Positions 1 through 64,000 of a stretch of 64,000 nucleotides of DNA are shown here, one piece after another. A program made the translations under genes and the position numbers. Under the pieces are notes generated by a model that saw nothing but the letters and a program-made list of their open reading frames with translations, was not told where the DNA came from and made no database searches. Numbering within the stretch: the stretch's first letter is position 1; every line of letters starts with the position of its first letter. Source of the DNA: Tilletiopsis washingtonensis (taxonomy: Eukaryota > Basidiomycota > Exobasidiomycetes > Entylomatales); NCBI RefSeq assembly GCF_003144115.1, contig NW_020311999.1, positions 663,583 to 727,582 of the forward strand, in the 5' to 3' direction.

Positions 1-3000
1 CGCGCTTCCGTAGCGCAGCCAGGCCTGGCTCTTCTGGCTCAGGCTCTGCGCCAACTTCGGCCAGCGCCTTTGCCGCCTCAATCGGCGCATCACGCTCCTT
101 CCATACTGCTGGCCACGGCCCGTCATCGAGCGGCGGCTCTCAAAATCCGTCATACCGCGTGCCGCCGCCGCGAGAGCCGCACGACTACGCAGACTTCTAC
201 GTGCCGTACCATGGACCCATCTCGCCGCGTCCAGGAGGCGGAGCAGCACAGTTCGAGGTGCTCGAGCTGGACCAGGGCTCGCCGAGACGCGGGCCAGCAC
301 TGCCGCCCAAGGATGATCGGCCTGCAGGTCGTCTCGGCGGGCCATACGGCAAGTCTGCGCGGCACTCGCGGACCAGCTCTGCAGGCACGCCGCAGAAAGG
401 TGCGCTTCGCAGTGACGGCTTCGGCGTCGAAGGGCTCGGCATCGGCAATGCGCCGTCGCTGCCGCCCGGGGCGGCTGGACGGACGTCGGAGCTGCAGCGA
501 GGCGATCTGGGCCGCAGCGACGACGCCAACGAGCGGCTTGAGCGCTTCTTCCAGCACGGCGCCGCGAGCGGCGACCGGACCGGCAGCCCAACGGACCGCT
601 TCCGTCCGGCGCTTGGCTTCGGCCTGCCCACAGCGTATGTCCATGGCGGCAACACGCCGAGACTGTGCGACTCGCCGCCGACGCGCATGGGCCACATTTC
701 TGGCCTGCCCAGTCTGATGAGAGCCGACTACCAGGAGACCGAGCTGCGCCGACGCGATGGCACGGCGATGCAGTCTTCGTCGTCGCAGCCGCACCTACAG
801 CAGCCGTTCTCCTACCGTGGTGCCGCAGCCGTGCCGCGTGCGCACGGCAATGCGCCTCCTACCTCGGTCCCATCGTCCGACCAGGACGACTCCCCGACGC
901 TGCCTTCGGACCGCTTCACGCCAGAGCGGCGCACCGTCGGTCTTGCACCTTCCATCTCGTCAAACGAAGGAGGCAGCGCCGGCTGGACGTCCGCCTTCGA
1001 GGGCGGCAATCGCAGTGCGGCCACGTCCATGACGAGTTTGCGGGCGCCTTCGATGGCTGCGCACGGCTCGCTGCAAGGACAGCCCAAGCGCCTGCTCTCG
1101 CAGTCGTCAGGCGACGCGCTTGCTTCTGGCCCAGCCTCGCGCCCGAGAGCGCGCACAGCTAGCTCGTCGGACGTGCGTGCGCGCGCTGCCCAGGTCATCG
1201 GACCGCACGAGGCTCCAGCACGCGTTGCACCTCCCGCTGTGGCAGGGCGAGGACAGCCGACAGCACCTGCCGCTCAAGTCACGCCGCCCACGATGTGGCA
1301 GCAAGGCGCGCCGCTGCTGTCGCCCATCGCCGCCTCGACGCTCGGCGAGTCATCTTCTCCCGGCCCGTCTTCGCAGCACCAGCGGCCTTCGTCGCGGCCT
1401 GAAGAGGTCGTTGCGGCATCAGAGCTGCGCGATCTGGTCCTGACGGCAGAGGCGCGCAAGAAGTACCGCCTACTGCAGCAGCTGCACCTGGACGAGGCGA
1501 ATGCTCACGCGCCAGAGCACGGCTGGTACGACGCCAACAGCGGCTGCGAGCGCGTGCTCATGCCTCGCCCGAAGCTCAAGAACCGCACTTCCATCGACGG
1601 CAGCAGCGACACGCACAGCCGCCGCTCCACGTATGCCTCTGTCGAGCGCAACCGCCCACGGCCGCGAGACTCGGACCCGAAGACGCAGCATCTGCGCAGG
1701 AAGACCGAAAGCAACCCGGACATTGCTGCGCAGGCACTTGCCCAGGAACGGCTGGCACACAATGCCGCCTCGGTGCCGACACGGCGCAGAGCGCATACCG
1801 ACGCCAGTCCTCCGTTGGTGCAGGCGCCGTTCTTCCATCACCGCGCAGCCCCGCTGCCGCCGCCTGCGTTTCCTCCACAAGACGACCGAGCTTGCTCGCC
1901 CATGCGCAGCTGCCATCCACGAGCGAGCGGCACGATCGAGGTCGACGGCGCTCATGTCTGGCCGCGCAAGACGCCCACGCCGACGTCTGCCGGCATGCTC
2001 GTCAACCCTCTGGAGGCCTCACCTGACCTCGAGACCGTCATTGCACAGGGCATCGCACTCGACCGCGACCGTGAGCAGTGGCGGCGCGAGTACGCACGCA
2101 GCATTGGCGGCCACGAGCACCGACGCTCGCGCAGCCAGGATCGGCGCTCAAGCAGCAGCTCGACGCGGCCTCGCAACCGGCGCTTCCACTGGGATCAGAG
2201 CGAGCCGCTGCCCGCCGATGCCGGCTCCGTCGCTCAACGCGGCACGCTGGAGCTGCCGAGAAGCAGCACAGCGCAGCCGCCACGGCAGCGCACGCTGCGT
2301 TACGTTCGCAGCTCGCCGCAGCTGGGCGAGAAGGAGCGCGAGCGCTTCGAGCCTCGTGCGCCCAGTCCGCCTAGCCCCGTGCCGACGAGCTTCCAGGCCC
2401 TCTCGCCATTCCGTGGTGGACGCAAGCGCGCTCAGAGCATGGGCGACGACGGACGCAACAAGCAGCGCGACAGCGGCTGGAGCGGCGTCTTCCGAAAGGT
2501 GAGCTGTGCACGAGGCGCTCCTGCTCAGCACGGCACTGACACGACCCTCTCACGGCAGCGTCGCTCCCGCGCCCCAACTCCCTCCTCGCCTGTTCTTGGC
2601 TCGCCGCGCACTGACCGCGACCACAGCCGCGTGGTGTCCGCAAGTCTAGCAACGCAGCGGCGCATGCGCAACAGCGCGTCGTGGGACAAGGCTGTCGTTG
2701 CAGCCGAGCAGCCGTTGCACATCCACGCCAGCCGCCGGCAGAGCTGGCGCCCGTCCTCGTCCGTCGGCGGCCGCTCGACTCCAGCGCAGGACCGTGCCGA
2801 TCGCACAGTGCGGGCGCAGCTCGTCTTTGACGAGCCAGTGATCATCGGCCGCCAGCCTGGCTTCGACGGCCGCGCGGAAGAGCCGTCGTCCACTGGCCTC
2901 ACTCGCAGTGCCTCGGACTCGTCTGGCGTGTTCCGCTTCCCTTCGAGCGGCCCTGCGCCGTCGACGCCGGGCACGTCATACGGCGTCGCGTTCAGCTCGC

Positions 3001-4745
3001 CACGGCCCGACATTTCGGACAACCCGACGCCGCTGATGGCGCCGCTTCGCACCGGCGCGCACCCCACGTCACCGACCTACCACCGCCCGAAGAACAGCGC
3101 CGACCTGCGCACGTTGCTCGCCGAGGCAGGCGCGCAGCGTGCATCGACGGAGCCCGCGCACTCCCGCTCCGGCTCGGGCAACGTCAAGCGCGCCTCGCAC
3201 GAGCAGCATGAGGAGGTCAGACGCCTCTCGCAGTCGTCGCCGCCGCTGGCGCCGAAGCGCACCAGCAGTCTGGGCCGGCGTGCCGCTGCAGCCATGGCAG
3301 CAGAGGTGCGCGTGCGCAAGGCCTCGCAGTCGACGCCAGCCTCCGCAGGCCCGAGCGGCGAGACGCCCAAGCTGGCGCCAGCTCTCTTCCTGCCGCCGCA
3401 GTCTCCGACCTTGCCCGTCGACACCACCATCGCGGACTCGCCATTCCCTAATCAGTCGCTGCCGGTGCCGCCGCGCAAGGTCAAGTCGAGCTCGAGCAGC
3501 ATGGACAGTCGTACGCCCGAGCCAGCGAGCATGCCGACGTTCGAGTCGGGCACCTTCGGCACGCCGTACGTCGACGCCGGCGCCGCAGCGGCCACGAGCT
3601 ACGCGGCTGCGCCCATCTCGACACCGACGCTCGGCACCTCTGCGTCGCGCCAGGCGAACGCGTCGTACTTCGCCGAGGCGCGAGGTACGCCGCCTCAAGT
3701 CGTTCGCTCGCCTTTGGCCGGCACGCAGCGTACGCCGCGCCAGAACACGTCGCCGCACAGCCGCTGGTCGCCGAGCTCAGCGCAGCGGTCGCCTCGGTCT
3801 CGCGGTCTCGACCCCAACGTCGCGGCTCGGCGACACCGCGCGGGCCTGTCTGCCTCGTCGTCCGACTCGAGCCACTCGAACCGCAGCCACCTGCCGCACG
3901 AGCTCTGGACCGCCGACGACGACCCGGATGCGTTTTCGCAGCTCTTCCTGCGCCGGCAGCCGGAGCACGAGGCCATGCTCGGCGTCGTCGTGCCGCGCGA
4001 ACGGGCAGTCAGCGCATCGTCGCAGGGCGCCGAGAGTGGGCACTGCGACGTCTCGCCGACGCGGCCGCGCGCGGACTCGGAGCGCTCGAAGGCCGACAGC
4101 GAGCTGCAGGAGGGCATTGCCACGCCGCAGCAGGCCTTGCTGCGCACGCCGCGCCTGGGCGACCGCAGCGTCAGCCCGCGCTCGCCTTTCTACTCCAGCG
4201 GCGACGAGGCGCAGGAGACGACGTTCATGGCGCAAATGACGCCGGGCGAGCGCTACCGGGCCGCTCTCGGCGTGCGCCGCGACAGCGACACTGTCTCGAC
4301 GCTTGTGCAGCACTACCTCTCGCCCGAAGCGCGGGCTCGCTTGTCTCCTTCTACGACGCCTTTTGCAGACAACAGCAAGCTCTCGTCTCCGGCGCGTCTG
4401 GGGCGCGTCAGCGCGGAGCTGCCGCCTGCGCGCCGGGTCCTTCAGACGCAGCGCAGCCTCAACGCGCTCGATGCGCACAAGAGCCCTTCTCCTGAGCTCC
4501 TCACGCCGTCGGCCACCATCGACTTTGACGACTACGTGGCGCCGCGCAGCAGCAGCGACCAGCTCGCTTCTGCGCGCCGCTCTTCGTTCCTCGCGCCGCC
4601 GTCGCCACGTCGCGGCAGCGTCGGCGAGGACGACGGGCGCGTGTCGATGGACAGCATGGGCAGCTACGGCGTGAGCCCCTTTGTGCGGCCGCAGGTGTGG
4701 CCCGATCCGCCGAGAAGCCCCGGCGGAGCGCGCGTCTTCCCGTGA
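1..4745 (+). CDS. Large Ser/Pro/Arg-rich low-complexity protein, 5'-partial
   Basis: The reading frame is open from the left edge (first full codon at base 3) to a stop at 4743-4745, so the true start lies outside the window. About 1,560 residues are visible. Composition is dominated by Ser, Pro, Arg and Ala with many SP/TP and RxxS patterns, typical of a disordered, heavily phosphorylated cytoplasmic or cortical protein. The only stretch that looks folded is a charged, possibly helical segment at about 1420-1520 (ELRDLVLTAEARKKYRLLQQ), which may be a short conserved motif. A canonical 60-nt intron sits at 2499-2558 (GTGAGC donor, CTGAC branch site, CAG acceptor); it is a multiple of three without stops, so reading through it also keeps the frame. 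No catalytic domain is recognised and I assign no function. It converges on the flavoprotein gene ending at 5083. Confidence 0.8.
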   Translation, partial: RFRSAARPGSSGSGSAPTSASAFAASIGASRSFHTAGHGPSSSGGSQNPSYRVPPPREPHDYADFYVPYHGPISPRPGGGAAQFEVLELDQGSPRRGPALPPKDDRPAGRLGGPYGKSARHSRTSSAGTPQKGALRSDGFGVEGLGIGNAPSLPPGAAGRTSELQRGDLGRSDDANERLERFFQHGAASGDRTGSPTDRFRPALGFGLPTAYVHGGNTPRLCDSPPTRMGHISGLPSLMRADYQETELRRRDGTAMQSSSSQPHLQQPFSYRGAAAVPRAHGNAPPTSVPSSDQDDSPTLPSDRFTPERRTVGLAPSISSNEGGSAGWTSAFEGGNRSAATSMTSLRAPSMAAHGSLQGQPKRLLSQSSGDALASGPASRPRARTASSSDVRARAAQVIGPHEAPARVAPPAVAGRGQPTAPAAQVTPPTMWQQGAPLLSPIAASTLGESSSPGPSSQHQRPSSRPEEVVAASELRDLVLTAEARKKYRLLQQLHLDEANAHAPEHGWYDANSGCERVLMPRPKLKNRTSIDGSSDTHSRRSTYASVERNRPRPRDSDPKTQHLRRKTESNPDIAAQALAQERLAHNAASVPTRRRAHTDASPPLVQAPFFHHRAAPLPPPAFPPQDDRACSPMRSCHPRASGTIEVDGAHVWPRKTPTPTSAGMLVNPLEASPDLETVIAQGIALDRDREQWRREYARSIGGHEHRRSRSQDRRSSSSSTRPRNRRFHWDQSEPLPADAGSVAQRGTLELPRSSTAQPPRQRTLRYVRSSPQLGEKERERFEPRAPSPPSPVPTSFQALSPFRGGRKRAQSMGDDGRNKQRDSGWSGVFRKVSCARGAPAQHGTDTTLSRQRRSRAPTPSSPVLGSPRTDRDHSRVVSASLATQRRMRNSASWDKAVVAAEQPLHIHASRRQSWRPSSSVGGRSTPAQDRADRTVRAQLVFDEPVIIGRQPGFDGRAEEPSSTGLTRSASDSSGVFRFPSSGPAPSTPGTSYGVAFSSPRPDISDNPTPLMAPLRTGAHPTSPTYHRPKNSADLRTLLAEAGAQRASTEPAHSRSGSGNVKRASHEQHEEVRRLSQSSPPLAPKRTSSLGRRAAAAMAAEVRVRKASQSTPASAGPSGETPKLAPALFLPPQSPTLPVDTTIADSPFPNQSLPVPPRKVKSSSSSMDSRTPEPASMPTFESGTFGTPYVDAGAAAATSYAAAPISTPTLGTSASRQANASYFAEARGTPPQVVRSPLAGTQRTPRQNTSPHSRWSPSSAQRSPRSRGLDPNVAARRHRAGLSASSSDSSHSNRSHLPHELWTADDDPDAFSQLFLRRQPEHEAMLGVVVPRERAVSASSQGAESGHCDVSPTRPRADSERSKADSELQEGIATPQQALLRTPRLGDRSVSPRSPFYSSGDEAQETTFMAQMTPGERYRAALGVRRDSDTVSTLVQHYLSPEARARLSPSTTPFADNSKLSSPARLGRVSAELPPARRVLQTQRSLNALDAHKSPSPELLTPSATIDFDDYVAPRSSSDQLASARRSSFLAPPSPRRGSVGEDDGRVSMDSMGSYGVSPFVRPQVWPDPPRSPGGARVFP

Positions 4746-5082
4746 GCTGAGCAATCGCTCAGCGTGCTACCCCATCCCACCACCTTCTCTTCCTTGCCTC
4801 GTTCATACCTTGTGTTCCACCCGCCCGTCACCGTGCTCTCCTCGCCTTCGCCTTCACCTCGCTGCCCATTCGCTGCTCTATTACCCGATCTCCTCCCACT
4901 ACACCCTCCCTTGGCGCACCCGATCCTGCTCTGCAAACCCCACTGCATCTGCTCGCCCAGCCTAATCTATGCTGCCGCGCGGGCCCTTGGCCGCTGCAGA
5001 CTTTTCAGTCGACCTTGCGTGAGGCGAGAGAGCTGCTGTATTAGAGGAGGCAGGTGGAGGGCACAGGCGAGCATCTGCGCAG
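4746..5082. other. Intergenic, convergent 3' ends
   Basis: This 337-bp gap separates two converging stop codons. It is pyrimidine-rich on the + strand at 4770-4900 and probably holds the 3' UTRs. No gene or repeat is visible. Confidence 0.6.
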
Positions 5083-7419
5083 CTAGGCGGGAATTGGAGG
5101 GCGCCCCTCCCGGTCTAGAATCTCGTCCACAACGAGGCGGGCGCTGGCGACGCAGCCTGCGAAGCGGCGGGTCAGCACGGGCGCATCATCGCATGAGGTC
5201 CCAAGCCAACTCACCCTCAAGCAAGGGGATGCCCGGCGACCACGAGCCGCACATCCACATCTGAGGGAAGCGCTCATCCGCGCAGCCCTGCAGCGTGCCG
5301 AGCTCGAGGTGCCAGCGCGAGCTGGGCACGACGCGGCGCCACAGTCTCTGCGCCAGCGCCGTGGCCAGTCGTCGCAACGGCCCGCGCCGCCGTGCTTCGT
5401 CCACGCTGGCTGGGGCCGCAGAACGTGCGGCGCCTTCTCGCCAGTCGTAGAGGCCCGTCGTGGCAGCCTTGGACCCGCGCGTGAGGATGACTCGCTCGAA
5501 GCGGCTCACGGAGAGGACGTGCTCCTGCGAAGGACTGAGGCTCGGCAGCGGATTCGTCGTTTGCAGCAGCAGCGAGCGGGCCGAGGCAGCGGCAGGCGTC
5601 GCGCTGGACGGCAACTGCCGCGCCAGGATGTGCGTCGCCATCGTCTGCGTCTCGGACGCGGCGGCCTCGTCGCGCGAGCGGTGCCGCAGCTGCGAAGTGC
5701 GACTGCTGGATGCTTGTCCGAGCTTGGGCGAGACGAGGTTCAGGTCGCGCCAGTCACTCTCGGCCGGCGGCAGCACGCTGCGGTCCGTGTGGTTGACAAC
5801 GACTGATTCCTCGTAGCTGAGCAAGCGGCATGAGCAGGCTGCTTACCCATCCTTGCCTCTACCACAACTCACGTGAATGTGTCGAGCTTATCGCGGATGC
5901 GCGCCAGCTTCTCGCACTGCACGCTGGCGCCCTTGAGGCCGCGCAGGCGCTCTGCCGCTTTCAGTGCATCCATGTAGCCCTCGAGGAAGCGTGCCGTCTG
6001 GTTGGCCTGCGTCGCAAAGATGACGTGGTGGAAGCCGTCGTGCAGCCGCGTCTCGCCATCTGGCGTGCCGACGATGAGGCATGCTGCACCTGCGAAGGTG
6101 CTGGATGGATGAATGCCCTGCACTGCGGCGGACACATGGATCGAAGAGTCGGGCAGATCTCGCGAGAGTGCGCCTTCCACCTCGTGCACGCCCGTGGCGA
6201 CCGTGTAGTGCGAGCGCAGGAACGTCTGCGCGCAATAGTCGCTGCACATCGTCTCAGCAGGTTTCGCAAGCAAGAAGCCGAGCCTACTCACAGCACTTCC
6301 GCCACCGGCGCCTCGCGCACACTCGTCGCCTGCGCAGTCATGACGGCGCTGAAGAGCGTGACAAGTGTGCGTTCCACGAACGCGTCACTCAGGCCCTTCT
6401 CCTCGCACCATTCCGCCAGCTTTCGCTTAGCGATGGGATGCCTCGGGTCGCGAGTGTGGCCCATGTGATGGTGCCAGAGCGCCAGCGCGACGAGGTACAG
6501 ATATGACACGGTAAAGGCCAGGATGGAGCCGAGGTAGCTGCGCATCGCCGAGAGATGCTGCGGCAGCGTCGTGCCGACGACGTGTGCGGCGGTGCCGGGC
6601 GACAGGAGCGCCTTGGCTGGCGGCAGCTGCAGCGCCAGGCTGGACGGCACGCCGAAGCCTCGCACGCCAGAGGCGCCGTTGTAGATGAAGTCGGGCGAAG
6701 GCGCTCGAGCGCTGCTTGCGCGCTCGTTGGCGCTGCTGTTGGCCCCAGACACCAGCGTCGCGAACGAGTAGGTGAAGTCGGACTGCCGGATTGGGATCTT
6801 GAGCTGGCGGTACAGGCGCAGCACTTGCGGGTAGTAGCCTGAGTAGAAGCGTCAGAGGCCACTTTCTTGCGCTGAGCGCGACGCAGCTCCGAGCTGCGAC
6901 GGGCTCTCGCCGTGCCGCTCCGCTTGGACAGCCCGCTTCTGATTGCCTTCACCCAAGTTCTGCCCACTCAGCACAAGCGCACTCACCAGCATTGAAGCTG
7001 CGCATCGGCACATCGACGCGCACGCTCTTGCCCGTCTTCCCACCATCCACGCTGATGGAGTTTGCGTCCATGCCGAGCTTCTTTGCGCGCTCAAAGAGGT
7101 GCACCTCGACGCCCTCGGCGCGCGATTGGGCCAGAAGGTGCGCCGCGACGAGGCCAGAGAGGCCCGAGCCGATCACAGCGATCTTCAGCGGTGCTGCGGT
7201 GCCCTCGGCGCCGTTTGGCCGGGCATTTGGAGGCGCGGAAAAGTCCTCATTGTCGTAGGCCGCGGCGTGCCGCCGCCGCGACGTGGCCGTCGGAGCCATA
7301 CAGAGAAGCCAGACGTGGGTGCGGCAAGGACGCGGGTGGGAGGCGCAGCTGGCGCACTGCTGGTATTGGAGGTGACGGTAGTGAGGCAACGAGCTCGCAG
7401 GCAGACGACGCCTTGGCAT
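5083..7419 (-). CDS. FAD/NAD(P)-binding flavoprotein, COG2907 amine-oxidase-like
   Basis: Exons, minus strand: 7419-6987, 6838-6292, 6241-5873, 5816-5215, 5156-5083; 2,025 nt, 674 aa. An N-terminal Rossmann dinucleotide-binding motif (VIGSGLSGLVAAHLL, about residues 79-93) is followed by an acidic-end strand ending FERAKKLG. Near the C-terminus, VNHTDRSVLPP and MWMCGSWSPGIPLLEG match the substrate-side and FAD-closing motifs of the COG2907 family of predicted NAD/FAD-binding proteins, which bacteria often encode beside cyclopropane-fatty-acid synthases. That family knowledge suggests a lipid- or pigment-linked oxidoreductase, but the substrate is unknown. A hydrophobic segment around LGSILAFTVSYLYLVALAL may dip into a membrane. 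Start 7419 is the first ATG; 7299 is an alternative that removes a Cys/Arg-rich leader. All four introns are 50-148 nt with consensus ends. It is divergent from the acetyltransferase gene at 7849. Confidence 0.85.
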
Positions 7420-7848
7420 GGCACGAGCGTGCCGCGGGTGAGCTCGGCGCGGGCCAGAGGCGAATTAGACGCGCTTCGCCGTGAAATCAAGCGCCCCTGC
7501 CCGGAATTACAATTTGCTTGATGGCCGGCCGGCCGCCGGCATGCAGCTGCCGGGCCGCTGCTTCTCGAAGCGCTCTGTCCGACGGGAAGGCCCCTCTGAA
7601 GAGACGCTGAGGTCAGCGAGCGCTGCTCAGGGGTGATCGAGACACAGTGCACCGCCAGCAGGATCAGCCAGGGGCCGAGAGGAGATTGCGGCGGGAGCAG
7701 CGCCGAGCGTCGTCCGTGCTTCGGGCCGGAGAAAGGGCCGAGCGCGGCGGGCGTATCTGGCTGGGGCTAGCGGCGAGTCAGCCGCTCAGGTCGTCTGTGG
7801 CCGCGCAGTCTTCTTTCCAACCACCACAGCCTCAACATCCCAAGCACG
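7420..7848. promoter_or_regulatory. Shared divergent promoter region
   Basis: This 429-bp region lies between two genes transcribed away from each other. A GC palindrome-like stretch (GGCCGGCCGGCCGCCGGC, about 7522-7539) is the only obvious structure. No TATA box is evident. Confidence 0.45.
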
Positions 7849-8602
7849 ATGAGCAAGGCCGACTATGCCGCGCGGCTCTGCACCACGCGCACCGACTACG
7901 AGGCGGCGCTGGAGCTGCGCATGCAGGTCTTCCACCACGAGCAGGGCTACGAGGCCGAGATTGAGATCGACGAGAAGGATCCCATCTCTGCGCACTTCAT
8001 CCTCTGCCACAAGGACGACCCCGCAACGGCAGTCGGCGTCATTCGGCTGGTGCCATATCCGTACCCGGACGTCGCAGAGGCAGCAGAGTGCTTCCCAGAC
8101 GGCGCCATCTCGACGGCGACGGAGCTGGCAGCTGCCTTCCGCCTGGCAGCACGCACGCACCCAGAGAAGGGAGGCGCGAAGATTGGGCGTGTAGCCGTGC
8201 GCAAGGAGGCGCGAGGGAAGCAACTCGGCTCGCTGCTGCTGGCGGAGGCAGAACGCTGGATCCAAGAGGCCCTCGTGGCAGATGTCGTGCCGCTCAAGGC
8301 TGCTACGCTCTGCCTCAGTAGCCAGGTCATTGCTAAGGTGCGATGGCGTGAAGAGCAGCACCCGCAGAGCACCGTGGCTGATCATCATCTCGTCCGAGCA
8401 GGGCTTCTACGACAGGTGCGCTTCTCACACGCTCTCCGTCACCGCACACATCGCTCACTACTCCGCAGTGCCGGCTACTCGCCAGTGGGCGAAGAGTATC
8501 TCGAGGAGGGCCAGGTGCGCACTACCTCGGCGCCCCTCCCACCGCACGCTCACACATCCACCGCAGCCGCATCTGTGGTATCAAAAACGCATCGAGCTCT
8601 AG
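7849..8602 (+). CDS. GNAT-family N-acetyltransferase
   Basis: Exons 7849-8337, 8402-8415, 8469-8514, 8567-8602; 585 nt, 194 aa. The order of motifs is that of a GNAT fold: an N-terminal strand-helix (ALELRMQVFHHEQGY), then VGVIRLV, then the acetyl-CoA pyrophosphate-binding motif A (IGRVAVRKEARGKQLGSLLL, about residues 119-138), then motif B (GFYDSAGYSPVGEEYLEEGQ) which is recovered only after splicing. It would transfer an acetyl group from acetyl-CoA to an amine; the acceptor is unknown. The second exon is only 14 nt and encodes GFYD plus part of Ser; without it the hallmark GFY motif is lost. The final stop lies 29 bp from the stop of the converging ICL2 gene, so the two 3' UTRs almost certainly overlap. 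The start is the first ATG and a good context. Confidence 0.9.
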
Positions 8603-8631
8603 AATGTCATTGCATGCAAGCCTCTCCAAGC

Positions 8632-10960
8632 TCAGAAGCTGTGTTGGGCGGCACAGATGCGTCAGTCGAGGGGCGGAGCGCACTCTGCACGCGGCGCAAC
8701 TCACGAGTGCTCCGTCGAGTCGCCGCCCATGGCCGAGGTCGCCGAGCTGCCAGACGAGACGATCTGGAGCATGCGGTCCGTGTACGCTGCACCGCTCCAC
8801 TTTTGGCTGCGCGTCGGAATGTCGGTCAGCAGAGGCACAGCACACGAGAGAGAACGGCTCCACGCACTGAGTCAGCACGTCGCAGCCCAGATCCTTCTCT
8901 TTCCGCTGGATGAGGTTGACGTATGCCAGCATGCCGTCCTTCTTGAACTCGCGCGAGAGCTGGCTCGTGATCATGCCCGTGCTGTGCAGGCCGGCGAGCG
9001 AGATGAGCTGCAGCACAAAGCCGGCGGATGCCAGGTCCCAGATGAAGCTCTTGAGCGAGGCGTCTGCGGCAGCGAGAGATGAGCGTCAGTCGCCGCGCAC
9101 ATGGGAGGGAGGGGAAGGGCACGCACCGTCGAAGCCGTGGGCGCTCCAGTTGAAGCTCGGGCTCAAGTTGTACACGAGCTTCTTGTCCGGGTGCACGTCG
9201 TGGATGCGCTTCGCAAAGCCCGTGGCCTCCTTGACGTCCGGCGTCTTGGTCTCGAGCCACAGCAGGTCGGCGTACGGCGCAAAGAGGTTGACGCGCTTCA
9301 CGGCCGCGTCGACGCCGCCGACAAAGTGGAAGTAGCCCTCCTTGGTGCGCGGCGCCTCCCAGTCCCACACTGGCACACCCTCGGCGCCGAAGATGGACGC
9401 TGCAGTGCTGCGCGCCACGGAGTTGGACACGCCCGAGGCGACCTGCTTGGCGTACTCCTCCAGGCCCTGCCTGTTGCCCGCGTTCTTCCTCTGCACGGCT
9501 GTGTGGGCAAAGGGGATCAGTGGCGGCACCGCAATGCCTGAGCACTCGACTCACCCTCGTCGAATGTGAGCAGCTCGCAGCCGTCCATCCACTGCTTCTC
9601 CACCTTGTCCAGCGCCGGCCCAGTAGCTCCCGCGGCCTCCGCATCAGCGAGCGTCTCCGCGAGGCTCTTGGTGCCCGGCTTCAGGTTGTATGCGCCGCGG
9701 ATGAACTCGTGGTCGCGCGAGTCGATGTTGCTCGAGATGAGCTTGCCGCTCTCGCTGTCCGTGCGAGCGATGACGAGGTTGGAGGAGCCGAGCACGTCCC
9801 AGGCCAGGCGCGTCGCGTTCAGCCGGTTGATGTGCTCCGACGTGGGAACCAGCACCTTGCCGGCTTGGTGGCCGCACTGTAGGTGCGTGGTCAGTTGCTG
9901 CTGTCATCTGGTGCAGCTAAGAGACGCACCTTCTTTCCGCCGTGCAGCTGGTCCTCGAGGTGAATAGCAGCAGCGCCCTGAGGACAGCCGAACGATCAGC
10001 ACCAGCCTCCCGCACGCCGACGCGGCACTCACGTTCTCAGCAAAGAGCTTCGCGAGCTTCATGACGGTGCTCAGGCCGCCGTGGCTGAGCACAGCGGCAC
10101 TCAGCCAAGTGTTGCGTCGCTTCGGCGCGTCTCGACTCACCCAGTGTCGGCGTCGGCGATGATGGGCCGCAGGTAGTCGACCCAGGGCGTCTGTGCGCGC
10201 TTGGCCTCGGGCAGCTGCGAGCGCTCGTCGTAGTGCTTGCGGTCGTGGTGCAGCTGGGCGCGGAAGAGGCGCTGCAGACAGTCGTGTGAGCAGATGCGGC
10301 AGCACTGCCGTCTGCATCCGTCCTTCGTCACTCACCTGCACCTGGTTCGGCACCGTCGTGTACGGGTAGTCTGCCAGGTCCGGGCCCACCTCGTTGTTGC
10401 ACGTCGTCAGGACCGACGAGGCAGCCCAGCCCGAGATGTATGTGACCTCCTGGTGGTATGCCATCTGGCTCTGCTGCACCGGGTCAATGGCACCCATGGT
10501 GTGCACCGGCTCGCGCGCCGCGAAGCGCTCGTTGAGCAGCGCAAAGAGCTTGTCGGCCATCAGCGACGACTGCGGCGGCTGCACTGGCACACTTCCACGC
10601 TTCGACACGACGTCGGCGGGACCGTACGGCCGCTGAAGCAAGAGAGCGTCAGCAAGCTGTGCACAGCACGTGCGATGCCGCGCCACGCACCTTGATGCCC
10701 TTGAAGCGCGGGCTGTCGAACCAGCGCTGCACCTCGTCGCAGTTGCGCTTGAAGTCGGCGCTCTCCTCCTCTGCCGTCGGCGGCTTGAGGCGCAGCGGCG
10801 CCGGTGCGGCGTAGATGCTCGTGGCCGCCGACGACGAGGCGCCCGAGTGGCGTGCGGCGGAGGAGCCCATGGGCCGTGCGAGGCGAGCGAGCGGCGCGGC
10901 GGTGGAGAGAGACGAGCGCGCGAGGGGCAGCGCGGCGCGACGGGCGAGGCGGTGGGCCAT
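8632..10960 (-). CDS. ICL2: Mitochondrial 2-methylisocitrate lyase (isocitrate lyase family)
   Basis: Exons, minus strand: 10960-10691, 10632-10336, 10271-10141, 10084-10033, 9977-9930, 9876-9555, 9498-9127, 9063-8868, 8806-8705, 8638-8632; 1,797 nt, 598 aa. It cleaves 2-methylisocitrate to pyruvate and succinate in propionate breakdown (methylcitrate cycle). Seen directly: the catalytic KKCGH signature created by joining exons 5 and 6, the ADTGHGGLSTV and [11 protein letters not shown] motifs, and the family C-terminal [15 protein letters not shown] region. An Arg/Ala/Ser-rich, acid-free N-terminus ([19 protein letters not shown]) predicts mitochondrial import. That leader and the SESG-type loop favour methylisocitrate lyase over the glyoxylate-cycle enzyme; the assignment between the two is inference. 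The last exon is 7 nt and completes Ser, then codes Phe and stop, restoring the conserved C-terminal Phe. Introns are 53-66 nt. Confidence 0.92.
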
Positions 10961-11956
10961 GGCGGGAGGCTGCAGCGGGTGAGACGCGCTGCGTAGAGAG
11001 ATGAGGCCGGTGGTGGTGGTCGCGGTGAGAAGTGGAGTCACGCACCCGTGCTGCAGACACTCACGTCGGCGAGCGAGGCTCGCGGCGCCGAGGCTTCCCC
11101 GCGCTCGGCGCGGGTGCCGGCCGGACGAAGCGAGAGCCGGTGAGGCCGAGCCGCCCGGGCCGCCCGTCACGTGGACCGAACAGCGTGGGAGCACTTTGCC
11201 AAGCGCTGGGACGCCGCACGTCAGCATCCGGCCTCAGCATGACACGCAGCGGGCAGCCGCAGGCTCGGCGCTGCCGCTGCCTCCGCTCCGTCGGGCCGTC
11301 CACACAGCGCAGCGCCCTCTTGCGCCGCGTGCTTTCAACGCACGACGGCGGCGGCGCCGTCGTCGGAAGGCGCGCCCAGACGCGAGACAGCGGCAACGGG
11401 CGCCGCTGCACCGCTGACTTGCCGCATCTGCACTGCCGCGATGCCCCATGGGGCGCACGCGAGCGCCGCCGCCGCATGCTTTCGCCGCCGTTCCGTGATT
11501 TAGCGTGCGGAGCGCTTTATCCGCTGCGCATCTGGCCTACCTGATCTGCACGCTGCCGACGAGCGGGCAAGTAAACAGCAAGGCACCGCAGCGAGACGTC
11601 CGTCCCCGCACGACGATTCCAGCCGCAGCGACAGCGCAGGCGCACCGCAGCGGCGCAGCATGCGGCAGGCTCCGCGACCAGGTGTGCTTGCCCGCGGGAC
11701 TTACTCGGTCGTGCGTTCCGCTGATCATGCGAGCTCAGATCGCGAGCTCGCCGGTGTGAGAGGCAGCAGCAGAGCACCATGTCGAAGAGGCACCTGACGC
11801 TCGTCTGGGGCATCGAGCAGACAGAGAGCGTTGCGATGCAAGCACCTCGCTAGCGTCCAGGCGCTCCCTCGCCTCGGCTCCTCAAGAAGGCCGGCTCTCG
11901 CGGCGCCCCTCGCCTCTCACCCACCCTCTCCCTCTCCCTTCCCCTTTCTCGGCGCC
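10961..11956. promoter_or_regulatory. Divergent intergenic region, ICL2 / FAD oxidase
   Basis: Almost 1 kb without a supportable gene. It ends at its right side in a strong CT-rich tract (about 11908-11950) just before the ATG at 11957, a feature common upstream of fungal starts. Short open frames here are not supported by splice or motif evidence. Confidence 0.5.
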
Positions 11957-14106
11957 ATGTCCGCCCTCCGCCTGCGTTCCCTCACCCTCTCGCTCGCCGC
12001 CGTGCTCGTGGCGCTGCTCTGCGCCACAACTCTGAATGCTCGCTCGTCGTATGAGTTCCGCCGCGCCGACAGCGCCACGAGGCAGACGTGTGCGGCGCTC
12101 AAGAAGCAGCTGCCCTTCGGCCGGGTGACCAGCCAGGGCCTCGGTCCGGACTATCTCCTCTCCGTCCAGATCTGTGGGTGGCTTAGTGACATGACAAGCG
12201 AGCTCGACTGACGCTCAATCTGTCCCTGCCAGACTACAACCAGCTGCAGGTGCGCGCCAATCGTGGCTGTTGATGCGCCACTCTCGCTAACCCTCGCAAC
12301 ACAGGCAAAGAACTTTCCGGCCTGCGTCGTCTACCCGTCCTCCTCGTCCGATGTGCAGACGGCCATCAAGGCCATCAAGGCGAACAATGTGCAGTTCGCC
12401 GTCAAGGCTGGCGGCCACCAGTGCGTGCGCACCGGGGCGCCTGCATGGCACATCTAACCTCGCTTCGCAGGTTCAACAATGGTTGGTCCAGCGTCGACCA
12501 GGGCATCCTCATCGACTTCAGCCGCATGACGCGCAAGACGTACGACGCAGCGTCCCAGACGGGCTTTTACGAGCCGGGAAATCGCTGGCGTGACATCTAC
12601 GGGTACTACGCGAAGTGGAATGTGGTGCCCGTGGGCGGTCGACTCGGCGGCGTGGGCACGGGCTTGGCGCTGGGCGGCGGGTGAGTGGCACAACTGCACA
12701 CCGACCAGCTGCGCCACCCCGCCATCAGTGCTCTGACGCGCCTCATCCCTACGCAAGTCTGTCATACCTGTCGGCGCAGTACGGCCTGGCATGCGACGGC
12801 TTCGTCCAGCTCGACGTCGTCCTCGCAGACGGCTCGCTCGTGGCGGCACGCGCCGACAATGAGTACGCAGACCTGTTCAAGGCGCTCAAGGGCGGAGGCA
12901 ATCGCTTCGGCGTCGTCACTGGCTACCACGTCAAGGTGAGTGAGATCCAGCTCAGCTCAAGGCAGGGGCAGTCTGACTGACTCCTCGTCAGCTTCGTCCT
13001 ACTGGCACCTTCTACTCCGGCGTGCTGATCTACGAGGAGAAGCATTTCGCGGACGTCGTGAAGGCCACGGTTGATTTCAACGAGAACAACCAGGACCCGA
13101 AGGCTGCCATCATCACGTCAGTGTGCTCGCACTCCTTGCTCGCACTATCTGCTCATTCGTACGTCGCCTACAGCACCGTCGACAGCATCGAAGTCGGTGG
13201 TCTGCTTTTCGGCCTCGGCAAGCTGTGAGTCTGTCCTCATGGCTGCCGCTGAGCACCACGCTGACGCTCCGCCAGCATCATCCTGTTCAACGTGTACGAC
13301 GGCGCGAACCCCGGCAGCGTGTTCAAGGCCTTGTGCGTATCACCTGCCCGTCACTACTAGACACTCTGCTGACGCTTCGCCACAGCGAGGACATCCCGCA
13401 CGTCGCCGACACCCGCACGCCGGGCTCGTACTTCAAGGCTGCGCAAATGCTCGACGGTGCGTCGCTCTGCCTGTGTGCCAAGTCTCCCCCGCTGACAAGA
13501 CACGCTACGCCACTGCAGTCGGCACTCTCTCCACGGTGAGGCTTCTTGCATCATCATCCCGCTAGCACCGCAGCTGACCGTGCATTGCAGGGCGCCTACA
13601 CGTCGCGCGTGGCACGCTACCGGCCTGGCAGCACCAAGGAGCTCGACCTGCTCAAGAACTTCCAGGCCTGGTACGCGGCGCACAAGGGCGAGTACATCCT
13701 CGCCACGGTCGACTACCAGCCGGTGGCACAGGGTACCATTGTGAGTCTATCGTGGTCGGCGTCGTGCAGCTTCGAAGCTGACGCGTTCGCTTTCCAGGCC
13801 GCGGGCCGTGCTGCCGGAGGCAACGCGCTTGACATGAAGGACGGCCCCCACATTTGGGTGAACCTCTTGCTCGCCTTCGACCCAAACCTGCCGGCGGCCA
13901 AGCAGCAGGCGCTCATCGAGAGCTGGAAGGCCCTCGAGCAGTCGGTGCCGTCCGACGAGGACGTCGTCATCTTCATGAACGACGCCGGCGACCAGCCCAT
14001 CCTGCAGTCGTACGGCACCTACCCGCAGCTGCAGGCTACGAGCCGCAAGTACGATCCGGACCAGCTCTTCATCAAGAACCAGCAGGGTCCGCAATTCAGC
14101 GTCTGA
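11957..14106 (+). CDS. Secreted FAD-linked oxidase, berberine-bridge-enzyme-like
   Basis: Exons 11957-12173, 12233-12249, 12305-12420, 12471-12680, 12758-12935, 12992-13116, 13174-13224, 13276-13332, 13386-13456, 13519-13535, 13591-13740, 13798-14106; 505 aa. A hydrophobic signal peptide (about residues 1-30) targets it to the secretory path. The PCMH-type FAD domain shows CVVYPSSSSDVQTAIKAIKA, then VKAGGH with the His (about 116) that covalently binds FAD in this family, then GGRLGGVGTGLALGGGLSYL. The second Cys linkage of bicovalent members is absent (GGRLGGVG). The C-terminus (YDPDQLFIKNQQGP) is the BBE domain. It would oxidise a sugar, alkaloid or other secreted substrate with O2; which one is unknown. 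The intron at 13117-13173 is uncertain: it is 57 nt and in frame, and skipping it gives 524 aa. Two 17-nt exons occur. Confidence 0.88.
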
Positions 14107-14339
14107 GTTCGCTGGCTGGGTATGACGTGATTTTCTCTGCGACGCGTGGTGTGACCGCGCGCCGCGCCCTCCGGCCTCCGCGCCTGTGCGGCATGCTACC
14201 ATCGCACGTTCAGAGGATGGCTTCGGACGTGTAATGTCATTTGTTCTATCGGGTAATGGTTCGTGTAGTACAGAGGAGATTAGGAAAGGGGAGCTCGAAG
14301 TAAGGCGACCGGCCATCGCGGTAGGCCAACACCAGCGGT

Positions 14340-16299
14340 CTACTGCTTGGCAAGCGGCTCCTCGACGTCCTCCGGGTTCACGTTCGTGCCGGCGATGACA
14401 GCATGTCCCTGGGCGTCGTGCCCAACGACGCCGGGGACGCCCTTGGCGGCGAGTATGGCACGCTGCTCCGGCGGTGCGTGGATGGGCGCCTCGAAGAGCT
14501 TGGTGCCGTCTGCCGCGATGCCAATGTTGCGCACGAAGAAGTACACAAGCGGCGCCGAGAGGCCAAAGAGGGCAAAGTTGATGCCCGCCACTGCGTCGAG
14601 ACGCAGGCCGGTGGCGTTGATGCCGTAGCTGCGAGAAAGAGTAAGCATGCTGCGGCCGCGGAGACTGAGAGGGGTGCGGACGCGTCACGCACCTGACGGC
14701 CTGGCCCGCGCTCTCGACAGAGCGCAGCATGGAAGCAAGGCGCACGATCTCCGCCTGGTCCTCAAATCCTCCCTGGATGATGCCGTACATGAGCTCGTAC
14801 TGTAAATTGAAGCCGAGCTGGAGGAGGATGTAGACCGCGAAACCCGTGCTCCATCCGGCATCTTCCCAGTCAAGCACGACGCCGCTCTTGTGGTAGCGAT
14901 TCATGACCACCGTGGCGAAGATCCACCAGCCCAGCTGCATGCCGACGACGGCGAAGAAAGAAGTCTTGGCGCGAGCGTTGATCGAGAGCTTCTTGAAGTC
15001 GAGAAGGAGGCCCAGGGTAATGACGCCCAACGAGGCAACGACAGCAGAGAGGAAGCTGCCTAGAGCACGGCTGCGCACGGTGAAGTGCGTCGCGGCGTAG
15101 GTCTAGGGAGTGGATGGTCAGCGGATGTCTAGAGCGGCCGCATGACTGATGCTCACGCCGATGAGCGACTCGCTGAACGTGCCTGCGATGGAATGACAGT
15201 GAGCCACATTGCGTCGCTTCGCAGCGGCCCGGCCAACTCACCCTGCCACATGAACGGCAGAATCAGCAGCACCTCCTTCCTCTTCAGCAGACGCGCCATG
15301 TTGGCAATCTCGGTGCGCCAGCCCGTTGCGATGTGCAGGTACACGGGGCTGCCATCTGAGCGCTGCACCTTGCCTGGCTTGCTGAGCAGCAGTGCTGCTG
15401 CGGGCGCCAAGGCCTGCAGAATGACGAACACCAGCTGTGTGTGGCGAGAGCATCAGTGGCTGTGCGGAAGAGAGCGAGAGGCGACGCACATAGGTGTTCA
15501 CACTGATCGACCCCGCCGACGCACGATCAGCATTCAAGCTGAGGTTGATGACGCCCCCGATGAGTTGGCCGAGCACCCGGAAGGATAGCCAGTATGACAA
15601 GTACCGCCCGCGGTTGGCGGGCTCGGGGTACGCGAGCGCGATGGCACCCTCGGCGCTCCTGTGGAGTGTAGGCGCATGAGCAGCCGATGACGAATGAGCT
15701 CGCAGTATCCTCAGACGCACCAGAAGATACCAGCGCTCAGACCGCACATGGCTGCACCCGCAATGATGAATGCGTCGGCACCTGGCAGCTCCTGATGGTG
15801 CGGAATGTCAGCGGGAGGCTTTGGGGTCGGCCTAGAGGCGTGTGGCCTCACCCTAGACTTGACGTAGAGCGCAGCGGCATACGGCGAGTAGCCAAGACCT
15901 CCGATGACGAGTGCCGTCTTGATGGAGGTAAGGTGCACGAGGGCTGGAGTAAGTTGAGCCTTTTATCGAGGCGAGGTCAGCTCTGGATGTCGTCAGTGCG
16001 GGTTTTGCGCGCGTACGTACCGTGACGGTCATGAGGCTGAACAGCACCGCATTTCCGGTGTTGACGAGCTGCGGCGACTGGCTTCCTCCGGCGCCCAGGC
16101 TGGCCGTAGCTCCCCAGAGTCCCGGCGCGAGGAAGCAGCAGAGGCCGAGGACAGACATGTTAAAGAAGGTGGTCCTGAACCAGGTCCTCTTGCCGTTCCA
16201 TGCCGGCACTGCCAGCGCTGCCTCTGGCGAGGCGGCGCCCGAGGAGGCAGAGTCGCTCTTGACGTCCACATCGTCGCTGTGCGGGAGGGCGGTTGACAT
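14340..16299 (-). CDS. UNC93-like (DUF895) major-facilitator membrane transporter
   Basis: Exons, minus strand: 16299-16021, 15959-15852, 15791-15721, 15658-15490, 15434-15242, 15182-15157, 15102-14693, 14628-14340; 1,545 nt, 514 aa. Around 10-12 hydrophobic segments are visible, starting with FNMSVLGLCCFLAPGLWG and continuing through ALVIGGLGYSPYAAALY, the EGAIALAYPEP loop, RVLGQLIGGVINLSLN and ending SYGINATGLRLDAVAGINFA. The EGA.A.AYP loop and the N-terminal layout are typical of fungal UNC93-like proteins, a divergent MFS branch with unproven substrates. Both termini are hydrophilic and probably cytosolic. The 26-nt exon 6 (15182-15157) carries GTFSESLIG. Exon 2 acceptor was chosen at 15960 because it alone preserves the frame through AQLTPALVHLT. 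It converges with the FAD oxidase gene, 233 bp apart. Confidence 0.88.
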
Positions 16300-17353
16300 G
16301 CTTGCTGGCTTGATGGATGTGGTTGAGAGGGAAGCGATGCAACGGCTGCAAACGCCTGGTCTTGAGGGTCACTCGGTCAGGCACGGCGCCATCGTTCAGC
16401 CGGTTGCGCTAGCGTCAAGTGTCGCCCTGCCTCGGAGCCGCTGCTCCTCTCCTGCACCTGCCACCAAGCGATGGCGAGAGGAGACAGAGAGAGTGCAGGC
16501 GATGGTGTGCTGCGCACTCAAAGTGCCGTTCCAAGCTCTTGGAACAGGCGGTGCCTGAATCGCACCGAAGCATCGCTCCTTGCGCGGCGTTCTGCACTGT
16601 GGCAGAGAGGGGCAACTCGCACGCAAGACGGGTTGAGCTCTCCCTCCTCTGGCCCCTGCCCCTGGGCATCCGGCCCAGCATCGGGCGGAACAGCCGCCGC
16701 TCAGGGCTCTGCCGGTGCGCGGGCTGCCTGAATGCTGAAGAGCAAGAGCCAAGCACAAGCGGTGCGCACGCAAGGAGGCCGAGGAGACGCGGCGCAGCGT
16801 GCAGAGCCGGTGCCGGCTGCAGTGCTAAGCGGGCGCGGCGAGAGCGCCGAGGGCCGTAGCGCCGCGCGCGCGGCGCCTTCACCTGGCTTGCGAGCGCGGC
16901 TCGAGCGGTTGCGTGCTCGCCGCTCTCACGCTCTCACGCCGCCGGTCCCACGCGGTGCCCGTTCGTCACAGCGCCTTGGCGGTGTCAGGCACACACGGCA
17001 GGTGGGGTCGAGCCAACGCTCATTTCGCGGCTCGCTGGACTGACTCCTTCGTCCTGGATCCTGTACCCCGAAGGCTGATCAACGCGATGCCGGCGTTCCA
17101 CAGCGGCTCTCGTCGATGATGCACGCAGCGCGCGGGTGCAGCACGCTGGCGTCCGAGTCACGAGTGTGAAGACAGCACAGCGCTCGGCCACATCAGAGTA
17201 ACAGTCGAGTCTTACGCGGCAGCCTCAAGCGCGCTCCATGCGACTGCACACAGCATGGCACAAGCAGGCCACCCTCACCACATGACGGCACTGTCGTTGC
17301 TCCACTGCTCTGGCCTGCGAGGAATAGAAAGGCAGAGGCGCCAACTGCAAGGG
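16300..17353. other. Intergenic, no gene seen
   Basis: This 1,054-bp region lies upstream of the transporter and downstream of the acetyltransferase. The short open frames have no family motif and no consistent splice pattern. It probably contains the transporter promoter and the acetyltransferase 3' UTR. Confidence 0.5.
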
Positions 17354-18111
17354 TCACCTCGCCTCCAGCGGCTGCAGCTTGCGCCCGAGGAAAATCTTCT
17401 TGATGCCCTCACCCAGCGTCGTGTCAATCTCGCACAGCACCTCGAAGCCTTCGCGCTCGTAGAACTGTCGCAGCACAGCACGATCAGCGCCCCAGCTGGC
17501 TTTCGAGAAGGGGGAGGGAAGAGAGTAAGGGCACGAGACTGACCTCGCGTGCCTGGAAGCTGAACGTGTCCACGCATGCATACACGCAGCCTCGCTCGGC
17601 GCCGAGCTGCAGCGCGCGTCGAAGGAGCGCCGAGCCGCTGTGACAGGAGGTGAGGCTCGCTCGAGGCAGCACGGACGCATGTGGAGGAGATGAAGGCTCA
17701 CATGCCTTGCCCGCGCAGATCGGCCTTCACGAAGAGGAGCGAGATTTGAAGAAGACCTGCTGCGGCTGTTGACGACGAGGGCAGCAAAGGCTGCATGAGC
17801 GGTGCGAGGAGTGCAGCGGGTAGACTAAGTGGACTCACTCTTGCCCGTCAGTCCCGCTTGCACCTCCTCTCCCTCTGCTCGGTCCAGGCCGATGACGAAG
17901 GTCTCCTCGCGATACAGCTGCCCCGTCCTGCCGCCACGACGCCGGCAATCAGCAAGCATGGAGCGGGCAGACAGCGACGGTGAAGGACCGCAGCTCACGC
18001 GGCGAGAGTATGCTCGTCAAGGCCCTTTAGCAGCGCAGCGACGAAGCCGGGCGGTGGGGAAGAGGAGACGAAGAGCGCAGGCGCGCTGGGCCGAGGGGCA
18101 GACGCAGACAT
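17354..18111 (-). CDS. Small GNAT-family N-acetyltransferase
   Basis: Exons, minus strand: 18111-17999, 17927-17839, 17759-17702, 17637-17544, 17464-17354; 465 nt, 154 aa. The fold is clear from the order LYREETFVIGLD (early strands), ISLLFVKADLRGQGIGSALL (acetyl-CoA motif A, split over an intron), CVYACVDTFSFQAREFYERE (motif B with the FYE turn) and GIKKIFLGRKL (last strand). The QxxGxG motif reads RGQGIG. The acceptor of exon 3 is ambiguous: 17760 (used) or 17757 give proteins differing by one residue, both in frame. The acceptor substrate is unknown. It is unlike the larger acetyltransferase at 7849 and is not its recent duplicate. The start is the first ATG after the upstream stop. Confidence 0.85.
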
Positions 18112-18464
18112 GCGGCCGGTGCGGTGGTGGTCGTGAGGGAAGGTGAGCACTTCGCGCGTGCGCCCGCAGACAAGGCATGGCGCCGTGTGCGGGCGAAGCA
18201 CGCGCCGTTGCGAGCGACCTGACACTCCCTCTTCGAGACGGCGGCAAACATGCATCGACGTATCATGCCCTCAGACAGAACAGCAGCACCCACCACACAC
18301 AGCAGCGCCTCTTGGCTCGGCCTCTCCACTGCTGGCTCACTCGTTTACGCAAAAAGAGCAAGGCATCGACATTTCCCCTGCCTCATCCGTGCCTCCAGCC
18401 GGCCCTCTGTGCCGCTCAGACAGGGCCCGCCTGTGGCCGCGGCGACGCACGCTGAGCGCCCGTC
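18112..18464. other. Intergenic
   Basis: A 353-bp spacer between two minus-strand genes. It should hold the 3' UTR of the 74-aa gene to its right and the promoter of the acetyltransferase to its left. Nothing else is seen. Confidence 0.5.
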
Positions 18465-18924
18465 TCAAGTCTGCAGCTGGAACGGCTTGCCGCCCGAGGG
18501 ACGGTCGTTGACGAGGTGCTCGGCCTGGGCGTCGACGGTCCTGCGCGGGGGGGCGGGCATGTATGCGTCAGTTGCCGCCCCTGCTTCGATCGTTCCAGCC
18601 CGAGTGCGCCACGTCTGGCTGTGTCCCTGCAACGCAGAGAACTCACTCGTCGTGCTTCTCGCCAAGTTTGTGTAGCTTGTCGGCGATCTTGGCGCCGATC
18701 CCCTCCTTCTTCTCGCCGTGCGGCTGCGCGTCGGTCGTCTGTGGCGGGGCGCGTGCGAGCGTCAGCGAATGTGATGTGCAGCAAAGAGGCTGCCAAGAAA
18801 CGTACTGCGCCGCTCTGGTCGACGACGGGCACGGCGGCGTTGTCCTTGGTGTAGTCTGCGCGGCAGTGGGGGGCCGTCAGTGGCCATGCTTCTCTGGCGT
18901 GGCGCAGATGGGCGCACCAGACAT
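18465..18924 (-). CDS. 74-aa hydrophilic protein, hydrophilin-like
   Basis: Exons, minus strand: 18924-18918, 18855-18806, 18738-18647, 18540-18465; 225 nt, 74 aa. No single open frame shows it; it appears only after splicing three introns (62, 67 and 106 nt). The first coding exon is 7 nt (Met, Ser and one base). The protein starts MSDYTKDNAAVPVV, has a Gly/Lys-rich centre (HGEKKEGIGAKIADKLHKLG) and ends GGKPFQLQT. It is strongly charged, lacks hydrophobic runs, and the GIGAKIADKLHKLGEKH part could form an amphipathic helix. That make-up recalls small stress-protective hydrophilins, but the family is not recognised and the role is not known. The support is that all four exons keep one frame with consensus splice sites. 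Confidence 0.7.
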
Positions 18925-19721
18925 GGCGAAGGTGAGGTGCGGTGGTGGTGGTGGTGGTTGAGAGAGCGAAGGAGAGATAAGGCGCTGCTGCGTGGCTGCC
19001 GTGGCTGCCGTGGATGCGGGGCAACGGGACGACGCTCCAACTCCACGAGGGGAGAAGCGAAGCATGAAGGGTGCACACGACGGCGCGGTGCACGGACGTC
19101 CAGCAGCGCAGGCCGCGCGCTGCTCTCGTGCCTGCGAAGCATCGCTCATGCGCAGGCGGAGTCGGGCGCTGCTCGGCACCTTCGCCGCGGCTTGCATCGG
19201 CACGAGATCGGCGCCGGCGCCGCGGCCGCGTGGCGTGCCGGTGCTGCGTCTGGTGCGCGTGCTGGTGCGGGTGCTGCTTGTCCGCGCTCTCAGCCAGCGC
19301 TGCAGCAGCCAGCAGCCTCTCGGCCGCAGAAGCACCTCGCCATGCACATGCCGGCCGTGCGTGCCATGGCCCCGCCGCCAACGTCGAGTGAAGGTCAAGG
19401 GGGCATCGATTGCCTCGGCTCAGCGCGCTCTGCCATCGTGGCCGAGGTTCAAGGGTGGGGGGAGAGAGGAGGCTCATAAGTGGGGTGAAGCAAGGTCAGA
19501 GACACGGCGGCGAGGCAGGGTATCAAGGGCAACACTGAGGCACGAGAGGCGTGGGGAGCGAGGAGTCGAAATGAAGGGACAGGGACTGGGGACAAGCCAG
19601 CCCAAGCATCACATGGCCGGTGTCCGCGACGTCGAAATCACACTTGCCCAGCCCGGCCTGTCGTCGCATTGGATGCGTCAGCGGGCTGGCCTCTCGCTTT
19701 ATTCCTCCTTCTCTCAGGTAC
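18925..19721. other. Intergenic, no gene seen
   Basis: A 797-bp gap between two minus-strand genes. A purine/GT-rich microsatellite-like run of GGT units lies at about 18939-18958. No other structure is seen. Confidence 0.5.
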
Positions 19722-21750
19722 TCACTCATACTCATCGTCCGACGCATCCATCTCCGCCGCGCTCAGCGTCATGCCCGGCGGCGGGCGTCTGAGCTTCTGG
19801 CTCGTCGACTTGTTGCGCGCCAGACTGATGGCGTCGCGTGCGCGCTGCGCTGCTGCTGCCGTGGCCGGCGACGGCGGCTGCGGCTGTGCAGGCTTCGGCG
19901 AGGCAGCGGCCGCGGCGGCGGAGCCGTTGCTGCGCGGCATCGAAGAGGCGCTCGTGGCCGCCGTCAGCGTGCCTTCGGACCTGGCGTCGTCGGCGGCGTC
20001 GCGCAGCGGATCAATGATGCCCGACTCGTTCGACGGCTGGCTGCGATGTCCGCGCTGCGACGTCGAGCCGAGGATCACGCTCGACGCCGTGCTTGTCGGT
20101 GCGGAGCTGGCGGGCGTCGTGCGAGACGTGCGTGCAGACGTCGTAGCGGGCGTCGAGGGCGCGGCGGTGGCGGGCACGACGGTGGCGGTGGGGGGCGAGG
20201 AAGGCGGCAGGGGAGAAGGCGAACGATCACGATAGGCGACGCCTTGCGTGCTCTCGATGCTCTGTGCGCTGCGCTGCGACAGCGCACGGTTGAGCGCCGC
20301 GCGTTGCGGCGTGAGTGCGGGCGAGGCGTCGCCTAGCGCAAGCCGACCAATCGCATCGGCGCCGGCGCCATCGTCGTGGGATTCCGTGCCGGACGGCGAG
20401 CGCGCGGGCTTGGCGGGCGTGCCGGCAGGCGAGGCAGAGGCGAGACGCTCTTGCATGCGCTGCACCGTGGCGTGATCCAGATTGCGCACCTCAATCTCGA
20501 CACTCGAGTCGCCCATCTCGTCGGGCTTGGCAAGCGGCAGCGGCGCGCGCGGCTGGCTGGTGGGCGCCGAGGGCAGAGCGGGCAGCTGTGGGGCGCGCAT
20601 ATCAGTGGTCAGGCCGGAGAATGGAGGGCAAGGGACCTGACTCACGCCATTGTGCCCGCCCGGCTCCACGCGCGGCACATCCGGCAGGCTCGTCTCCTTC
20701 TGCGCGGCCGTGCCATTTGCTGCCTGGACATGCATGGCCCGCGGAGCAGGCGAGGGGCTCTCGCTCCTGTCGATCTCGCCGCTGCGCCGCAGACTCTCCG
20801 AGCGTCGCAGCCCGGCACTGGCGGCGTCGAGCTGCGCCGCGGAGAAGCTCGAGCCGCGCCGCATCGAGACTGGCCTCGAGTTGGCGGGCGAAATGCGCCC
20901 TGCCGGCGCGCCTGCGCCGCCCGCAGCGATGGCGGAGCTCGGCGAGGTGGAGAGCGCCGCTGCTGCGGCTGCCGAGGCAGAAGAGGGAGAGTGGGAGCGC
21001 CCAATGAGGCGCGCGTTGCGGCCCAGCGAGCCACCGGCGCCGCCGGCGTGCGACGCCGACGTCTCGTCGTCGAGCTCGAGAAACGCATCGCGCGGCGTGC
21101 CGAGCGTCGAGCGCGGCGAGTCGGAGTACGACGGCGCTGCAAAGTCGAGGTGAGCATGGGCGCTGCAGCCGCACCAGTGGGCCCGCACTCACAGCGGCCC
21201 CATGCGCCGCCCGTCATCTGCGGGCGCAGGCCCGTGAGGTTCGGCCTGAGCTCCTGCGTGCCCCAGCTGCCCGGCCCGCCGGTGAGCTGCGGGCGCAGCA
21301 CGCCCTCGCCCCAGCCGGCGCTGCCCGCGGGCGCGGCGCCGGGGTAGGGGCGCAGACTGCCCTGCCCCGTGCCCGGCGCCGGCGCCGGCGCGCCAAAGGA
21401 GGAGCGCGGCACGAGGGGCTTCTCGCCGCCGGCGTCGGAGGAGACGCCGCGCGGCTGGAAGCGGGCGATGCGGTCGCGCACGGCGGCGGGCGGCGCGCCG
21501 AGGCCGATGCGCGAGCCGGGCGCGCTGGCGCTGCCGCTGCTCGCTGCGCCCGGCGCGGTGCTGCTGCTGGGCGCACCGCCGGCAGCGGAGCCCGAGGCTT
21601 TGCGCTGCAGTGCGGCGATGCGCTCGGACAGCGTGCTGCTGCCTGACGGCGGCCCACGGCGCGGCGCGGGCGAGGGCGCGTCGGACGGGTTGTTCCTGTG
21701 TCGCGCAGGCGTGAGTGAGTGCGGCGGCGGCGGCGAGGAGGGGACACGCA
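19722..21750 (-). CDS. AIM21: AIM21-like Ser/Pro-rich cortical protein
   Basis: Exons, minus strand: ...21749 (contributing AT), 21695-21193, 21136-20646, 20585-19722; 1,860 nt, 619 aa. The initiator is formed by splicing: the first exon ends in AT and the second begins with G, giving Met-Asn-Asn-Pro-Ser-Asp-Ala-Pro. Repeated short basic helices, STLSERIAALQRKA and AAVRDRIARFQ, followed by PLVPRSSFGAPAP match the recurrent motif of fungal proteins annotated as AIM21 (actin-patch/mitochondrial-inheritance protein). The remainder is Ser/Ala/Pro-rich with a helical segment near VRNLDHATVQRMQERLASA and an acidic end (ASDDEYE). In yeast AIM21 limits barbed-end actin assembly at cortical patches; that role here is inference. 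The last intron (20645-20586) is 60 nt and leaves the frame open if retained. Confidence 0.65.
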
Positions 21751-22562
21751 CATGATGGCAGGCGCGGCAGCCTGGCGCAAGCGACGACGCGAGAAGGTGT
21801 GGCGCGGCGGTGTGGTGGTGGGTGAAGATGGCGAGGTGGCGAGCAGTGCGTGGTGCGGAGAGAGCGAGCAAGTTGCTTGACGGCGCCTCGCTGTGCTGTC
21901 GACGAGGCGGCCCGAGCTGCGCTGTGCGGCGGAGCGAGAAGCACACCGACACCTCGCTGCCCGCGCGCGCCCGCTCTCACAGGCACGCCGCCTGTGTGCT
22001 GCCTGCCAGCCACGCGCGCCACGCGCGCCACGGCGACCAGGTGCAGGCAGAAGCATCCGCGCGCCGCCGCGCCGCCAGCCAGCAGCGCACCTCGCATGCC
22101 GGGCCGCACAAGAAGCTCGCGCGCCTCGGGAAGGGCGCCGCGCCCGTCACCTCTCCCGCCCGTGCGCTGCAGCAGCAGCATGAGCACGGACAGGCACAGC
22201 AGCCGCTGTTGATTTCGCATCTCACATCGAGCGTCGCTGCCTGCGCTGCGGCTGTGGCGCCAGCGCGATGGCGGCACGCTCTGCTGCTCCCACGCGGCCG
22301 GCAAGCACGGGCCAGGCCAGGCCAGCCGGCGGCACGTGATGCTCGCCCGTGCCGCGGCTGCTCTCGCCGTGCAACACGCTGCGCCAGAAGTGCCTCTCGC
22401 CTCGCCTCTCCCCACCCGCTCCGCTTCCGGTCCCGCAGCCCGCATCGCATCGCACCCCTCCACTCTCCTGCATCACTCACATCGCATCGCATCGCATCGC
22501 ATCGCATCGCTGCCGTCGGCGCACAGGGCGTTCCACGCGCCACCTTTTGCAGCGCATCCGCC
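21751..22562. promoter_or_regulatory. Divergent region AIM21-like / URK1
   Basis: An 812-bp region between genes transcribed apart. It includes a short pentanucleotide repeat (22481-22510) close to the URK1 start. No gene is supported. Confidence 0.45.
22481..22510. repeat. (ATCGC)6 microsatellite
   Basis: Six perfect tandem copies of ATCGC, with further imperfect copies at about 22441-22455. It lies about 50 bp before the first URK1 ATG, probably in its 5' UTR. Confidence 0.9.
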
Positions 22563-25500
22563 ATGGCCGCCGCCCCTCCACGCGCCGCGCCCGTCGCGCG
22601 CCCCGCCGCCGCGGGCGCGGGCAAGGGCCGCGAGAGCATGACGACGCAGGCCAAGAAGTGCGTCGTCTTGACGGGCGGTGGTAGAAGCTTCGAAGAGATG
22701 CACAGGATGGACAGGGCTTGATGGGGCACGACAGGCGCGGGTGCGCTCGGATGGGCACTTGGGCGAGGCGAGGGGGCAAGATAGGGCAGCGCAAGGAGGG
22801 GAGGGAGGATGAGGGAGCTGGACAGCTGGCAGCAGCGCGGATCAGGCAGCGCCAGAGCCTGCAGGCATCGGGCAACGCATGCGCCACGAGCCATAGGGCC
22901 AGCGAAGCGCCAGCCAGCTCACACACAAATGGCCCTGTTGCAGCATCGTCATGACCGAAGCCGGCCGGCGCGCATGGTACGACGCCGAGGGGCGGCCCAT
23001 CGATGCGTACATCGTCGGCATTGCCGGCGGCTCGGCGTCGGGCAAGACGAGCGTGGCGCGTGCGGTGATCAAGAGCCTGCCCAACGTGCCCTGGGTCGCC
23101 ATCGTGAGCCAGGACAGCTTCGTAAGTTGCAGAAGCGCAAGCAGAGCGGACGTGGATTGCGGCTGATGACGCAGGACAGTACAACAGCCTGACGCCGGAA
23201 CAGGTGAGGGACTTGGCGCGGCAGAAGCGGAGGATGAAGCGCTGAGGCTGGCGATGTGCTAGAGCAAGCTGGCACACTCCAACAACTTCGACTTTGACCA
23301 CCCGGACGTGAGTGGTCTGCGGCGTGGCGCTCGCTCGCCAGGCTTCTGACTGACTGTAGCTGCCATCCAGGCATTCGTGAGTCTTGCAGCGCTCCCTCGA
23401 GGAGGGCCTCTTCCGGCAGTCGCTGAGGCGACCCCTCGAGGACAGGACTACCAAATCATGAAGGAGTGCATCGAGGAGTGCGTCGGGCGGCTGCCCACAG
23501 CAGCCGTTGCCCCCCTTTGCGCACATGCTCACCAGTCCCGTGCCCGTCAGCCTGCGGCATTCACGAGCCGTCGACATCCGTGCGTGTGTCATGTCAGCGC
23601 AAGCTGCTGCGCCGGGCGAAGCTCACCTGCATGTGTCTGCCAGCGGTGTACAGCTTCGTGCAGCATCAACGCACCGCCGACACGACGTATCTCTACGGTG
23701 CGTTCTCATCCCTCCGCCTCTCCATTCCTCCGGTCCCTCAGCCCTCTCCAACAGGCGCAACAGTGATCCTCCTCGAGGGCCTCTTTGTCCTGCACGACCC
23801 GGCCATCCGCGAGCTGCTGGACCTCAAGATCTTCGTGCAGGCAGACAGCGACCTCATGCTTGCGCGTCGGTTGCGACGGGATATCGCAGAGCGAGGGAGG
23901 GACGTCAACGGTGTGCTTGACCAGGTGCGTCTCCCCCTCCCCTCTCTTTCCCTCCTCTCGCCTGATCCACTGCCGTCGCCAGTACCTACGCTACGTCAAG
24001 CCGAGCTACGACAACCACGTGTCGCAGACCTCTCGCCACGCCGACATCATCGTGCCCGGACAGCGCAACGACGTCGCGATCGACGTCATCTCTCAGCACA
24101 TCAAGCGCCAGCTCAATGCGCGCGCCATGCGGCTGCGCACGGAGCTCAGTCGTACGCCTGCAACACCCAGGAGGGAGATGAAGCACTCGCCGTTTGAGGC
24201 GCTGAGTCTGACGAGATGCAGCTCCGTCGAGGGCTTTGGCGCGGCCCAGGAGAACACGATGCACGAACTTGGATCGCTGCCGCCAAATGTGCATCTGTTG
24301 CCGCAGAAGCCGCAGCTTACGGTATGTGGCTTCCGCCCTCCCCCCCTCCCCCTCCAGACTGCCGCTGAGCCGAGGCGTGCGGGCCGCGCGAAGCTCACAC
24401 TGCCTCCGATCTGCAGGCACTGCTCACGATGATGCATGACGCCAGCGTCTCGGGCGAGGACTTCATCTTGTGCGTCCTGCCTCTCCCCCCCGCCTCCCCT
24501 CTCGGGAGGGCTCCGAGAGTTGTGCATGGGCTAAGCCATGTCATGCAGCACCATCAATCGCCTCGCCCTGCTCGTCGTCGAGGCCGCCATCGCGCATCTG
24601 CCGCACCGACCCAAGGAGATCACCCTCGTGTCGGGCAAGCAGCATGTAGGCAGCGAGCTGGCTGTCGAGGTGAGTTGTGGGCTGTGAAGAGATGGCAAGT
24701 GCACAATTGACACGCGCCGGAACAGAACATCTGCTCGATTTCCATCCTGCGAAGCGGCGCTATGCTTGAGCCGGTGCGTCCCCCCTTTACCCCCCTCCTT
24801 TCTCATGTTCAGTCCTCACAACGTCCGCTCCGCAGTCGGCTCGCCGCGCCATTCCCGCCCTGCAAACCGGCAGTCTGCTCATCCAGTCGGATCGTGAAGG
24901 CGAGCCGAAGCTGTACACCGTCGACCTGCCGCGCTTCCTGCGTGCGCGCGAGAGTGCAACGCAGGCCTGGGTCATGCTGCTTGACTCGCAGTGCGGCACG
25001 GGCGCGGCGGCGTTTATGGGGTGAGTGGGAGATGCGCTCTGCTCCTCCGCAGACGCTGCTGACACCGAAGGACGCACACGCCAGCATTCGTGTGCTGGTG
25101 CGCAGCTCCTCTGCGTTCCGTCGGTCTTTCCCATCAAGCTGACGCTCTCTCGCTGCAGCTCGACCACGGCGTGCAGGAGCAGCACATCCTCTTCGTCGTG
25201 CTGCTCGCCTCGGCAAAGGGCGGCATCCACGCTTTGCATCGTGCGTTTCCGCGCGTCAAGATCGTGGTGGCGGGCATCGATCCGGACCTCAAGAAGCGGC
25301 GCATCAAGAGTGAGTCCCCCCCCCCTGGGCGCGCCTGCTCTGCTGCAAGATTAGACGCTGATTTGCGGCGCCCGCGCAGCTCCGTCGACTGTGGTGCGCG
25401 CAGGCCGGAGAGGCGACGATGAAGATGCCTCGTCGGACGTCGAGGCGGAAGAGGAAGAGGCACGGAGATTGGGCGGCGTGGCGGAAGGAGAGGAGCAGAC

Positions 25501-25573
25501 GCGCGTCTGCTGGAGCCTGGAGCCGGGCTGCGGCAACATGGGCGATCGCTACTGGGGCAGTGGAGGCAAATGA
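22563..25573 (+). CDS. URK1: Uridine kinase / uracil phosphoribosyltransferase fusion
   Basis: Exons 22563-22677, 22961-23121, 23180-23203, 23263-23307, 23371-23376, 23446-23477, 23551-23579, 23644-23697, 23755-23924, 23983-24321, 24417-24469, 24549-24669, 24726-24773, 24836-25020, 25085-25097, 25159-25309, 25380-25573; 579 aa. It phosphorylates uridine and cytidine in pyrimidine salvage. Seen: P-loop GIAGGSASGKTS, the FDFDHPDAFDY stretch, VDIPVYSFVQHQR, ILLEGLFVLHDP, and a C-terminal UPRT-like half (ISILRSGAMLEPSARR, GIRVLLDHGVQEQ, ending PGCGNMGDRYWG). Two exons are tiny: 6 nt (Ala-Phe) and 13 nt (supplying IRVL). Both are required to restore family motifs. The start is uncertain: exon 1 with a 283-nt intron gives KKCVVLTGAGRRAWYD, while ATG 22951 gives a 544-aa protein with exon 1 as leader. 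An acidic insert lies near residue 530. Confidence 0.9.
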
Positions 25574-25725
25574 TACAGGCGTGGCATGTGAGAGAGGTGA
25601 CGGTGATGTGGGGGAGGCTGAGTGACGTGGTTGAATGGCGAGGAAGCAGTGCGGAGATGCGAGGCGAGATACGGTGACTGAGGAGACGTGGAGCGGGGGC
25701 AAAGCGCGGGGCGAGAAGGAGGCGC

Positions 25726-27284
25726 TCATGTGTCGAGGCCGGGCAGGAAAAACTGACGGCACTATGCTGTGAGTGTCTCGAGCTGGGGGAGCTGCTGCAG
25801 TGCCCGCGATACTCACCGTCATGACCCCTCGGCTGCTGCGCTGGCTCGTGTCGCCGATGTAGACCTGTGGCGCGGCACGCATCAGCTGCGGTCCTATGAG
25901 GTAGAGCCCCAGAGAGGGGGGGGGGGGGGGGAGGAAGGCGCAGGAGCACGCACATAGAAGATGGCGCAGTGCGCCTCGCAGATGCACGCGATGATCGAGC
26001 TGGCATCGACGATGTTGGAGGAGAGGAGACGCATGAAGGACTTCATGTCGAGCTTGACCTGTGCGTGCGCACGTGCGTTCAGCAACGCAAACGCGAGGAG
26101 CGCGAGGAGTGGCACGCACCGAGAAGTGATGGCTTGCAGGATGGTCGTCGTCGCTTTGTGTGACTGTTTCCCTTCATCAGCCATTTTCTCCCTTCTTGCA
26201 GTCCGCGAAGACTCACTGTCGTCTCCCTTCGGTCTCGCACAGTCCTTCCACGTCGTCTCGACTCTGCAGTCATCCTTCTCAATCGCCAGCTTCAGCTCGC
26301 CACTGCGGCTGGCCGAGAGCAGGATGTGGTCCGCCGTGAGCGAGTGCATGCGCTCGGCCACCTTGCGCAGCTTGGAGATCTTGGCGGGCAGGAAGATGTG
26401 CACGTCGGGCACGGGCGAGACGGGCTCTTGGATGCGGTTCTGGTGCGAAAGCTGAGCGGCAGAGAAGGGCCAGTGTGGCGGACATGACGCACAATGTCGG
26501 CCGGCTTGAGGATGCGGATCAGCACCTCTTGCACGATCTCGAGGCGCGCGCCGTTCATCGTCTGGCGCGCGCAGCATAAGCGTCAGTGCGGCGATCGTGC
26601 GAAGAGAGGACAGGTCGCAGGCTCGGCCGGACATGCTGTGCCACTGCTGAGTGCCACGTGCTGTCTTCCTCACAGCCTGTCTCGAGCACCTAAGAAGTTG
26701 CCCCCCCCCCCCCCCCCACGGGGGACCTCTCTCCGCTCCTTATTTCTCCTCCACTCACCGTATTCCCAATGCTGAAGCTCAGCAGCGGATCACGATCCCT
26801 CTTCGCGAGGCGCATCGTGACGTCTGCCGCGTCTTTGCCCGTGGAGCGCAGCGCCTGCAGCAGCGGCTCGGTGGCGATCTCGAGGTTAATCTGGTTGTTG
26901 AAGTTGGACTCGATGCGGCTGGGAGGGGAACGGTAAGCACGGCAAGAGGATGGGACAGAGGAGAGGGCACGCACTAGTCGGCGTTGAAGAATGCGTCCTA
27001 TTGCGTGCGTCAGCATGGCGGTATCAAGGAAGCGGCAGGACACGTACGACAGGCACCGTGCTGCACGTCACCCGCCGGGACAGGCGTCAGCAGTGCGCAC
27101 CTCGCGCTGCGCCCGCGCTGCCGGCTCACGACCAGATCTGCATGCTCTCGAGCGCCTCGCCGGGCACGATGATCTGCACGGCGGCGGCGCTGAGGCGGAT
27201 GATGCACTTGGGCGACGTCTTTGCCACGGCCTGGATCATGCGCAGGAACGTGGGCGCGTCGGCGAAGGAGACGCGCAGCCGCAT
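25726..27284 (-). CDS. HUS1: Checkpoint clamp subunit HUS1
   Basis: Exons, minus strand: 27284-27130, 27060-27048, 26997-26975, 26918-26759, 26561-26493, 26439-26217, 26163-26120, 26058-25954, 25864-25817, 25752-25726; 867 nt, 288 aa, a normal HUS1 length. HUS1 joins RAD9 and RAD1 in the 9-1-1 ring loaded at damaged DNA. Seen in order: LRVSFADAPTFLRMIQAVAK, CIIRLSAAAVQIIVPG, DYRIESNFNNQINLE, EPVSPVPDVHIFLP, LDMKSFMRLLSSNIV, IIACICEAHCAIFYVYIG and C-terminal GVMTFFLPG. Exon 2 is a 13-nt microexon and exon 3 is 23 nt. The acceptor before exon 6 was taken at 26440 (53-nt intron); the in-frame alternative at 26452 would give a 41-nt intron. Intron 4 (197 nt) and intron 8 (89 nt) hold long G or C runs. 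It is divergent from RFA3. Confidence 0.92.
26701..26717. repeat. C17/G17 homopolymer in a HUS1 intron
   Basis: Seventeen C on the + strand, hence G17 in the HUS1 intron 4 transcript. A second run of 16 G (+ strand 25916-25931) lies in HUS1 intron 8, where it reads as C in the transcript. Confidence 0.9.
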
Positions 27285-27631
27285 CGCGCGAGAGGCAGAG
27301 GGGGTGGCGGTGAGGACTGGCAGCGGAGCCGCAGCTCAAGCTCAGCGGCGGAGGCAGCTGCAGGCGGCGAGGCGGCAGCGGTGGTGCTGAAGCTGGCGAG
27401 GTGCGGCGAGGGAGGAGGCGGTGGAGAGGCAAGCGGCAGCGGCAAGTCAGAGTGTTGGACCCGAGGCAGCCGGCGCGCCTGTCCGACTTGCGCAGCTGCT
27501 CCCACACGCTGCGCGCGCGACGCGTTAAGTGGCGCGTCGGCGCCGCCTGCGCTTCCTCCTCGCCTTCGCAGCGGGCCGCGCTGCTCCGTCCTCCACTCCC
27601 CCACCCTCGTTCCACCTGACACTCACACACC
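27285..27631. promoter_or_regulatory. Bidirectional HUS1/RFA3 promoter with MCB box
   Basis: This 347-bp region is the shared 5' space of two DNA-replication/repair genes. It contains ACGCGT at 27520-27525, the core of the MluI cell-cycle box bound by MBF in yeasts, inside ACGCGTTAAGTGGCGCG. The overlapping 9-mer CGCGTTAAG (27521-27529) recurs, inverted, in the RPC19/DNMT5 promoter. Binding by an MBF-like factor is inference. Confidence 0.5.
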
Positions 27632-28463
27632 ATGGACAAGGTGCGCCTCCTCACGCATCATACCTTGCGACCTCTGTTCACGCTGCCCGCAGCCAACGCC
27701 CCTCATCAACTCCTCCATGATGGCCAACCACGCGGGCCAGGTGGTGCGCATCGTCGGCAAGGCGGCGCAGCTGGCGGGCAGCGAGCTCGTCGTGCAGACG
27801 TCGGACCAGGGCAACGTCGCCGTCGACCTGGCGCGCGACACGCAGCTGCGCGGCGAGGGGTACGTCGAGATTGTGGGCAAGGTCGACGAGAACGGCGAGC
27901 GCCTGCGCGAGTTTACCAGCGTCGACTTTGGCGACAAGCTGGGTGAGTGCCGCGCTGAGATGGGGCAGGGTGCGGTGTGGGCGCGCGAGAGTGGCGTCGG
28001 GAGCGGCAGGGTGCGGTGTGGGCGCGCGAGAGTGGCGTCGGGAGCGGCATGGAGGGGACGCTATGGCGCGCGGATGAGCAGCGGCCGTGGCGCAGTCCAG
28101 CCCTGCCAAGGTGCGATGGCGCCCGGCCTGCTGCTCGGGCGCTCTCCGTGGCGTGGGCGGAGAAGGCTAGCGCGGCGAAGAAGAAGCAGTGTCGGGACGC
28201 CAAGGCTGTGCTGCAGAACATGCCATGCGACGGTCGGATGCTCCGTGATGCTGTACATGCGGCGGCGCCGGCCAGCTACGTCAGGGCCCGGGAGAGGGCT
28301 GCCATCGTCGCCGTCCCAGCCGCGTCTCTGTCGACTCTTCCCGCCTTCGTCTTTCGTCCTGCGCACGCTTACATCCGGCATGCGCGCAGACATGGCGCTC
28401 GTCGAGGCAGTGGTGCAGCTCTCGGCAAAGGTGCCCGCGCTCTTCGCCGAGTCAAGTAACTGA
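27632..28463 (+). CDS. RFA3: Replication protein A small subunit (RPA14/RFA3)
   Basis: Exons 27632-27640, 27693-27942, 28390-28463; 333 nt, 110 aa, the usual size of the family. The protein is a single OB fold: VVRIVGKAAQLAGSELVVQT, NVAVDLARDTQLRGEGYVEI, VGKVDE and a C-terminal trimerisation helix (DMALVEAVVQLSAKVPALF). It would form the heterotrimeric single-stranded-DNA-binding RPA core with RFA1 and RFA2 in the nucleus. The first coding exon holds only Met-Asp-Lys. The second intron (27943-28389) is 447 nt, roughly eight times the local norm, and contains a tandem duplication; its donor (GTGAGT) and acceptor (GCGCAG) are normal and the frame is kept. The gene is divergent from HUS1, with which it functionally belongs. 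Confidence 0.88.
27964..28049. repeat. 41-bp tandem duplication inside RFA3 intron 2
   Basis: Two perfect consecutive copies of a 41-bp unit (27964-28004 and 28005-28045) plus four more matching bases. The unit is G-rich and includes GTGTGGGCGCGCGAGAG. Confidence 0.9.
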
Positions 28464-28798
28464 GCGTGTGGCGTGGCGTGCGACGCACTAGGAGAGGAAT
28501 GGAGCCGCCATCGACCTCGCGCCTTCGGCAGCAGCAGCATCTGCAGGCTGGGCGTGGAGGGACAGCGCATCGAATCGGCACGAGCACGAGCAGCATCGCG
28601 CCCGCGGCCGTCCGGCGTACTTGTACTATACAATCATTCATCAGCCGTGCGCGCCCGCGTGTGGGCATGAGAGACGAGCAGGACACACGAGATCGAGCGG
28701 CCTGGGTGACGATACATTGGAGACGAATGCAGTGGGAGCTAGTATACAGATGATGTACGAAACAGAGGCTGGAGCGACACGAGGTCAGAGACGCGCAC
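28464..28798. other. Intergenic, convergent 3' ends RFA3/RPC19
   Basis: A 335-bp gap between converging genes. The stretch at 28610-28760 is more AT-rich than its surroundings (ACTATACAATCATTCA and similar), as expected for polyadenylation zones. Confidence 0.55.
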
Positions 28799-29810
28799 TC
28801 ATGGCCTCGCAGCGGCCTGTGCCTTCTTCTCCGCCTGGATGGCCCGGCCGCGCTCCTCCATGGCGCGCAGGGCCTCGGGCGACACCTCGTCGCTGTGCCG
28901 CTCGTAGTTGCCCTCGGACAGATTGGCGGTGTAGGCATCCTCGATGGTGACGAAGAGCGCCTCGAGGTTCTTGATGGCATCCAGCAGCGCCGAGAGGGCC
29001 GAGAGATGGTCTGAATGTGCGAGTATGTCAGCGCAGTGTTCCGGTGCAACAAGGGATTGCAGAGCCAGCCTCTCTCGCAAGAGACGAATTCAGTAGGAAC
29101 AATTGGTCTAGTTGACTCGGTCGTCAGGTGCAGGCGTCCCGTAGGACAGCAAGCATGCCGATAAATCCCTTAAGTCAAGATCATCACGTATCGTCCTCGC
29201 AGGGCTGGCTCTCTAAGCGGCAATGGGTACTCACCATACATCTGGACGCGCAGGTGGATCTTCGGCTCGCTCGGGTGCGGGTTGCTGTAGCCGCAGAACT
29301 CGACCTTGGGGCTGGCAGGGCATGCGGCGTCAGCGAGCGGCTCGCTGCCGAACACGGCCTTTACCGGGCCACGACAAGCGAGCTTGCGGCGCAGCCAATC
29401 CCTCAGCAACGAAGAATTCCATAGTGTGTGACAAGTCGCACCGCTACTAGGGCCGCCCACAAGGAGCGTCCGGTCGCTCGACAGAGTCGTCTATAATCCT
29501 CGGGAAGCGGCGCCGCCCGCACGTCCGCCTTGGCCCGCGGAGCAGCTGGACTCACTTCTTCATGAGCATGTAGCGTAGCGCATTGCCGAGCGTGTGGTCC
29601 TCGTCCTTCAGGCAGAACGTGGCGGCGCTGAGGTCCTTTTCGTGTCCTGGCAGCTGCAGAGAGGGATGAGCGGCAGGGCAGGCGTGCAGGCGCGCGCACA
29701 CGCACAATGCTGATCTTGTCGCTGAGCTTGGGCCCCTCGTCGATCTCCATTGGTGCGGGCGGGTCGGCCACGGCGGCCTGCTCGGCGCCGACGCCGGGGA
29801 CTTCGGCCAT
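28799..29810 (-). CDS. RPC19: RNA polymerase I/III subunit AC19
   Basis: Exons, minus strand: 29810-29706, 29653-29556, 29311-29235, 29010-28799; 492 nt, 163 aa. AC19 pairs with AC40 in the alpha-like assembly platform of RNA polymerases I and III. The L-type dimerisation motif is plain: FCLKDEDHTLGNALRYMLMK, then NPKVEFCGYSNPHPSEPKIH, then the C-terminal helix (LSALLDAIKNLEALF). The family is usually about 140 aa; the extra length is an acidic, low-complexity N-terminus and a charged C-tail. Intron 1 is 52 nt, but introns 2 (29555-29312, 244 nt) and 3 (29234-29011, 224 nt) are about four times longer than the local norm. Intron 3 carries a box C/D snoRNA. The gene is divergent from DNMT5. 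Confidence 0.92.
29083..29195 (-). ncRNA. Intronic box C/D snoRNA, snR41/U62-like (18S rRNA guide)
   Basis: It lies within RPC19 intron 3, same strand. Box C GTGATGA is at 29187-29181 and box D CTGA at 29093-29090. The terminal stem GACGA (29195-29191) pairs with TCGTC (29087-29083). Immediately upstream of box D, the guide CCAATTGTTCCT (29106-29095) is a perfect 12-nt complement of the conserved 18S rRNA segment AGGAACAATTGG. By the box D plus five rule the target is the A following AGG, the position methylated by yeast snR41 (Am541) and human U62 (Am590), as I recall the mapping. A second CTGA at 29127-29124 may be box D'; its guide target is not recognised and no clear C' box was found. 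The length, about 113 nt, is within the C/D range. Confidence 0.8.
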
Positions 29811-30130
29811 GATGTGTGGGTGGAGGGTGAGGTGCGGGATGACGGTGGTCGGCGCTGCTCGAGCGGCGCAGAAGAATGGGCGCCGCGCTGCGTGTCACGT
29901 GCCAGCGCACGTCTCTCGTGCGGCTCGAAAGTGTGCTTCTCGGCGACGGCGTGGGAAGGACACGACGCGTTGAGGCGAGCGCTTAACGCGCTGCGGAGCG
30001 GAGTAGCGAGGCGGCTGGCACTGGCGAGAAGCCCCCTCGCTCTCGTGTGCTCCCCACACCGAGATCCATTTCACCTCACCCCGCCTCTCACACCCACACT
30101 CGCTGCATCAGGCACACGTGCGCCTGCAGC
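29811..30130. promoter_or_regulatory. Bidirectional RPC19/DNMT5 promoter with MCB box
   Basis: A 320-bp divergent region. ACGCGT occurs at 29965-29970 and, 11 bp further on, CTTAACGCG at 29982-29990, the reverse complement of the CGCGTTAAG found in the HUS1/RFA3 promoter. A CT-rich tract and CACACTCG lie just before the DNMT5 ATG. Confidence 0.5.
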
Positions 30131-33100
30131 ATGCCGTCCGGCCGCGTCTCGAGCGCCTCGCGCGCCTCGCGCGCCTCGGGCATCGGCACGAGCGCCTCGA
30201 CGCCCGCCAAGCTGCAGCGTCCGGCGCGCAAGTCGGCGGCCCGCAAGTCGCAGGACTTCATCGTCATCTCCGACGACTCGGACTTCGAGCTCTCTGCGTC
30301 GGCCGAGGCCGAGTCTGACGCCTACTCGGCCTTCTCTGCGGGCTCGGCGATGTCGAGCGGCGACGAGGAGCTGCCAGAGGATGAGAGCGCCGAGCTGTCG
30401 AGTGCCGGCGAGGCGTCGCCGCGCCTGACGCTCGACTCGCGCTCCGACTCGGGCGACGACGAGGTGGCCACGCCGAGCGATGTGCCGTCGAAGCGTCAGA
30501 AGGTGCGTTGCTCCTGTGTCGAAGCAGCGCTCTGCAACGCCCACTCACGCCGCGCGCTGCAGACCGAGGACGGATACTTTGACACTGGCAGCGACCCGGT
30601 CGTCCTGCTGCCGACGATCGCATCGCTGAAGAGCAAGCAGGCCAGCAGCAGCCAGTCGCCGCTGCGCCGCGCCATGAAGCAGAGCACGCTGTCGTTCGGC
30701 CAGCGGAAACCGCCGCAGCCCGCGCCCGCCAAGGCTAAGGCCAAGGCGCCCGCAGCGAAGGAGCGCCGCGCCGCGACGCCCGATTTCATCGTCGACTCGT
30801 CCGACGAGTTCATCTCGGACGGCGACGAGGGCGCGCCGCGCAAGCGCAAGCAGGCCAGCGGCAGCAAGGGCGCGGCGGCAGGCAAGAGCAAGCGCTGGGC
30901 GCCAGAGTTCCGCGCCGGCAGGAAAGTGCGCTACCTGCCCTTCGTGCCCAAGTACGAGGACGCCGTGGCCATGGCCCACGCTGCACGCGCCAAGGAGGCG
31001 GCCGGCGAGCTGCCGCCCATGAGCGCGCTCGACGACATATTTGGCGACATTGTGCGGCGCCTCGACACGGATGCGATTGTCAGCCTCGCCAAGACATTGC
31101 AGGTGCGTCCCATGGCGGCACCACTAATTTGGCACAGCTCACATTTGCGTCGCAGGGCCGGCCACTCCGCGTCGCTACCATGTGCAGTGGCACCGAGTCG
31201 CCGCTGCTGGCGCTCAAGCTCATCAGCCGCGCAATCAAGGAGCAGCACGGCCTCGACATTGAGATCCACCACGTCTTCGCCTGCGAGATCGAGCCGTACA
31301 AGCAGGCCTACATCGAGCGCAACTTCTCGCCGCCGATTCTGTTCCGCGACGTGTGCGAGCTGGGCGACGATCAGGCACACACGGCCTACGGCGCCCTCGT
31401 CGACGTGCCGGGTGACGTCGACATTCTTGTTGCGGGCACGAGCTGCGTCGACTACTCGGGCCTCAACAACATGAAGAAAGGCCTCAACGACGGCGGCGAG
31501 AGCGGCCGCACGTTCTTCGGCATGCTCAATTGGGTCGAGAAGCACCAGCCGTCGATTGTCATCCTCGAGAACGTCAAGTCTGCGCCGTGGGCCGACGTCG
31601 CGCAGGCGTTTGTGGACATCGAGTATGACGTGAATGCTGCGGCTTGCGGTGCTGCACGCTGGAGCTCACCGCTGCTTGCAGTCCGCCTTCTCGAACACGT
31701 TCGACACGAAGAACTACTACATCCCGCACACGCGCCAGCGCGGCTACCTCATCGCGACGCGCAACACCAAGGACGACTACGCGGCCAACTGGGAGGCGCT
31801 GACCATGAGCATGGTCCGGCCTGCGTCTTCCTCGCTCGAGTCGTTCCTGCTGCCGACGGACGACCCGCGTATCCAACACGTGCGCCAGCAGTTCGCACTG
31901 GGCGAGGGCTTTGGTCGTTCGCGCTCGACAATCGACTGGAGCCGCTGCCAAGGTCGCCACGAGTTCGCACGCGCCGATGAGCATCTCGGCAAGGCTCGGC
32001 CGTTCACGGCATGGGAGGAGGGCGGCGGCTGCAAGCTCTCGCACGATGGTGAGTGAAGCCGCTTCTCGGCGCGACCTCGAGCTCACCTCGTTGCCTGCAG
32101 CATGGAACGAGTGGGCGCTGCCGATGCCCGAGCGCGTGCTTGACCTGCTCGACATCACGACGCTGAGACACGCCAAGATGGGCATCGACGCGAGCTTCAA
32201 GAGCCGCGTGTGGGAGCTGAGCCAGAATGGTGAGCGGCTGCAGCGCACCTGGAGAAGGTCGCACGAGCTCACGCACACCTCGCAGTCGATCGCAACATTG
32301 CGTCGTCTCGGCCAGGCACCTGCGGTTGTCTGACGCCGTCCGGCATGCCGTATCTGACGTCGCGCGGAGGCCCGCTGGTCGGCCTCGAGGCGCTTTCGCT
32401 GCAGGGCCTGCCGCTCGACGAGCTCCTGCTGTCGCGCGAGACGAACGATCAGCTGCAGAACCTGGCCGGCAACGCCATGTCGTCGACCGTCGTCGGCTCG
32501 TGCGTCTTTGCCGCTCTCCTCATCGCCCAGCCCGATCTGCAGCGCCGCCGGGAGAAGGTCGACGTCGAGATGCAGCAGCAAGAGGAGACGGAGGCCGCTG
32601 CGCCGGCCATGATCGGCGAGCTGGCAGAGCAGGCCTACGAGCTCGACTCGCACGCCGACAAGATTGACCTGGCCAAGCTGCTCGAATCGGCCGTCGCCAG
32701 TGCCCAGCGCTGTTCGTGCGAGGGCCGCGCTGCCACGTCCGACCAGCCCATCTTCCAGTGCACGCAGTGCAAGCACACGGCTTGCGGCCGCTGCAAGGGC
32801 CGCCCGGAGCACTCCTTCGAGCCCTTCCTTGACGAGCGCCTCGACACGGACGACTTCGAGGCGGAGCTCAAGGCGCTGCTGCCCATGCGCATCGTGCTGA
32901 ACCTGCCCGAGGCGCCGGCAGACCCTGCCGAGCCGGCGGCTGGCTACGAGCGCTGGATCGAGCGCGTGCAGATCGTGCTTTCGTCCGCCGAGCTTCTCTT
33001 CTCCGGCCTGCTGCGCCAGCGCAGCTGGACGGCCGTCTTCGCCACGAGCTCTGGCGATGCTCGGCTTGAGCTTCTGCTCGACCCGGCCGACCCACACTGG

Positions 33101-36100
33101 CGTCTCTTCATCGAGCCGGAGCGCGAGGAGCCGACGAAGAGCAAGCTGCGCTCGATGCTGCTGCACCCCGTCGCGCGCATGCGCCTCACGCTCGACGCCA
33201 AGAGCCTTCTCGACGGCGAGTGGGAGCTCAAGCTGCCGACCAACGAGAAGTTCACCGCGTTCATCACCGGCGGCGGCGAGCTCGTGCCGACGTGGGAGGC
33301 GGCCATGGGCATTGGCGGCGACTTTGCCAACACGAAGCGCTTCAGCAGCATGGAGGTCAAGGTCGACGGCCTCGGCGACGTGGCTGGCACGTACGACCTG
33401 CTGCCCAAGTGCGGCACGGCCAACGGCGCCTTGCACCTTCGCCGCGAGGTCACGGAGGCCGCTGCGAACCGCCGTGCCATCGCCGTGCCGCGCTCCTTCC
33501 TCTTCCTCGACACCGACCGGCTGCGCGACAAGGACCACGACTCGTTTGTCTTCTCCTCGCACATCGCGCCGCTGCCGTTCCCACTCGAGCGCACAGTCGA
33601 CGCCCGCGCGCCGCTCGGCTGGCGCCTGCCGGTGCCGAACAAGAGCGCCGCCGAGGGCGCGACCAAGGAGCTGAAGACGACACTCACGCTCGAGGGCCGC
33701 TGGGTCGCGAGCTCTCTCGCGATGACCCTCATCGAGCCGGAGCACGCCTCGCGCTCTCGCATCGGCGCGTCTGCTGCGCCTACGACGCTCGATGCCGACT
33801 CGCGCTGCGTCGACGCACTCACTGTGCTGAGCTGCTCGGCGCGTATCGAGCGCGGCGATGAGCTCAACCGCGACATCTGGCCGACTGTTGAGGGTCAGTG
33901 GGAGAATGTGGACCTCGAGCACAAGGCGACGACGACCTTCAACGCGCTCGCATGGCTCGTCGAGCGCGTGCCCGCTCCGGCCATCAGCGCGGAGTGGACG
34001 GCTGGGCCTACGGTCGACACCGAGCACTCTCCCACTTGCGCGATTTGTGCTCCGAAGCAGCCCGACATCCAGTGGATCGCCGCTGCGGGCCAGCCGACGC
34101 GGCCAATCGAGAACGAGGAGCAGGCGGCGCCGTACGAGCATGCGCTGAAGAATCGCCCGCCGCCATTCGTGATGCAGCTGCGCATCGAGGACGGCATGGC
34201 CATCGCCCGCATCGGCGTCAACCCGCTGACGCTCATGCACCGTGCGCTCTCGCGCCTGCCGGTGCTGAGCCCGGCGGTCAAGACGACGCTGTCTTGGCGC
34301 CTCAGCAAGCAGGACAAGTCGCTCGACGAGTTCAACATCCCCGCATATACGCTGCGCTCGAACCGCAAGGACCCCGAGGCACCGACGCCGGAGCTCTTCA
34401 CGATGGAGCTGCGGCCGGAGCAGCGCCGCTCCCTCAGCTGGATGCTCAAGCAGGAGAGCGAGGACGTCGAGCCGTTCGTCGAGGAGGAGGTCTCCGAGGG
34501 CCTGCTGGCGCCGATGCGCTGGCGCGCCGAAGGCAAGGCTACACGCGAGGTCGTGGTCCGCGGCGGCGTGCTTGCCGATGCCGTCGGCTATGGCAAGACG
34601 GCCATCTCTCTCGGCCTCATCGCGGCGCGGAAAGAGGCGGCCGAGCAGCGCAAGAGCGACGACAAGCGCTTCGTGCATACCAAGGCCACGCTCGTCATCG
34701 TGCCGCCGCACCTGTGCAGGCAGTGGGAGAAGGAGGTCGAGAAGGTGAGCGGATCGAAGCTCCCATCCCTGGCTGTGCTGACGCGTGCTTGCAGTTCACT
34801 GGCGACAGCCTCAAAGTCGTCGTAATCCACTCCAAGCAGGAGCTCAACAAGACGACGATTGCCGACATCCAGGCCGCCGACATTGTCATCATGTCGGTGA
34901 CGATCTACAAGAGCGACGCGTACTTTGAATCGCTGGCACGCCTGGCCGCGGCGAACCCACTGCCCGCCACGGCCGGCCGCTTCTTCGACGCTGCGCTCGA
35001 AAAATCGGTCGCGGCGCTGCGCAATCGCATGGTGGAGCTGCAGACCAAGGGCGAGGGCGCGCGCAAGGTCGCCGAGTCCGTCAAGGACAAGGTCGACTTC
35101 GACACGTCGCACCTCACCACGGCGAAGAAGAGCAAGCGGCTCATCGGCCAGGCATACGCGGAGGCACATGCCGAGGGCAGCGACGGCGAGCCGAGCGCGA
35201 AGGGCAAGGGCAAGGCGCCGGCAAAGGCAAAGGCCAAGCCGAAGCCGAAGCGCCGCGCCGCGGACAGCGACAGCGAGCTGAGCGACTTCATCTCGGACGA
35301 CGACGAGCCGAAGCGCAAGTCCAAGGCCAAGGGGAAGCCGAAAGCGGCCGCGCCCAAGGCGTCGATCGGGCCGGACCCCTGGGGCCTCGGCAGCGCCGCC
35401 GTCCGCTCGGACTACACGCGGCTGCACGCTGCGCCGCTTGAGTGCTTCATGTGGGAGCGCGTCGTCATCGACGAGTTCCACTACATTGCCGCCAACGCCG
35501 AGCGCACTTTCGCTGCGATCGCCAAGCTCAGCGCGCACTCCAAGTGGATCTTGTCGGGCACCCCGCCGACGGCAGACTTTGCCGACGTCAAGTCGATCGC
35601 CACGTTCCTGAACATCCACTTGGGCATCGACGACGATGCCGACTCGACGAAGCAGTCCGTGCGTCTGCGCCGCGAGAAGGCTCGCACGCTGGTGGAGAAG
35701 TTCCGCAACTTCGTCGAGGTGCGCTCGCCAGCCTGGCATCACCGCCGTCAGGCGCGTGGCCAGGCATTCCTGGACCAGTTCGTGCGGCAGAACGTCGCCG
35801 AGATCGCCGACATTCCCTTCGTCGAGAGCATGCGGCCCGTGGCCATGCCGGCGGCCGAGCGTGCCTGCTACCTCGAGCTGGCGCACACCATTGAGAGCCT
35901 GGACCTGCGTCTGGCGCGCCGGGTCTTCAAGGCGACAGCCAAGACGAAGAAGAAGGGCGGCGCCGACGGCCAGAACGACCGCGACGAGCGCCTGCGCCTC
36001 ACCGTCGGCGAGTCGAGCTCGCCCGAGGAGGCCCTGTCGCGGCAAGCGGCGCACTTTGTGCTCGACGAGGACATGGACACGACGGACGCGGCCGCGGCGT

Positions 36101-37394
36101 GCGAGTTCATCGTCAGCGAGCGCGAGAAGCAGCGCGACGAGTGCCTCGCGCAGCTCGAGCGCGAGATCCGCGACATTGCCCTGCCGCAGCACTTCCTGTG
36201 CCTCGTCACGTACGAGTTCCGCGACGAGCACAACTGGCCGCTCGTCGTGTTTGCGCAGAACGTCGAGAACGGCTCGTGGGGCGACCCGGAGTGCAAGCCG
36301 AAGCTGATCGAGCGTGAGTGGTGTTGTGCGAGGTGCGAGGTGATGGCGCAGCTGCTGACTCCTCCGCAGTGCTGAAGAAGCTCAAGTGCACGGCTGGCCC
36401 GGCACTCTCTTCCGTCAAGGAGGGCCGCACGCGCTATCTAAAGCTCAAGCCGAAGAAGGGCTACTCGAAGGAGGAGGCGTGGGCCGAGGAGGCCTCGCTG
36501 CGCAACACGACGCACCTGCTTCAGCGCGTGAGTCGAGCCGGAGCAGCTGCTCGGTGGCCTCGCTGATCAGGTCTCCACACAGCTGCGCAACGAGTATTGG
36601 GCACGACAGCAGTCGCTGCGCTACTTCACGCGCGTGCGCGACATCCAGCGTGCGAGCAAGAGCGGCGAGCCACTGGGCGTCGTGTGCCCGTCGTCGAAGT
36701 GCGACAAGGGCGGCGTGGAGCTGCCGCTTGAGAAGATTGCGCTGGCGTCGACGTGCGGCCACACGGGCTGCTACGAGTGCGTGCTGCGCGATGCCTACAT
36801 CGGCCAGTGCTGCACGCCCGGCTGCAACGCGCTCGCCAAGCCCACGTCCATCGTCAAGGCCAGCTCGCTCGGCATCGAGGAGCCCGGCACGCGCTACGGC
36901 GTCAAGCTGCAGCGCGTCGCCGACCTCATCAACTCGCTGCCCGACGAGGAGCGCATCCTGCTCTTTGTGCAGGTGAGTGCGGCTCGATGTGCGCGCACTG
37001 GACGAAGCTAATCTCCGCCTCGCAGTTCGACGGCCTGCTGCGCAAGGTCGCAGACGTGCTCGAGGAGTCGGGCGTGTCCTTCGTGCGCCTCACGGGCACG
37101 TCGAGCAACCGCAGCAACCAGCTCGACTCGTTCCAGAGCGGCGGGGACCGGGTGCTGCTGCTCAACGTCGCCGACGAGAGTGCCGCTGGCTCCAACCTCA
37201 CCGTGGCGAACCACGTCATCTTCCTCTCGCCGCTCATCACCGAGGAGGCGCAGCAGTACCACGCCACGATGGAGCAGGCGCGCGGCCGCGCCATCCGCTT
37301 TGGCCAGACGAAGGAGGTGCACATCCACCGCTTCGTCGCCATCGACACCATCGACCAGTCGACGTACGAGAACCGAGAGCAGAAGACGCTCTGA
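30131..37394 (+). CDS. DNMT5: DNMT5: cytosine methyltransferase fused to SNF2 ATPase and RING
   Basis: Exons 30131-30502, 30563-31102, 31156-31629, 31682-32048, 32101-32229, 32286-34744, 34795-36313, 36370-36527, 36583-36972, 37026-37394; 6,777 nt, 2,258 aa. DNMT5 enzymes maintain CpG methylation with ATP hydrolysis. Methyltransferase (about 305-700): motif I ATMCSGTESP, motif IV GTSCVDYSGLN with catalytic Cys (about 401), motif VI VILENVK, motif VIII HTRQRGY, motif X NLAGNAMSSTVVG. SNF2 ATPase (about 1390-2258): GYGKT, VIDEFHYI, WILSGTPP and QARGRAIRFGQTK, with a Lys-rich acidic insert between motifs I and II. A RING finger (about 2041-2089) sits inside the ATPase, as in this family. The N-terminus is disordered and acidic, with IVISDDSD (44-51), a SUMO-interaction-like motif, and KQSTLSF (163-169), resembling a PIP box. 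No chromodomain is seen. Intron 1 is 60 nt and in frame. The acceptor at 36582 is preferred over in-frame 36570. Confidence 0.95.
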
Positions 37395-37556
37395 GGGTCT
37401 AGGGCTTGCGAGTGTAATGTCATTGTGTTACCGAGCTGGCGTGGGCGCGGCGTGGCAGCGAGCGAAGTGACTGGTTAGGGAAGGCGTCGGCAGATGCTCG
37501 GGGCGCTTTTGAAGGGTATCGATGAGAGGAAGAAAACGTCTATCGCGGCCGGTGCC

Positions 37557-38177
37557 TCAGGCCTCGCCGATGCCGTCGCCCGGCCAGTCGATCCAGTCTA
37601 ACGAGATGGCTGGAACACAAGCGCGTGAGCCTGTAGCCCGCATCTGCTTGCCCGCGCTACACTCACCGACGGCCACGAGCGTGAGGACCACTACGAGCGC
37701 GACAGAGGTCCACATCCACATCTTCTCGCGCGGCGTGACAGGCTCAAAGCCGAGCGCTTGCCCGCGCGCCAGGCGCTGTTCCGCACCGCGAGAAGCGCCG
37801 CTGTCTCGTCGTGGTGCCGCATAGAGCGGCAGAGTCGTCTGCGACGCCGCAGCGCCCAGCTCCACGTCTGAGCCACGCATGAGGCCCGTGTGCTCCTCGT
37901 CGTACGACTCGCCCGGCGCCTCAAAGTCGTACTTTGTGCGTGCTGCACTGGACGCTGGCGCAGGAGCATCGAGCTCGACATCGTCGAAGCCGGGCGCATC
38001 AATGCCGAGGCCGAGCAGACTGGGCCGGTGCGCCAGCGAGCGGCGAGGATGGTAGGCGCGCGAGGCGGGCGGCGGCGAGATCTGCGACGACGACCCTGGT
38101 GCTGCTTGCGACGCGCCGCCAGAGGCAGACGGGACGAAGCGCGGCTCGCTGGCGGTGAAGGGCGACATGAGGCTCAT
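37557..38177 (-). CDS. Single-pass C-terminal membrane protein, unknown
   Basis: Exons, minus strand: 38177-37667, 37609-37557; 564 nt, 187 aa. A long Ser/Ala/Pro-rich N-terminal region with an acidic patch (GFDDVELDAP) is followed by one membrane segment near residues 152-171 (MWMWTSVALVVVLTLVAV) and a short acidic tail (DWIDWPGDGIGEA) on the far side. No signal peptide is present, so a type II or tail-anchored-like topology is expected. No family is recognised. The 57-nt intron interrupts the end of the membrane segment; without splicing the protein would continue into unrelated sequence. An in-frame ATG at 38168 would shorten the start by three residues. It is divergent from the RRM gene at 38650. 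Confidence 0.7.
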   Translation of the reverse strand: MSLMSPFTASEPRFVPSASGGASQAAPGSSSQISPPPASRAYHPRRSLAHRPSLLGLGIDAPGFDDVELDAPAPASSAARTKYDFEAPGESYDEEHTGLMRGSDVELGAAASQTTLPLYAAPRRDSGASRGAEQRLARGQALGFEPVTPREKMWMWTSVALVVVLTLVAVGECSAGKQMRATGSRACVPAISLDWIDWPGDGIGEA

Positions 38178-38649
38178 GGCCGCTGTGGCCGAGCGGCGGC
38201 CGGCTGCCGGAGCAGAGGGCGGGACGGGGCCAGAGACGCGAGCGACGGGCGGCGCGCCATCAGATGCACACGCGGCGGCGGCGGCGGCGGCAGCGGCAGC
38301 AGGAGCGTCGGGCGGCGGCGGCGAGGGAGAGGCAGAGGTTCGTCAGAGGTCGTGAGCGTGGCGCATGGAGCAGGGACGAGAGGCCGGGCGGGTCGAGGTG
38401 AGAAGGAAGGGCGTGGAGCGCGGGCGAGAAGCGTGTTGGGCGCACGGCGCGGCGCGCCGCCGCGTGCGCATCACGACGACGGCGCTTTCGTCCGACAGCG
38501 CGCCGCGCGCACCGCAGAGCGTGCGGCAGCGCCTCCAGCTTCCTTCTCCTCCACCACTCCCCCACACGCCTCTCTCTTCGCTCCAGCGCCGTCGTCTCGC
38601 CACCAGCTGCTTCTTCCGCTGCCGCTGCTGCTGCGTTGCTGCCGCCGCC
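38178..38649. promoter_or_regulatory. Divergent promoter region
   Basis: A 472-bp space between two diverging genes. It includes a GCGGCG-type trinucleotide run (about 38272-38299) and a CT-rich tract before the ATG at 38650. Confidence 0.45.
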
Positions 38650-39314
38650 ATGGCTGAGCGCACAAAGAAGACGGTGTACGTCGGCGGCCTGCCCGACGGC
38701 GCAGATGCCGCTATGCTCGTCAATGCCTTCACGGCCTTTGGCGAGGTGGTGGACGTGCAGATCCCGCAGGAGGGTGAGTGCAGCTTGCTCCGATTGTTAG
38801 CGCCAAAACGGACGTGCGAGGAGTCAAGCATGAGCAGGACAGCTCGGCGGTGCAGGGCGTAGTGCACGGGGTGGCGCAGGGACCGGGCGCTGTGCGAACG
38901 CCCAATGCTCCTGGCAGCCCGAGAGCATGCGTCATGCGACCACGGTCTCTGCGCACGTGGAAAGATGTCTGCCGTAGTCTCTGAGCTTGAGCTCGCCGCT
39001 GACGTTCCGACACAGACGGCAACACGCGCGGCTTTGGCTTCGTGACCTTCTCCAAGCCCGAGGAGGCCGAGGATGCCATCGACAACATGCACCTCAACGA
39101 GCTCGCCGGGGTGCGTCAGCCGCAGCGACCTCATACGCTGCTCTCCTCGCTGACCCCCTGCTCTCAGCGCATCATCAACGTGAACCTGGCACGCGCGCCC
39201 AAGGCGGCCATCGGCAATGGCAACCGGCCGGTGTGGGAGGACGAGGAGTGGATCAAGGAGCATGCTGCGCCGCTCGAGGGCGCAGAGGCAGACGAGGCAC
39301 CAGAGGGGCCATAG
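38650..39314 (+). CDS. RRM protein related to the cyclophilin E N-terminus
   Basis: Exons 38650-38773, 39016-39110, 39168-39314; 366 nt, 121 aa. One RNA-recognition motif fills most of the protein: RNP2 is VYVGGL (about 9-14) and RNP1 is RGFGFVTF (about 46-53). The arrangement TVYVGGLPDGADAAMLVNAF, VVDVQIPQ, IIVNLA-like strand (IINVNLA) and the trailing PVWEDEEWIKEHA closely follows the RRM of human peptidyl-prolyl isomerase E (PPIE), a spliceosome-associated protein. The cyclophilin domain itself is absent, so this is a stand-alone RRM. A spliceosomal role is inferred from the family. The first intron (38774-39015) is 242 nt, unusually long here, with no snoRNA boxes that I could identify. 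It converges with NUS1. Confidence 0.88.
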
Positions 39315-39492
39315 CGGCATTTGAGACGCGCATCTTGAGTGGTCACGACGCACTCTCGAAGCAGTCCACCCCGCTGTCTGCCCCCAGCATCTCCGCGGCG
39401 ACGACGTCGCCTTGTACAACATCTCAATCCGCATCGGTTCTTTTCGCAGAAGTCATGTCATCTTCCACGATCCTCTGCTTTGGCGGCAGACG

Positions 39493-40926
39493 CTACCGCC
39501 CAAAGCGCTGCTCGACGTAGCCGAAGCGCTGCATCGCCGCCTCGAACGTGGCGGCGCTGAGGCGTGACCGTGCGGGCGCGCGTGCGTCGTAGCTGCGAGC
39601 AGAGATGTGAGCTGCGAGGCCGTGGATCGAGAAGGCGAAGGGCCACGCACAAGATGTCTGTGAGCCGTAATGACCACGGCGGGAAGCCGGCGAGCGAGCA
39701 GACGCGTCGTGGACCGCCGTGCAGGATGAGCAGGTCCGGCTCTGGCGGATGTGATTGGTCTGAGGCAGAGCTTGTCAGTCGCCAATAACTCGGATAGATT
39801 CACGGCACACGCCAGACTCACCGAGCAGCAGCTCCTCGACGCGCTTCACATCCACGCCGCGAGTGTCGCCCTCTCGTGCTCTCCAGACGAGCTCACGCGC
39901 AGCAGCGACAAGGGCAGCCTTGCCGTCGCCAGGCCCGAGCAGGTGCAGCGTGAGGCGCGCCTCGTCGCTCCCTCCGTACTCCTGCGGACTAGACGCGCCA
40001 GAGACGTGCAGTGCCGGTAGAGCAGAGCCATTGGCTTTGCGCCGGCTCACGACGGGCACGACGGGCGTGATGCGCAGCGTGACGCGCGATGCGGCGGCAG
40101 CGGGAATGACGTCGCTTGGCGGCGTGCTTTGCCCGCTGAGCAGCTGTCCGGACGAGGATGAAGAGGTGCCGGCATCGGCGGAGAGCTCGTCGCCATCGGT
40201 CCAGTTGCTGCTGGTTGTGTCAAAGAAGCCGTCGATGGACGAAGGCAGCATAGGCGTGTGCATCTCCGACGCTGTCCGCGCATCGCACGGCGAGCTATCG
40301 CCGGAGCGCGAGGACCGCGCTGCGGAAGAGCCCTCGAGCGCCGCGACGAGACTCTCGGCCAGACGCGGCAGGTGCTTTGGCAGAGCCGGCGTCGGCTCTG
40401 CAGCGTCCCATGAGAGAGTCCACTCCTCACGCCCTGCCAGCGCCTCTCGAATGGCGCCGGCGGGATCGTACACGCTCAGGCGCATGCAGCCGACCATGGA
40501 CGCCCAGCGTGCGACATCCTTGACCTGCGCCACAAGCGCTTCGGGCGTGTCGGCAGGCGAGGGCTCGGCGGCGCGTGCCGTGTTGTTCTCGAGCTGCGAG
40601 AGCGGCGCGCCGGTGACGAGTGCGAAGAGCTGGCGCAGCAGCAGCACGGCGGTGCGTGGCGGCGACGGCGCAAAGACGACGGCGAGATGCTGCGGCAGCC
40701 GAGCGCCGGCGGCCGCACGCTCTCGCAGCCGGCGCTCGACGTGTGGCGCCGAGCGGCTGGACAGTGGCCCGAAGCGCGAGGCGCGCAACTGCTGCCGCAG
40801 CAGTGCATGCAGCGAGACGACCTGGATGCAGATGTGGTAGCCAATGTGCACGAACAGCAGCACGGGCAGCAGCAGCAGCAGCACGGGCGGAGAGGCCGGC
40901 TCGCGCCGACGAGGCGGCGGCGCCAT
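39493..40926 (-). CDS. NUS1: Dehydrodolichyl diphosphate synthase subunit NUS1
   Basis: Exons, minus strand: 40926-39822, 39759-39651, 39592-39493; 1,314 nt, 437 aa. NUS1 is the non-catalytic ER subunit that partners RER2/SRT1 cis-prenyltransferase to make dolichol for glycosylation. Seen: an N-terminal membrane segment (VLLLLLPVLLFVHIGYHI, about 15-32), a cis-prenyltransferase-like core (HLAVVFAP, ARWASMVGCMRLSVYD), the late motif PPEPDLLILHGGP then LAGFPPWSLRLTDI, and the C-terminal EQRFGR containing the RxG motif needed for complex activity. A Ser-rich linker of roughly 100 residues (about 205-300) between helices makes it longer than yeast or human NUS1. The open frame extends upstream to 41406 but overlaps the divergent NUP84 start, so the ATG at 40926, just ahead of the membrane segment, was chosen. 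Confidence 0.88.
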
Positions 40927-41362
40927 CAAGAGGTGCACAGGCGAGGCTGCGAGTGGAGCGGAGCGAGGGCGAGGGGGGATGCGGAGAGCGGAGAGCGCAG
41001 TCGCTGCTGCGAGGCTGCGAAGGAGAGGCGGACGGCGGATGTGGGAGACTCTAGAGGCGGCGAACAGATGCAGGAGGCGGAGACGATGACAGAGGTGCGG
41101 AGAAGCGAGTGGAGAGTGTGCGGCAGGCGGAGGCAGGTCGAGTCGATGGAGCAGCGGAGGGATCGATGCGGAGCAGAAGGAAGGCGGGAAGGAGCAGCAG
41201 CTGGGCCCGGGCCGGCCCGTGCGAAACGTGGCCGGCCGCGGGAGCGGTGCCGGAGAAAGAGAGCGTGGGAGCAGCGCGAGCGAGCATCTTCGCGACGCGC
41301 CCAAGCATCGCGCTCGCTCGTTGCTCCTGCTCCACTCGCACCCGCCCTCAGACACACCGCAC
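40927..41362. promoter_or_regulatory. Divergent promoter region NUS1/NUP84
   Basis: A 436-bp region between two diverging genes. It is purine-rich on the + strand (GCGGAGAGCGGAGAG at about 40980). No other element stands out. Confidence 0.45.
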
Positions 41363-44300
41363 ATGCAGTCGCCCACGCCCGCGGCCGCCTTTGCCGCCGC
41401 GCTCACGGGCCTGCGCGACGCGCCGCACTCGGCGCGCCTCAGCGCCCACGCCGGCCTCGGCGCCGCCTTTGCTCACGTCTGCAGCGAGCGCGCAGCCGAG
41501 GCCCTCGACGGCGCCGGCGCACGTGCCGGCCTGCAGAGCCTCGAGCTCGACGACGACGCCGAGGCGTGGCAGCGCGAGGCGCGCACATGGCAGCTGCTGG
41601 CACTGCTCTACCAGTGAGTGTATACGTGTGACTGGGAGGGTGTGCGGTGCGAGAGCGCCGGCGGCTTGCCAGAGAGCCGCAGTGGAGCTGGTCGTGCGTG
41701 GCTGACACTAGTCCTACCAGCGAGCGCCTGACGCGGCCCGTCGCAGCCGAGCAGGCCGACAGCGCCGGCTCGAGCACGCAGCCGTACGCCACGCCGCTGA
41801 GCTCGGTGCAGGACGTGCTGCGCGCCAGCAGCGGCGTGGCCGAGCTGGAGCTGATCCGCAACTGGCTCGGCGCCCACCTCGGCAGCGCACTGCATCCCGT
41901 CGAGGTGCGCAAGGGCTACCGGCCCTTTACGCGCAACCGCCTGCGCGCCGAGAAGCGCGTTGGCGGCACGAGAGGGGGACGGGCTGGAAGCAGCTTGGGC
42001 ATGGGCAGTGCTGGCGGACGCAAGGAGCGCGATCGCGCACTGGACCCGGACGCGGGCGGCGAGGAGAAGGAGGACGTGGTGAGTGCGCTGCACGAGAGCT
42101 GAGCGGCGGGCCAGCAGTCTGCTGTCTTCGATGGGAAATGCTGACGCTGCTCTGCAGTCCTACGACCGCGCGTTGTCGCGCACCCTCTTCGAGTACGCAC
42201 GCGCCGGCCGGCTGCTCGACGCGCTCGACTTGGCGCGGCAAGCCGACCAGCCCTGGCGAGCTGCCAGTCTGCGAGGCGCCATGCTGCATTGGCGGCCTGG
42301 CTGTGGTGAGCGTTGGCGTGTGTGCAAGCGCGGCGGCGGCAGCTGAAGTAGCGCATCGCAGATGACGAGGAAGTCGTCGAGCTTGAGCAGGCAACGGGAA
42401 ACCGCAACAGGGCCTTGTGGAAGGCAGTGTGCCGGAGCTTGGCCTCAAAAGTGAGCAATTCGACAGCGAATGAATTCAGGCGCCTGCTGATGCGTCGCAC
42501 AGACGACCCTCGACCCGTATGAGCGCGGCCTGTACGGCGCGCTGAGCGGCGACCTTGCCTCTGTCTTGGCTGTGTCGACGACATGGGAAGCACAGCTCTG
42601 GGCCTACGTCAACGCGAGTCTCGAGGCGTCCATCGACACTGCCCTCGATGCGCGTGCCGGCTGGTGGAGCCAGGAGGCTGCCGTCACGTTCACCGATGCG
42701 CGCGAGACGGGAGCGGTCAAGCTCGTCGAGCTCACGATCCCTGATGCGCTTGCGGGCGTCAAGCGGGCAGAGGGAAAGCAGACGGACGGAGCTACGGCGC
42801 GCGAGCTGCGCGATGTCTTTGCGGTGCTGGCGCAGACACCGGCGCGCGGCGTGCAGTGAGTGGCCTCGCTCGCACACTCAGATTTCGCGCTGACGCTCGC
42901 TTGGCAGCATGCAAGCGAACGACCCCTTCGTGGTCGTGCAGCGCGCTGTGATCCTCGAGGAGGTCAACGACCTGCTCGTTCACCTCGAGTCTCGTCTGGT
43001 CGACATGCGGCATTCGACGGCGCCACAGTGCGTCCATCGAGAGAAGATGTTGCCGCTGTGACTGACGCTCCCGCTTTGACAGACAATACGCCCGCCTCGT
43101 GCGCTTCTTCGCGCACCTCGTCTTGTTCCTGCGCCTGCTCGATCTGCCGCGTCCACCGCCAGACGTGACGTCCAACGCGCTTCTGCGCGCCTACGTCGAG
43201 GTGCTTGAGGAGCAAGGGGCAGAGGACGGCCTCATTGCGCTCTACGCTAGCTCGCTGGAGCCCGAGAGCGCCACGCAGAGCTACGCGCACTACCTCAAGC
43301 TCATGGACATGCACACGCCCGCCGAGGTGCGCCGCACTGCGCTGCAGAAGGCCAGCGAGCACCACCTCGACACCGACGCTGTCGCGCGCACGACGGTGGC
43401 CATGATCTTCGACGAGGTCTTCCCGGTGAGTGCGGTCCGTGCACTGTCGTGGACTCGCACTGATGCTGCCACCTCAGAGCATGGTCTCTTCACTCTCGAG
43501 CGGCGTGCCTGTCACGTCCTTCGACGCCGCTCTCGAGACGCAGGAAGAGCGTCTCATCTTGGCTCTCGACTGGCTCACCTACTCGCCAACGACGCATCGC
43601 GATGCAATCCTGCAGTCCAACGTGCTCATGCGCCTCTTCTTGGCGTCGGGCAAGCTGCACGCCGCACGAACCCTGCTGCTGGGCCTGCCGGCGGACGTGG
43701 TCCGAGCGATCGAGGACGAGGAGCTCGAGGGCGACGAGGGAGACGAGCACATGCACTGGCGCAGCTTCTTCGACGCTCTCGCCGCGCATGTGCGCTTCTC
43801 TGAGCTCTGGAGCGCGCGTGAAGAGCAGCGCACCCGCGTCGAGCGCCACGACTGGCTGCAGGCTCTCGAGGTGAGCAGCTGTGTGCACTTCCACGCTGCC
43901 ATCTGCTGATACTTCTTGTCCAGTCGAGCGTTGCGAATGCACAGCAGGCTGCGCTCGAGGTGCTGGAGATGGACTGGCTCAAGATGGACGTGCCGATCGT
44001 GGACCTGAGCTGTATGTCGGCCGATCGCAGCGATGCGCTGCTGATGCTGATGCCCGCCCTGCAGCCGAGCGGCGTGCCACCGAGCTTGCACGCATCCGGC
44101 AGATCTACATCCCCGAGCTGGTGCTGCGGCTACACTTCATGCTGCTCGACACGTCCAGCGTGCTTCCGGGGTGCGTCTCGCAGCTCGTGCGCCCGTTCTG
44201 CTGTTGCTCACCCTTGCCCTCGCAGCCATCTGGCCGCCGCGCTGCGCCTGCCGAACCTCGTCGCCGACGAGCGGCACAAGCTGTACCTCGAGTTCGTCAC

Positions 44301-44415
44301 GCCCGCACAGGCCGGCGAGGGCAACCGGCTGCGCGAGTACCTCGGCTTTGTGCGCGAGGCACACCTGCAGGCGCTCGAGAGCAGCACAGACGCATTCGCT
44401 GTTGCAGCACAGTGA
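41363..44415 (+). CDS. NUP84: Nuclear pore Y-complex nucleoporin NUP84/NUP107
   Basis: Exons 41363-41613, 41721-42078, 42158-42305, 42362-42450, 42503-42855, 42908-43027, 43083-43425, 43478-43870, 43924-44011, 44065-44170, 44226-44415; 2,439 nt, 812 aa, a typical length. It is an all-helical scaffold nucleoporin of the Y (Nup84/Nup107) complex. Family landmarks are SYDRALSRTLFEYARAGRL, DPYERGLYGALSGDLASVL with TTWEAQLWAYVNASLE, QYARLVRFFAHLVLFLRLL and the C-terminal RQIYIPELVLRLHFMLLDTS. All ten introns have consensus ends; most are 52-56 nt. Exon 2 has an alternative in-frame acceptor at 41711 that would add three residues. The intron at 44012-44064 is essential: without it the C-terminal helices are out of frame. 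Confidence 0.92.
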
Positions 44416-44616
44416 CGCAAATGACATTGATTCAATGAGAGCGTGGTGATGATGGTGACGGCGGCAGTGCGCGAATGATGGTGACGGCGAGGCCCCAGCC
44501 TGGGCCCTCTCTCTCTCTTCCTAATCGCTCATTCCTCAACCCTTGTTGCGCCTCGACCCCTCAAAGCCCGATCTTCATCCCTGACCTTCAACCTTCATCC
44601 CTTCCATCTTTCTGAC

Positions 44617-45190
44617 TCAGACGCTGCCGCCCAACTCGGCGCGGATGATCGCCTCCATCTGCTGTGGGCCGCAGCGCGGCGGGCTCTCAAAGAAGGGCGG
44701 CAGCTTCTCGCCGTTGCGCATGGCCGCGCGCGTGTCGAGGCCGAGATTGGCCCAGGCGTCGTGGATACGCTCCAGCTCGGCGGTGCGACGTGCGGCTTTG
44801 GCCTCGGCGCGTGCGGTGGCCAGCTTGGAGCCGAGGAGAGCGGTGGCGAGCTTGGAGGGCGTGGCAGGCTGTGGAGGAGTGAAAGTCAGCCGGTGAAGAC
44901 TGCGGCGCAGCGAGAAGGCAACTCACCTCGGCGGACGCCTCGACTGCCTCGTACGGCGGCGGCGCAGCGTCCTCGCTGGCGCGCGCTGCCTTCTCGTCGC
45001 TGGCGCTGGCAGTGGCCCTGGCGTTGGCGAGCGGGCGCGACCAATTGACGTTGCCGGAGCGCTTCTCGCGGCGCAGCGCGTCAAGGCTGCAGAGCTGCGC
45101 ATCGCGCGCACGCGGCGTCATGGCGGCCAACGGCGAGACGGCGACGTTGGGCGCGGCGGGCGTGGAGGAGAGAAGCATGGCGGAGAGCAT
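44617..45190 (-). CDS. Hypothetical 171-aa protein
   Basis: Exons, minus strand: 45190-44927, 44868-44617; 516 nt, 171 aa, with one 58-nt intron. The N-terminal half is Ala/Ser-rich and disordered, with a short DAQLCSLDALRREKRSGN motif. The C-terminal half begins with a predicted helix or coiled coil (LATARAEAKAARRTAELERI) and ends in a compact region, LPPFFESPPRCGPQQMEAI, that looks conserved rather than random. No family is recognised. In-frame ATGs at 45178 and 45118 are alternative starts. It converges with NUP84 (201 bp between stops) and is divergent from the gene at 49271 across a 4 kb gap. Confidence 0.65.
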
Positions 45191-48100
45191 GGCTAGCTAG
45201 GTGAAGTTGCGAGAGGCTGAGGTGGAGAGCGTGGGACCTGAGGTCTGAGCGTGGGAGCGGTGCGAAGAGCGAAGAGCGGATGCTAGGAACGGAGCAGCGC
45301 CAGCGACCGCTGCTCTTATAGGCCTGAGCGCCATCGCAGTCGAGTCGGAGAGGATGGTGAGCGCTCATCGTCGACTGCGAGTGCGATGGGGCGTGGATGC
45401 GCTTTGCGATGGACGAGCAATTGACACACTGCTGCGCCCGCGAGTGCGAGGAGAGCGCGACGCGCCTGAGCAATTCCCTTGTCCTCGATTCCGAGGCCAC
45501 TCGCCGCGCAGAACTTTCTCGAGTCAGAGTCTTTGTATCCTCACGTCGCAGCAGCTTCTCTCCTGCACACGTGCTTTCGCAGGAGCGCTGGCCCCGCTGC
45601 CTCGATGGGCGACTCTCTCGCACAAGCCTCTCGCAGGAACGGCGGCCCGACCGCCGGTTCGGAGGCGCGCATCGGACGCACTGCGCACGCCTGCGCCGCA
45701 CGCTGCGCCGCTCCGCCCAGCGCCCGCCGCGAAATGATGCCGATGCAGGACAGTGCCGAGACTACGGCAACTTCCTTGCGTGCTGCTGCCGAGCCTCTCG
45801 GTAGATCTTGTCGGCGGCGGCCAGGCGCAGTCAGCGCCCGCGAGGCAGCGCTCCAGGCCGTTCCGTCACGACGCGGCCGCGATCACCTGCGCCTGCCGCG
45901 CGCCGCCAAGGGCCGCACGCGATCTCAAGCGCGCCATCGGGGGCCGGCTATGCTTGCTGCGCTGCCATGCTCCGCCTCCCACGCTCTGCGCATCGCACAG
46001 CGCAGCGTGCAGCGGGTGTCTCTCTGCCCAGCTAAGCGCATGGATGATGCTGGACAGCCAGTCCTCGCGCCAGAAGCGACGGTGCGGAGCGCTGGAACCG
46101 CCGCGCAGCAGTGATGAGGCGGGCCGAGCGCGGGCACGGGCAGCGCCTGACGCCATCGCACGAGGCTCGAGCGCCGCAGCAGCCTGGCGTTGCCGCCAAC
46201 GCGGCAGCATGCTGGTGGCTGGTGGCCGCAGCTGCGCCTGCGCGCCACAGTCTTGGGCGAGACCCGATGCTGGACAAAGACGGCGAGGTCAGCGCAGGGT
46301 CCGCATCTTGCGCCGGTTTGGCGTTGGGCCCCGCGCTGCACGACGGCCAACCCGCAGCGTCTCTTGCGGCGGCGGCGGCATCAACGCTCGTTTCTGTCGC
46401 GCTTTGGCGCTGCGCCAGACATTCTCTTGCGAGAGAGACACGCCTCTGCTGCCCTGCTGCCACTCTTACTGCGGCGGCGCCTGCAGCTTGCTCTCCTGCG
46501 CGGGCCGCTCTGGGACGAGCCCTCTGTCGCGCTGCCGCCCCAGCAGCATCAAGTCTGCACCCTCCCGCCACCCGCTGAATCGCAGCCAAACCGCCCTCAG
46601 AGGTCGATTGCGAAATTCTCGACAACGGGAGCCATCACCTCTGAGCGCTGCCTCGGCCCTCGGCTCCGCGCTGGTGCCGAGTACCGTCTCCCTCTTGCCC
46701 GTCGTCATGCGAGGCCCTTGGGCGCTGCCGAGCGCTAGGCGACTGGCTGGGTGCCAACGCGCCGCTCCGCCCAGCTCAGCCGCGCTGGCGCCCTCGGCGT
46801 CGGCTGCACGCTGCGGACGCGGAGCGCCCAGCGCCAGCCGCTGCAGGTGGGCCGTTGGAGTGCGGGGAAGGCGCGGGCTAGGCGAGGCGCTGAGCTCGTG
46901 GTCATGGTCCGCCTAGCACGAGCCCCCTTTCGAGCGCACTCCGCAAATTAGGCTGCTTGTACGTGTGGGTGTTGCGCAGCTCAAGGGGCTCGAGCGGGGG
47001 CCCAAGCTGACGTTCTGGCTGGCGGCGTCTCGGCGCCATGGCGTGGGCTGAGATGCAGCATCTGACGCGCTTGGCCGACGAGACGGCTCCGTGACGGCTG
47101 CGGCGACATGTGGCTGACGTGCGAGAAGCGGCTGCCTCGACGTTCGAGGACAAGGCGACACGCCGCCACCGCAGAGGCGAGGAGACGGCGGCGGGCCGCA
47201 GTACGCCGCGCCGGGCGGTGCAACGCACACTGCGGCTGCTGCAGCACGCAGGCACGGCGGCGGCGCGGAGGCAGTCCAGTTCCGCAGCATGCAGCAACGC
47301 AGACGAGTCTCGCCGGCAGCACGGCGCCAGTGCGGCGGGACAAGGGGCGACGCAGCTCTCGCAAGCGCGAAGACCCATCGGGCAAGCGGGCCAAGCAAGA
47401 TGCGCTCTTGCTTCGACGCCGCACGGCCGCGGGCTCGAGCACGAGGACAAAGAGCCGCTGCGGCGCTCTGCCACTCTTACGCGTTACTGCCTGCGCTGCA
47501 TGCTGCGCTGCGGTGTCCAAACGTGCACCTAGCTCTTGGGCTGCAGCCGAAACGGCGCTGCCGCGAGGAGAAGAGACGAGCAGCAGCGCGCAGCAGCGCC
47601 GGCGCGCGCATGCGCATGGGCCTTCCCCTCTCTCCCCACCCTTTCTGCCCAGAACGACGCCGTCCTGCAAACGACGTCGCCGCTGCATGCGCAGTCCGCG
47701 TCCGAGCCTCGGCTGCAATGCAGGCGCGGTGCCCCGCACTGCGAAGTTGTGTGCCTCCCGGCGTGCGAAGACAAGGCGCAGAGGATGCGAAGTTTGCCAG
47801 ATGCGAGCGCCGCAGCCGCGCAGGACAGGACGCACCGGCCCGTGGGCGCGGCCACGGCGTTTGCACGACGAGCAAGCCGCGACGGCGCCGCCGGCGCCGC
47901 GCCTCGTCTTCCTCCTCATCACTCGTCTCTCAAGGGTGACGCGCTGCCGAGCGGGATGCCTCGGCGACCGTCCGCGGCTGCTCAGCCCCGTTCGGCAGCT
48001 TGCGAACTCGACGATCCGCACTCCGCCACGGCCCCTTCGCAGCGGTGGTTTTGGAGATGGGCGTCGTTGCGCCGCAGCGTCGCCGCCTCAAACGGCGCGT

Positions 48101-49270
48101 ACGCGCGCGTGGGCTGCAAGCACAAGAGCGAAGCTGCCGGCTGCACGCCGAGGGCTGAGCGCTGCGGCTGTCTGCCTGTCTGTCAAGAGCGCTGACGTGC
48201 CGGAACACGCCTCGGCTGCGGCTGCACACGCGGGACGGTGCCTGCGTCGGCTGCGAGAAGGATGCAACGCACGAGCAGCGCGCAGGACACGGCACCTCGC
48301 CGCGACGAGGGCACGCATGAGTTCCAACGCCTGGCTTAGCGGCCCGGCGCATGATGGCGCCCGTAGCGTCTCGCTGAGCTCGGCATCCGGAGGGCGCGTG
48401 GTGGGAGCGCGAGGCGATGCCGCGGCCTTCGCGCGACACAAAGTGCGCGGCGCTGCCCCTCTGCCGAAGCGGTGCGGTGCGTGCCGTGCCCGCGTGCCGC
48501 CGCGCGGCGCCAGCCGCAGTGCAAGTTCGCACGCCTGCCGCGCCATGCACGCTTGCCCGCCGCGCGCTGCACTCCGCACCGCCAGCCAGCAGCAGCTTGG
48601 CCGGCCGCCGGCGGCCGAGCAGTGTACCGCAGTCGCGGCGGGTGCGACCTGGCTGCCGCGGCGCTGCAGGGCAAGGCGGAGTCGCAGGTGGCAGACGCCT
48701 GCGCCGAGGGTGCGGCCCAACACACAGGCCTGGTGCGCCCGATGGCCTTCGCTGGGCGCCGTGTGCTGCTCGCACGCCTGCCGTCGCAGCAGTTTGCGCT
48801 GCCTCTCGCGCCGACGCCGCCTTGCGCTGGGAACGCCGGCACGGCCCCTGTGTCGGTGCGCGGGAGCAAGAGGCAGGCGAGAGTGGCGGCCGCGCCATCG
48901 TCCACGCTGCAGCGCGCCGTGCGGAGTGCGCCTCTTGGCTGCAGCAGCAGACGCAGGCGGCCAGGCGCGTCTTGATGCGCCGCCGTTTGCCTCCTCTCGC
49001 GGCCGGCCCCTGGGGCAACGCAGCGCGCACACCGCACAGCGCTGCCGGCATGCCGCTCCCGCGTGCGCGATGCCACTTTGTCCCAGAGAGCGCCGCATGA
49101 TGGGAGCGCTGATGGGACAGAGGAGCAGGCCGGCCGGCAGCACGCGGCACAGACAGCTCCAGGACCGCCGCCGTGCACGAAGAGCAGCAGGCCAGAGCAG
49201 CATCAGCCAGCGCCGCACCCAAGAGCCTCCTCTTCTCGCCGCTCCCGTCCTTCTCACCACACCATCCGCC
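45191..49270. other. 4.1 kb stop-poor region without a supportable gene
   Basis: This is by far the largest gap between genes here. Many long open frames exist on both strands (for example + 45753-46916, - 48088-50094), but they overlap each other in several frames, are dominated by Arg, Ala, Ser, Cys and Pro, show no family motif, and have no consistent donor/branch/acceptor sets. I read them as chance frames in GC-rich DNA. The region may be a large regulatory space for the divergent pair 45190/49271 or encode a non-coding transcript. Slightly AT-richer DNA occurs only at 45190-45560. Confidence 0.5.
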
Positions 49271-50866
49271 ATGCTCGCCTCGCCCGTCACGACGCCCGGC
49301 GACCTGCCCTGGCTGCACGCCACGGCCGCCTCCAACGCCTGGCTCCACGCCCTCGCCTCGCCCGACCACTTCAGCCACTCGACGGCGGCGCCGCGCAAGC
49401 TCGCCCTGCGCCTGCCGCGCGCCAGCACCGTCGCCGCCGCCACGGCCGCCGCCACGTCGCCGCGCCCACGCACGCCCAGCGACGCCGCCCTCTTCGGGCC
49501 CTCGGCCTGCGACGAGGCGCAGCCGTGGGACGCGCCGTGGCTCGGCAGCGGCCGCAGCGACGACGCCACGTCCGACGACGACGACGCCGCCACGCCCGTG
49601 CGCGCCACGTTCCACCACACGCTGCCGCGCCGCATCGCACAGCGCAAGGCCGCCGACGCCCTCGCATACAAGGGCACCACGTCGCTGCTGCAGCTCAGCA
49701 CCGTCGACCTGCCCATCGAGCCCGTGCGCGCCGCCGTCGGCTCGCCGGCACCGCGCCTGCGCCACACGCGCACCTCAGAGGCGCCCAGCCGCACCGCGCC
49801 CTCGTCGCCCTCGTCGACGCTGCGCTGCTCGCTGCGCCGCAACCACGTCCGCACCAACTCGGCGCCGCACGACGCCGCCGACGCGCCGCCGCCGCCCGCC
49901 GCGCCCGGCCTGCACGTCGACACGGCGCTGCCCGTGACGCTGCCGCCGCGCACCCTCTGCGTACCCACCGTCGAGCCGCTCGCCTTCCCGCTCGCCGAGT
50001 GGGCGCAGGACGAGCAGCGTACGGGAGCTTCTGCGGTCGCCAGCACCTCCGGCGGCGCACCGCAGCTGCAGCGCACGCTCAGCGGCGTCAGCATCGGCTC
50101 GATGAGCGGCGCCGAGAGCGACGGCAGCTGGCATGGCGATGCCGGCGACGACGACCCGGATGCTCAGCTCGCTGCTGCCAACGCCCGTGCCGTGCTGCGC
50201 GGCCACCGCCGCCCGCGCCCGCGCGTCGCCGCCGCCGTCTCGGCCGTCGCGACGGATGCACAGCGCCTGGCCGAGCGAGCAGAGGAGGTCTCGCAGGACA
50301 TGGAAATCGCGCAGCTCGCCGGCGGCGTCGTCGAGGCGCTCTCGACGCTGCTCGAGCTGCCGCTCGTCGTCATCGGCCTCTCTGCACGCCTGCTTGGCTT
50401 CGCCAAGGAGGTCGTGCCTGTGCCGTCGTCGCCCTCGCCGGCGCCGTCGCGTCTTCCGCTGCCCGCCGCGCTGAGCCGCAGCTCAAGCATCGAATCGCTC
50501 GGCTCGCTCGCTCGCATGCCGTCGCTCAGCCACTCCGTCTCCTCTCTCTCATCCTCCGACGACGAAGACGACGATGCCTTTACGCTCGCCAACGAGGCCC
50601 AGCGCGCCGCCGCCTGGCGTGCGCTCGGCGCCACGCCCGAGGAGCCGTCTGCCGAGGTCAAGCTTGCCGCTCGCCGTCGCCGCATCGCCCTCGCCACGCT
50701 GCGCCGTGCACAGGCCGACTCGCTCCGCCTCACGCCCCTCGTGCAGCAGCGCGCCGACAGCAAGGCGCGCCGCGGCGGCTCGGCGCCCGTCAGTCCGCTG
50801 TGGGACGAGAGCGAGCCGGACGTCACGTCGTACGAGCGCAGCTGGCCCAGCCTCTTCGGCCTCTAA
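49271..50866 (+). CDS. Ser/Ala-rich 531-aa protein, unknown
   Basis: A single-exon frame of 1,596 nt from ATG 49271 (CGCC ATG context) to TAA 50866. The frame is open far upstream, but upstream sequence lacks codon-like composition, and 49271 is followed at once by steady GCC/GTC/CTC-rich coding bias. The protein has disordered Ser/Pro-rich segments, an acidic patch (DDATSDDDDAA, about 93-103), a central helix-rich part (DAQRLAERAEEVSQDMEIAQ) and a mildly hydrophobic helix (LELPLVVIGLSARLLGF, about 362-378) that might touch a membrane. The C-terminus is basic and then acidic, ending ERSWPSLFGL. No family is recognised; a regulatory or cortical role would be speculation. Lack of introns is unusual for this window. 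Confidence 0.7.
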   Translation: MLASPVTTPGDLPWLHATAASNAWLHALASPDHFSHSTAAPRKLALRLPRASTVAAATAAATSPRPRTPSDAALFGPSACDEAQPWDAPWLGSGRSDDATSDDDDAATPVRATFHHTLPRRIAQRKAADALAYKGTTSLLQLSTVDLPIEPVRAAVGSPAPRLRHTRTSEAPSRTAPSSPSSTLRCSLRRNHVRTNSAPHDAADAPPPPAAPGLHVDTALPVTLPPRTLCVPTVEPLAFPLAEWAQDEQRTGASAVASTSGGAPQLQRTLSGVSIGSMSGAESDGSWHGDAGDDDPDAQLAAANARAVLRGHRRPRPRVAAAVSAVATDAQRLAERAEEVSQDMEIAQLAGGVVEALSTLLELPLVVIGLSARLLGFAKEVVPVPSSPSPAPSRLPLPAALSRSSSIESLGSLARMPSLSHSVSSLSSSDDEDDDAFTLANEAQRAAAWRALGATPEEPSAEVKLAARRRRIALATLRRAQADSLRLTPLVQQRADSKARRGGSAPVSPLWDESEPDVTSYERSWPSLFGL

Positions 50867-51429
50867 GAGCATTGGCTCATCGTCTCACCACGGTCCGACA
50901 TGCACGACCTTCTCCACCTCTCGCCATCTCCGCCTGATCTCTTCTCACGATCTCACGACACCATCTCACGTCTCCCTTCTCCACTGCTACCAAGTCTCGC
51001 CTCATCGCCTTGCCCGCTGCTACACCGCCATCGACCTACTCGTCACCCTCGGTCCCATGTCTCGTGCCCGTCATCGCTGCACGTTCCGCACCTACAGCTC
51101 TCCATCCTGCGTCACGTCTCCCAAGTCTCGGTTTCCTCCTCATTGCCCCACTGAGAGAGTCCGCCGGTTGCTTCGCCGCCCCTAGGCTCCTCTCTCGCTC
51201 TGTCATCTGTACTACCACCCACTGACCTCGAGTCAATGCACGCTGCCCGCGTCTCCCATCATCTGCAAGCGTGTGTGAAATCTTGAGTGGTGGTGGAGCT
51301 GCCGCTGCACCGGCAGGCGGGCGGTCGTCAGGGCTGCGAGAGCATACATTACATGGGGGGCAGGGCGCGTGCGTCGCGCGCAGGGGGCCGTTTTGCTCGT
51401 CTATGGGTCGGAGTGGCGTCGTGAAAGGC
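50867..51429. other. Intergenic, convergent 3' ends
   Basis: A 563-bp spacer whose first 300 bp are CT-rich on the + strand (CTCCACCTCTCGCCATCTCC and similar). It probably holds 3' UTRs of the 531-aa gene and TUF1. Confidence 0.55.
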
Positions 51430-53449
51430 TTAGCCCAGCTTAGTCACGATGCCCGTGCCGACTGCAGGCGTGGGGTCAGCAAGGCTGTCACGCAGCGCAC
51501 ACCAGCGCCAGCACTCACCCGTCTTGCCGCCCTCGCGCAGCGTGAAGCGGCTGCCCGTCTCGAGGGCCACGTCGTGCACCAGCTCGCCGACCATCTCAAT
51601 CGAGTCGCCCGGCATCACCATCTTCTCGTCGGCATCCTCCGTGCCCGGCAGGTGCGACAGCGACACGGTTACGTCCGCCGTGCGGATGAAGAGCTGCGGG
51701 CGGTACTGGGGGTTGCGGAGACGCGGTGAGCCGAGGAGCAGCGTCAGAGGCTGGCGCGGGCACTCACGCCGCTCGTGAATGGCGAGTACCGGCCGCCCTC
51801 CTCCTTGGTCAGGATGTAGCACTGGGCCTACAGACGGCGCGCGCGTGAGCACTGTGCCTTGCCATGACTGCCGCGACACTCACCTGGAACTTCTTCACCG
51901 GCTTGATCGAGCCCGGGAAGATGAGCACCTGGCCACGCTTGATCTGCTCGCGCTTGACGCCACGCAGCAGCGCGCCCATGTTGTCGCCCGCCTCGCCGCG
52001 GTCGAGCTCCTTGTGGAACATCTCGATGCCCGTGAGCGTCGTCTTCATGCTCGAGCCAAGGCCGACGATCTCGATCTCAGAGCCCTTGGTGATGGTGCCA
52101 CGCTCGACACGGCCCGTGACGACGGTGCCGCGGCCCGAGATGGAGAAGACATCCTCGACGGGCATGAGGAACGGCTTCTCCAGATCGCGCGGCGGCAGGT
52201 CGAGCCACTCGTCGGTCGACTTCATGAGCGTCTCGATGGCCTCGGCGCCGATCTTGGGGTCGCGGCCCTCGAGCGCCGCGAGCGCCGAGCCCGACGTGAT
52301 GGGCGTGTTCTCGCCGTCGAAGCCGTACGTGGAGAGCAGGTCGCGCATCTCCATCTCGACGAGCTCGAGCATCTCCGGGTCGTCGACCTGGTCGACCTTG
52401 TTGATGAAGACGACGAGCTTCTTGATGCCGACCTGGCGTGCAAGCAGCAGGTGCTCGCGCGTCTGCGGCATCTGGCCGTCGGTGGCGGACACGACGATGA
52501 TGGCGCCGCTGCGGGACTGTGAGTCTATGGCATCGCTCAAGCCGCTGCGGCACGACTCACTCCATCTGGGCGGCACCGGTGATCATGTTACGGATGTAGC
52601 TGTGCGAGGAGAGTCAGCTGGCGGCTCGGTTGCGAGCCACGTCCTGCAAGCCACGCCCTGCGAGCGGTGCAGCGCTGCGTGCGGCCACAGCTGCGCATAC
52701 AGCTCGGCGGCGCCTTTCGAGACGGCGTTCCGACGTGCGCCGCTCGTCTGCTCTCACTGCTGAAGCGCCTTGCGCTGCTACGCCTGTCTGCGCCCGCGCT
52801 TCTGCGCCACTCGCATGTCTGCTGCCCCATGCCCTGCCGCTGCGCCTCCACCTGTGCGCCCACTCACTCGGCGTGGCCCGGGCAGTCGACGTGGGCGTAG
52901 TGGCGCGCCTCGGTCTCGTACTCGACGTGCGCGGTGGAGATGGTGATGCCGCGCGCCTTCTCCTCGGGCGCCTTGTCGATGCTGGCGTAGTCGACAAACT
53001 TGCCCGAGCCGCTCTTCTCGTGCAGCACCTTTGTGATGGCGGCGGTGAGCGTCGTCTTGCCGTGGTCTGGCGGCGGAAGAGGGTGAGCATCGGCAGAGCT
53101 GCAGCGCCGCAGCCTCGCGCCCGCGACGCACCGACGTGGCCGATGGTGCCGATGTTCATGTGCGGCTTGTTGCGCAGGAACTTGCCGCCGGCCTCGGCGG
53201 CGTACGTGCGTGCGGCGCCGGCGAGGCGCAGCGGCGGCAGCGCAGCCGAGAGGCGCGGGCGGCTGCTGTGCGCCTTGGGCGCGGCCGCGGGCACTGCGAG
53301 GAGGGTGGTGAGCGACAGCCAGGCGGTGCCTGTAGAGTGAGAGACGGACCGCTGGAGCGCAGCGGCGCGGCGGAGAGCGAGGGCAGCTGCGCGGTGCTGA
53401 AGCGGCGCAGCGCCGAGCGGGCCGCGGCGGGCGTGCGGAGGAGCGACAT
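51430..53449 (-). CDS. TUF1: Mitochondrial elongation factor Tu
   Basis: Exons, minus strand: 53449-53350, 53293-53132, 53066-52868, 52599-52561, 52508-51884, 51827-51768, 51705-51519, 51461-51430; 1,404 nt, 467 aa. It is a GTPase that delivers aminoacyl-tRNA to mitochondrial ribosomes. The first 60 or so residues are basic and acid-poor ([18 protein letters not shown]), a mitochondrial targeting sequence. G1 GHVDHGKTT, G2 RGITIS, G3 DCPGHADY, G4 NKVD and G5 SGSAL are all intact. Domains 2 and 3 follow ([27 protein letters not shown]; ending [10 protein letters not shown]). Intron 1 has a GTCCGT donor, less regular than its neighbours. Intron 3 (52867-52600) is 268 nt; the rest are 51-65 nt. 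The gene is divergent from LEO1. Confidence 0.95.
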
Positions 53450-53760
53450 GGCGGGTGAGAAGGGCGAGGGCGAGAGCGGGGTGTGGGGATGCTGCTGGAG
53501 CAGAGGCAGGTGGAGCGGGCGCCGTCGAGCGCCGTCACCCTCGCCTGTGCGCTCACCATCACCCCCGCTCAGCTGGCTGGGCATCGCTCGCTGCTCAGAC
53601 GCTGCGCCAGGTCCTTCTTGGTCAGAAATTGGCCGGCTTGCGCCGCGCGCCGCGCGTCACGTGCCGCGTGGGAACAGGCGCACCTGGAAGCTGGCCTCAC
53701 GTCCACATCCACGCTCCTCCTTGCCTCGCCCCCTCCACACCCCGCACCCGCACCGCGGCC
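53450..53760. promoter_or_regulatory. Divergent promoter region TUF1/LEO1
   Basis: A 311-bp region between two diverging housekeeping genes. A C-rich tract lies immediately before the LEO1 ATG. No known site stands out. Confidence 0.45.
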
Positions 53761-55620
53761 ATGTCGCTCCCCTCGTCGCCGCACAGCGCAGCCTCGGGCG
53801 CACCCGCAGCGCCGGCGCCCGAGCCGATGCAGCTCGACGCGCCCGCGCCCGCCTCGGCCGCCGCCAGCGACGCCGGCTCGCTCTTCGGCGGCGACGACGA
53901 CGACGCCGACGCGGCCGTCGGGCGCGAGGCGCGCCCGGGCGAGACGGAGGGTGAGCGCACCGATGCCGTGGCAGAGGCGGACGACGACCTCTTCGGCGCC
54001 AGCGACGACGAGCCCGAGGAGCGCCTCGAGCAGGCAGAGGCACGCAGCGACGACGGCAGCGACGACGAGGTTGTCAACGCCGCACGCAAGCGGCATGGCG
54101 AGTGAGTACATGCTGCAGCGTCTCGGCGCGTCGGTAACACCGCTGATGCCGCTTGTGCACAACAGCAAGCGTGCGGCCACGCCTTCCTCCGCCAGCGGCT
54201 CGCTGCGCACGCCCTCGCCCTCGCCCGGCGCCGGCGACGACGACCTCGAGCACCGCGAGGACGGCAGTCCGATGGGCGGGCGCCGCGCCACGCCGCCGCC
54301 CGAGAAGGAGGCCCTCTACACGGCGCTGCAGCTGCCGTCGATGCCCGTGCGCCGCGGGGCGCCGCACTACCTCGCCCGCCTGCCCAACTTCCTCGGCTTC
54401 ATTGAGCGGCCATACGATCCCGAGACGCTCAATGAGGAGGAGGAGGAGCGCACGCGCGGCACCGACCGCATTGAGGACATCCCTACACGCAAGGTCGTGC
54501 ACGGCAACAGCACGGGTCGCTGGCGATGGGGTGACGAGCGTGACGAGAACGGACTGCGGGTGAGTGCGCGGCATTGCGAGGCGATCTAGAGCTCGTGTTG
54601 AGCTCTCACGTTGCAGACACGGCAATCGAACACGCGCATCGTGCGCTGGAGCGACGGCACGCTGTCGCTGCAGATGGGCTCTGAGATCTACGACATCACC
54701 GAGTCGGTGGAGCGTGCGGGCGCTCCGGCTAGTGGCGCTGCCGCAGACGGCATCTCGCAGGCGGGCATGGCGTCGCAGACGGCGCCGGCGATGGGCTCGG
54801 GTGACGCAGCTGCAGCGCAGCGCGCGCGGCCAGCACAACCGCTGCAGCATCTCTTCGTGCGCATGCCCGACCAGCAGAGCTATCTCGCCGAGGGCCCTAT
54901 TGCCGGTACGCTGGGTCTGCGGCCCACCGACGTGCAGTCCGAGACGCACAAGCGTCTGGCACGTGCCGTCAAGCAGCAGCGCGGCGCCCGTGTGACGCAG
55001 ATGCAGTTCGACACGCATGCCGAGGATCCCGAGGCGGCAAAAGCGCGCATCGAGAAGGAGCAGCGCCAGAACAGCCTCAAGGAGGCGCGCAAGAAGGGCA
55101 AGGGCCGCCTGGCGCGCGATGACGAGGACTTTAGCACGTCGCGCAGACGCCATGTGCCGCTGGGCCGCTCTGCGGCAGCGCTGGGCTCGGATGAGGACGA
55201 GGAGGAGGAAGAGGCAGTCGCTAGCGGCGGCGAGGATGTGAGTGTCTCTCGAAGCTGCGAGTATGGCGAGCTGTGCTGACGCTATCACCAGGGCTTCGTG
55301 GTGGACGACGCATCGGACGAGGGCGAGGATGCCGAGGGCAGCGCCATGGACGTGGACGACGAGCCGGACGCGCTGGACCTGATGGACGGACGCATCGTGA
55401 GTTGCGTGCGAACTGTCGAGCCTCGCACAGCAGCTAAAGGCCGTTCTCGCCCCTGTAGGAGGCAGAAGCAGCACGGAGAGCAAAGCAAGGCTCCAAGGCC
55501 GCGCCGGCAGCGACGACGAGCGTCGAGGACGACCTCGATGCAGCTGCCGGCGGTAGCACAGAGGCCGAGGCCGGCTCGCGGCAGCGGCGCCGCGTCGTCA
55601 TGGACAGCGACGAGGAGTAG
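53761..55620 (+). CDS. LEO1: Paf1-complex subunit LEO1
   Basis: Exons 53761-54101, 54166-54559, 54617-55237, 55292-55396, 55459-55620; 1,623 nt, 540 aa. LEO1 acts in the PAF1 complex on RNA polymerase II during elongation and histone modification. The N-terminus is acidic and disordered (GGDDDDADA, ASDDEPEER). The LEO1 core is clear: HYLARLPNFLGFIERPYDP, then GRWRWGDERDENGL, RQSNTRIVRWSDGTLSLQMG, EIYDI, QHLFVRMPDQQSYLAEG and MQFDTHAEDPEAAKARIEKE. The tail is basic then acidic, ending VVMDSDEE. All introns are 54-64 nt with consensus ends. Start 53761 is the first ATG after the C-rich tract. It converges with the kinase gene with 156 bp between stops. Confidence 0.93.
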
Positions 55621-55776
55621 AAATGCCAGCATTACGTCACGCGCAACACAGCTGAGGGACATGGACGGGACGATTGAGAATGAGGTGAGGATGTAGTAGT
55701 GAAGTGCAAGTGGTGATGGGGTGTCGTGATTGGGGTCGTCAAGAGTCGTTAGGTGAAGGCAGGGCGCTGGCCCACA

Positions 55777-58591
55777 TCACGTCTTGGCTTCGCCGCGGCG
55801 GAAGATCTTGCCAAGGCGGCTCGGCTTGTGCGGTGCATCTGTGCCGCCGCCGCCCACGGTACGCGAGAGGGTGCGAGCGAGCAGGCCAGGCTGGGACGCA
55901 GCCGCGGGCGCGGCAGGCTTGCTGCTGCTCGTCGCCTTGGAGCTGCTGCCTTCGCTCGTGGAGCGCTGGCTCGCCGGCGTGCTCGTGCCGCTCACCGAGG
56001 CCGCGGGCGCGGGTGCAAGTGCCGGCGCAGCCGGCGGAGGCTTGGGTAGAGCAGGCAGCTCAGCCGTGTTGGAGCGCACAAGCTCGAGCGGAGGTGGTCG
56101 TGGCGCCCGTGAGCCCGGCGGCGACGGCGCCGATGCGCGCAGGGCCGCGTCGGCCTCGGTGCGCTCGCCGGTGGGCGTCACATGCTGCGCGATGCGCGGC
56201 GTGGCATCGACCTGCGCATCGAGCGCCAACGGAGGTGCCTCTTCGCCCGGGCTGGTGGCGCTCATCTGCGGGCTGCGCATCTCGGCGATCGTCGCAAGAG
56301 CCGCGTCGGAGGTGACGGAGTCGGAGCCGTCCGCACGGGCGGCGGCATCGGCCGCGGCTGCCGCCGGGTCGTCGAATGAGACAGACTTGCGGTGTCGCGG
56401 ATTTGCGCCAGGCGATGCGAAAGCTCGGCCAATGGACGCAGGGTTCGAGTCTGTCGAGCGGTTGCGGTGCCGGCGCGGCGCACTGTTGAAGCGCATCGGG
56501 CTAGCAGCTCCGTCCTGTGGGATGCCGCATGAGTGACAGTCGACAGGCATGGACCTCGCTTCGCTCACCTCTCCGTCGTTGTGCAGGCGCATAGAGTTGC
56601 GCCACCGCTCGGCCAACGCGTCTACTGGCGAATCCTCGTCATCGATGAAGGCGTGACTGCCATCGATCGACATGATCTTGGAGCGCATCGAGCCCGTGGG
56701 GCTGAGTGGCGCAATCGTGCCCGAGAAGTTGAGGAACGGGTCGAAGCGCTCGCCGCCGGGCGTCATGCCGCCGGGCCCCATGCTACCGGCGCGCGACGAG
56801 ATGCTGCCAAAGTCCCACGAGTACTGATTGCGCAGCGACGCAATGGACATGGCCCGTCGCCGCTCTTGCCGCTCAGTGAGCGGCGGCAGGCCGGCCAGGA
56901 TCGCAGTCGTGAGGTACTTCTTGCCCTTGGCCTGCTTGAAGAAGGCATGCCCTAGGAGCTTCTCTGCGGACGGCCTGCGCGAGGAATGTCAGAGAGTATC
57001 ATTGTGCTATTCGGGCAAGCTGCGCACCGCTTGTTGGGGTCCTTCTGCAGGCACGAGCGGATGAAGTCGTCAAAGGTCTTGGAGTACTTGTGCGCGTTGC
57101 CCGTGCGGTCCAGCGTCGGCGGATCCTCCTGCAGCGTCTTCATGAGCACCTTGACGGGCGCCAGGCGCGAGTACGGCGCGCGGCCCTGCGTCAGCTCGAG
57201 GGCTGTGATGCCAAACGACCAGATGTCGGCTGAGCAAAGACCGATCAGTAGAAGCCTCAGCGGATCGCGCGTCAAGGCTCACCCTTGTTGCCGTAGTGCT
57301 TGCGCTCCACGACCTCAGGCGCCATCCAGCATGGCTACGTGGAACGAAGTCAGCGCTGCGAGACAGCAACACTGTACAGCCGTCACCCACTGTGCCCACG
57401 AAGCTCTTGCGCTTGCCCTCTGCCCAGGTGCCGCGGTCTCGCTCCACGTCCTTGACTGCGCCTGCGCCGCCCTGCTCGTCTTCGTACGCGCCGCCGTCGC
57501 CGAGATACACGCCGACGCCAAAGTCACCCAGCAGCACCGTGCCGTCGTCGTCGACTAGCATGTTGCCGGCCTTGAGATCGCTGCGCAGAGAGAGTGAGCG
57601 GCCGAGCATGGCAGCGCACAAGCGGCTCTGAACGCACCGGTGAAGCCAGCCGTTGATATGGAGGTAGTTGAGTCCCTCGAGCGCCTGCTTCAGCACCGTC
57701 GCAATGACCGTCTCCTCGAAGCCCTCGGCATGGCTGAAGCGCATGATGTCGAGCATCGAGCCGGCAGACATGAGACGCGTGGCGATGTGCAGCTTGGAGC
57801 CCGAGACCCAGCAGCCGCGCACTCGCAGTACGTTTGGGTGCTTGGAGAGCGACATGAGCTGCGTCTCGCGACGGAGCTACGTGCAGTGGTCGGCATGAGC
57901 ACAGCCTCGAGAAGCAAGGCAGAACAGCTCACCTCCTCGGTGTCGCGTCCGAACGCCTCGAGATCAATGATCTTGACAGCACATGCCCGCTATGTGGAAG
58001 TCAGATGGGCACTCGAGGCATTCTCCCGGCCTGACTGACCCCATTGAGCGGCAAGAAGGACGCCTGGTACACCACACTGCTGGCGCCAAAGCCTGCAGAA
58101 CGAGTGTGAGCCTCGCCCGGCGCGCAATCGTGACACAGAGTGCGGCTGCCTGCAGCCTCCACTCACCAATCGTGTCGCCAATGATGTAGTCCTCGGGCTG
58201 ACTCGAGTACAAGGGCTACGGACGCACAGTCAGCGCCTGACCTCCAAGGTAGACAGCTGCAGAAGCACGCCATGCGTCGGCATGCTCTGCATGAGTCTGC
58301 AGACCACCGACGGCGTGGTGCCTGGCCATCTTTCATGCCCCTTACTGCCACTCTAGAGCAACCATACGCAGCATGGCCCAGCACTGCACCGCGCGACCAG
58401 AGCTCCTCTCTCTGCCGCCCACTCACCCAGTCATCAACGACACTGCCAATGTGCGCCGCCGCGCGCGTGGCCGCGGCCGCCTTGCTGATGCGCTGCCCGA
58501 GCGCGTGTGCGCCGCTGCTGCTGCCGGCCGCGGTCTCGGTGAGGGCGTCGGACGAGACCTGCGGCGAGAGGCGGCGCGGCGAGGGCACCAT
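55777..58591 (-). CDS. STE20-family (GCK, SPAK/OSR1-like) protein kinase
   Basis: Exons, minus strand: 58591-58427, 58215-58167, 58092-58040, 57989-57933, 57876-57638, 57580-57391, 57334-57283, 57229-57028, 56974-56569, 56514-55777; 2,151 nt, 716 aa. The kinase core is complete: Gly loop [13 protein letters not shown], Lys95 in ACAVKII, HRD with Asp189 (HRDLKAGNM), DFG (207-209), and the activation-loop end [13 protein letters not shown], characteristic of STE20 kinases close to SPAK/OSR1 (FRAY). The activation segment holds an extra acidic insert ([20 protein letters not shown]). The long C-terminus is disordered and Ser/Ala/Pro-rich, ending in a basic cluster ([11 protein letters not shown]); no SPAK-type CCT domain is seen. 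It may regulate ion homeostasis or polarity, as relatives do. Intron 1 is 211 nt; intron 9 (56568-56515) is 54 nt and in frame. Confidence 0.92.
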
Positions 58592-59870
58592 GGCGGCAGC
58601 GGCGGCGCACAGGTGCGCAGGAGTAGCGAGCGGTGTGGCCTATGAGGGTGCGGAGTGCCGCCGTCGGCGCTGCAGCCCGTGCTGTGCTACGCAGGATGGT
58701 CTGCTGGCTCGCGACCCCTGAATGCACGTGCACGGAACGACGCCGTGCGCACGGACGTGGAGCGGTCGCGGCGGTGCTGCGACGCGAATGCGAGCAGCGA
58801 CGACGGGAGACGCGGCGGTCGCAGGCTGATGGTCAGGCGCTGCTTGGTCGAAAGAGCGACGAGGTGGTGGTGGTGCGAGGCGTTGCTGAGCAAGGGTGAG
58901 AACGCGCGGGAAGCGCCAGCCGCCAGCTGCAGCCGCGGCGCGCGGCTGTGGCTTGGCTGACCCAGAGAGTAGGATGGCGCTAGCGCAGGGGCGCGCACGC
59001 GCACCGCTGCGCCTCCTGAGCCGCGCGGCTCTGAGCTCGCCGATGGAAGAAGCGGCTGCGGCGCTGCGGGGTGAGAGAGACGTCCGGTCTCCCAAGCCGG
59101 CTCATGACGTGGCGAAAGAGGGATCTGATATCCCGGAGGAGAAATGCCGGCGAGATGGAGCCAAAGTGCGTGGGTGTCGAGGCACCTCTGCCCCAGGGGG
59201 AGATCACCCTATTGCAGATCCGCATGACAGGGGCGGCTCTGATGTGCCGCGAGGAGTGAGAGGCTGCGTCCGTCCGCGCTGCTTTTGCAGCCATCAGAGC
59301 AGACACAGTGATTCCAGGCAGACGCGAGCGCGCGACGCGTGTGCGTCTTCTCTCTATCTCAACTCTCCTCACGAAGAAGCAAGATTCTTACTCATGCCCT
59401 GAATTGCTCACCCATGCCAGATCTGTTGCCTCTCTACATCTCAGCCCGCATCTGGAGAGCGAGCGTGTACCTTTCGGGATGTGACCAAGTGCTGCTGCTG
59501 TGCCCTGGGCGCGCTTGATGGCATGCGATGACGATCGATTGTCGATGCCGCGCAAGACGTCGTATGGCCTTCGTTCGTGCGAGCAGGGTGATTCGGCTGC
59601 CATGTCTGCAGGTGCGGTCCGGCCGCGAGATGGGCGGCGCAGGAGCGAAGTCATGCGGACACCAAGCGGGTATAAGGCGGGCCCTTTGACTACTGCCAGA
59701 TGCCTAGATAGCGCCTATGAGAGGCGCTGTGCACGATGGTGCGCCTGTAGGGTCGAGAGAGTCCATATCGTCCGTCACGGCGACCAGACGGGTCCGCAGA
59801 GAAGGCACTGCTCGCGTACTTGAAGCTGCTGGAGCCCGCACTTGAGCGATTCTCGGATGCGCAGCGCACC
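58592..59870. other. Intergenic, no gene seen
   Basis: A 1,279-bp gap between two minus-strand genes; the kinase promoter must lie at its left. The part at 59060-59560 is somewhat less GC-rich than its flanks. No coding pattern, RNA gene or repeat was found. Confidence 0.5.
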
Positions 59871-61037
59871 TCAGTCGTCGTCCTCGCCTCTAGCACGACG
59901 AGCCGCCTTCTCGGCCCGTGCCGGGCGAAAGCGAGTGCGGCGCTGGATGTGACTCGTGTCGCGTATCGGTCGCTCGGGCAGATGCGCATGGTGCAGAGGC
60001 GTGTCCCGGCGTCTGCGTGCCGCCTGCTGCGTCGAGCTGGCAAAGCCGTCGAAGATCTGCAGGAAGCGGCGTGCCTCGGACTCCTGGTGCTGGGCCTTGG
60101 CGTGGCTGGCCGCCGAGGTCCGCGGAAGCACTGACATTGCATGGGTTAGTGCTCCGGCGCTGTGCAGTTCGTGAGAGCGACGGGCTTGACTCACAGCCGG
60201 TCATGATCTCCGCCTTGACCTCGATGGTGACCGTGTCCTTTCGGCGCACCGGCGAGGACGCCGCAGCGTCTGCTTGCTCATTTCCCACAAACTTTCCCGC
60301 CGCTTCGCCCGCATACGCATCGTCTGCCAAATCCCTGGTCCAGCCCATGTCTGCGTCTTCTCGCTCCTGCTCGTCCCCGTCCCAGTCGGCAGCGCCATTC
60401 TCATCCTCATCAGGCGCCTGCTCGTACGCCAGGCCATCCAGCATGCTCTCCTCCTTCGGCGTGAGCGGCAAGTTGACGTACGGCTGAATGTCGCGCAGGC
60501 CGATGTAGCTACGTCGTATCGCCGAGGCGCGCGGCACCTCGACCTGGTGCATCGTCGGCAGGGCGGCGGGCACGATGGCACGCGCTGCGTCGGGCGACAC
60601 GGCGGCGAAGCTCCAGCGCAGCGGCCGCTGCTGCAGGGCATTCTGCGCGGCGGCGAGAGTGTCAGCGACGACAGCGCCGTTGACGACGCGAAAGCTCAGC
60701 CGAGAGTGCTGCACAGCGGGCTGGCGGCGCGCCCGCCTCGGCGCACCTGCGACTCCCTCTGGTCCGGCACCGCGAGCCATCACTGCCGCTGCCAACTCAC
60801 CCGCGGCACAAAGACGCTGTACAGGCCGCCATGCTCCAGGCGCCGTGCTCCGTCGCCCGCCTCGCGCGCCGCTGCAGCGGCCGCAGCGTCGGCACGCTGG
60901 GCGAGGCGGTGGAAGTGCTGCAGCACGGCGAGCGACTGCGCCATGTTGCTGATCTGAAAGCTCGTGGGCCGCAGGAAGAGGCCGCGCATGAGCTGCTTGG
61001 CGGCGGCGCTGCCGCTGCTGCTGCTGCCGGAGCTCAT
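59871..61037 (-). CDS. Hypothetical 340-aa protein
   Basis: Exons, minus strand: 61037-60801, 60720-60195, 60130-59871; 1,023 nt, 340 aa. The N-terminus (AKQLMRGLFLRPTSFQISNM) is basic and could be a mitochondrial presequence followed by a helix, SLAVLQHFHRLAQRADAA. The middle contains a well-ordered stretch (MHQVEVPRASAIRRSYIGLR, then DIQPYVNLPLTPKEESML), an acidic segment (DEDENGAADWDGDEQERED), and a C-terminal His/Arg-rich basic tail. No family is recognised. The first intron acceptor is uncertain: 60721 (80-nt intron) and 60709 (92-nt) are both in frame and differ by four residues. The segment MARGAGPEGV, open upstream of exon 2, would be out of frame with exon 1 and is treated as intronic. 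Confidence 0.7.
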
Positions 61038-61554
61038 GCTGAACGACGCAAGGCGAGCAGCAGGCGCGAAGATCAGGCGCGAAGAGGATGATGCGGCGAG
61101 AAGAAAGGTGGAGGGACGCACCGCGCCGCGCCAAAGCAACTTTTCTGGCCGCGCGCCGCCGCCGCGCATCCCGCGCCAGGCATCCTCGCCCGCACCTGAG
61201 GCTCAGCCCCGGAGCCGCACTGTCGACTGAGCAGCTGGCCCAGCAGCGCCATCTCCAGCCGAAGCACGCTGCCTCGAGGCTGCATGACGGTGCCATTGCG
61301 CGCCCAGGGGTGCAGGGGCATGGGTTGGAAGGAGTGGGGCGTGGCAGCGTGAAGTATGCGGGGCGCGTCGGGGGACCAGGAAGCGGGAACGAGGGGCAAG
61401 AAGAGCCGCGACAAGTGTATGAGAGAGAGAGAGGGGCCGGAGCAGAAGTGAAGGATGCTGTATGAGAGGATGTGGTGCAGGCACGCCGCGCTCGGCGCAT
61501 GGCGCGCGCACAGACGAGCGGCGAGGAGCGCACAACGACGGCGGAGCTGCGCCT
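61038..61554. other. Intergenic
   Basis: A 517-bp gap between two minus-strand genes. A GAGA-rich stretch (about 61420-61440) is present. Nothing else is seen. Confidence 0.5.
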
Positions 61555-63410
61555 CTATCCGATCGACGTCATGCCCATCTGCGCGCTGAGGCCCTTGACG
61601 GGGCCGCCCTCAGGCGGGTTCCCCCGCTTCATCGGCTCGAGGGCGCCGCTCGAGCGGCGCGCGACGAGGTGCCGCAGGTAGGCGCGCGGCTGGCTCAGCG
61701 GCGTCGTCGGCCGGCTGCCGGGGCGCGACACCGTCGGCCCTTGGTCGTCGTCGTCGTCGAGCGCAGAGTCGGCCGCGGGGTCAAAGAGAATCTGCTCGCG
61801 CTCGCGCGCAATGCGTTCTTGCGCCGCCGTGCAGCGGTTGCGCAGAAAGGCGATCACGTCGCGCGGCGAGTCGGCGTTGAAGATGGCCGTGCCGGCCACG
61901 ATGATGTTGGCGCCTGATGAGAGCGTGAGCCTCAACCGCGCGCGCGTATACCTATTCACACTCACCTGCGTCGGCACACCGGTCAATCGTCTTTGGGCCC
62001 ACGCCGCCGTCGACCTCCACGTCCAGGTTCGGGAAGCGCGCGCGCAGCTCCGCCACCTTGGGCATGCACTCCTTCATGAACTTCTGCCCGCCCGCGCCCG
62101 GCCACACCGTCATGACGAGGATCATGTCGACGGCCTCACCCAGCTCGTTGGAGATCTCCGACGACGGCGTGCCCGGGTTGATCGCGACGGCGGCGCGCAT
62201 GCCCGTCGCCTTGATCAGCCGCACCACGTCCATCGGGTCGTCTGGTGCGGGTGTGAGCGATGGCCTCTGCGCGCGCGGCACTGCGGCGACTCACCGGCAG
62301 CCTCAATGTGAAATGTATAGCTCGATCCGCCTGCCTCTGCAATGTCCTTCACCCACTGCACAGCCAGCATCAGTGCGCGCTCGCCGATGAGCAATGCGCG
62401 CGCCTGCACTCACCCGCCCCGGCTCCGTCACCATCATGTGGCACTGCACACGCCGCATCAGCAAGGGCCGGCCTGTTGCGCGCACTGGCACATACGCACG
62501 TCCATGAAGATGTTCGGCACTGCCTTTTTCACCGACGAGAGAATCGGCGCGCCCAGCACGATGTTCGGCACAAAGTGCCCGTCCATCACGTCTGAGCGCA
62601 CGGCGTGTCAGCGCGCGGCTATGCTGCGGCTCGGCAGCTCGCGACTCACCCATGTGCAGCCAGTCTGCACCCGCCTCCATCATGCGCTTGCACTCGTGGT
62701 TCAGATTGCCTGCGCACGACGTGTCAGTACAGGATGCAACAGCAGCCTGGAGACAGGGGCGCGCTCTGGCCCCGCCACGTCGTGTCTGGTGCGCAAGCAG
62801 CCACAGCACAAGCAGCCACAGCACAAGCAGCGACTGCGCGGCAAGACGCTTCGGGCCGCCCTTCCTTCGCGACTACGCAGCGTCCTCTCGCAGTGTCTCA
62901 GACCGCGACAGGACGCGCTAGCTGGCGTCTGATGCCGCCGGCGCTGACTGCAGGGCCGGACTGCGCGTGCGGCAGGCAGGGCTGTCGCTCTCAAGCCCGC
63001 TCTTGGTCGCATCAAGACATAGCAGATGCTCGCTTCATCTCAGATCGCCCGCCGCTGGAGCGACGGGCCCAACAGCGCCAGCAGCGAGTGCAGCGACTCG
63101 ATGCACGGCGCAAGCTGTCCGGCAGCCCGCGCTCTGCCCTGCCATGTGTATGCTGTGCCGTGGGATTCGATGTGGAAGATCTGTGGCAGCGCGAAGGCGC
63201 GCTACGCAGCTGTGCGATCATGGCAGATCTTGCGCCGCTCAGCTCGGCCTCGCAGCACGCTCAATCGCCTGCTGTGTCCGTGCAGCCGATACGTTTCGAC
63301 CTCCATCACTACCCTTCCACGCCCCCAATCTCCTTTGTCACGCTCTCTGACGTGCCGTACTCACCCATGTCGGCGGCCAGCACCGAGGGCGCAATGAGAA
63401 CGCGCGGCAT
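61555..63410 (-). CDS. RPE1: Ribulose-5-phosphate 3-epimerase
   Basis: Exons, minus strand: 63410-63365, 62709-62650, 62591-62500, 62443-62414, 62355-62295, 62241-61966, 61913-61555; 924 nt, 307 aa. It interconverts ribulose-5-phosphate and xylulose-5-phosphate in the pentose phosphate pathway. Signature motifs: [18 protein letters not shown], the metal-binding [32 protein letters not shown] and [11 protein letters not shown], then [12 protein letters not shown]. The barrel ends at about residue 232; an extra C-terminal tail of some 70 residues (RIAREREQI, poly-Asp, [10 protein letters not shown]) is not part of the usual 220-240-aa enzyme. The first coding exon is only 46 nt and is followed by a 655-nt intron (63364-62710), about twelve times the local norm; the rest are 51-58 nt. 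The N-terminal PSVLAAD motif confirms that exon 1 is real. Confidence 0.93.
62796..62831. repeat. 15-bp tandem repeat in RPE1 intron 1
   Basis: 2.4 copies of AGCAGCCACAGCACA (62796-62810, 62811-62825, then AGCAGC). It lies inside the long first intron of RPE1. Confidence 0.9.
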
Positions 63411-64000
63411 GGCTGCCTGCTGCTAGAGCCGCGTGCGGCAGAGGACAGCGGTGTCAAGAGGGCGGGAGGAGGACGCCGGCGACAGACTGCACGGCCGGTG
63501 AGGGGCGCGCACGCGAGCGCGCGAAAGGCAGGCGAGAGACGCGGGCTCGCTGCTGCTGGATGAGATGTGCAAGGCAGCAAGGTGGATCCAGCGTGAGGGC
63601 GGCTTGTGGGACGGTGGGGATGTGGGTGGTCTGGAGGATGCAGGTGCCAAGGCGTGGTGCAAGGGTCGGATCGGTGTCGAGGATGGGAAGCTCGTCTTCT
63701 TGCTGCAGCTGCACGCCGAGTGGAGTGTCGACGCCAGCCAGCCGACGCCGATACGGTGCCGCGCTGCTGCATGCACGCCGCTGCGCCTGCATGGCGGGAA
63801 GTCGAGCAGTTCGCGCGCCGGCAGCACAGCCCACGAGCCCGCCTCGCTGCTGCAGCGCTGGCCCGGCGCCGGCAATCCCCCGCGACGAGGCCGATCGCCC
63901 AGCGCCCGCCAAAGCGCACCTGCCGCCTGAGCTGGGGAGCGGAGCGCCCACGTGGCGTGGCTCTGCCTCGGCTCAACCCCGTCAGCACGGCCTGTTCCCA
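63411..64000. promoter_or_regulatory. Region upstream of RPE1 to window edge
   Basis: A 590-bp stretch containing the presumed RPE1 promoter. Short open frames on both strands have no supporting features, and no partial gene is recognised at the right edge. Confidence 0.4.

Follow-up and report, generated by a model that had tools for sequence, protein, structure and literature searches.

Box C/D snoRNAs are stable nucleolar RNAs bound by Nop1, Nop56, Nop58 and Snu13, and their guides, of about 10-21 nt, lie upstream of box D or D' and place the target nucleotide at the fifth position from the box (D+5). In yeast, both Am 18S-541 and Gm 18S-1126 are listed under snR41 in the available part of a published table (PMC8307265). 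In Neurospora crassa, the available part of PMC2780460 describes CD13 as an intronic snoRNA of 84 nt with one D guide, 12/0 pairing and the target 18S-Am538, and lists it against snR41-I, snR41, snR41Y and U62A/B; the second, Gm1126-type target of snR41 is attributed there to a separate RNA, CD9. According to the available text of PMC8476143, 82% and 72% of fungi, respectively, retain the intron positions that house snR59 in RPL7 and snR191 in NOG2, functional coordination between guide and host having been proposed for both pairs. Here we describe an intron of the basidiomycete Tilletiopsis washingtonensis, intron 3 of RPC19, from which, with high probability, a box C/D snoRNA is made that has a single guide and belongs functionally to the snR41-I / U62 class.

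The host gene RPC19 and the elements within intron 3

The window, that is the whole 64,000-nucleotide stretch of DNA that was analysed, comes from T. washingtonensis, a basidiomycete assigned by the source taxonomy to Ustilaginomycotina, Exobasidiomycetes and Entylomatales. RPC19 (AC19), which encodes the small subunit common to RNA polymerases I and III, lies on the minus strand from 29810 to about 28800 and is interrupted by three introns of 52, 244 and 224 nt. Splicing these out gives a 163-amino-acid protein that is 100% identical from end to end to a database entry for T. washingtonensis and matches Pfam RNA_pol_L_2 at 2.9e-29; in a protein search 209 proteins matched RPC19, and many of those among the 120 listed matches were from basidiomycetes. 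The boundaries of intron 3 (GTGAGT...CAG, 224 nt, 29234-29011, minus strand), the host of the predicted snoRNA, were taken from this identical protein. From motif inspection and distances, CTGACAT at 29025..29031 (minus strand) is the probable branch-point element of intron 3, with branch A 29028 located 17 nt from the final intron base.

The original prediction had called intron 3 four times the usual length, which holds only in part; RPC19 intron 2 (29312-29555), at 244 nt, is even longer than the snoRNA-bearing intron, and intron length is therefore a poor clue. A second snoRNA in intron 2 was considered and gained no support: Rfam up to E 10 gave no match to a eukaryotic RNA family in that intron, its sole match being a bacterial sRNA on the opposite strand (15.4 bits, E 5.7), and its folding, considered with an H/ACA snoRNA in mind, was no better than that of shuffled sequences (z 0.05). 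Elsewhere in the window, 76 amino acids from the translation of a plus-strand ORF at 26991-28463 gave a match at 8.3e-15 to Rep_fac-A_3, the Pfam family of replication factor A protein 3. At 32345-36375, the plus strand has two ORFs that overlap in different frames and match separate parts of the SNF2-related domain, a pattern consistent with one SNF2-type gene split by an intron.

The predicted mature box C/D snoRNA occupies 29085..29192 on the minus strand, as delimited by boxes, guide, stems and intron position, and is about 108 nt long if its ends are assumed to lie 5 nt beyond box C and box D. Near its 5' end is box C, GTGATGA (29187-29181), without mismatch to RTGATGA, and near its 3' end a perfect box D, CTGA (29093-29090), the distance from box C through box D being 98 nt. 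One spacer base separates box D from the 12-nt guide, CCAATTGTTCCT (29106-29095). The inner closing stem is formed by GGACGA (29196-29191) and TCGTCT (29087-29082) through five Watson-Crick pairs and one G-U pair, and is offset by 3 nt from box C and by 2 nt from box D. Outside it, the longest perfect pairing of the flanks joins AGAGCCAGCC (29212-29203) with GGCTGGCTCT (29070-29061) in an outer stem of 10 bp. All of these elements are on the minus strand, and the intronic boxes and closing stem on which the original prediction was based are thus present. Between the boxes, CCTGACGA (29121..29128, minus strand) is a possible degenerate box C' (TGACGA) of uncertain role.

The predicted mature snoRNA is separated from the 5' and 3' splice sites by 42 nt and 74 nt, respectively, and from the likely branch A by 57 nt, distances that are competent for processing out of the spliced intron. 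N. crassa snoRNAs lie mainly 41-60 nt from the 5' splice site, according to the available part of PMC2780460, and the 42 nt observed here fall within this range, which supports an intron-encoded snoRNA; the flanking stems and the splice-site distances together appear compatible with intron processing. Shuffling experiments placed different weights on the stems. When the flanks were shuffled 2000 times by mononucleotide, a perfect stem of at least 10 bp appeared 6 times, and the folding of intron 3 as a whole surpassed that of 196 among 200 shuffles (z -2.40). As regards the energy of the terminal stem calculated from 20-nt ends, 68 of 2000 flank shuffles folded as well, and 760 of 3193 arbitrary pairs of segments at the same spacing matched this value in the GC-rich window; the inner-stem energy is not distinctive.

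The 18S target, the Rfam snR41 family and a second guide

The 18S reference used in this study is a surrogate and not the 18S of T. washingtonensis, and it was located with a short 18S pattern run against genome contigs. The search gave four contigs (L001-L004), all identified as eukaryotic rDNA by Rfam, and one of these, L004, contains a full, intact 1800-base 18S of the fungal type. We take this 18S to be of the Saccharomyces type, the letters at A541 and G1126 agreeing with yeast numbering. The four contigs are titled bacterial (Blastococcus, a Flavobacteriales MAG, Brenneria and Planomonospora) yet contain eukaryotic 18S rDNA, which looks like contamination, and L004 additionally carries 5.8S and the start of the LSU.

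In the surrogate, 18S positions 538-549 read AGGAACAATTGG, the complement of the intron 3 guide, and the two form 12 Watson-Crick pairs in which the fifth nucleotide upstream of box D is matched to A541 in the numbering of this 18S. The guide together with its box, CCAATTGTTCC...CTGA, is of the A541 type and directed, as in snR41, at AGGAACAATTGG and A541 of the surrogate. This 18S segment was present in all four rDNA contigs, but the search pattern held all of it except the first letter, so that this agreement does not amount to an independent survey. The perfect 12-nt complementarity to 18S that had been claimed from the intron alone, and the single A to which the fifth-nucleotide rule was said to point, were both recovered on the surrogate 18S. 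The guides that had been named for this site can also be retained, as A541 stands under snR41 in the yeast table (PMC8307265, available part) and CD13 is entered beside both snR41 and U62A/B in the accessible part of PMC2780460.

Comparison with curated RNA families gave a more divided result. At gathering thresholds, Rfam returned no match over the whole window, whereas a threshold-free scan of 28901-29400 up to E 10 returned four families; apart from snR41, neither scan matched a snoRNA family. The snR41 family (RF01218) had the highest bit score of the four and was the sole match within intron 3, with 18.3 bits against a gathering score of 50 and an E value of 2.8 over 4227 families. A match to KCNQ1OT1_1 outside the intron had a lower E value, 2.1, and reads as chance. 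The snR41 alignment rests on the guide and the ACUGA that follows it, with the same spacing from guide to box. It spans 29133-29075 and brings the box C region of the model onto the inner TGACGA; these ends were not adopted as the ends of the snoRNA because the closing stems and a box C without mismatch sit further out. After the ACUGA of the A541 guide, 55 model positions are skipped, from which we read the A541 guide as a D' guide in yeast and as the D guide in intron 3. The family comparison that accompanied the original prediction, with snR41 and U62, is accordingly upheld in the alignment of snR41 at the guide and not in the score, and the curated model probably misses the snoRNA at threshold because it describes the two-guide yeast form. 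Judged by target and anatomy, the RNA would work like snR41-I, while by the curated threshold of at least 50 bits it is no scored member of RF01218.

A second guide within the same RNA would be compatible with an snR41-I-like function, and we regard it as unlikely. In this case a D' guide would target 25S rRNA or an snRNA, and in its favour are the length of about 108 nt, compared with 84 nt for CD13 of N. crassa, and the possible C' (TGACGA). There is also an 8-nt complement to 18S located 2 nt upstream of an inner CTGA, which would point at position 774. Against this, when duplexes of at least 9 nt with at most two G-U pairs were collected for 18S and 5.8S, those besides the main guide were only 9-10 nt long and contained one or two G-U pairs, and no such duplex was found at 1126, so the second guide of yeast snR41, to Gm1126, has no counterpart here. 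A second guide to 18S or 5.8S was rejected on these grounds, the G-U-containing duplexes of 9-10 nt and the 8-nt complement being the only candidates and none of them being at Gm1126. For the large subunit, Rfam recognised in L004 the first few hundred bases (4627-4963), the inspected stretch beyond consisting of N, and a source of 25S was also sought by a pattern scan of viral contigs and a plasmid search, which gave nothing.

A possible silent duplicate, and chance

The locus could also be a snoRNA pseudogene or a silent duplicate, either unprocessed or dispensable, with the working A541 guide encoded at another site such as an snR41-snR70-snR51 cluster. Such clusters occur in nearly all fungi analysed, Basidiomycota included, according to the available part of PMC3596301, and movement of snoRNA genes within genomes is known (PMC8476143, available part). 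Pseudogenes of snoRNAs, however, are prone to box mutations and to instability of the terminal stem, as stated in the accessible text of PMC12309372; in intron 3 neither box C, box D nor the guide shows a mismatch, and the stems are complete. Furthermore, the members of N. crassa cluster III that are named in the available part of PMC2780460 are CD6, CD9 and CD17; CD13, the guide of the A541 type, is not included among them and provides a precedent for an A541 guide at a separate locus. We therefore consider an inactive copy very unlikely and continue with a presumably functional snoRNA from RPC19 intron 3.

To gauge coincidence, the window was scanned on both strands for CTGA motifs having a perfect 18S or 5.8S complement, 9 nt or longer, whose end lay no more than 2 nt away. 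A box C, one mismatch being tolerated, was also required 50-200 nt upstream of the CTGA. Only the intron 3 site passed among 410 CTGA motifs; its complement is 12 nt long and its box C is free of mismatches. In 60 dinucleotide-shuffled windows, compared with 18S only, guides that reached 9 nt or longer and had a box C arose on average about 1.7 times per window; uniqueness among the 410 motifs is thus weak evidence on its own and, 9-nt sites being common in shuffles, the argument is carried by the 12-nt length, the faultless boxes and a target that is already known. Guides of 12 nt accompanied by a box C (one mismatch allowed) were seen in none of the 60 window shuffles and in 6 of 20,000 shuffles of the intron, the latter number rising to 16 when box C was not required. 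The guide 12-mer has one occurrence in the window, and its expected count beside the 410 CTGAs, from base composition, is about 1.6e-5. An ordinary intron that by accident combines C and D motifs with an 18S-complementary 12-mer has in its favour that, if box C is disregarded, a shuffled 64-kb window contains on average about 0.18 matches to 18S of at least 12 nt beside a CTGA (11 in 60 shuffles). In view of the shuffles that demand box C, and because guide and spacing fit a methylation site already known, this explanation is nevertheless extremely improbable.

Choice of host and known counterparts

From general knowledge of box C/D snoRNAs, the pathway would begin with transcription of the host RPC19 gene by RNA polymerase II and release of intron 3 by splicing. 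The C/D motif would then assemble the box C/D proteins with the help of the flanking stems, and debranching and exonucleases would trim the intron down to the snoRNA of about 108 nt. Pairing of the guide with 18S 538-549 and recruitment of fibrillarin (Nop1) would lead to 2'-O-methylation of the A equivalent to yeast A541.

The guide is of a known kind and the host gene alone may be new. A literature search in which the listings were short, and which is weak evidence of absence, gave no report that we recognised of a snoRNA in RPC19, and the string 'rpc19' has no occurrence in the available parts of PMC2780460 and PMC3596301; neither snR41 nor U62 is mentioned in the available part of PMC5040776. 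In Basidiomycota the snoRNAs of the snR41-snR70-snR51 cluster are intronic and other cluster snoRNAs have been scattered to new sites, as reported in the accessible portion of PMC3596301. Hosting in RPC19 may represent a relocation, an extra copy or a lineage-specific arrangement. One scenario, which we find distinctly doubtful, is that the A541 guide left the snR41-snR70-snR51 cluster for the RPC19 intron in the smut-related lineage and was kept as splicing jointly sets the output of polymerase and guide. The suggestion in the original prediction that RPC19 hosting couples rRNA modification to rRNA synthesis is likewise a hypothesis. What is gained is a well-supported annotation that the curated covariance model misses at threshold and perhaps also a new host gene for a long-known guide RNA, which helps to trace changes of snoRNA host in fungi; apart from these, the biology is routine.

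At the site of the A541 guide, the human 18S letters differ in part. Human U62A/B and plant snR41Y are counterparts of CD13 at the 18S site, by their listing in the available part of PMC2780460. The snoRNAs snR59 (RPL7) and snR191 (NOG2), as far as described in the accessible text of PMC8476143, resemble the snoRNA of intron 3 in being located in introns of ribosome-biogenesis genes, but their guides, targets and hosts are others. S. cerevisiae snR41 (RF01218) shares with it the A541 target, the guide core CCAAUUGUUCC and the spacing to the ACUGA box, and differs in also covering Gm1126 (PMC8307265, available part), for which the T. washingtonensis snoRNA has no guide; the yeast snR41 cluster is moreover transcribed without introns, as given in the available part of PMC3596301. 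N. crassa CD13, as it appears in the available part of PMC2780460, is likewise intronic, with a single 12-bp guide upstream of box D and an equivalent 18S target, and differs in its length of 84 nt compared with about 108 nt in T. washingtonensis. The closest known counterpart of the predicted RPC19 intron 3 snoRNA is thus the CD13-type single-guide form.
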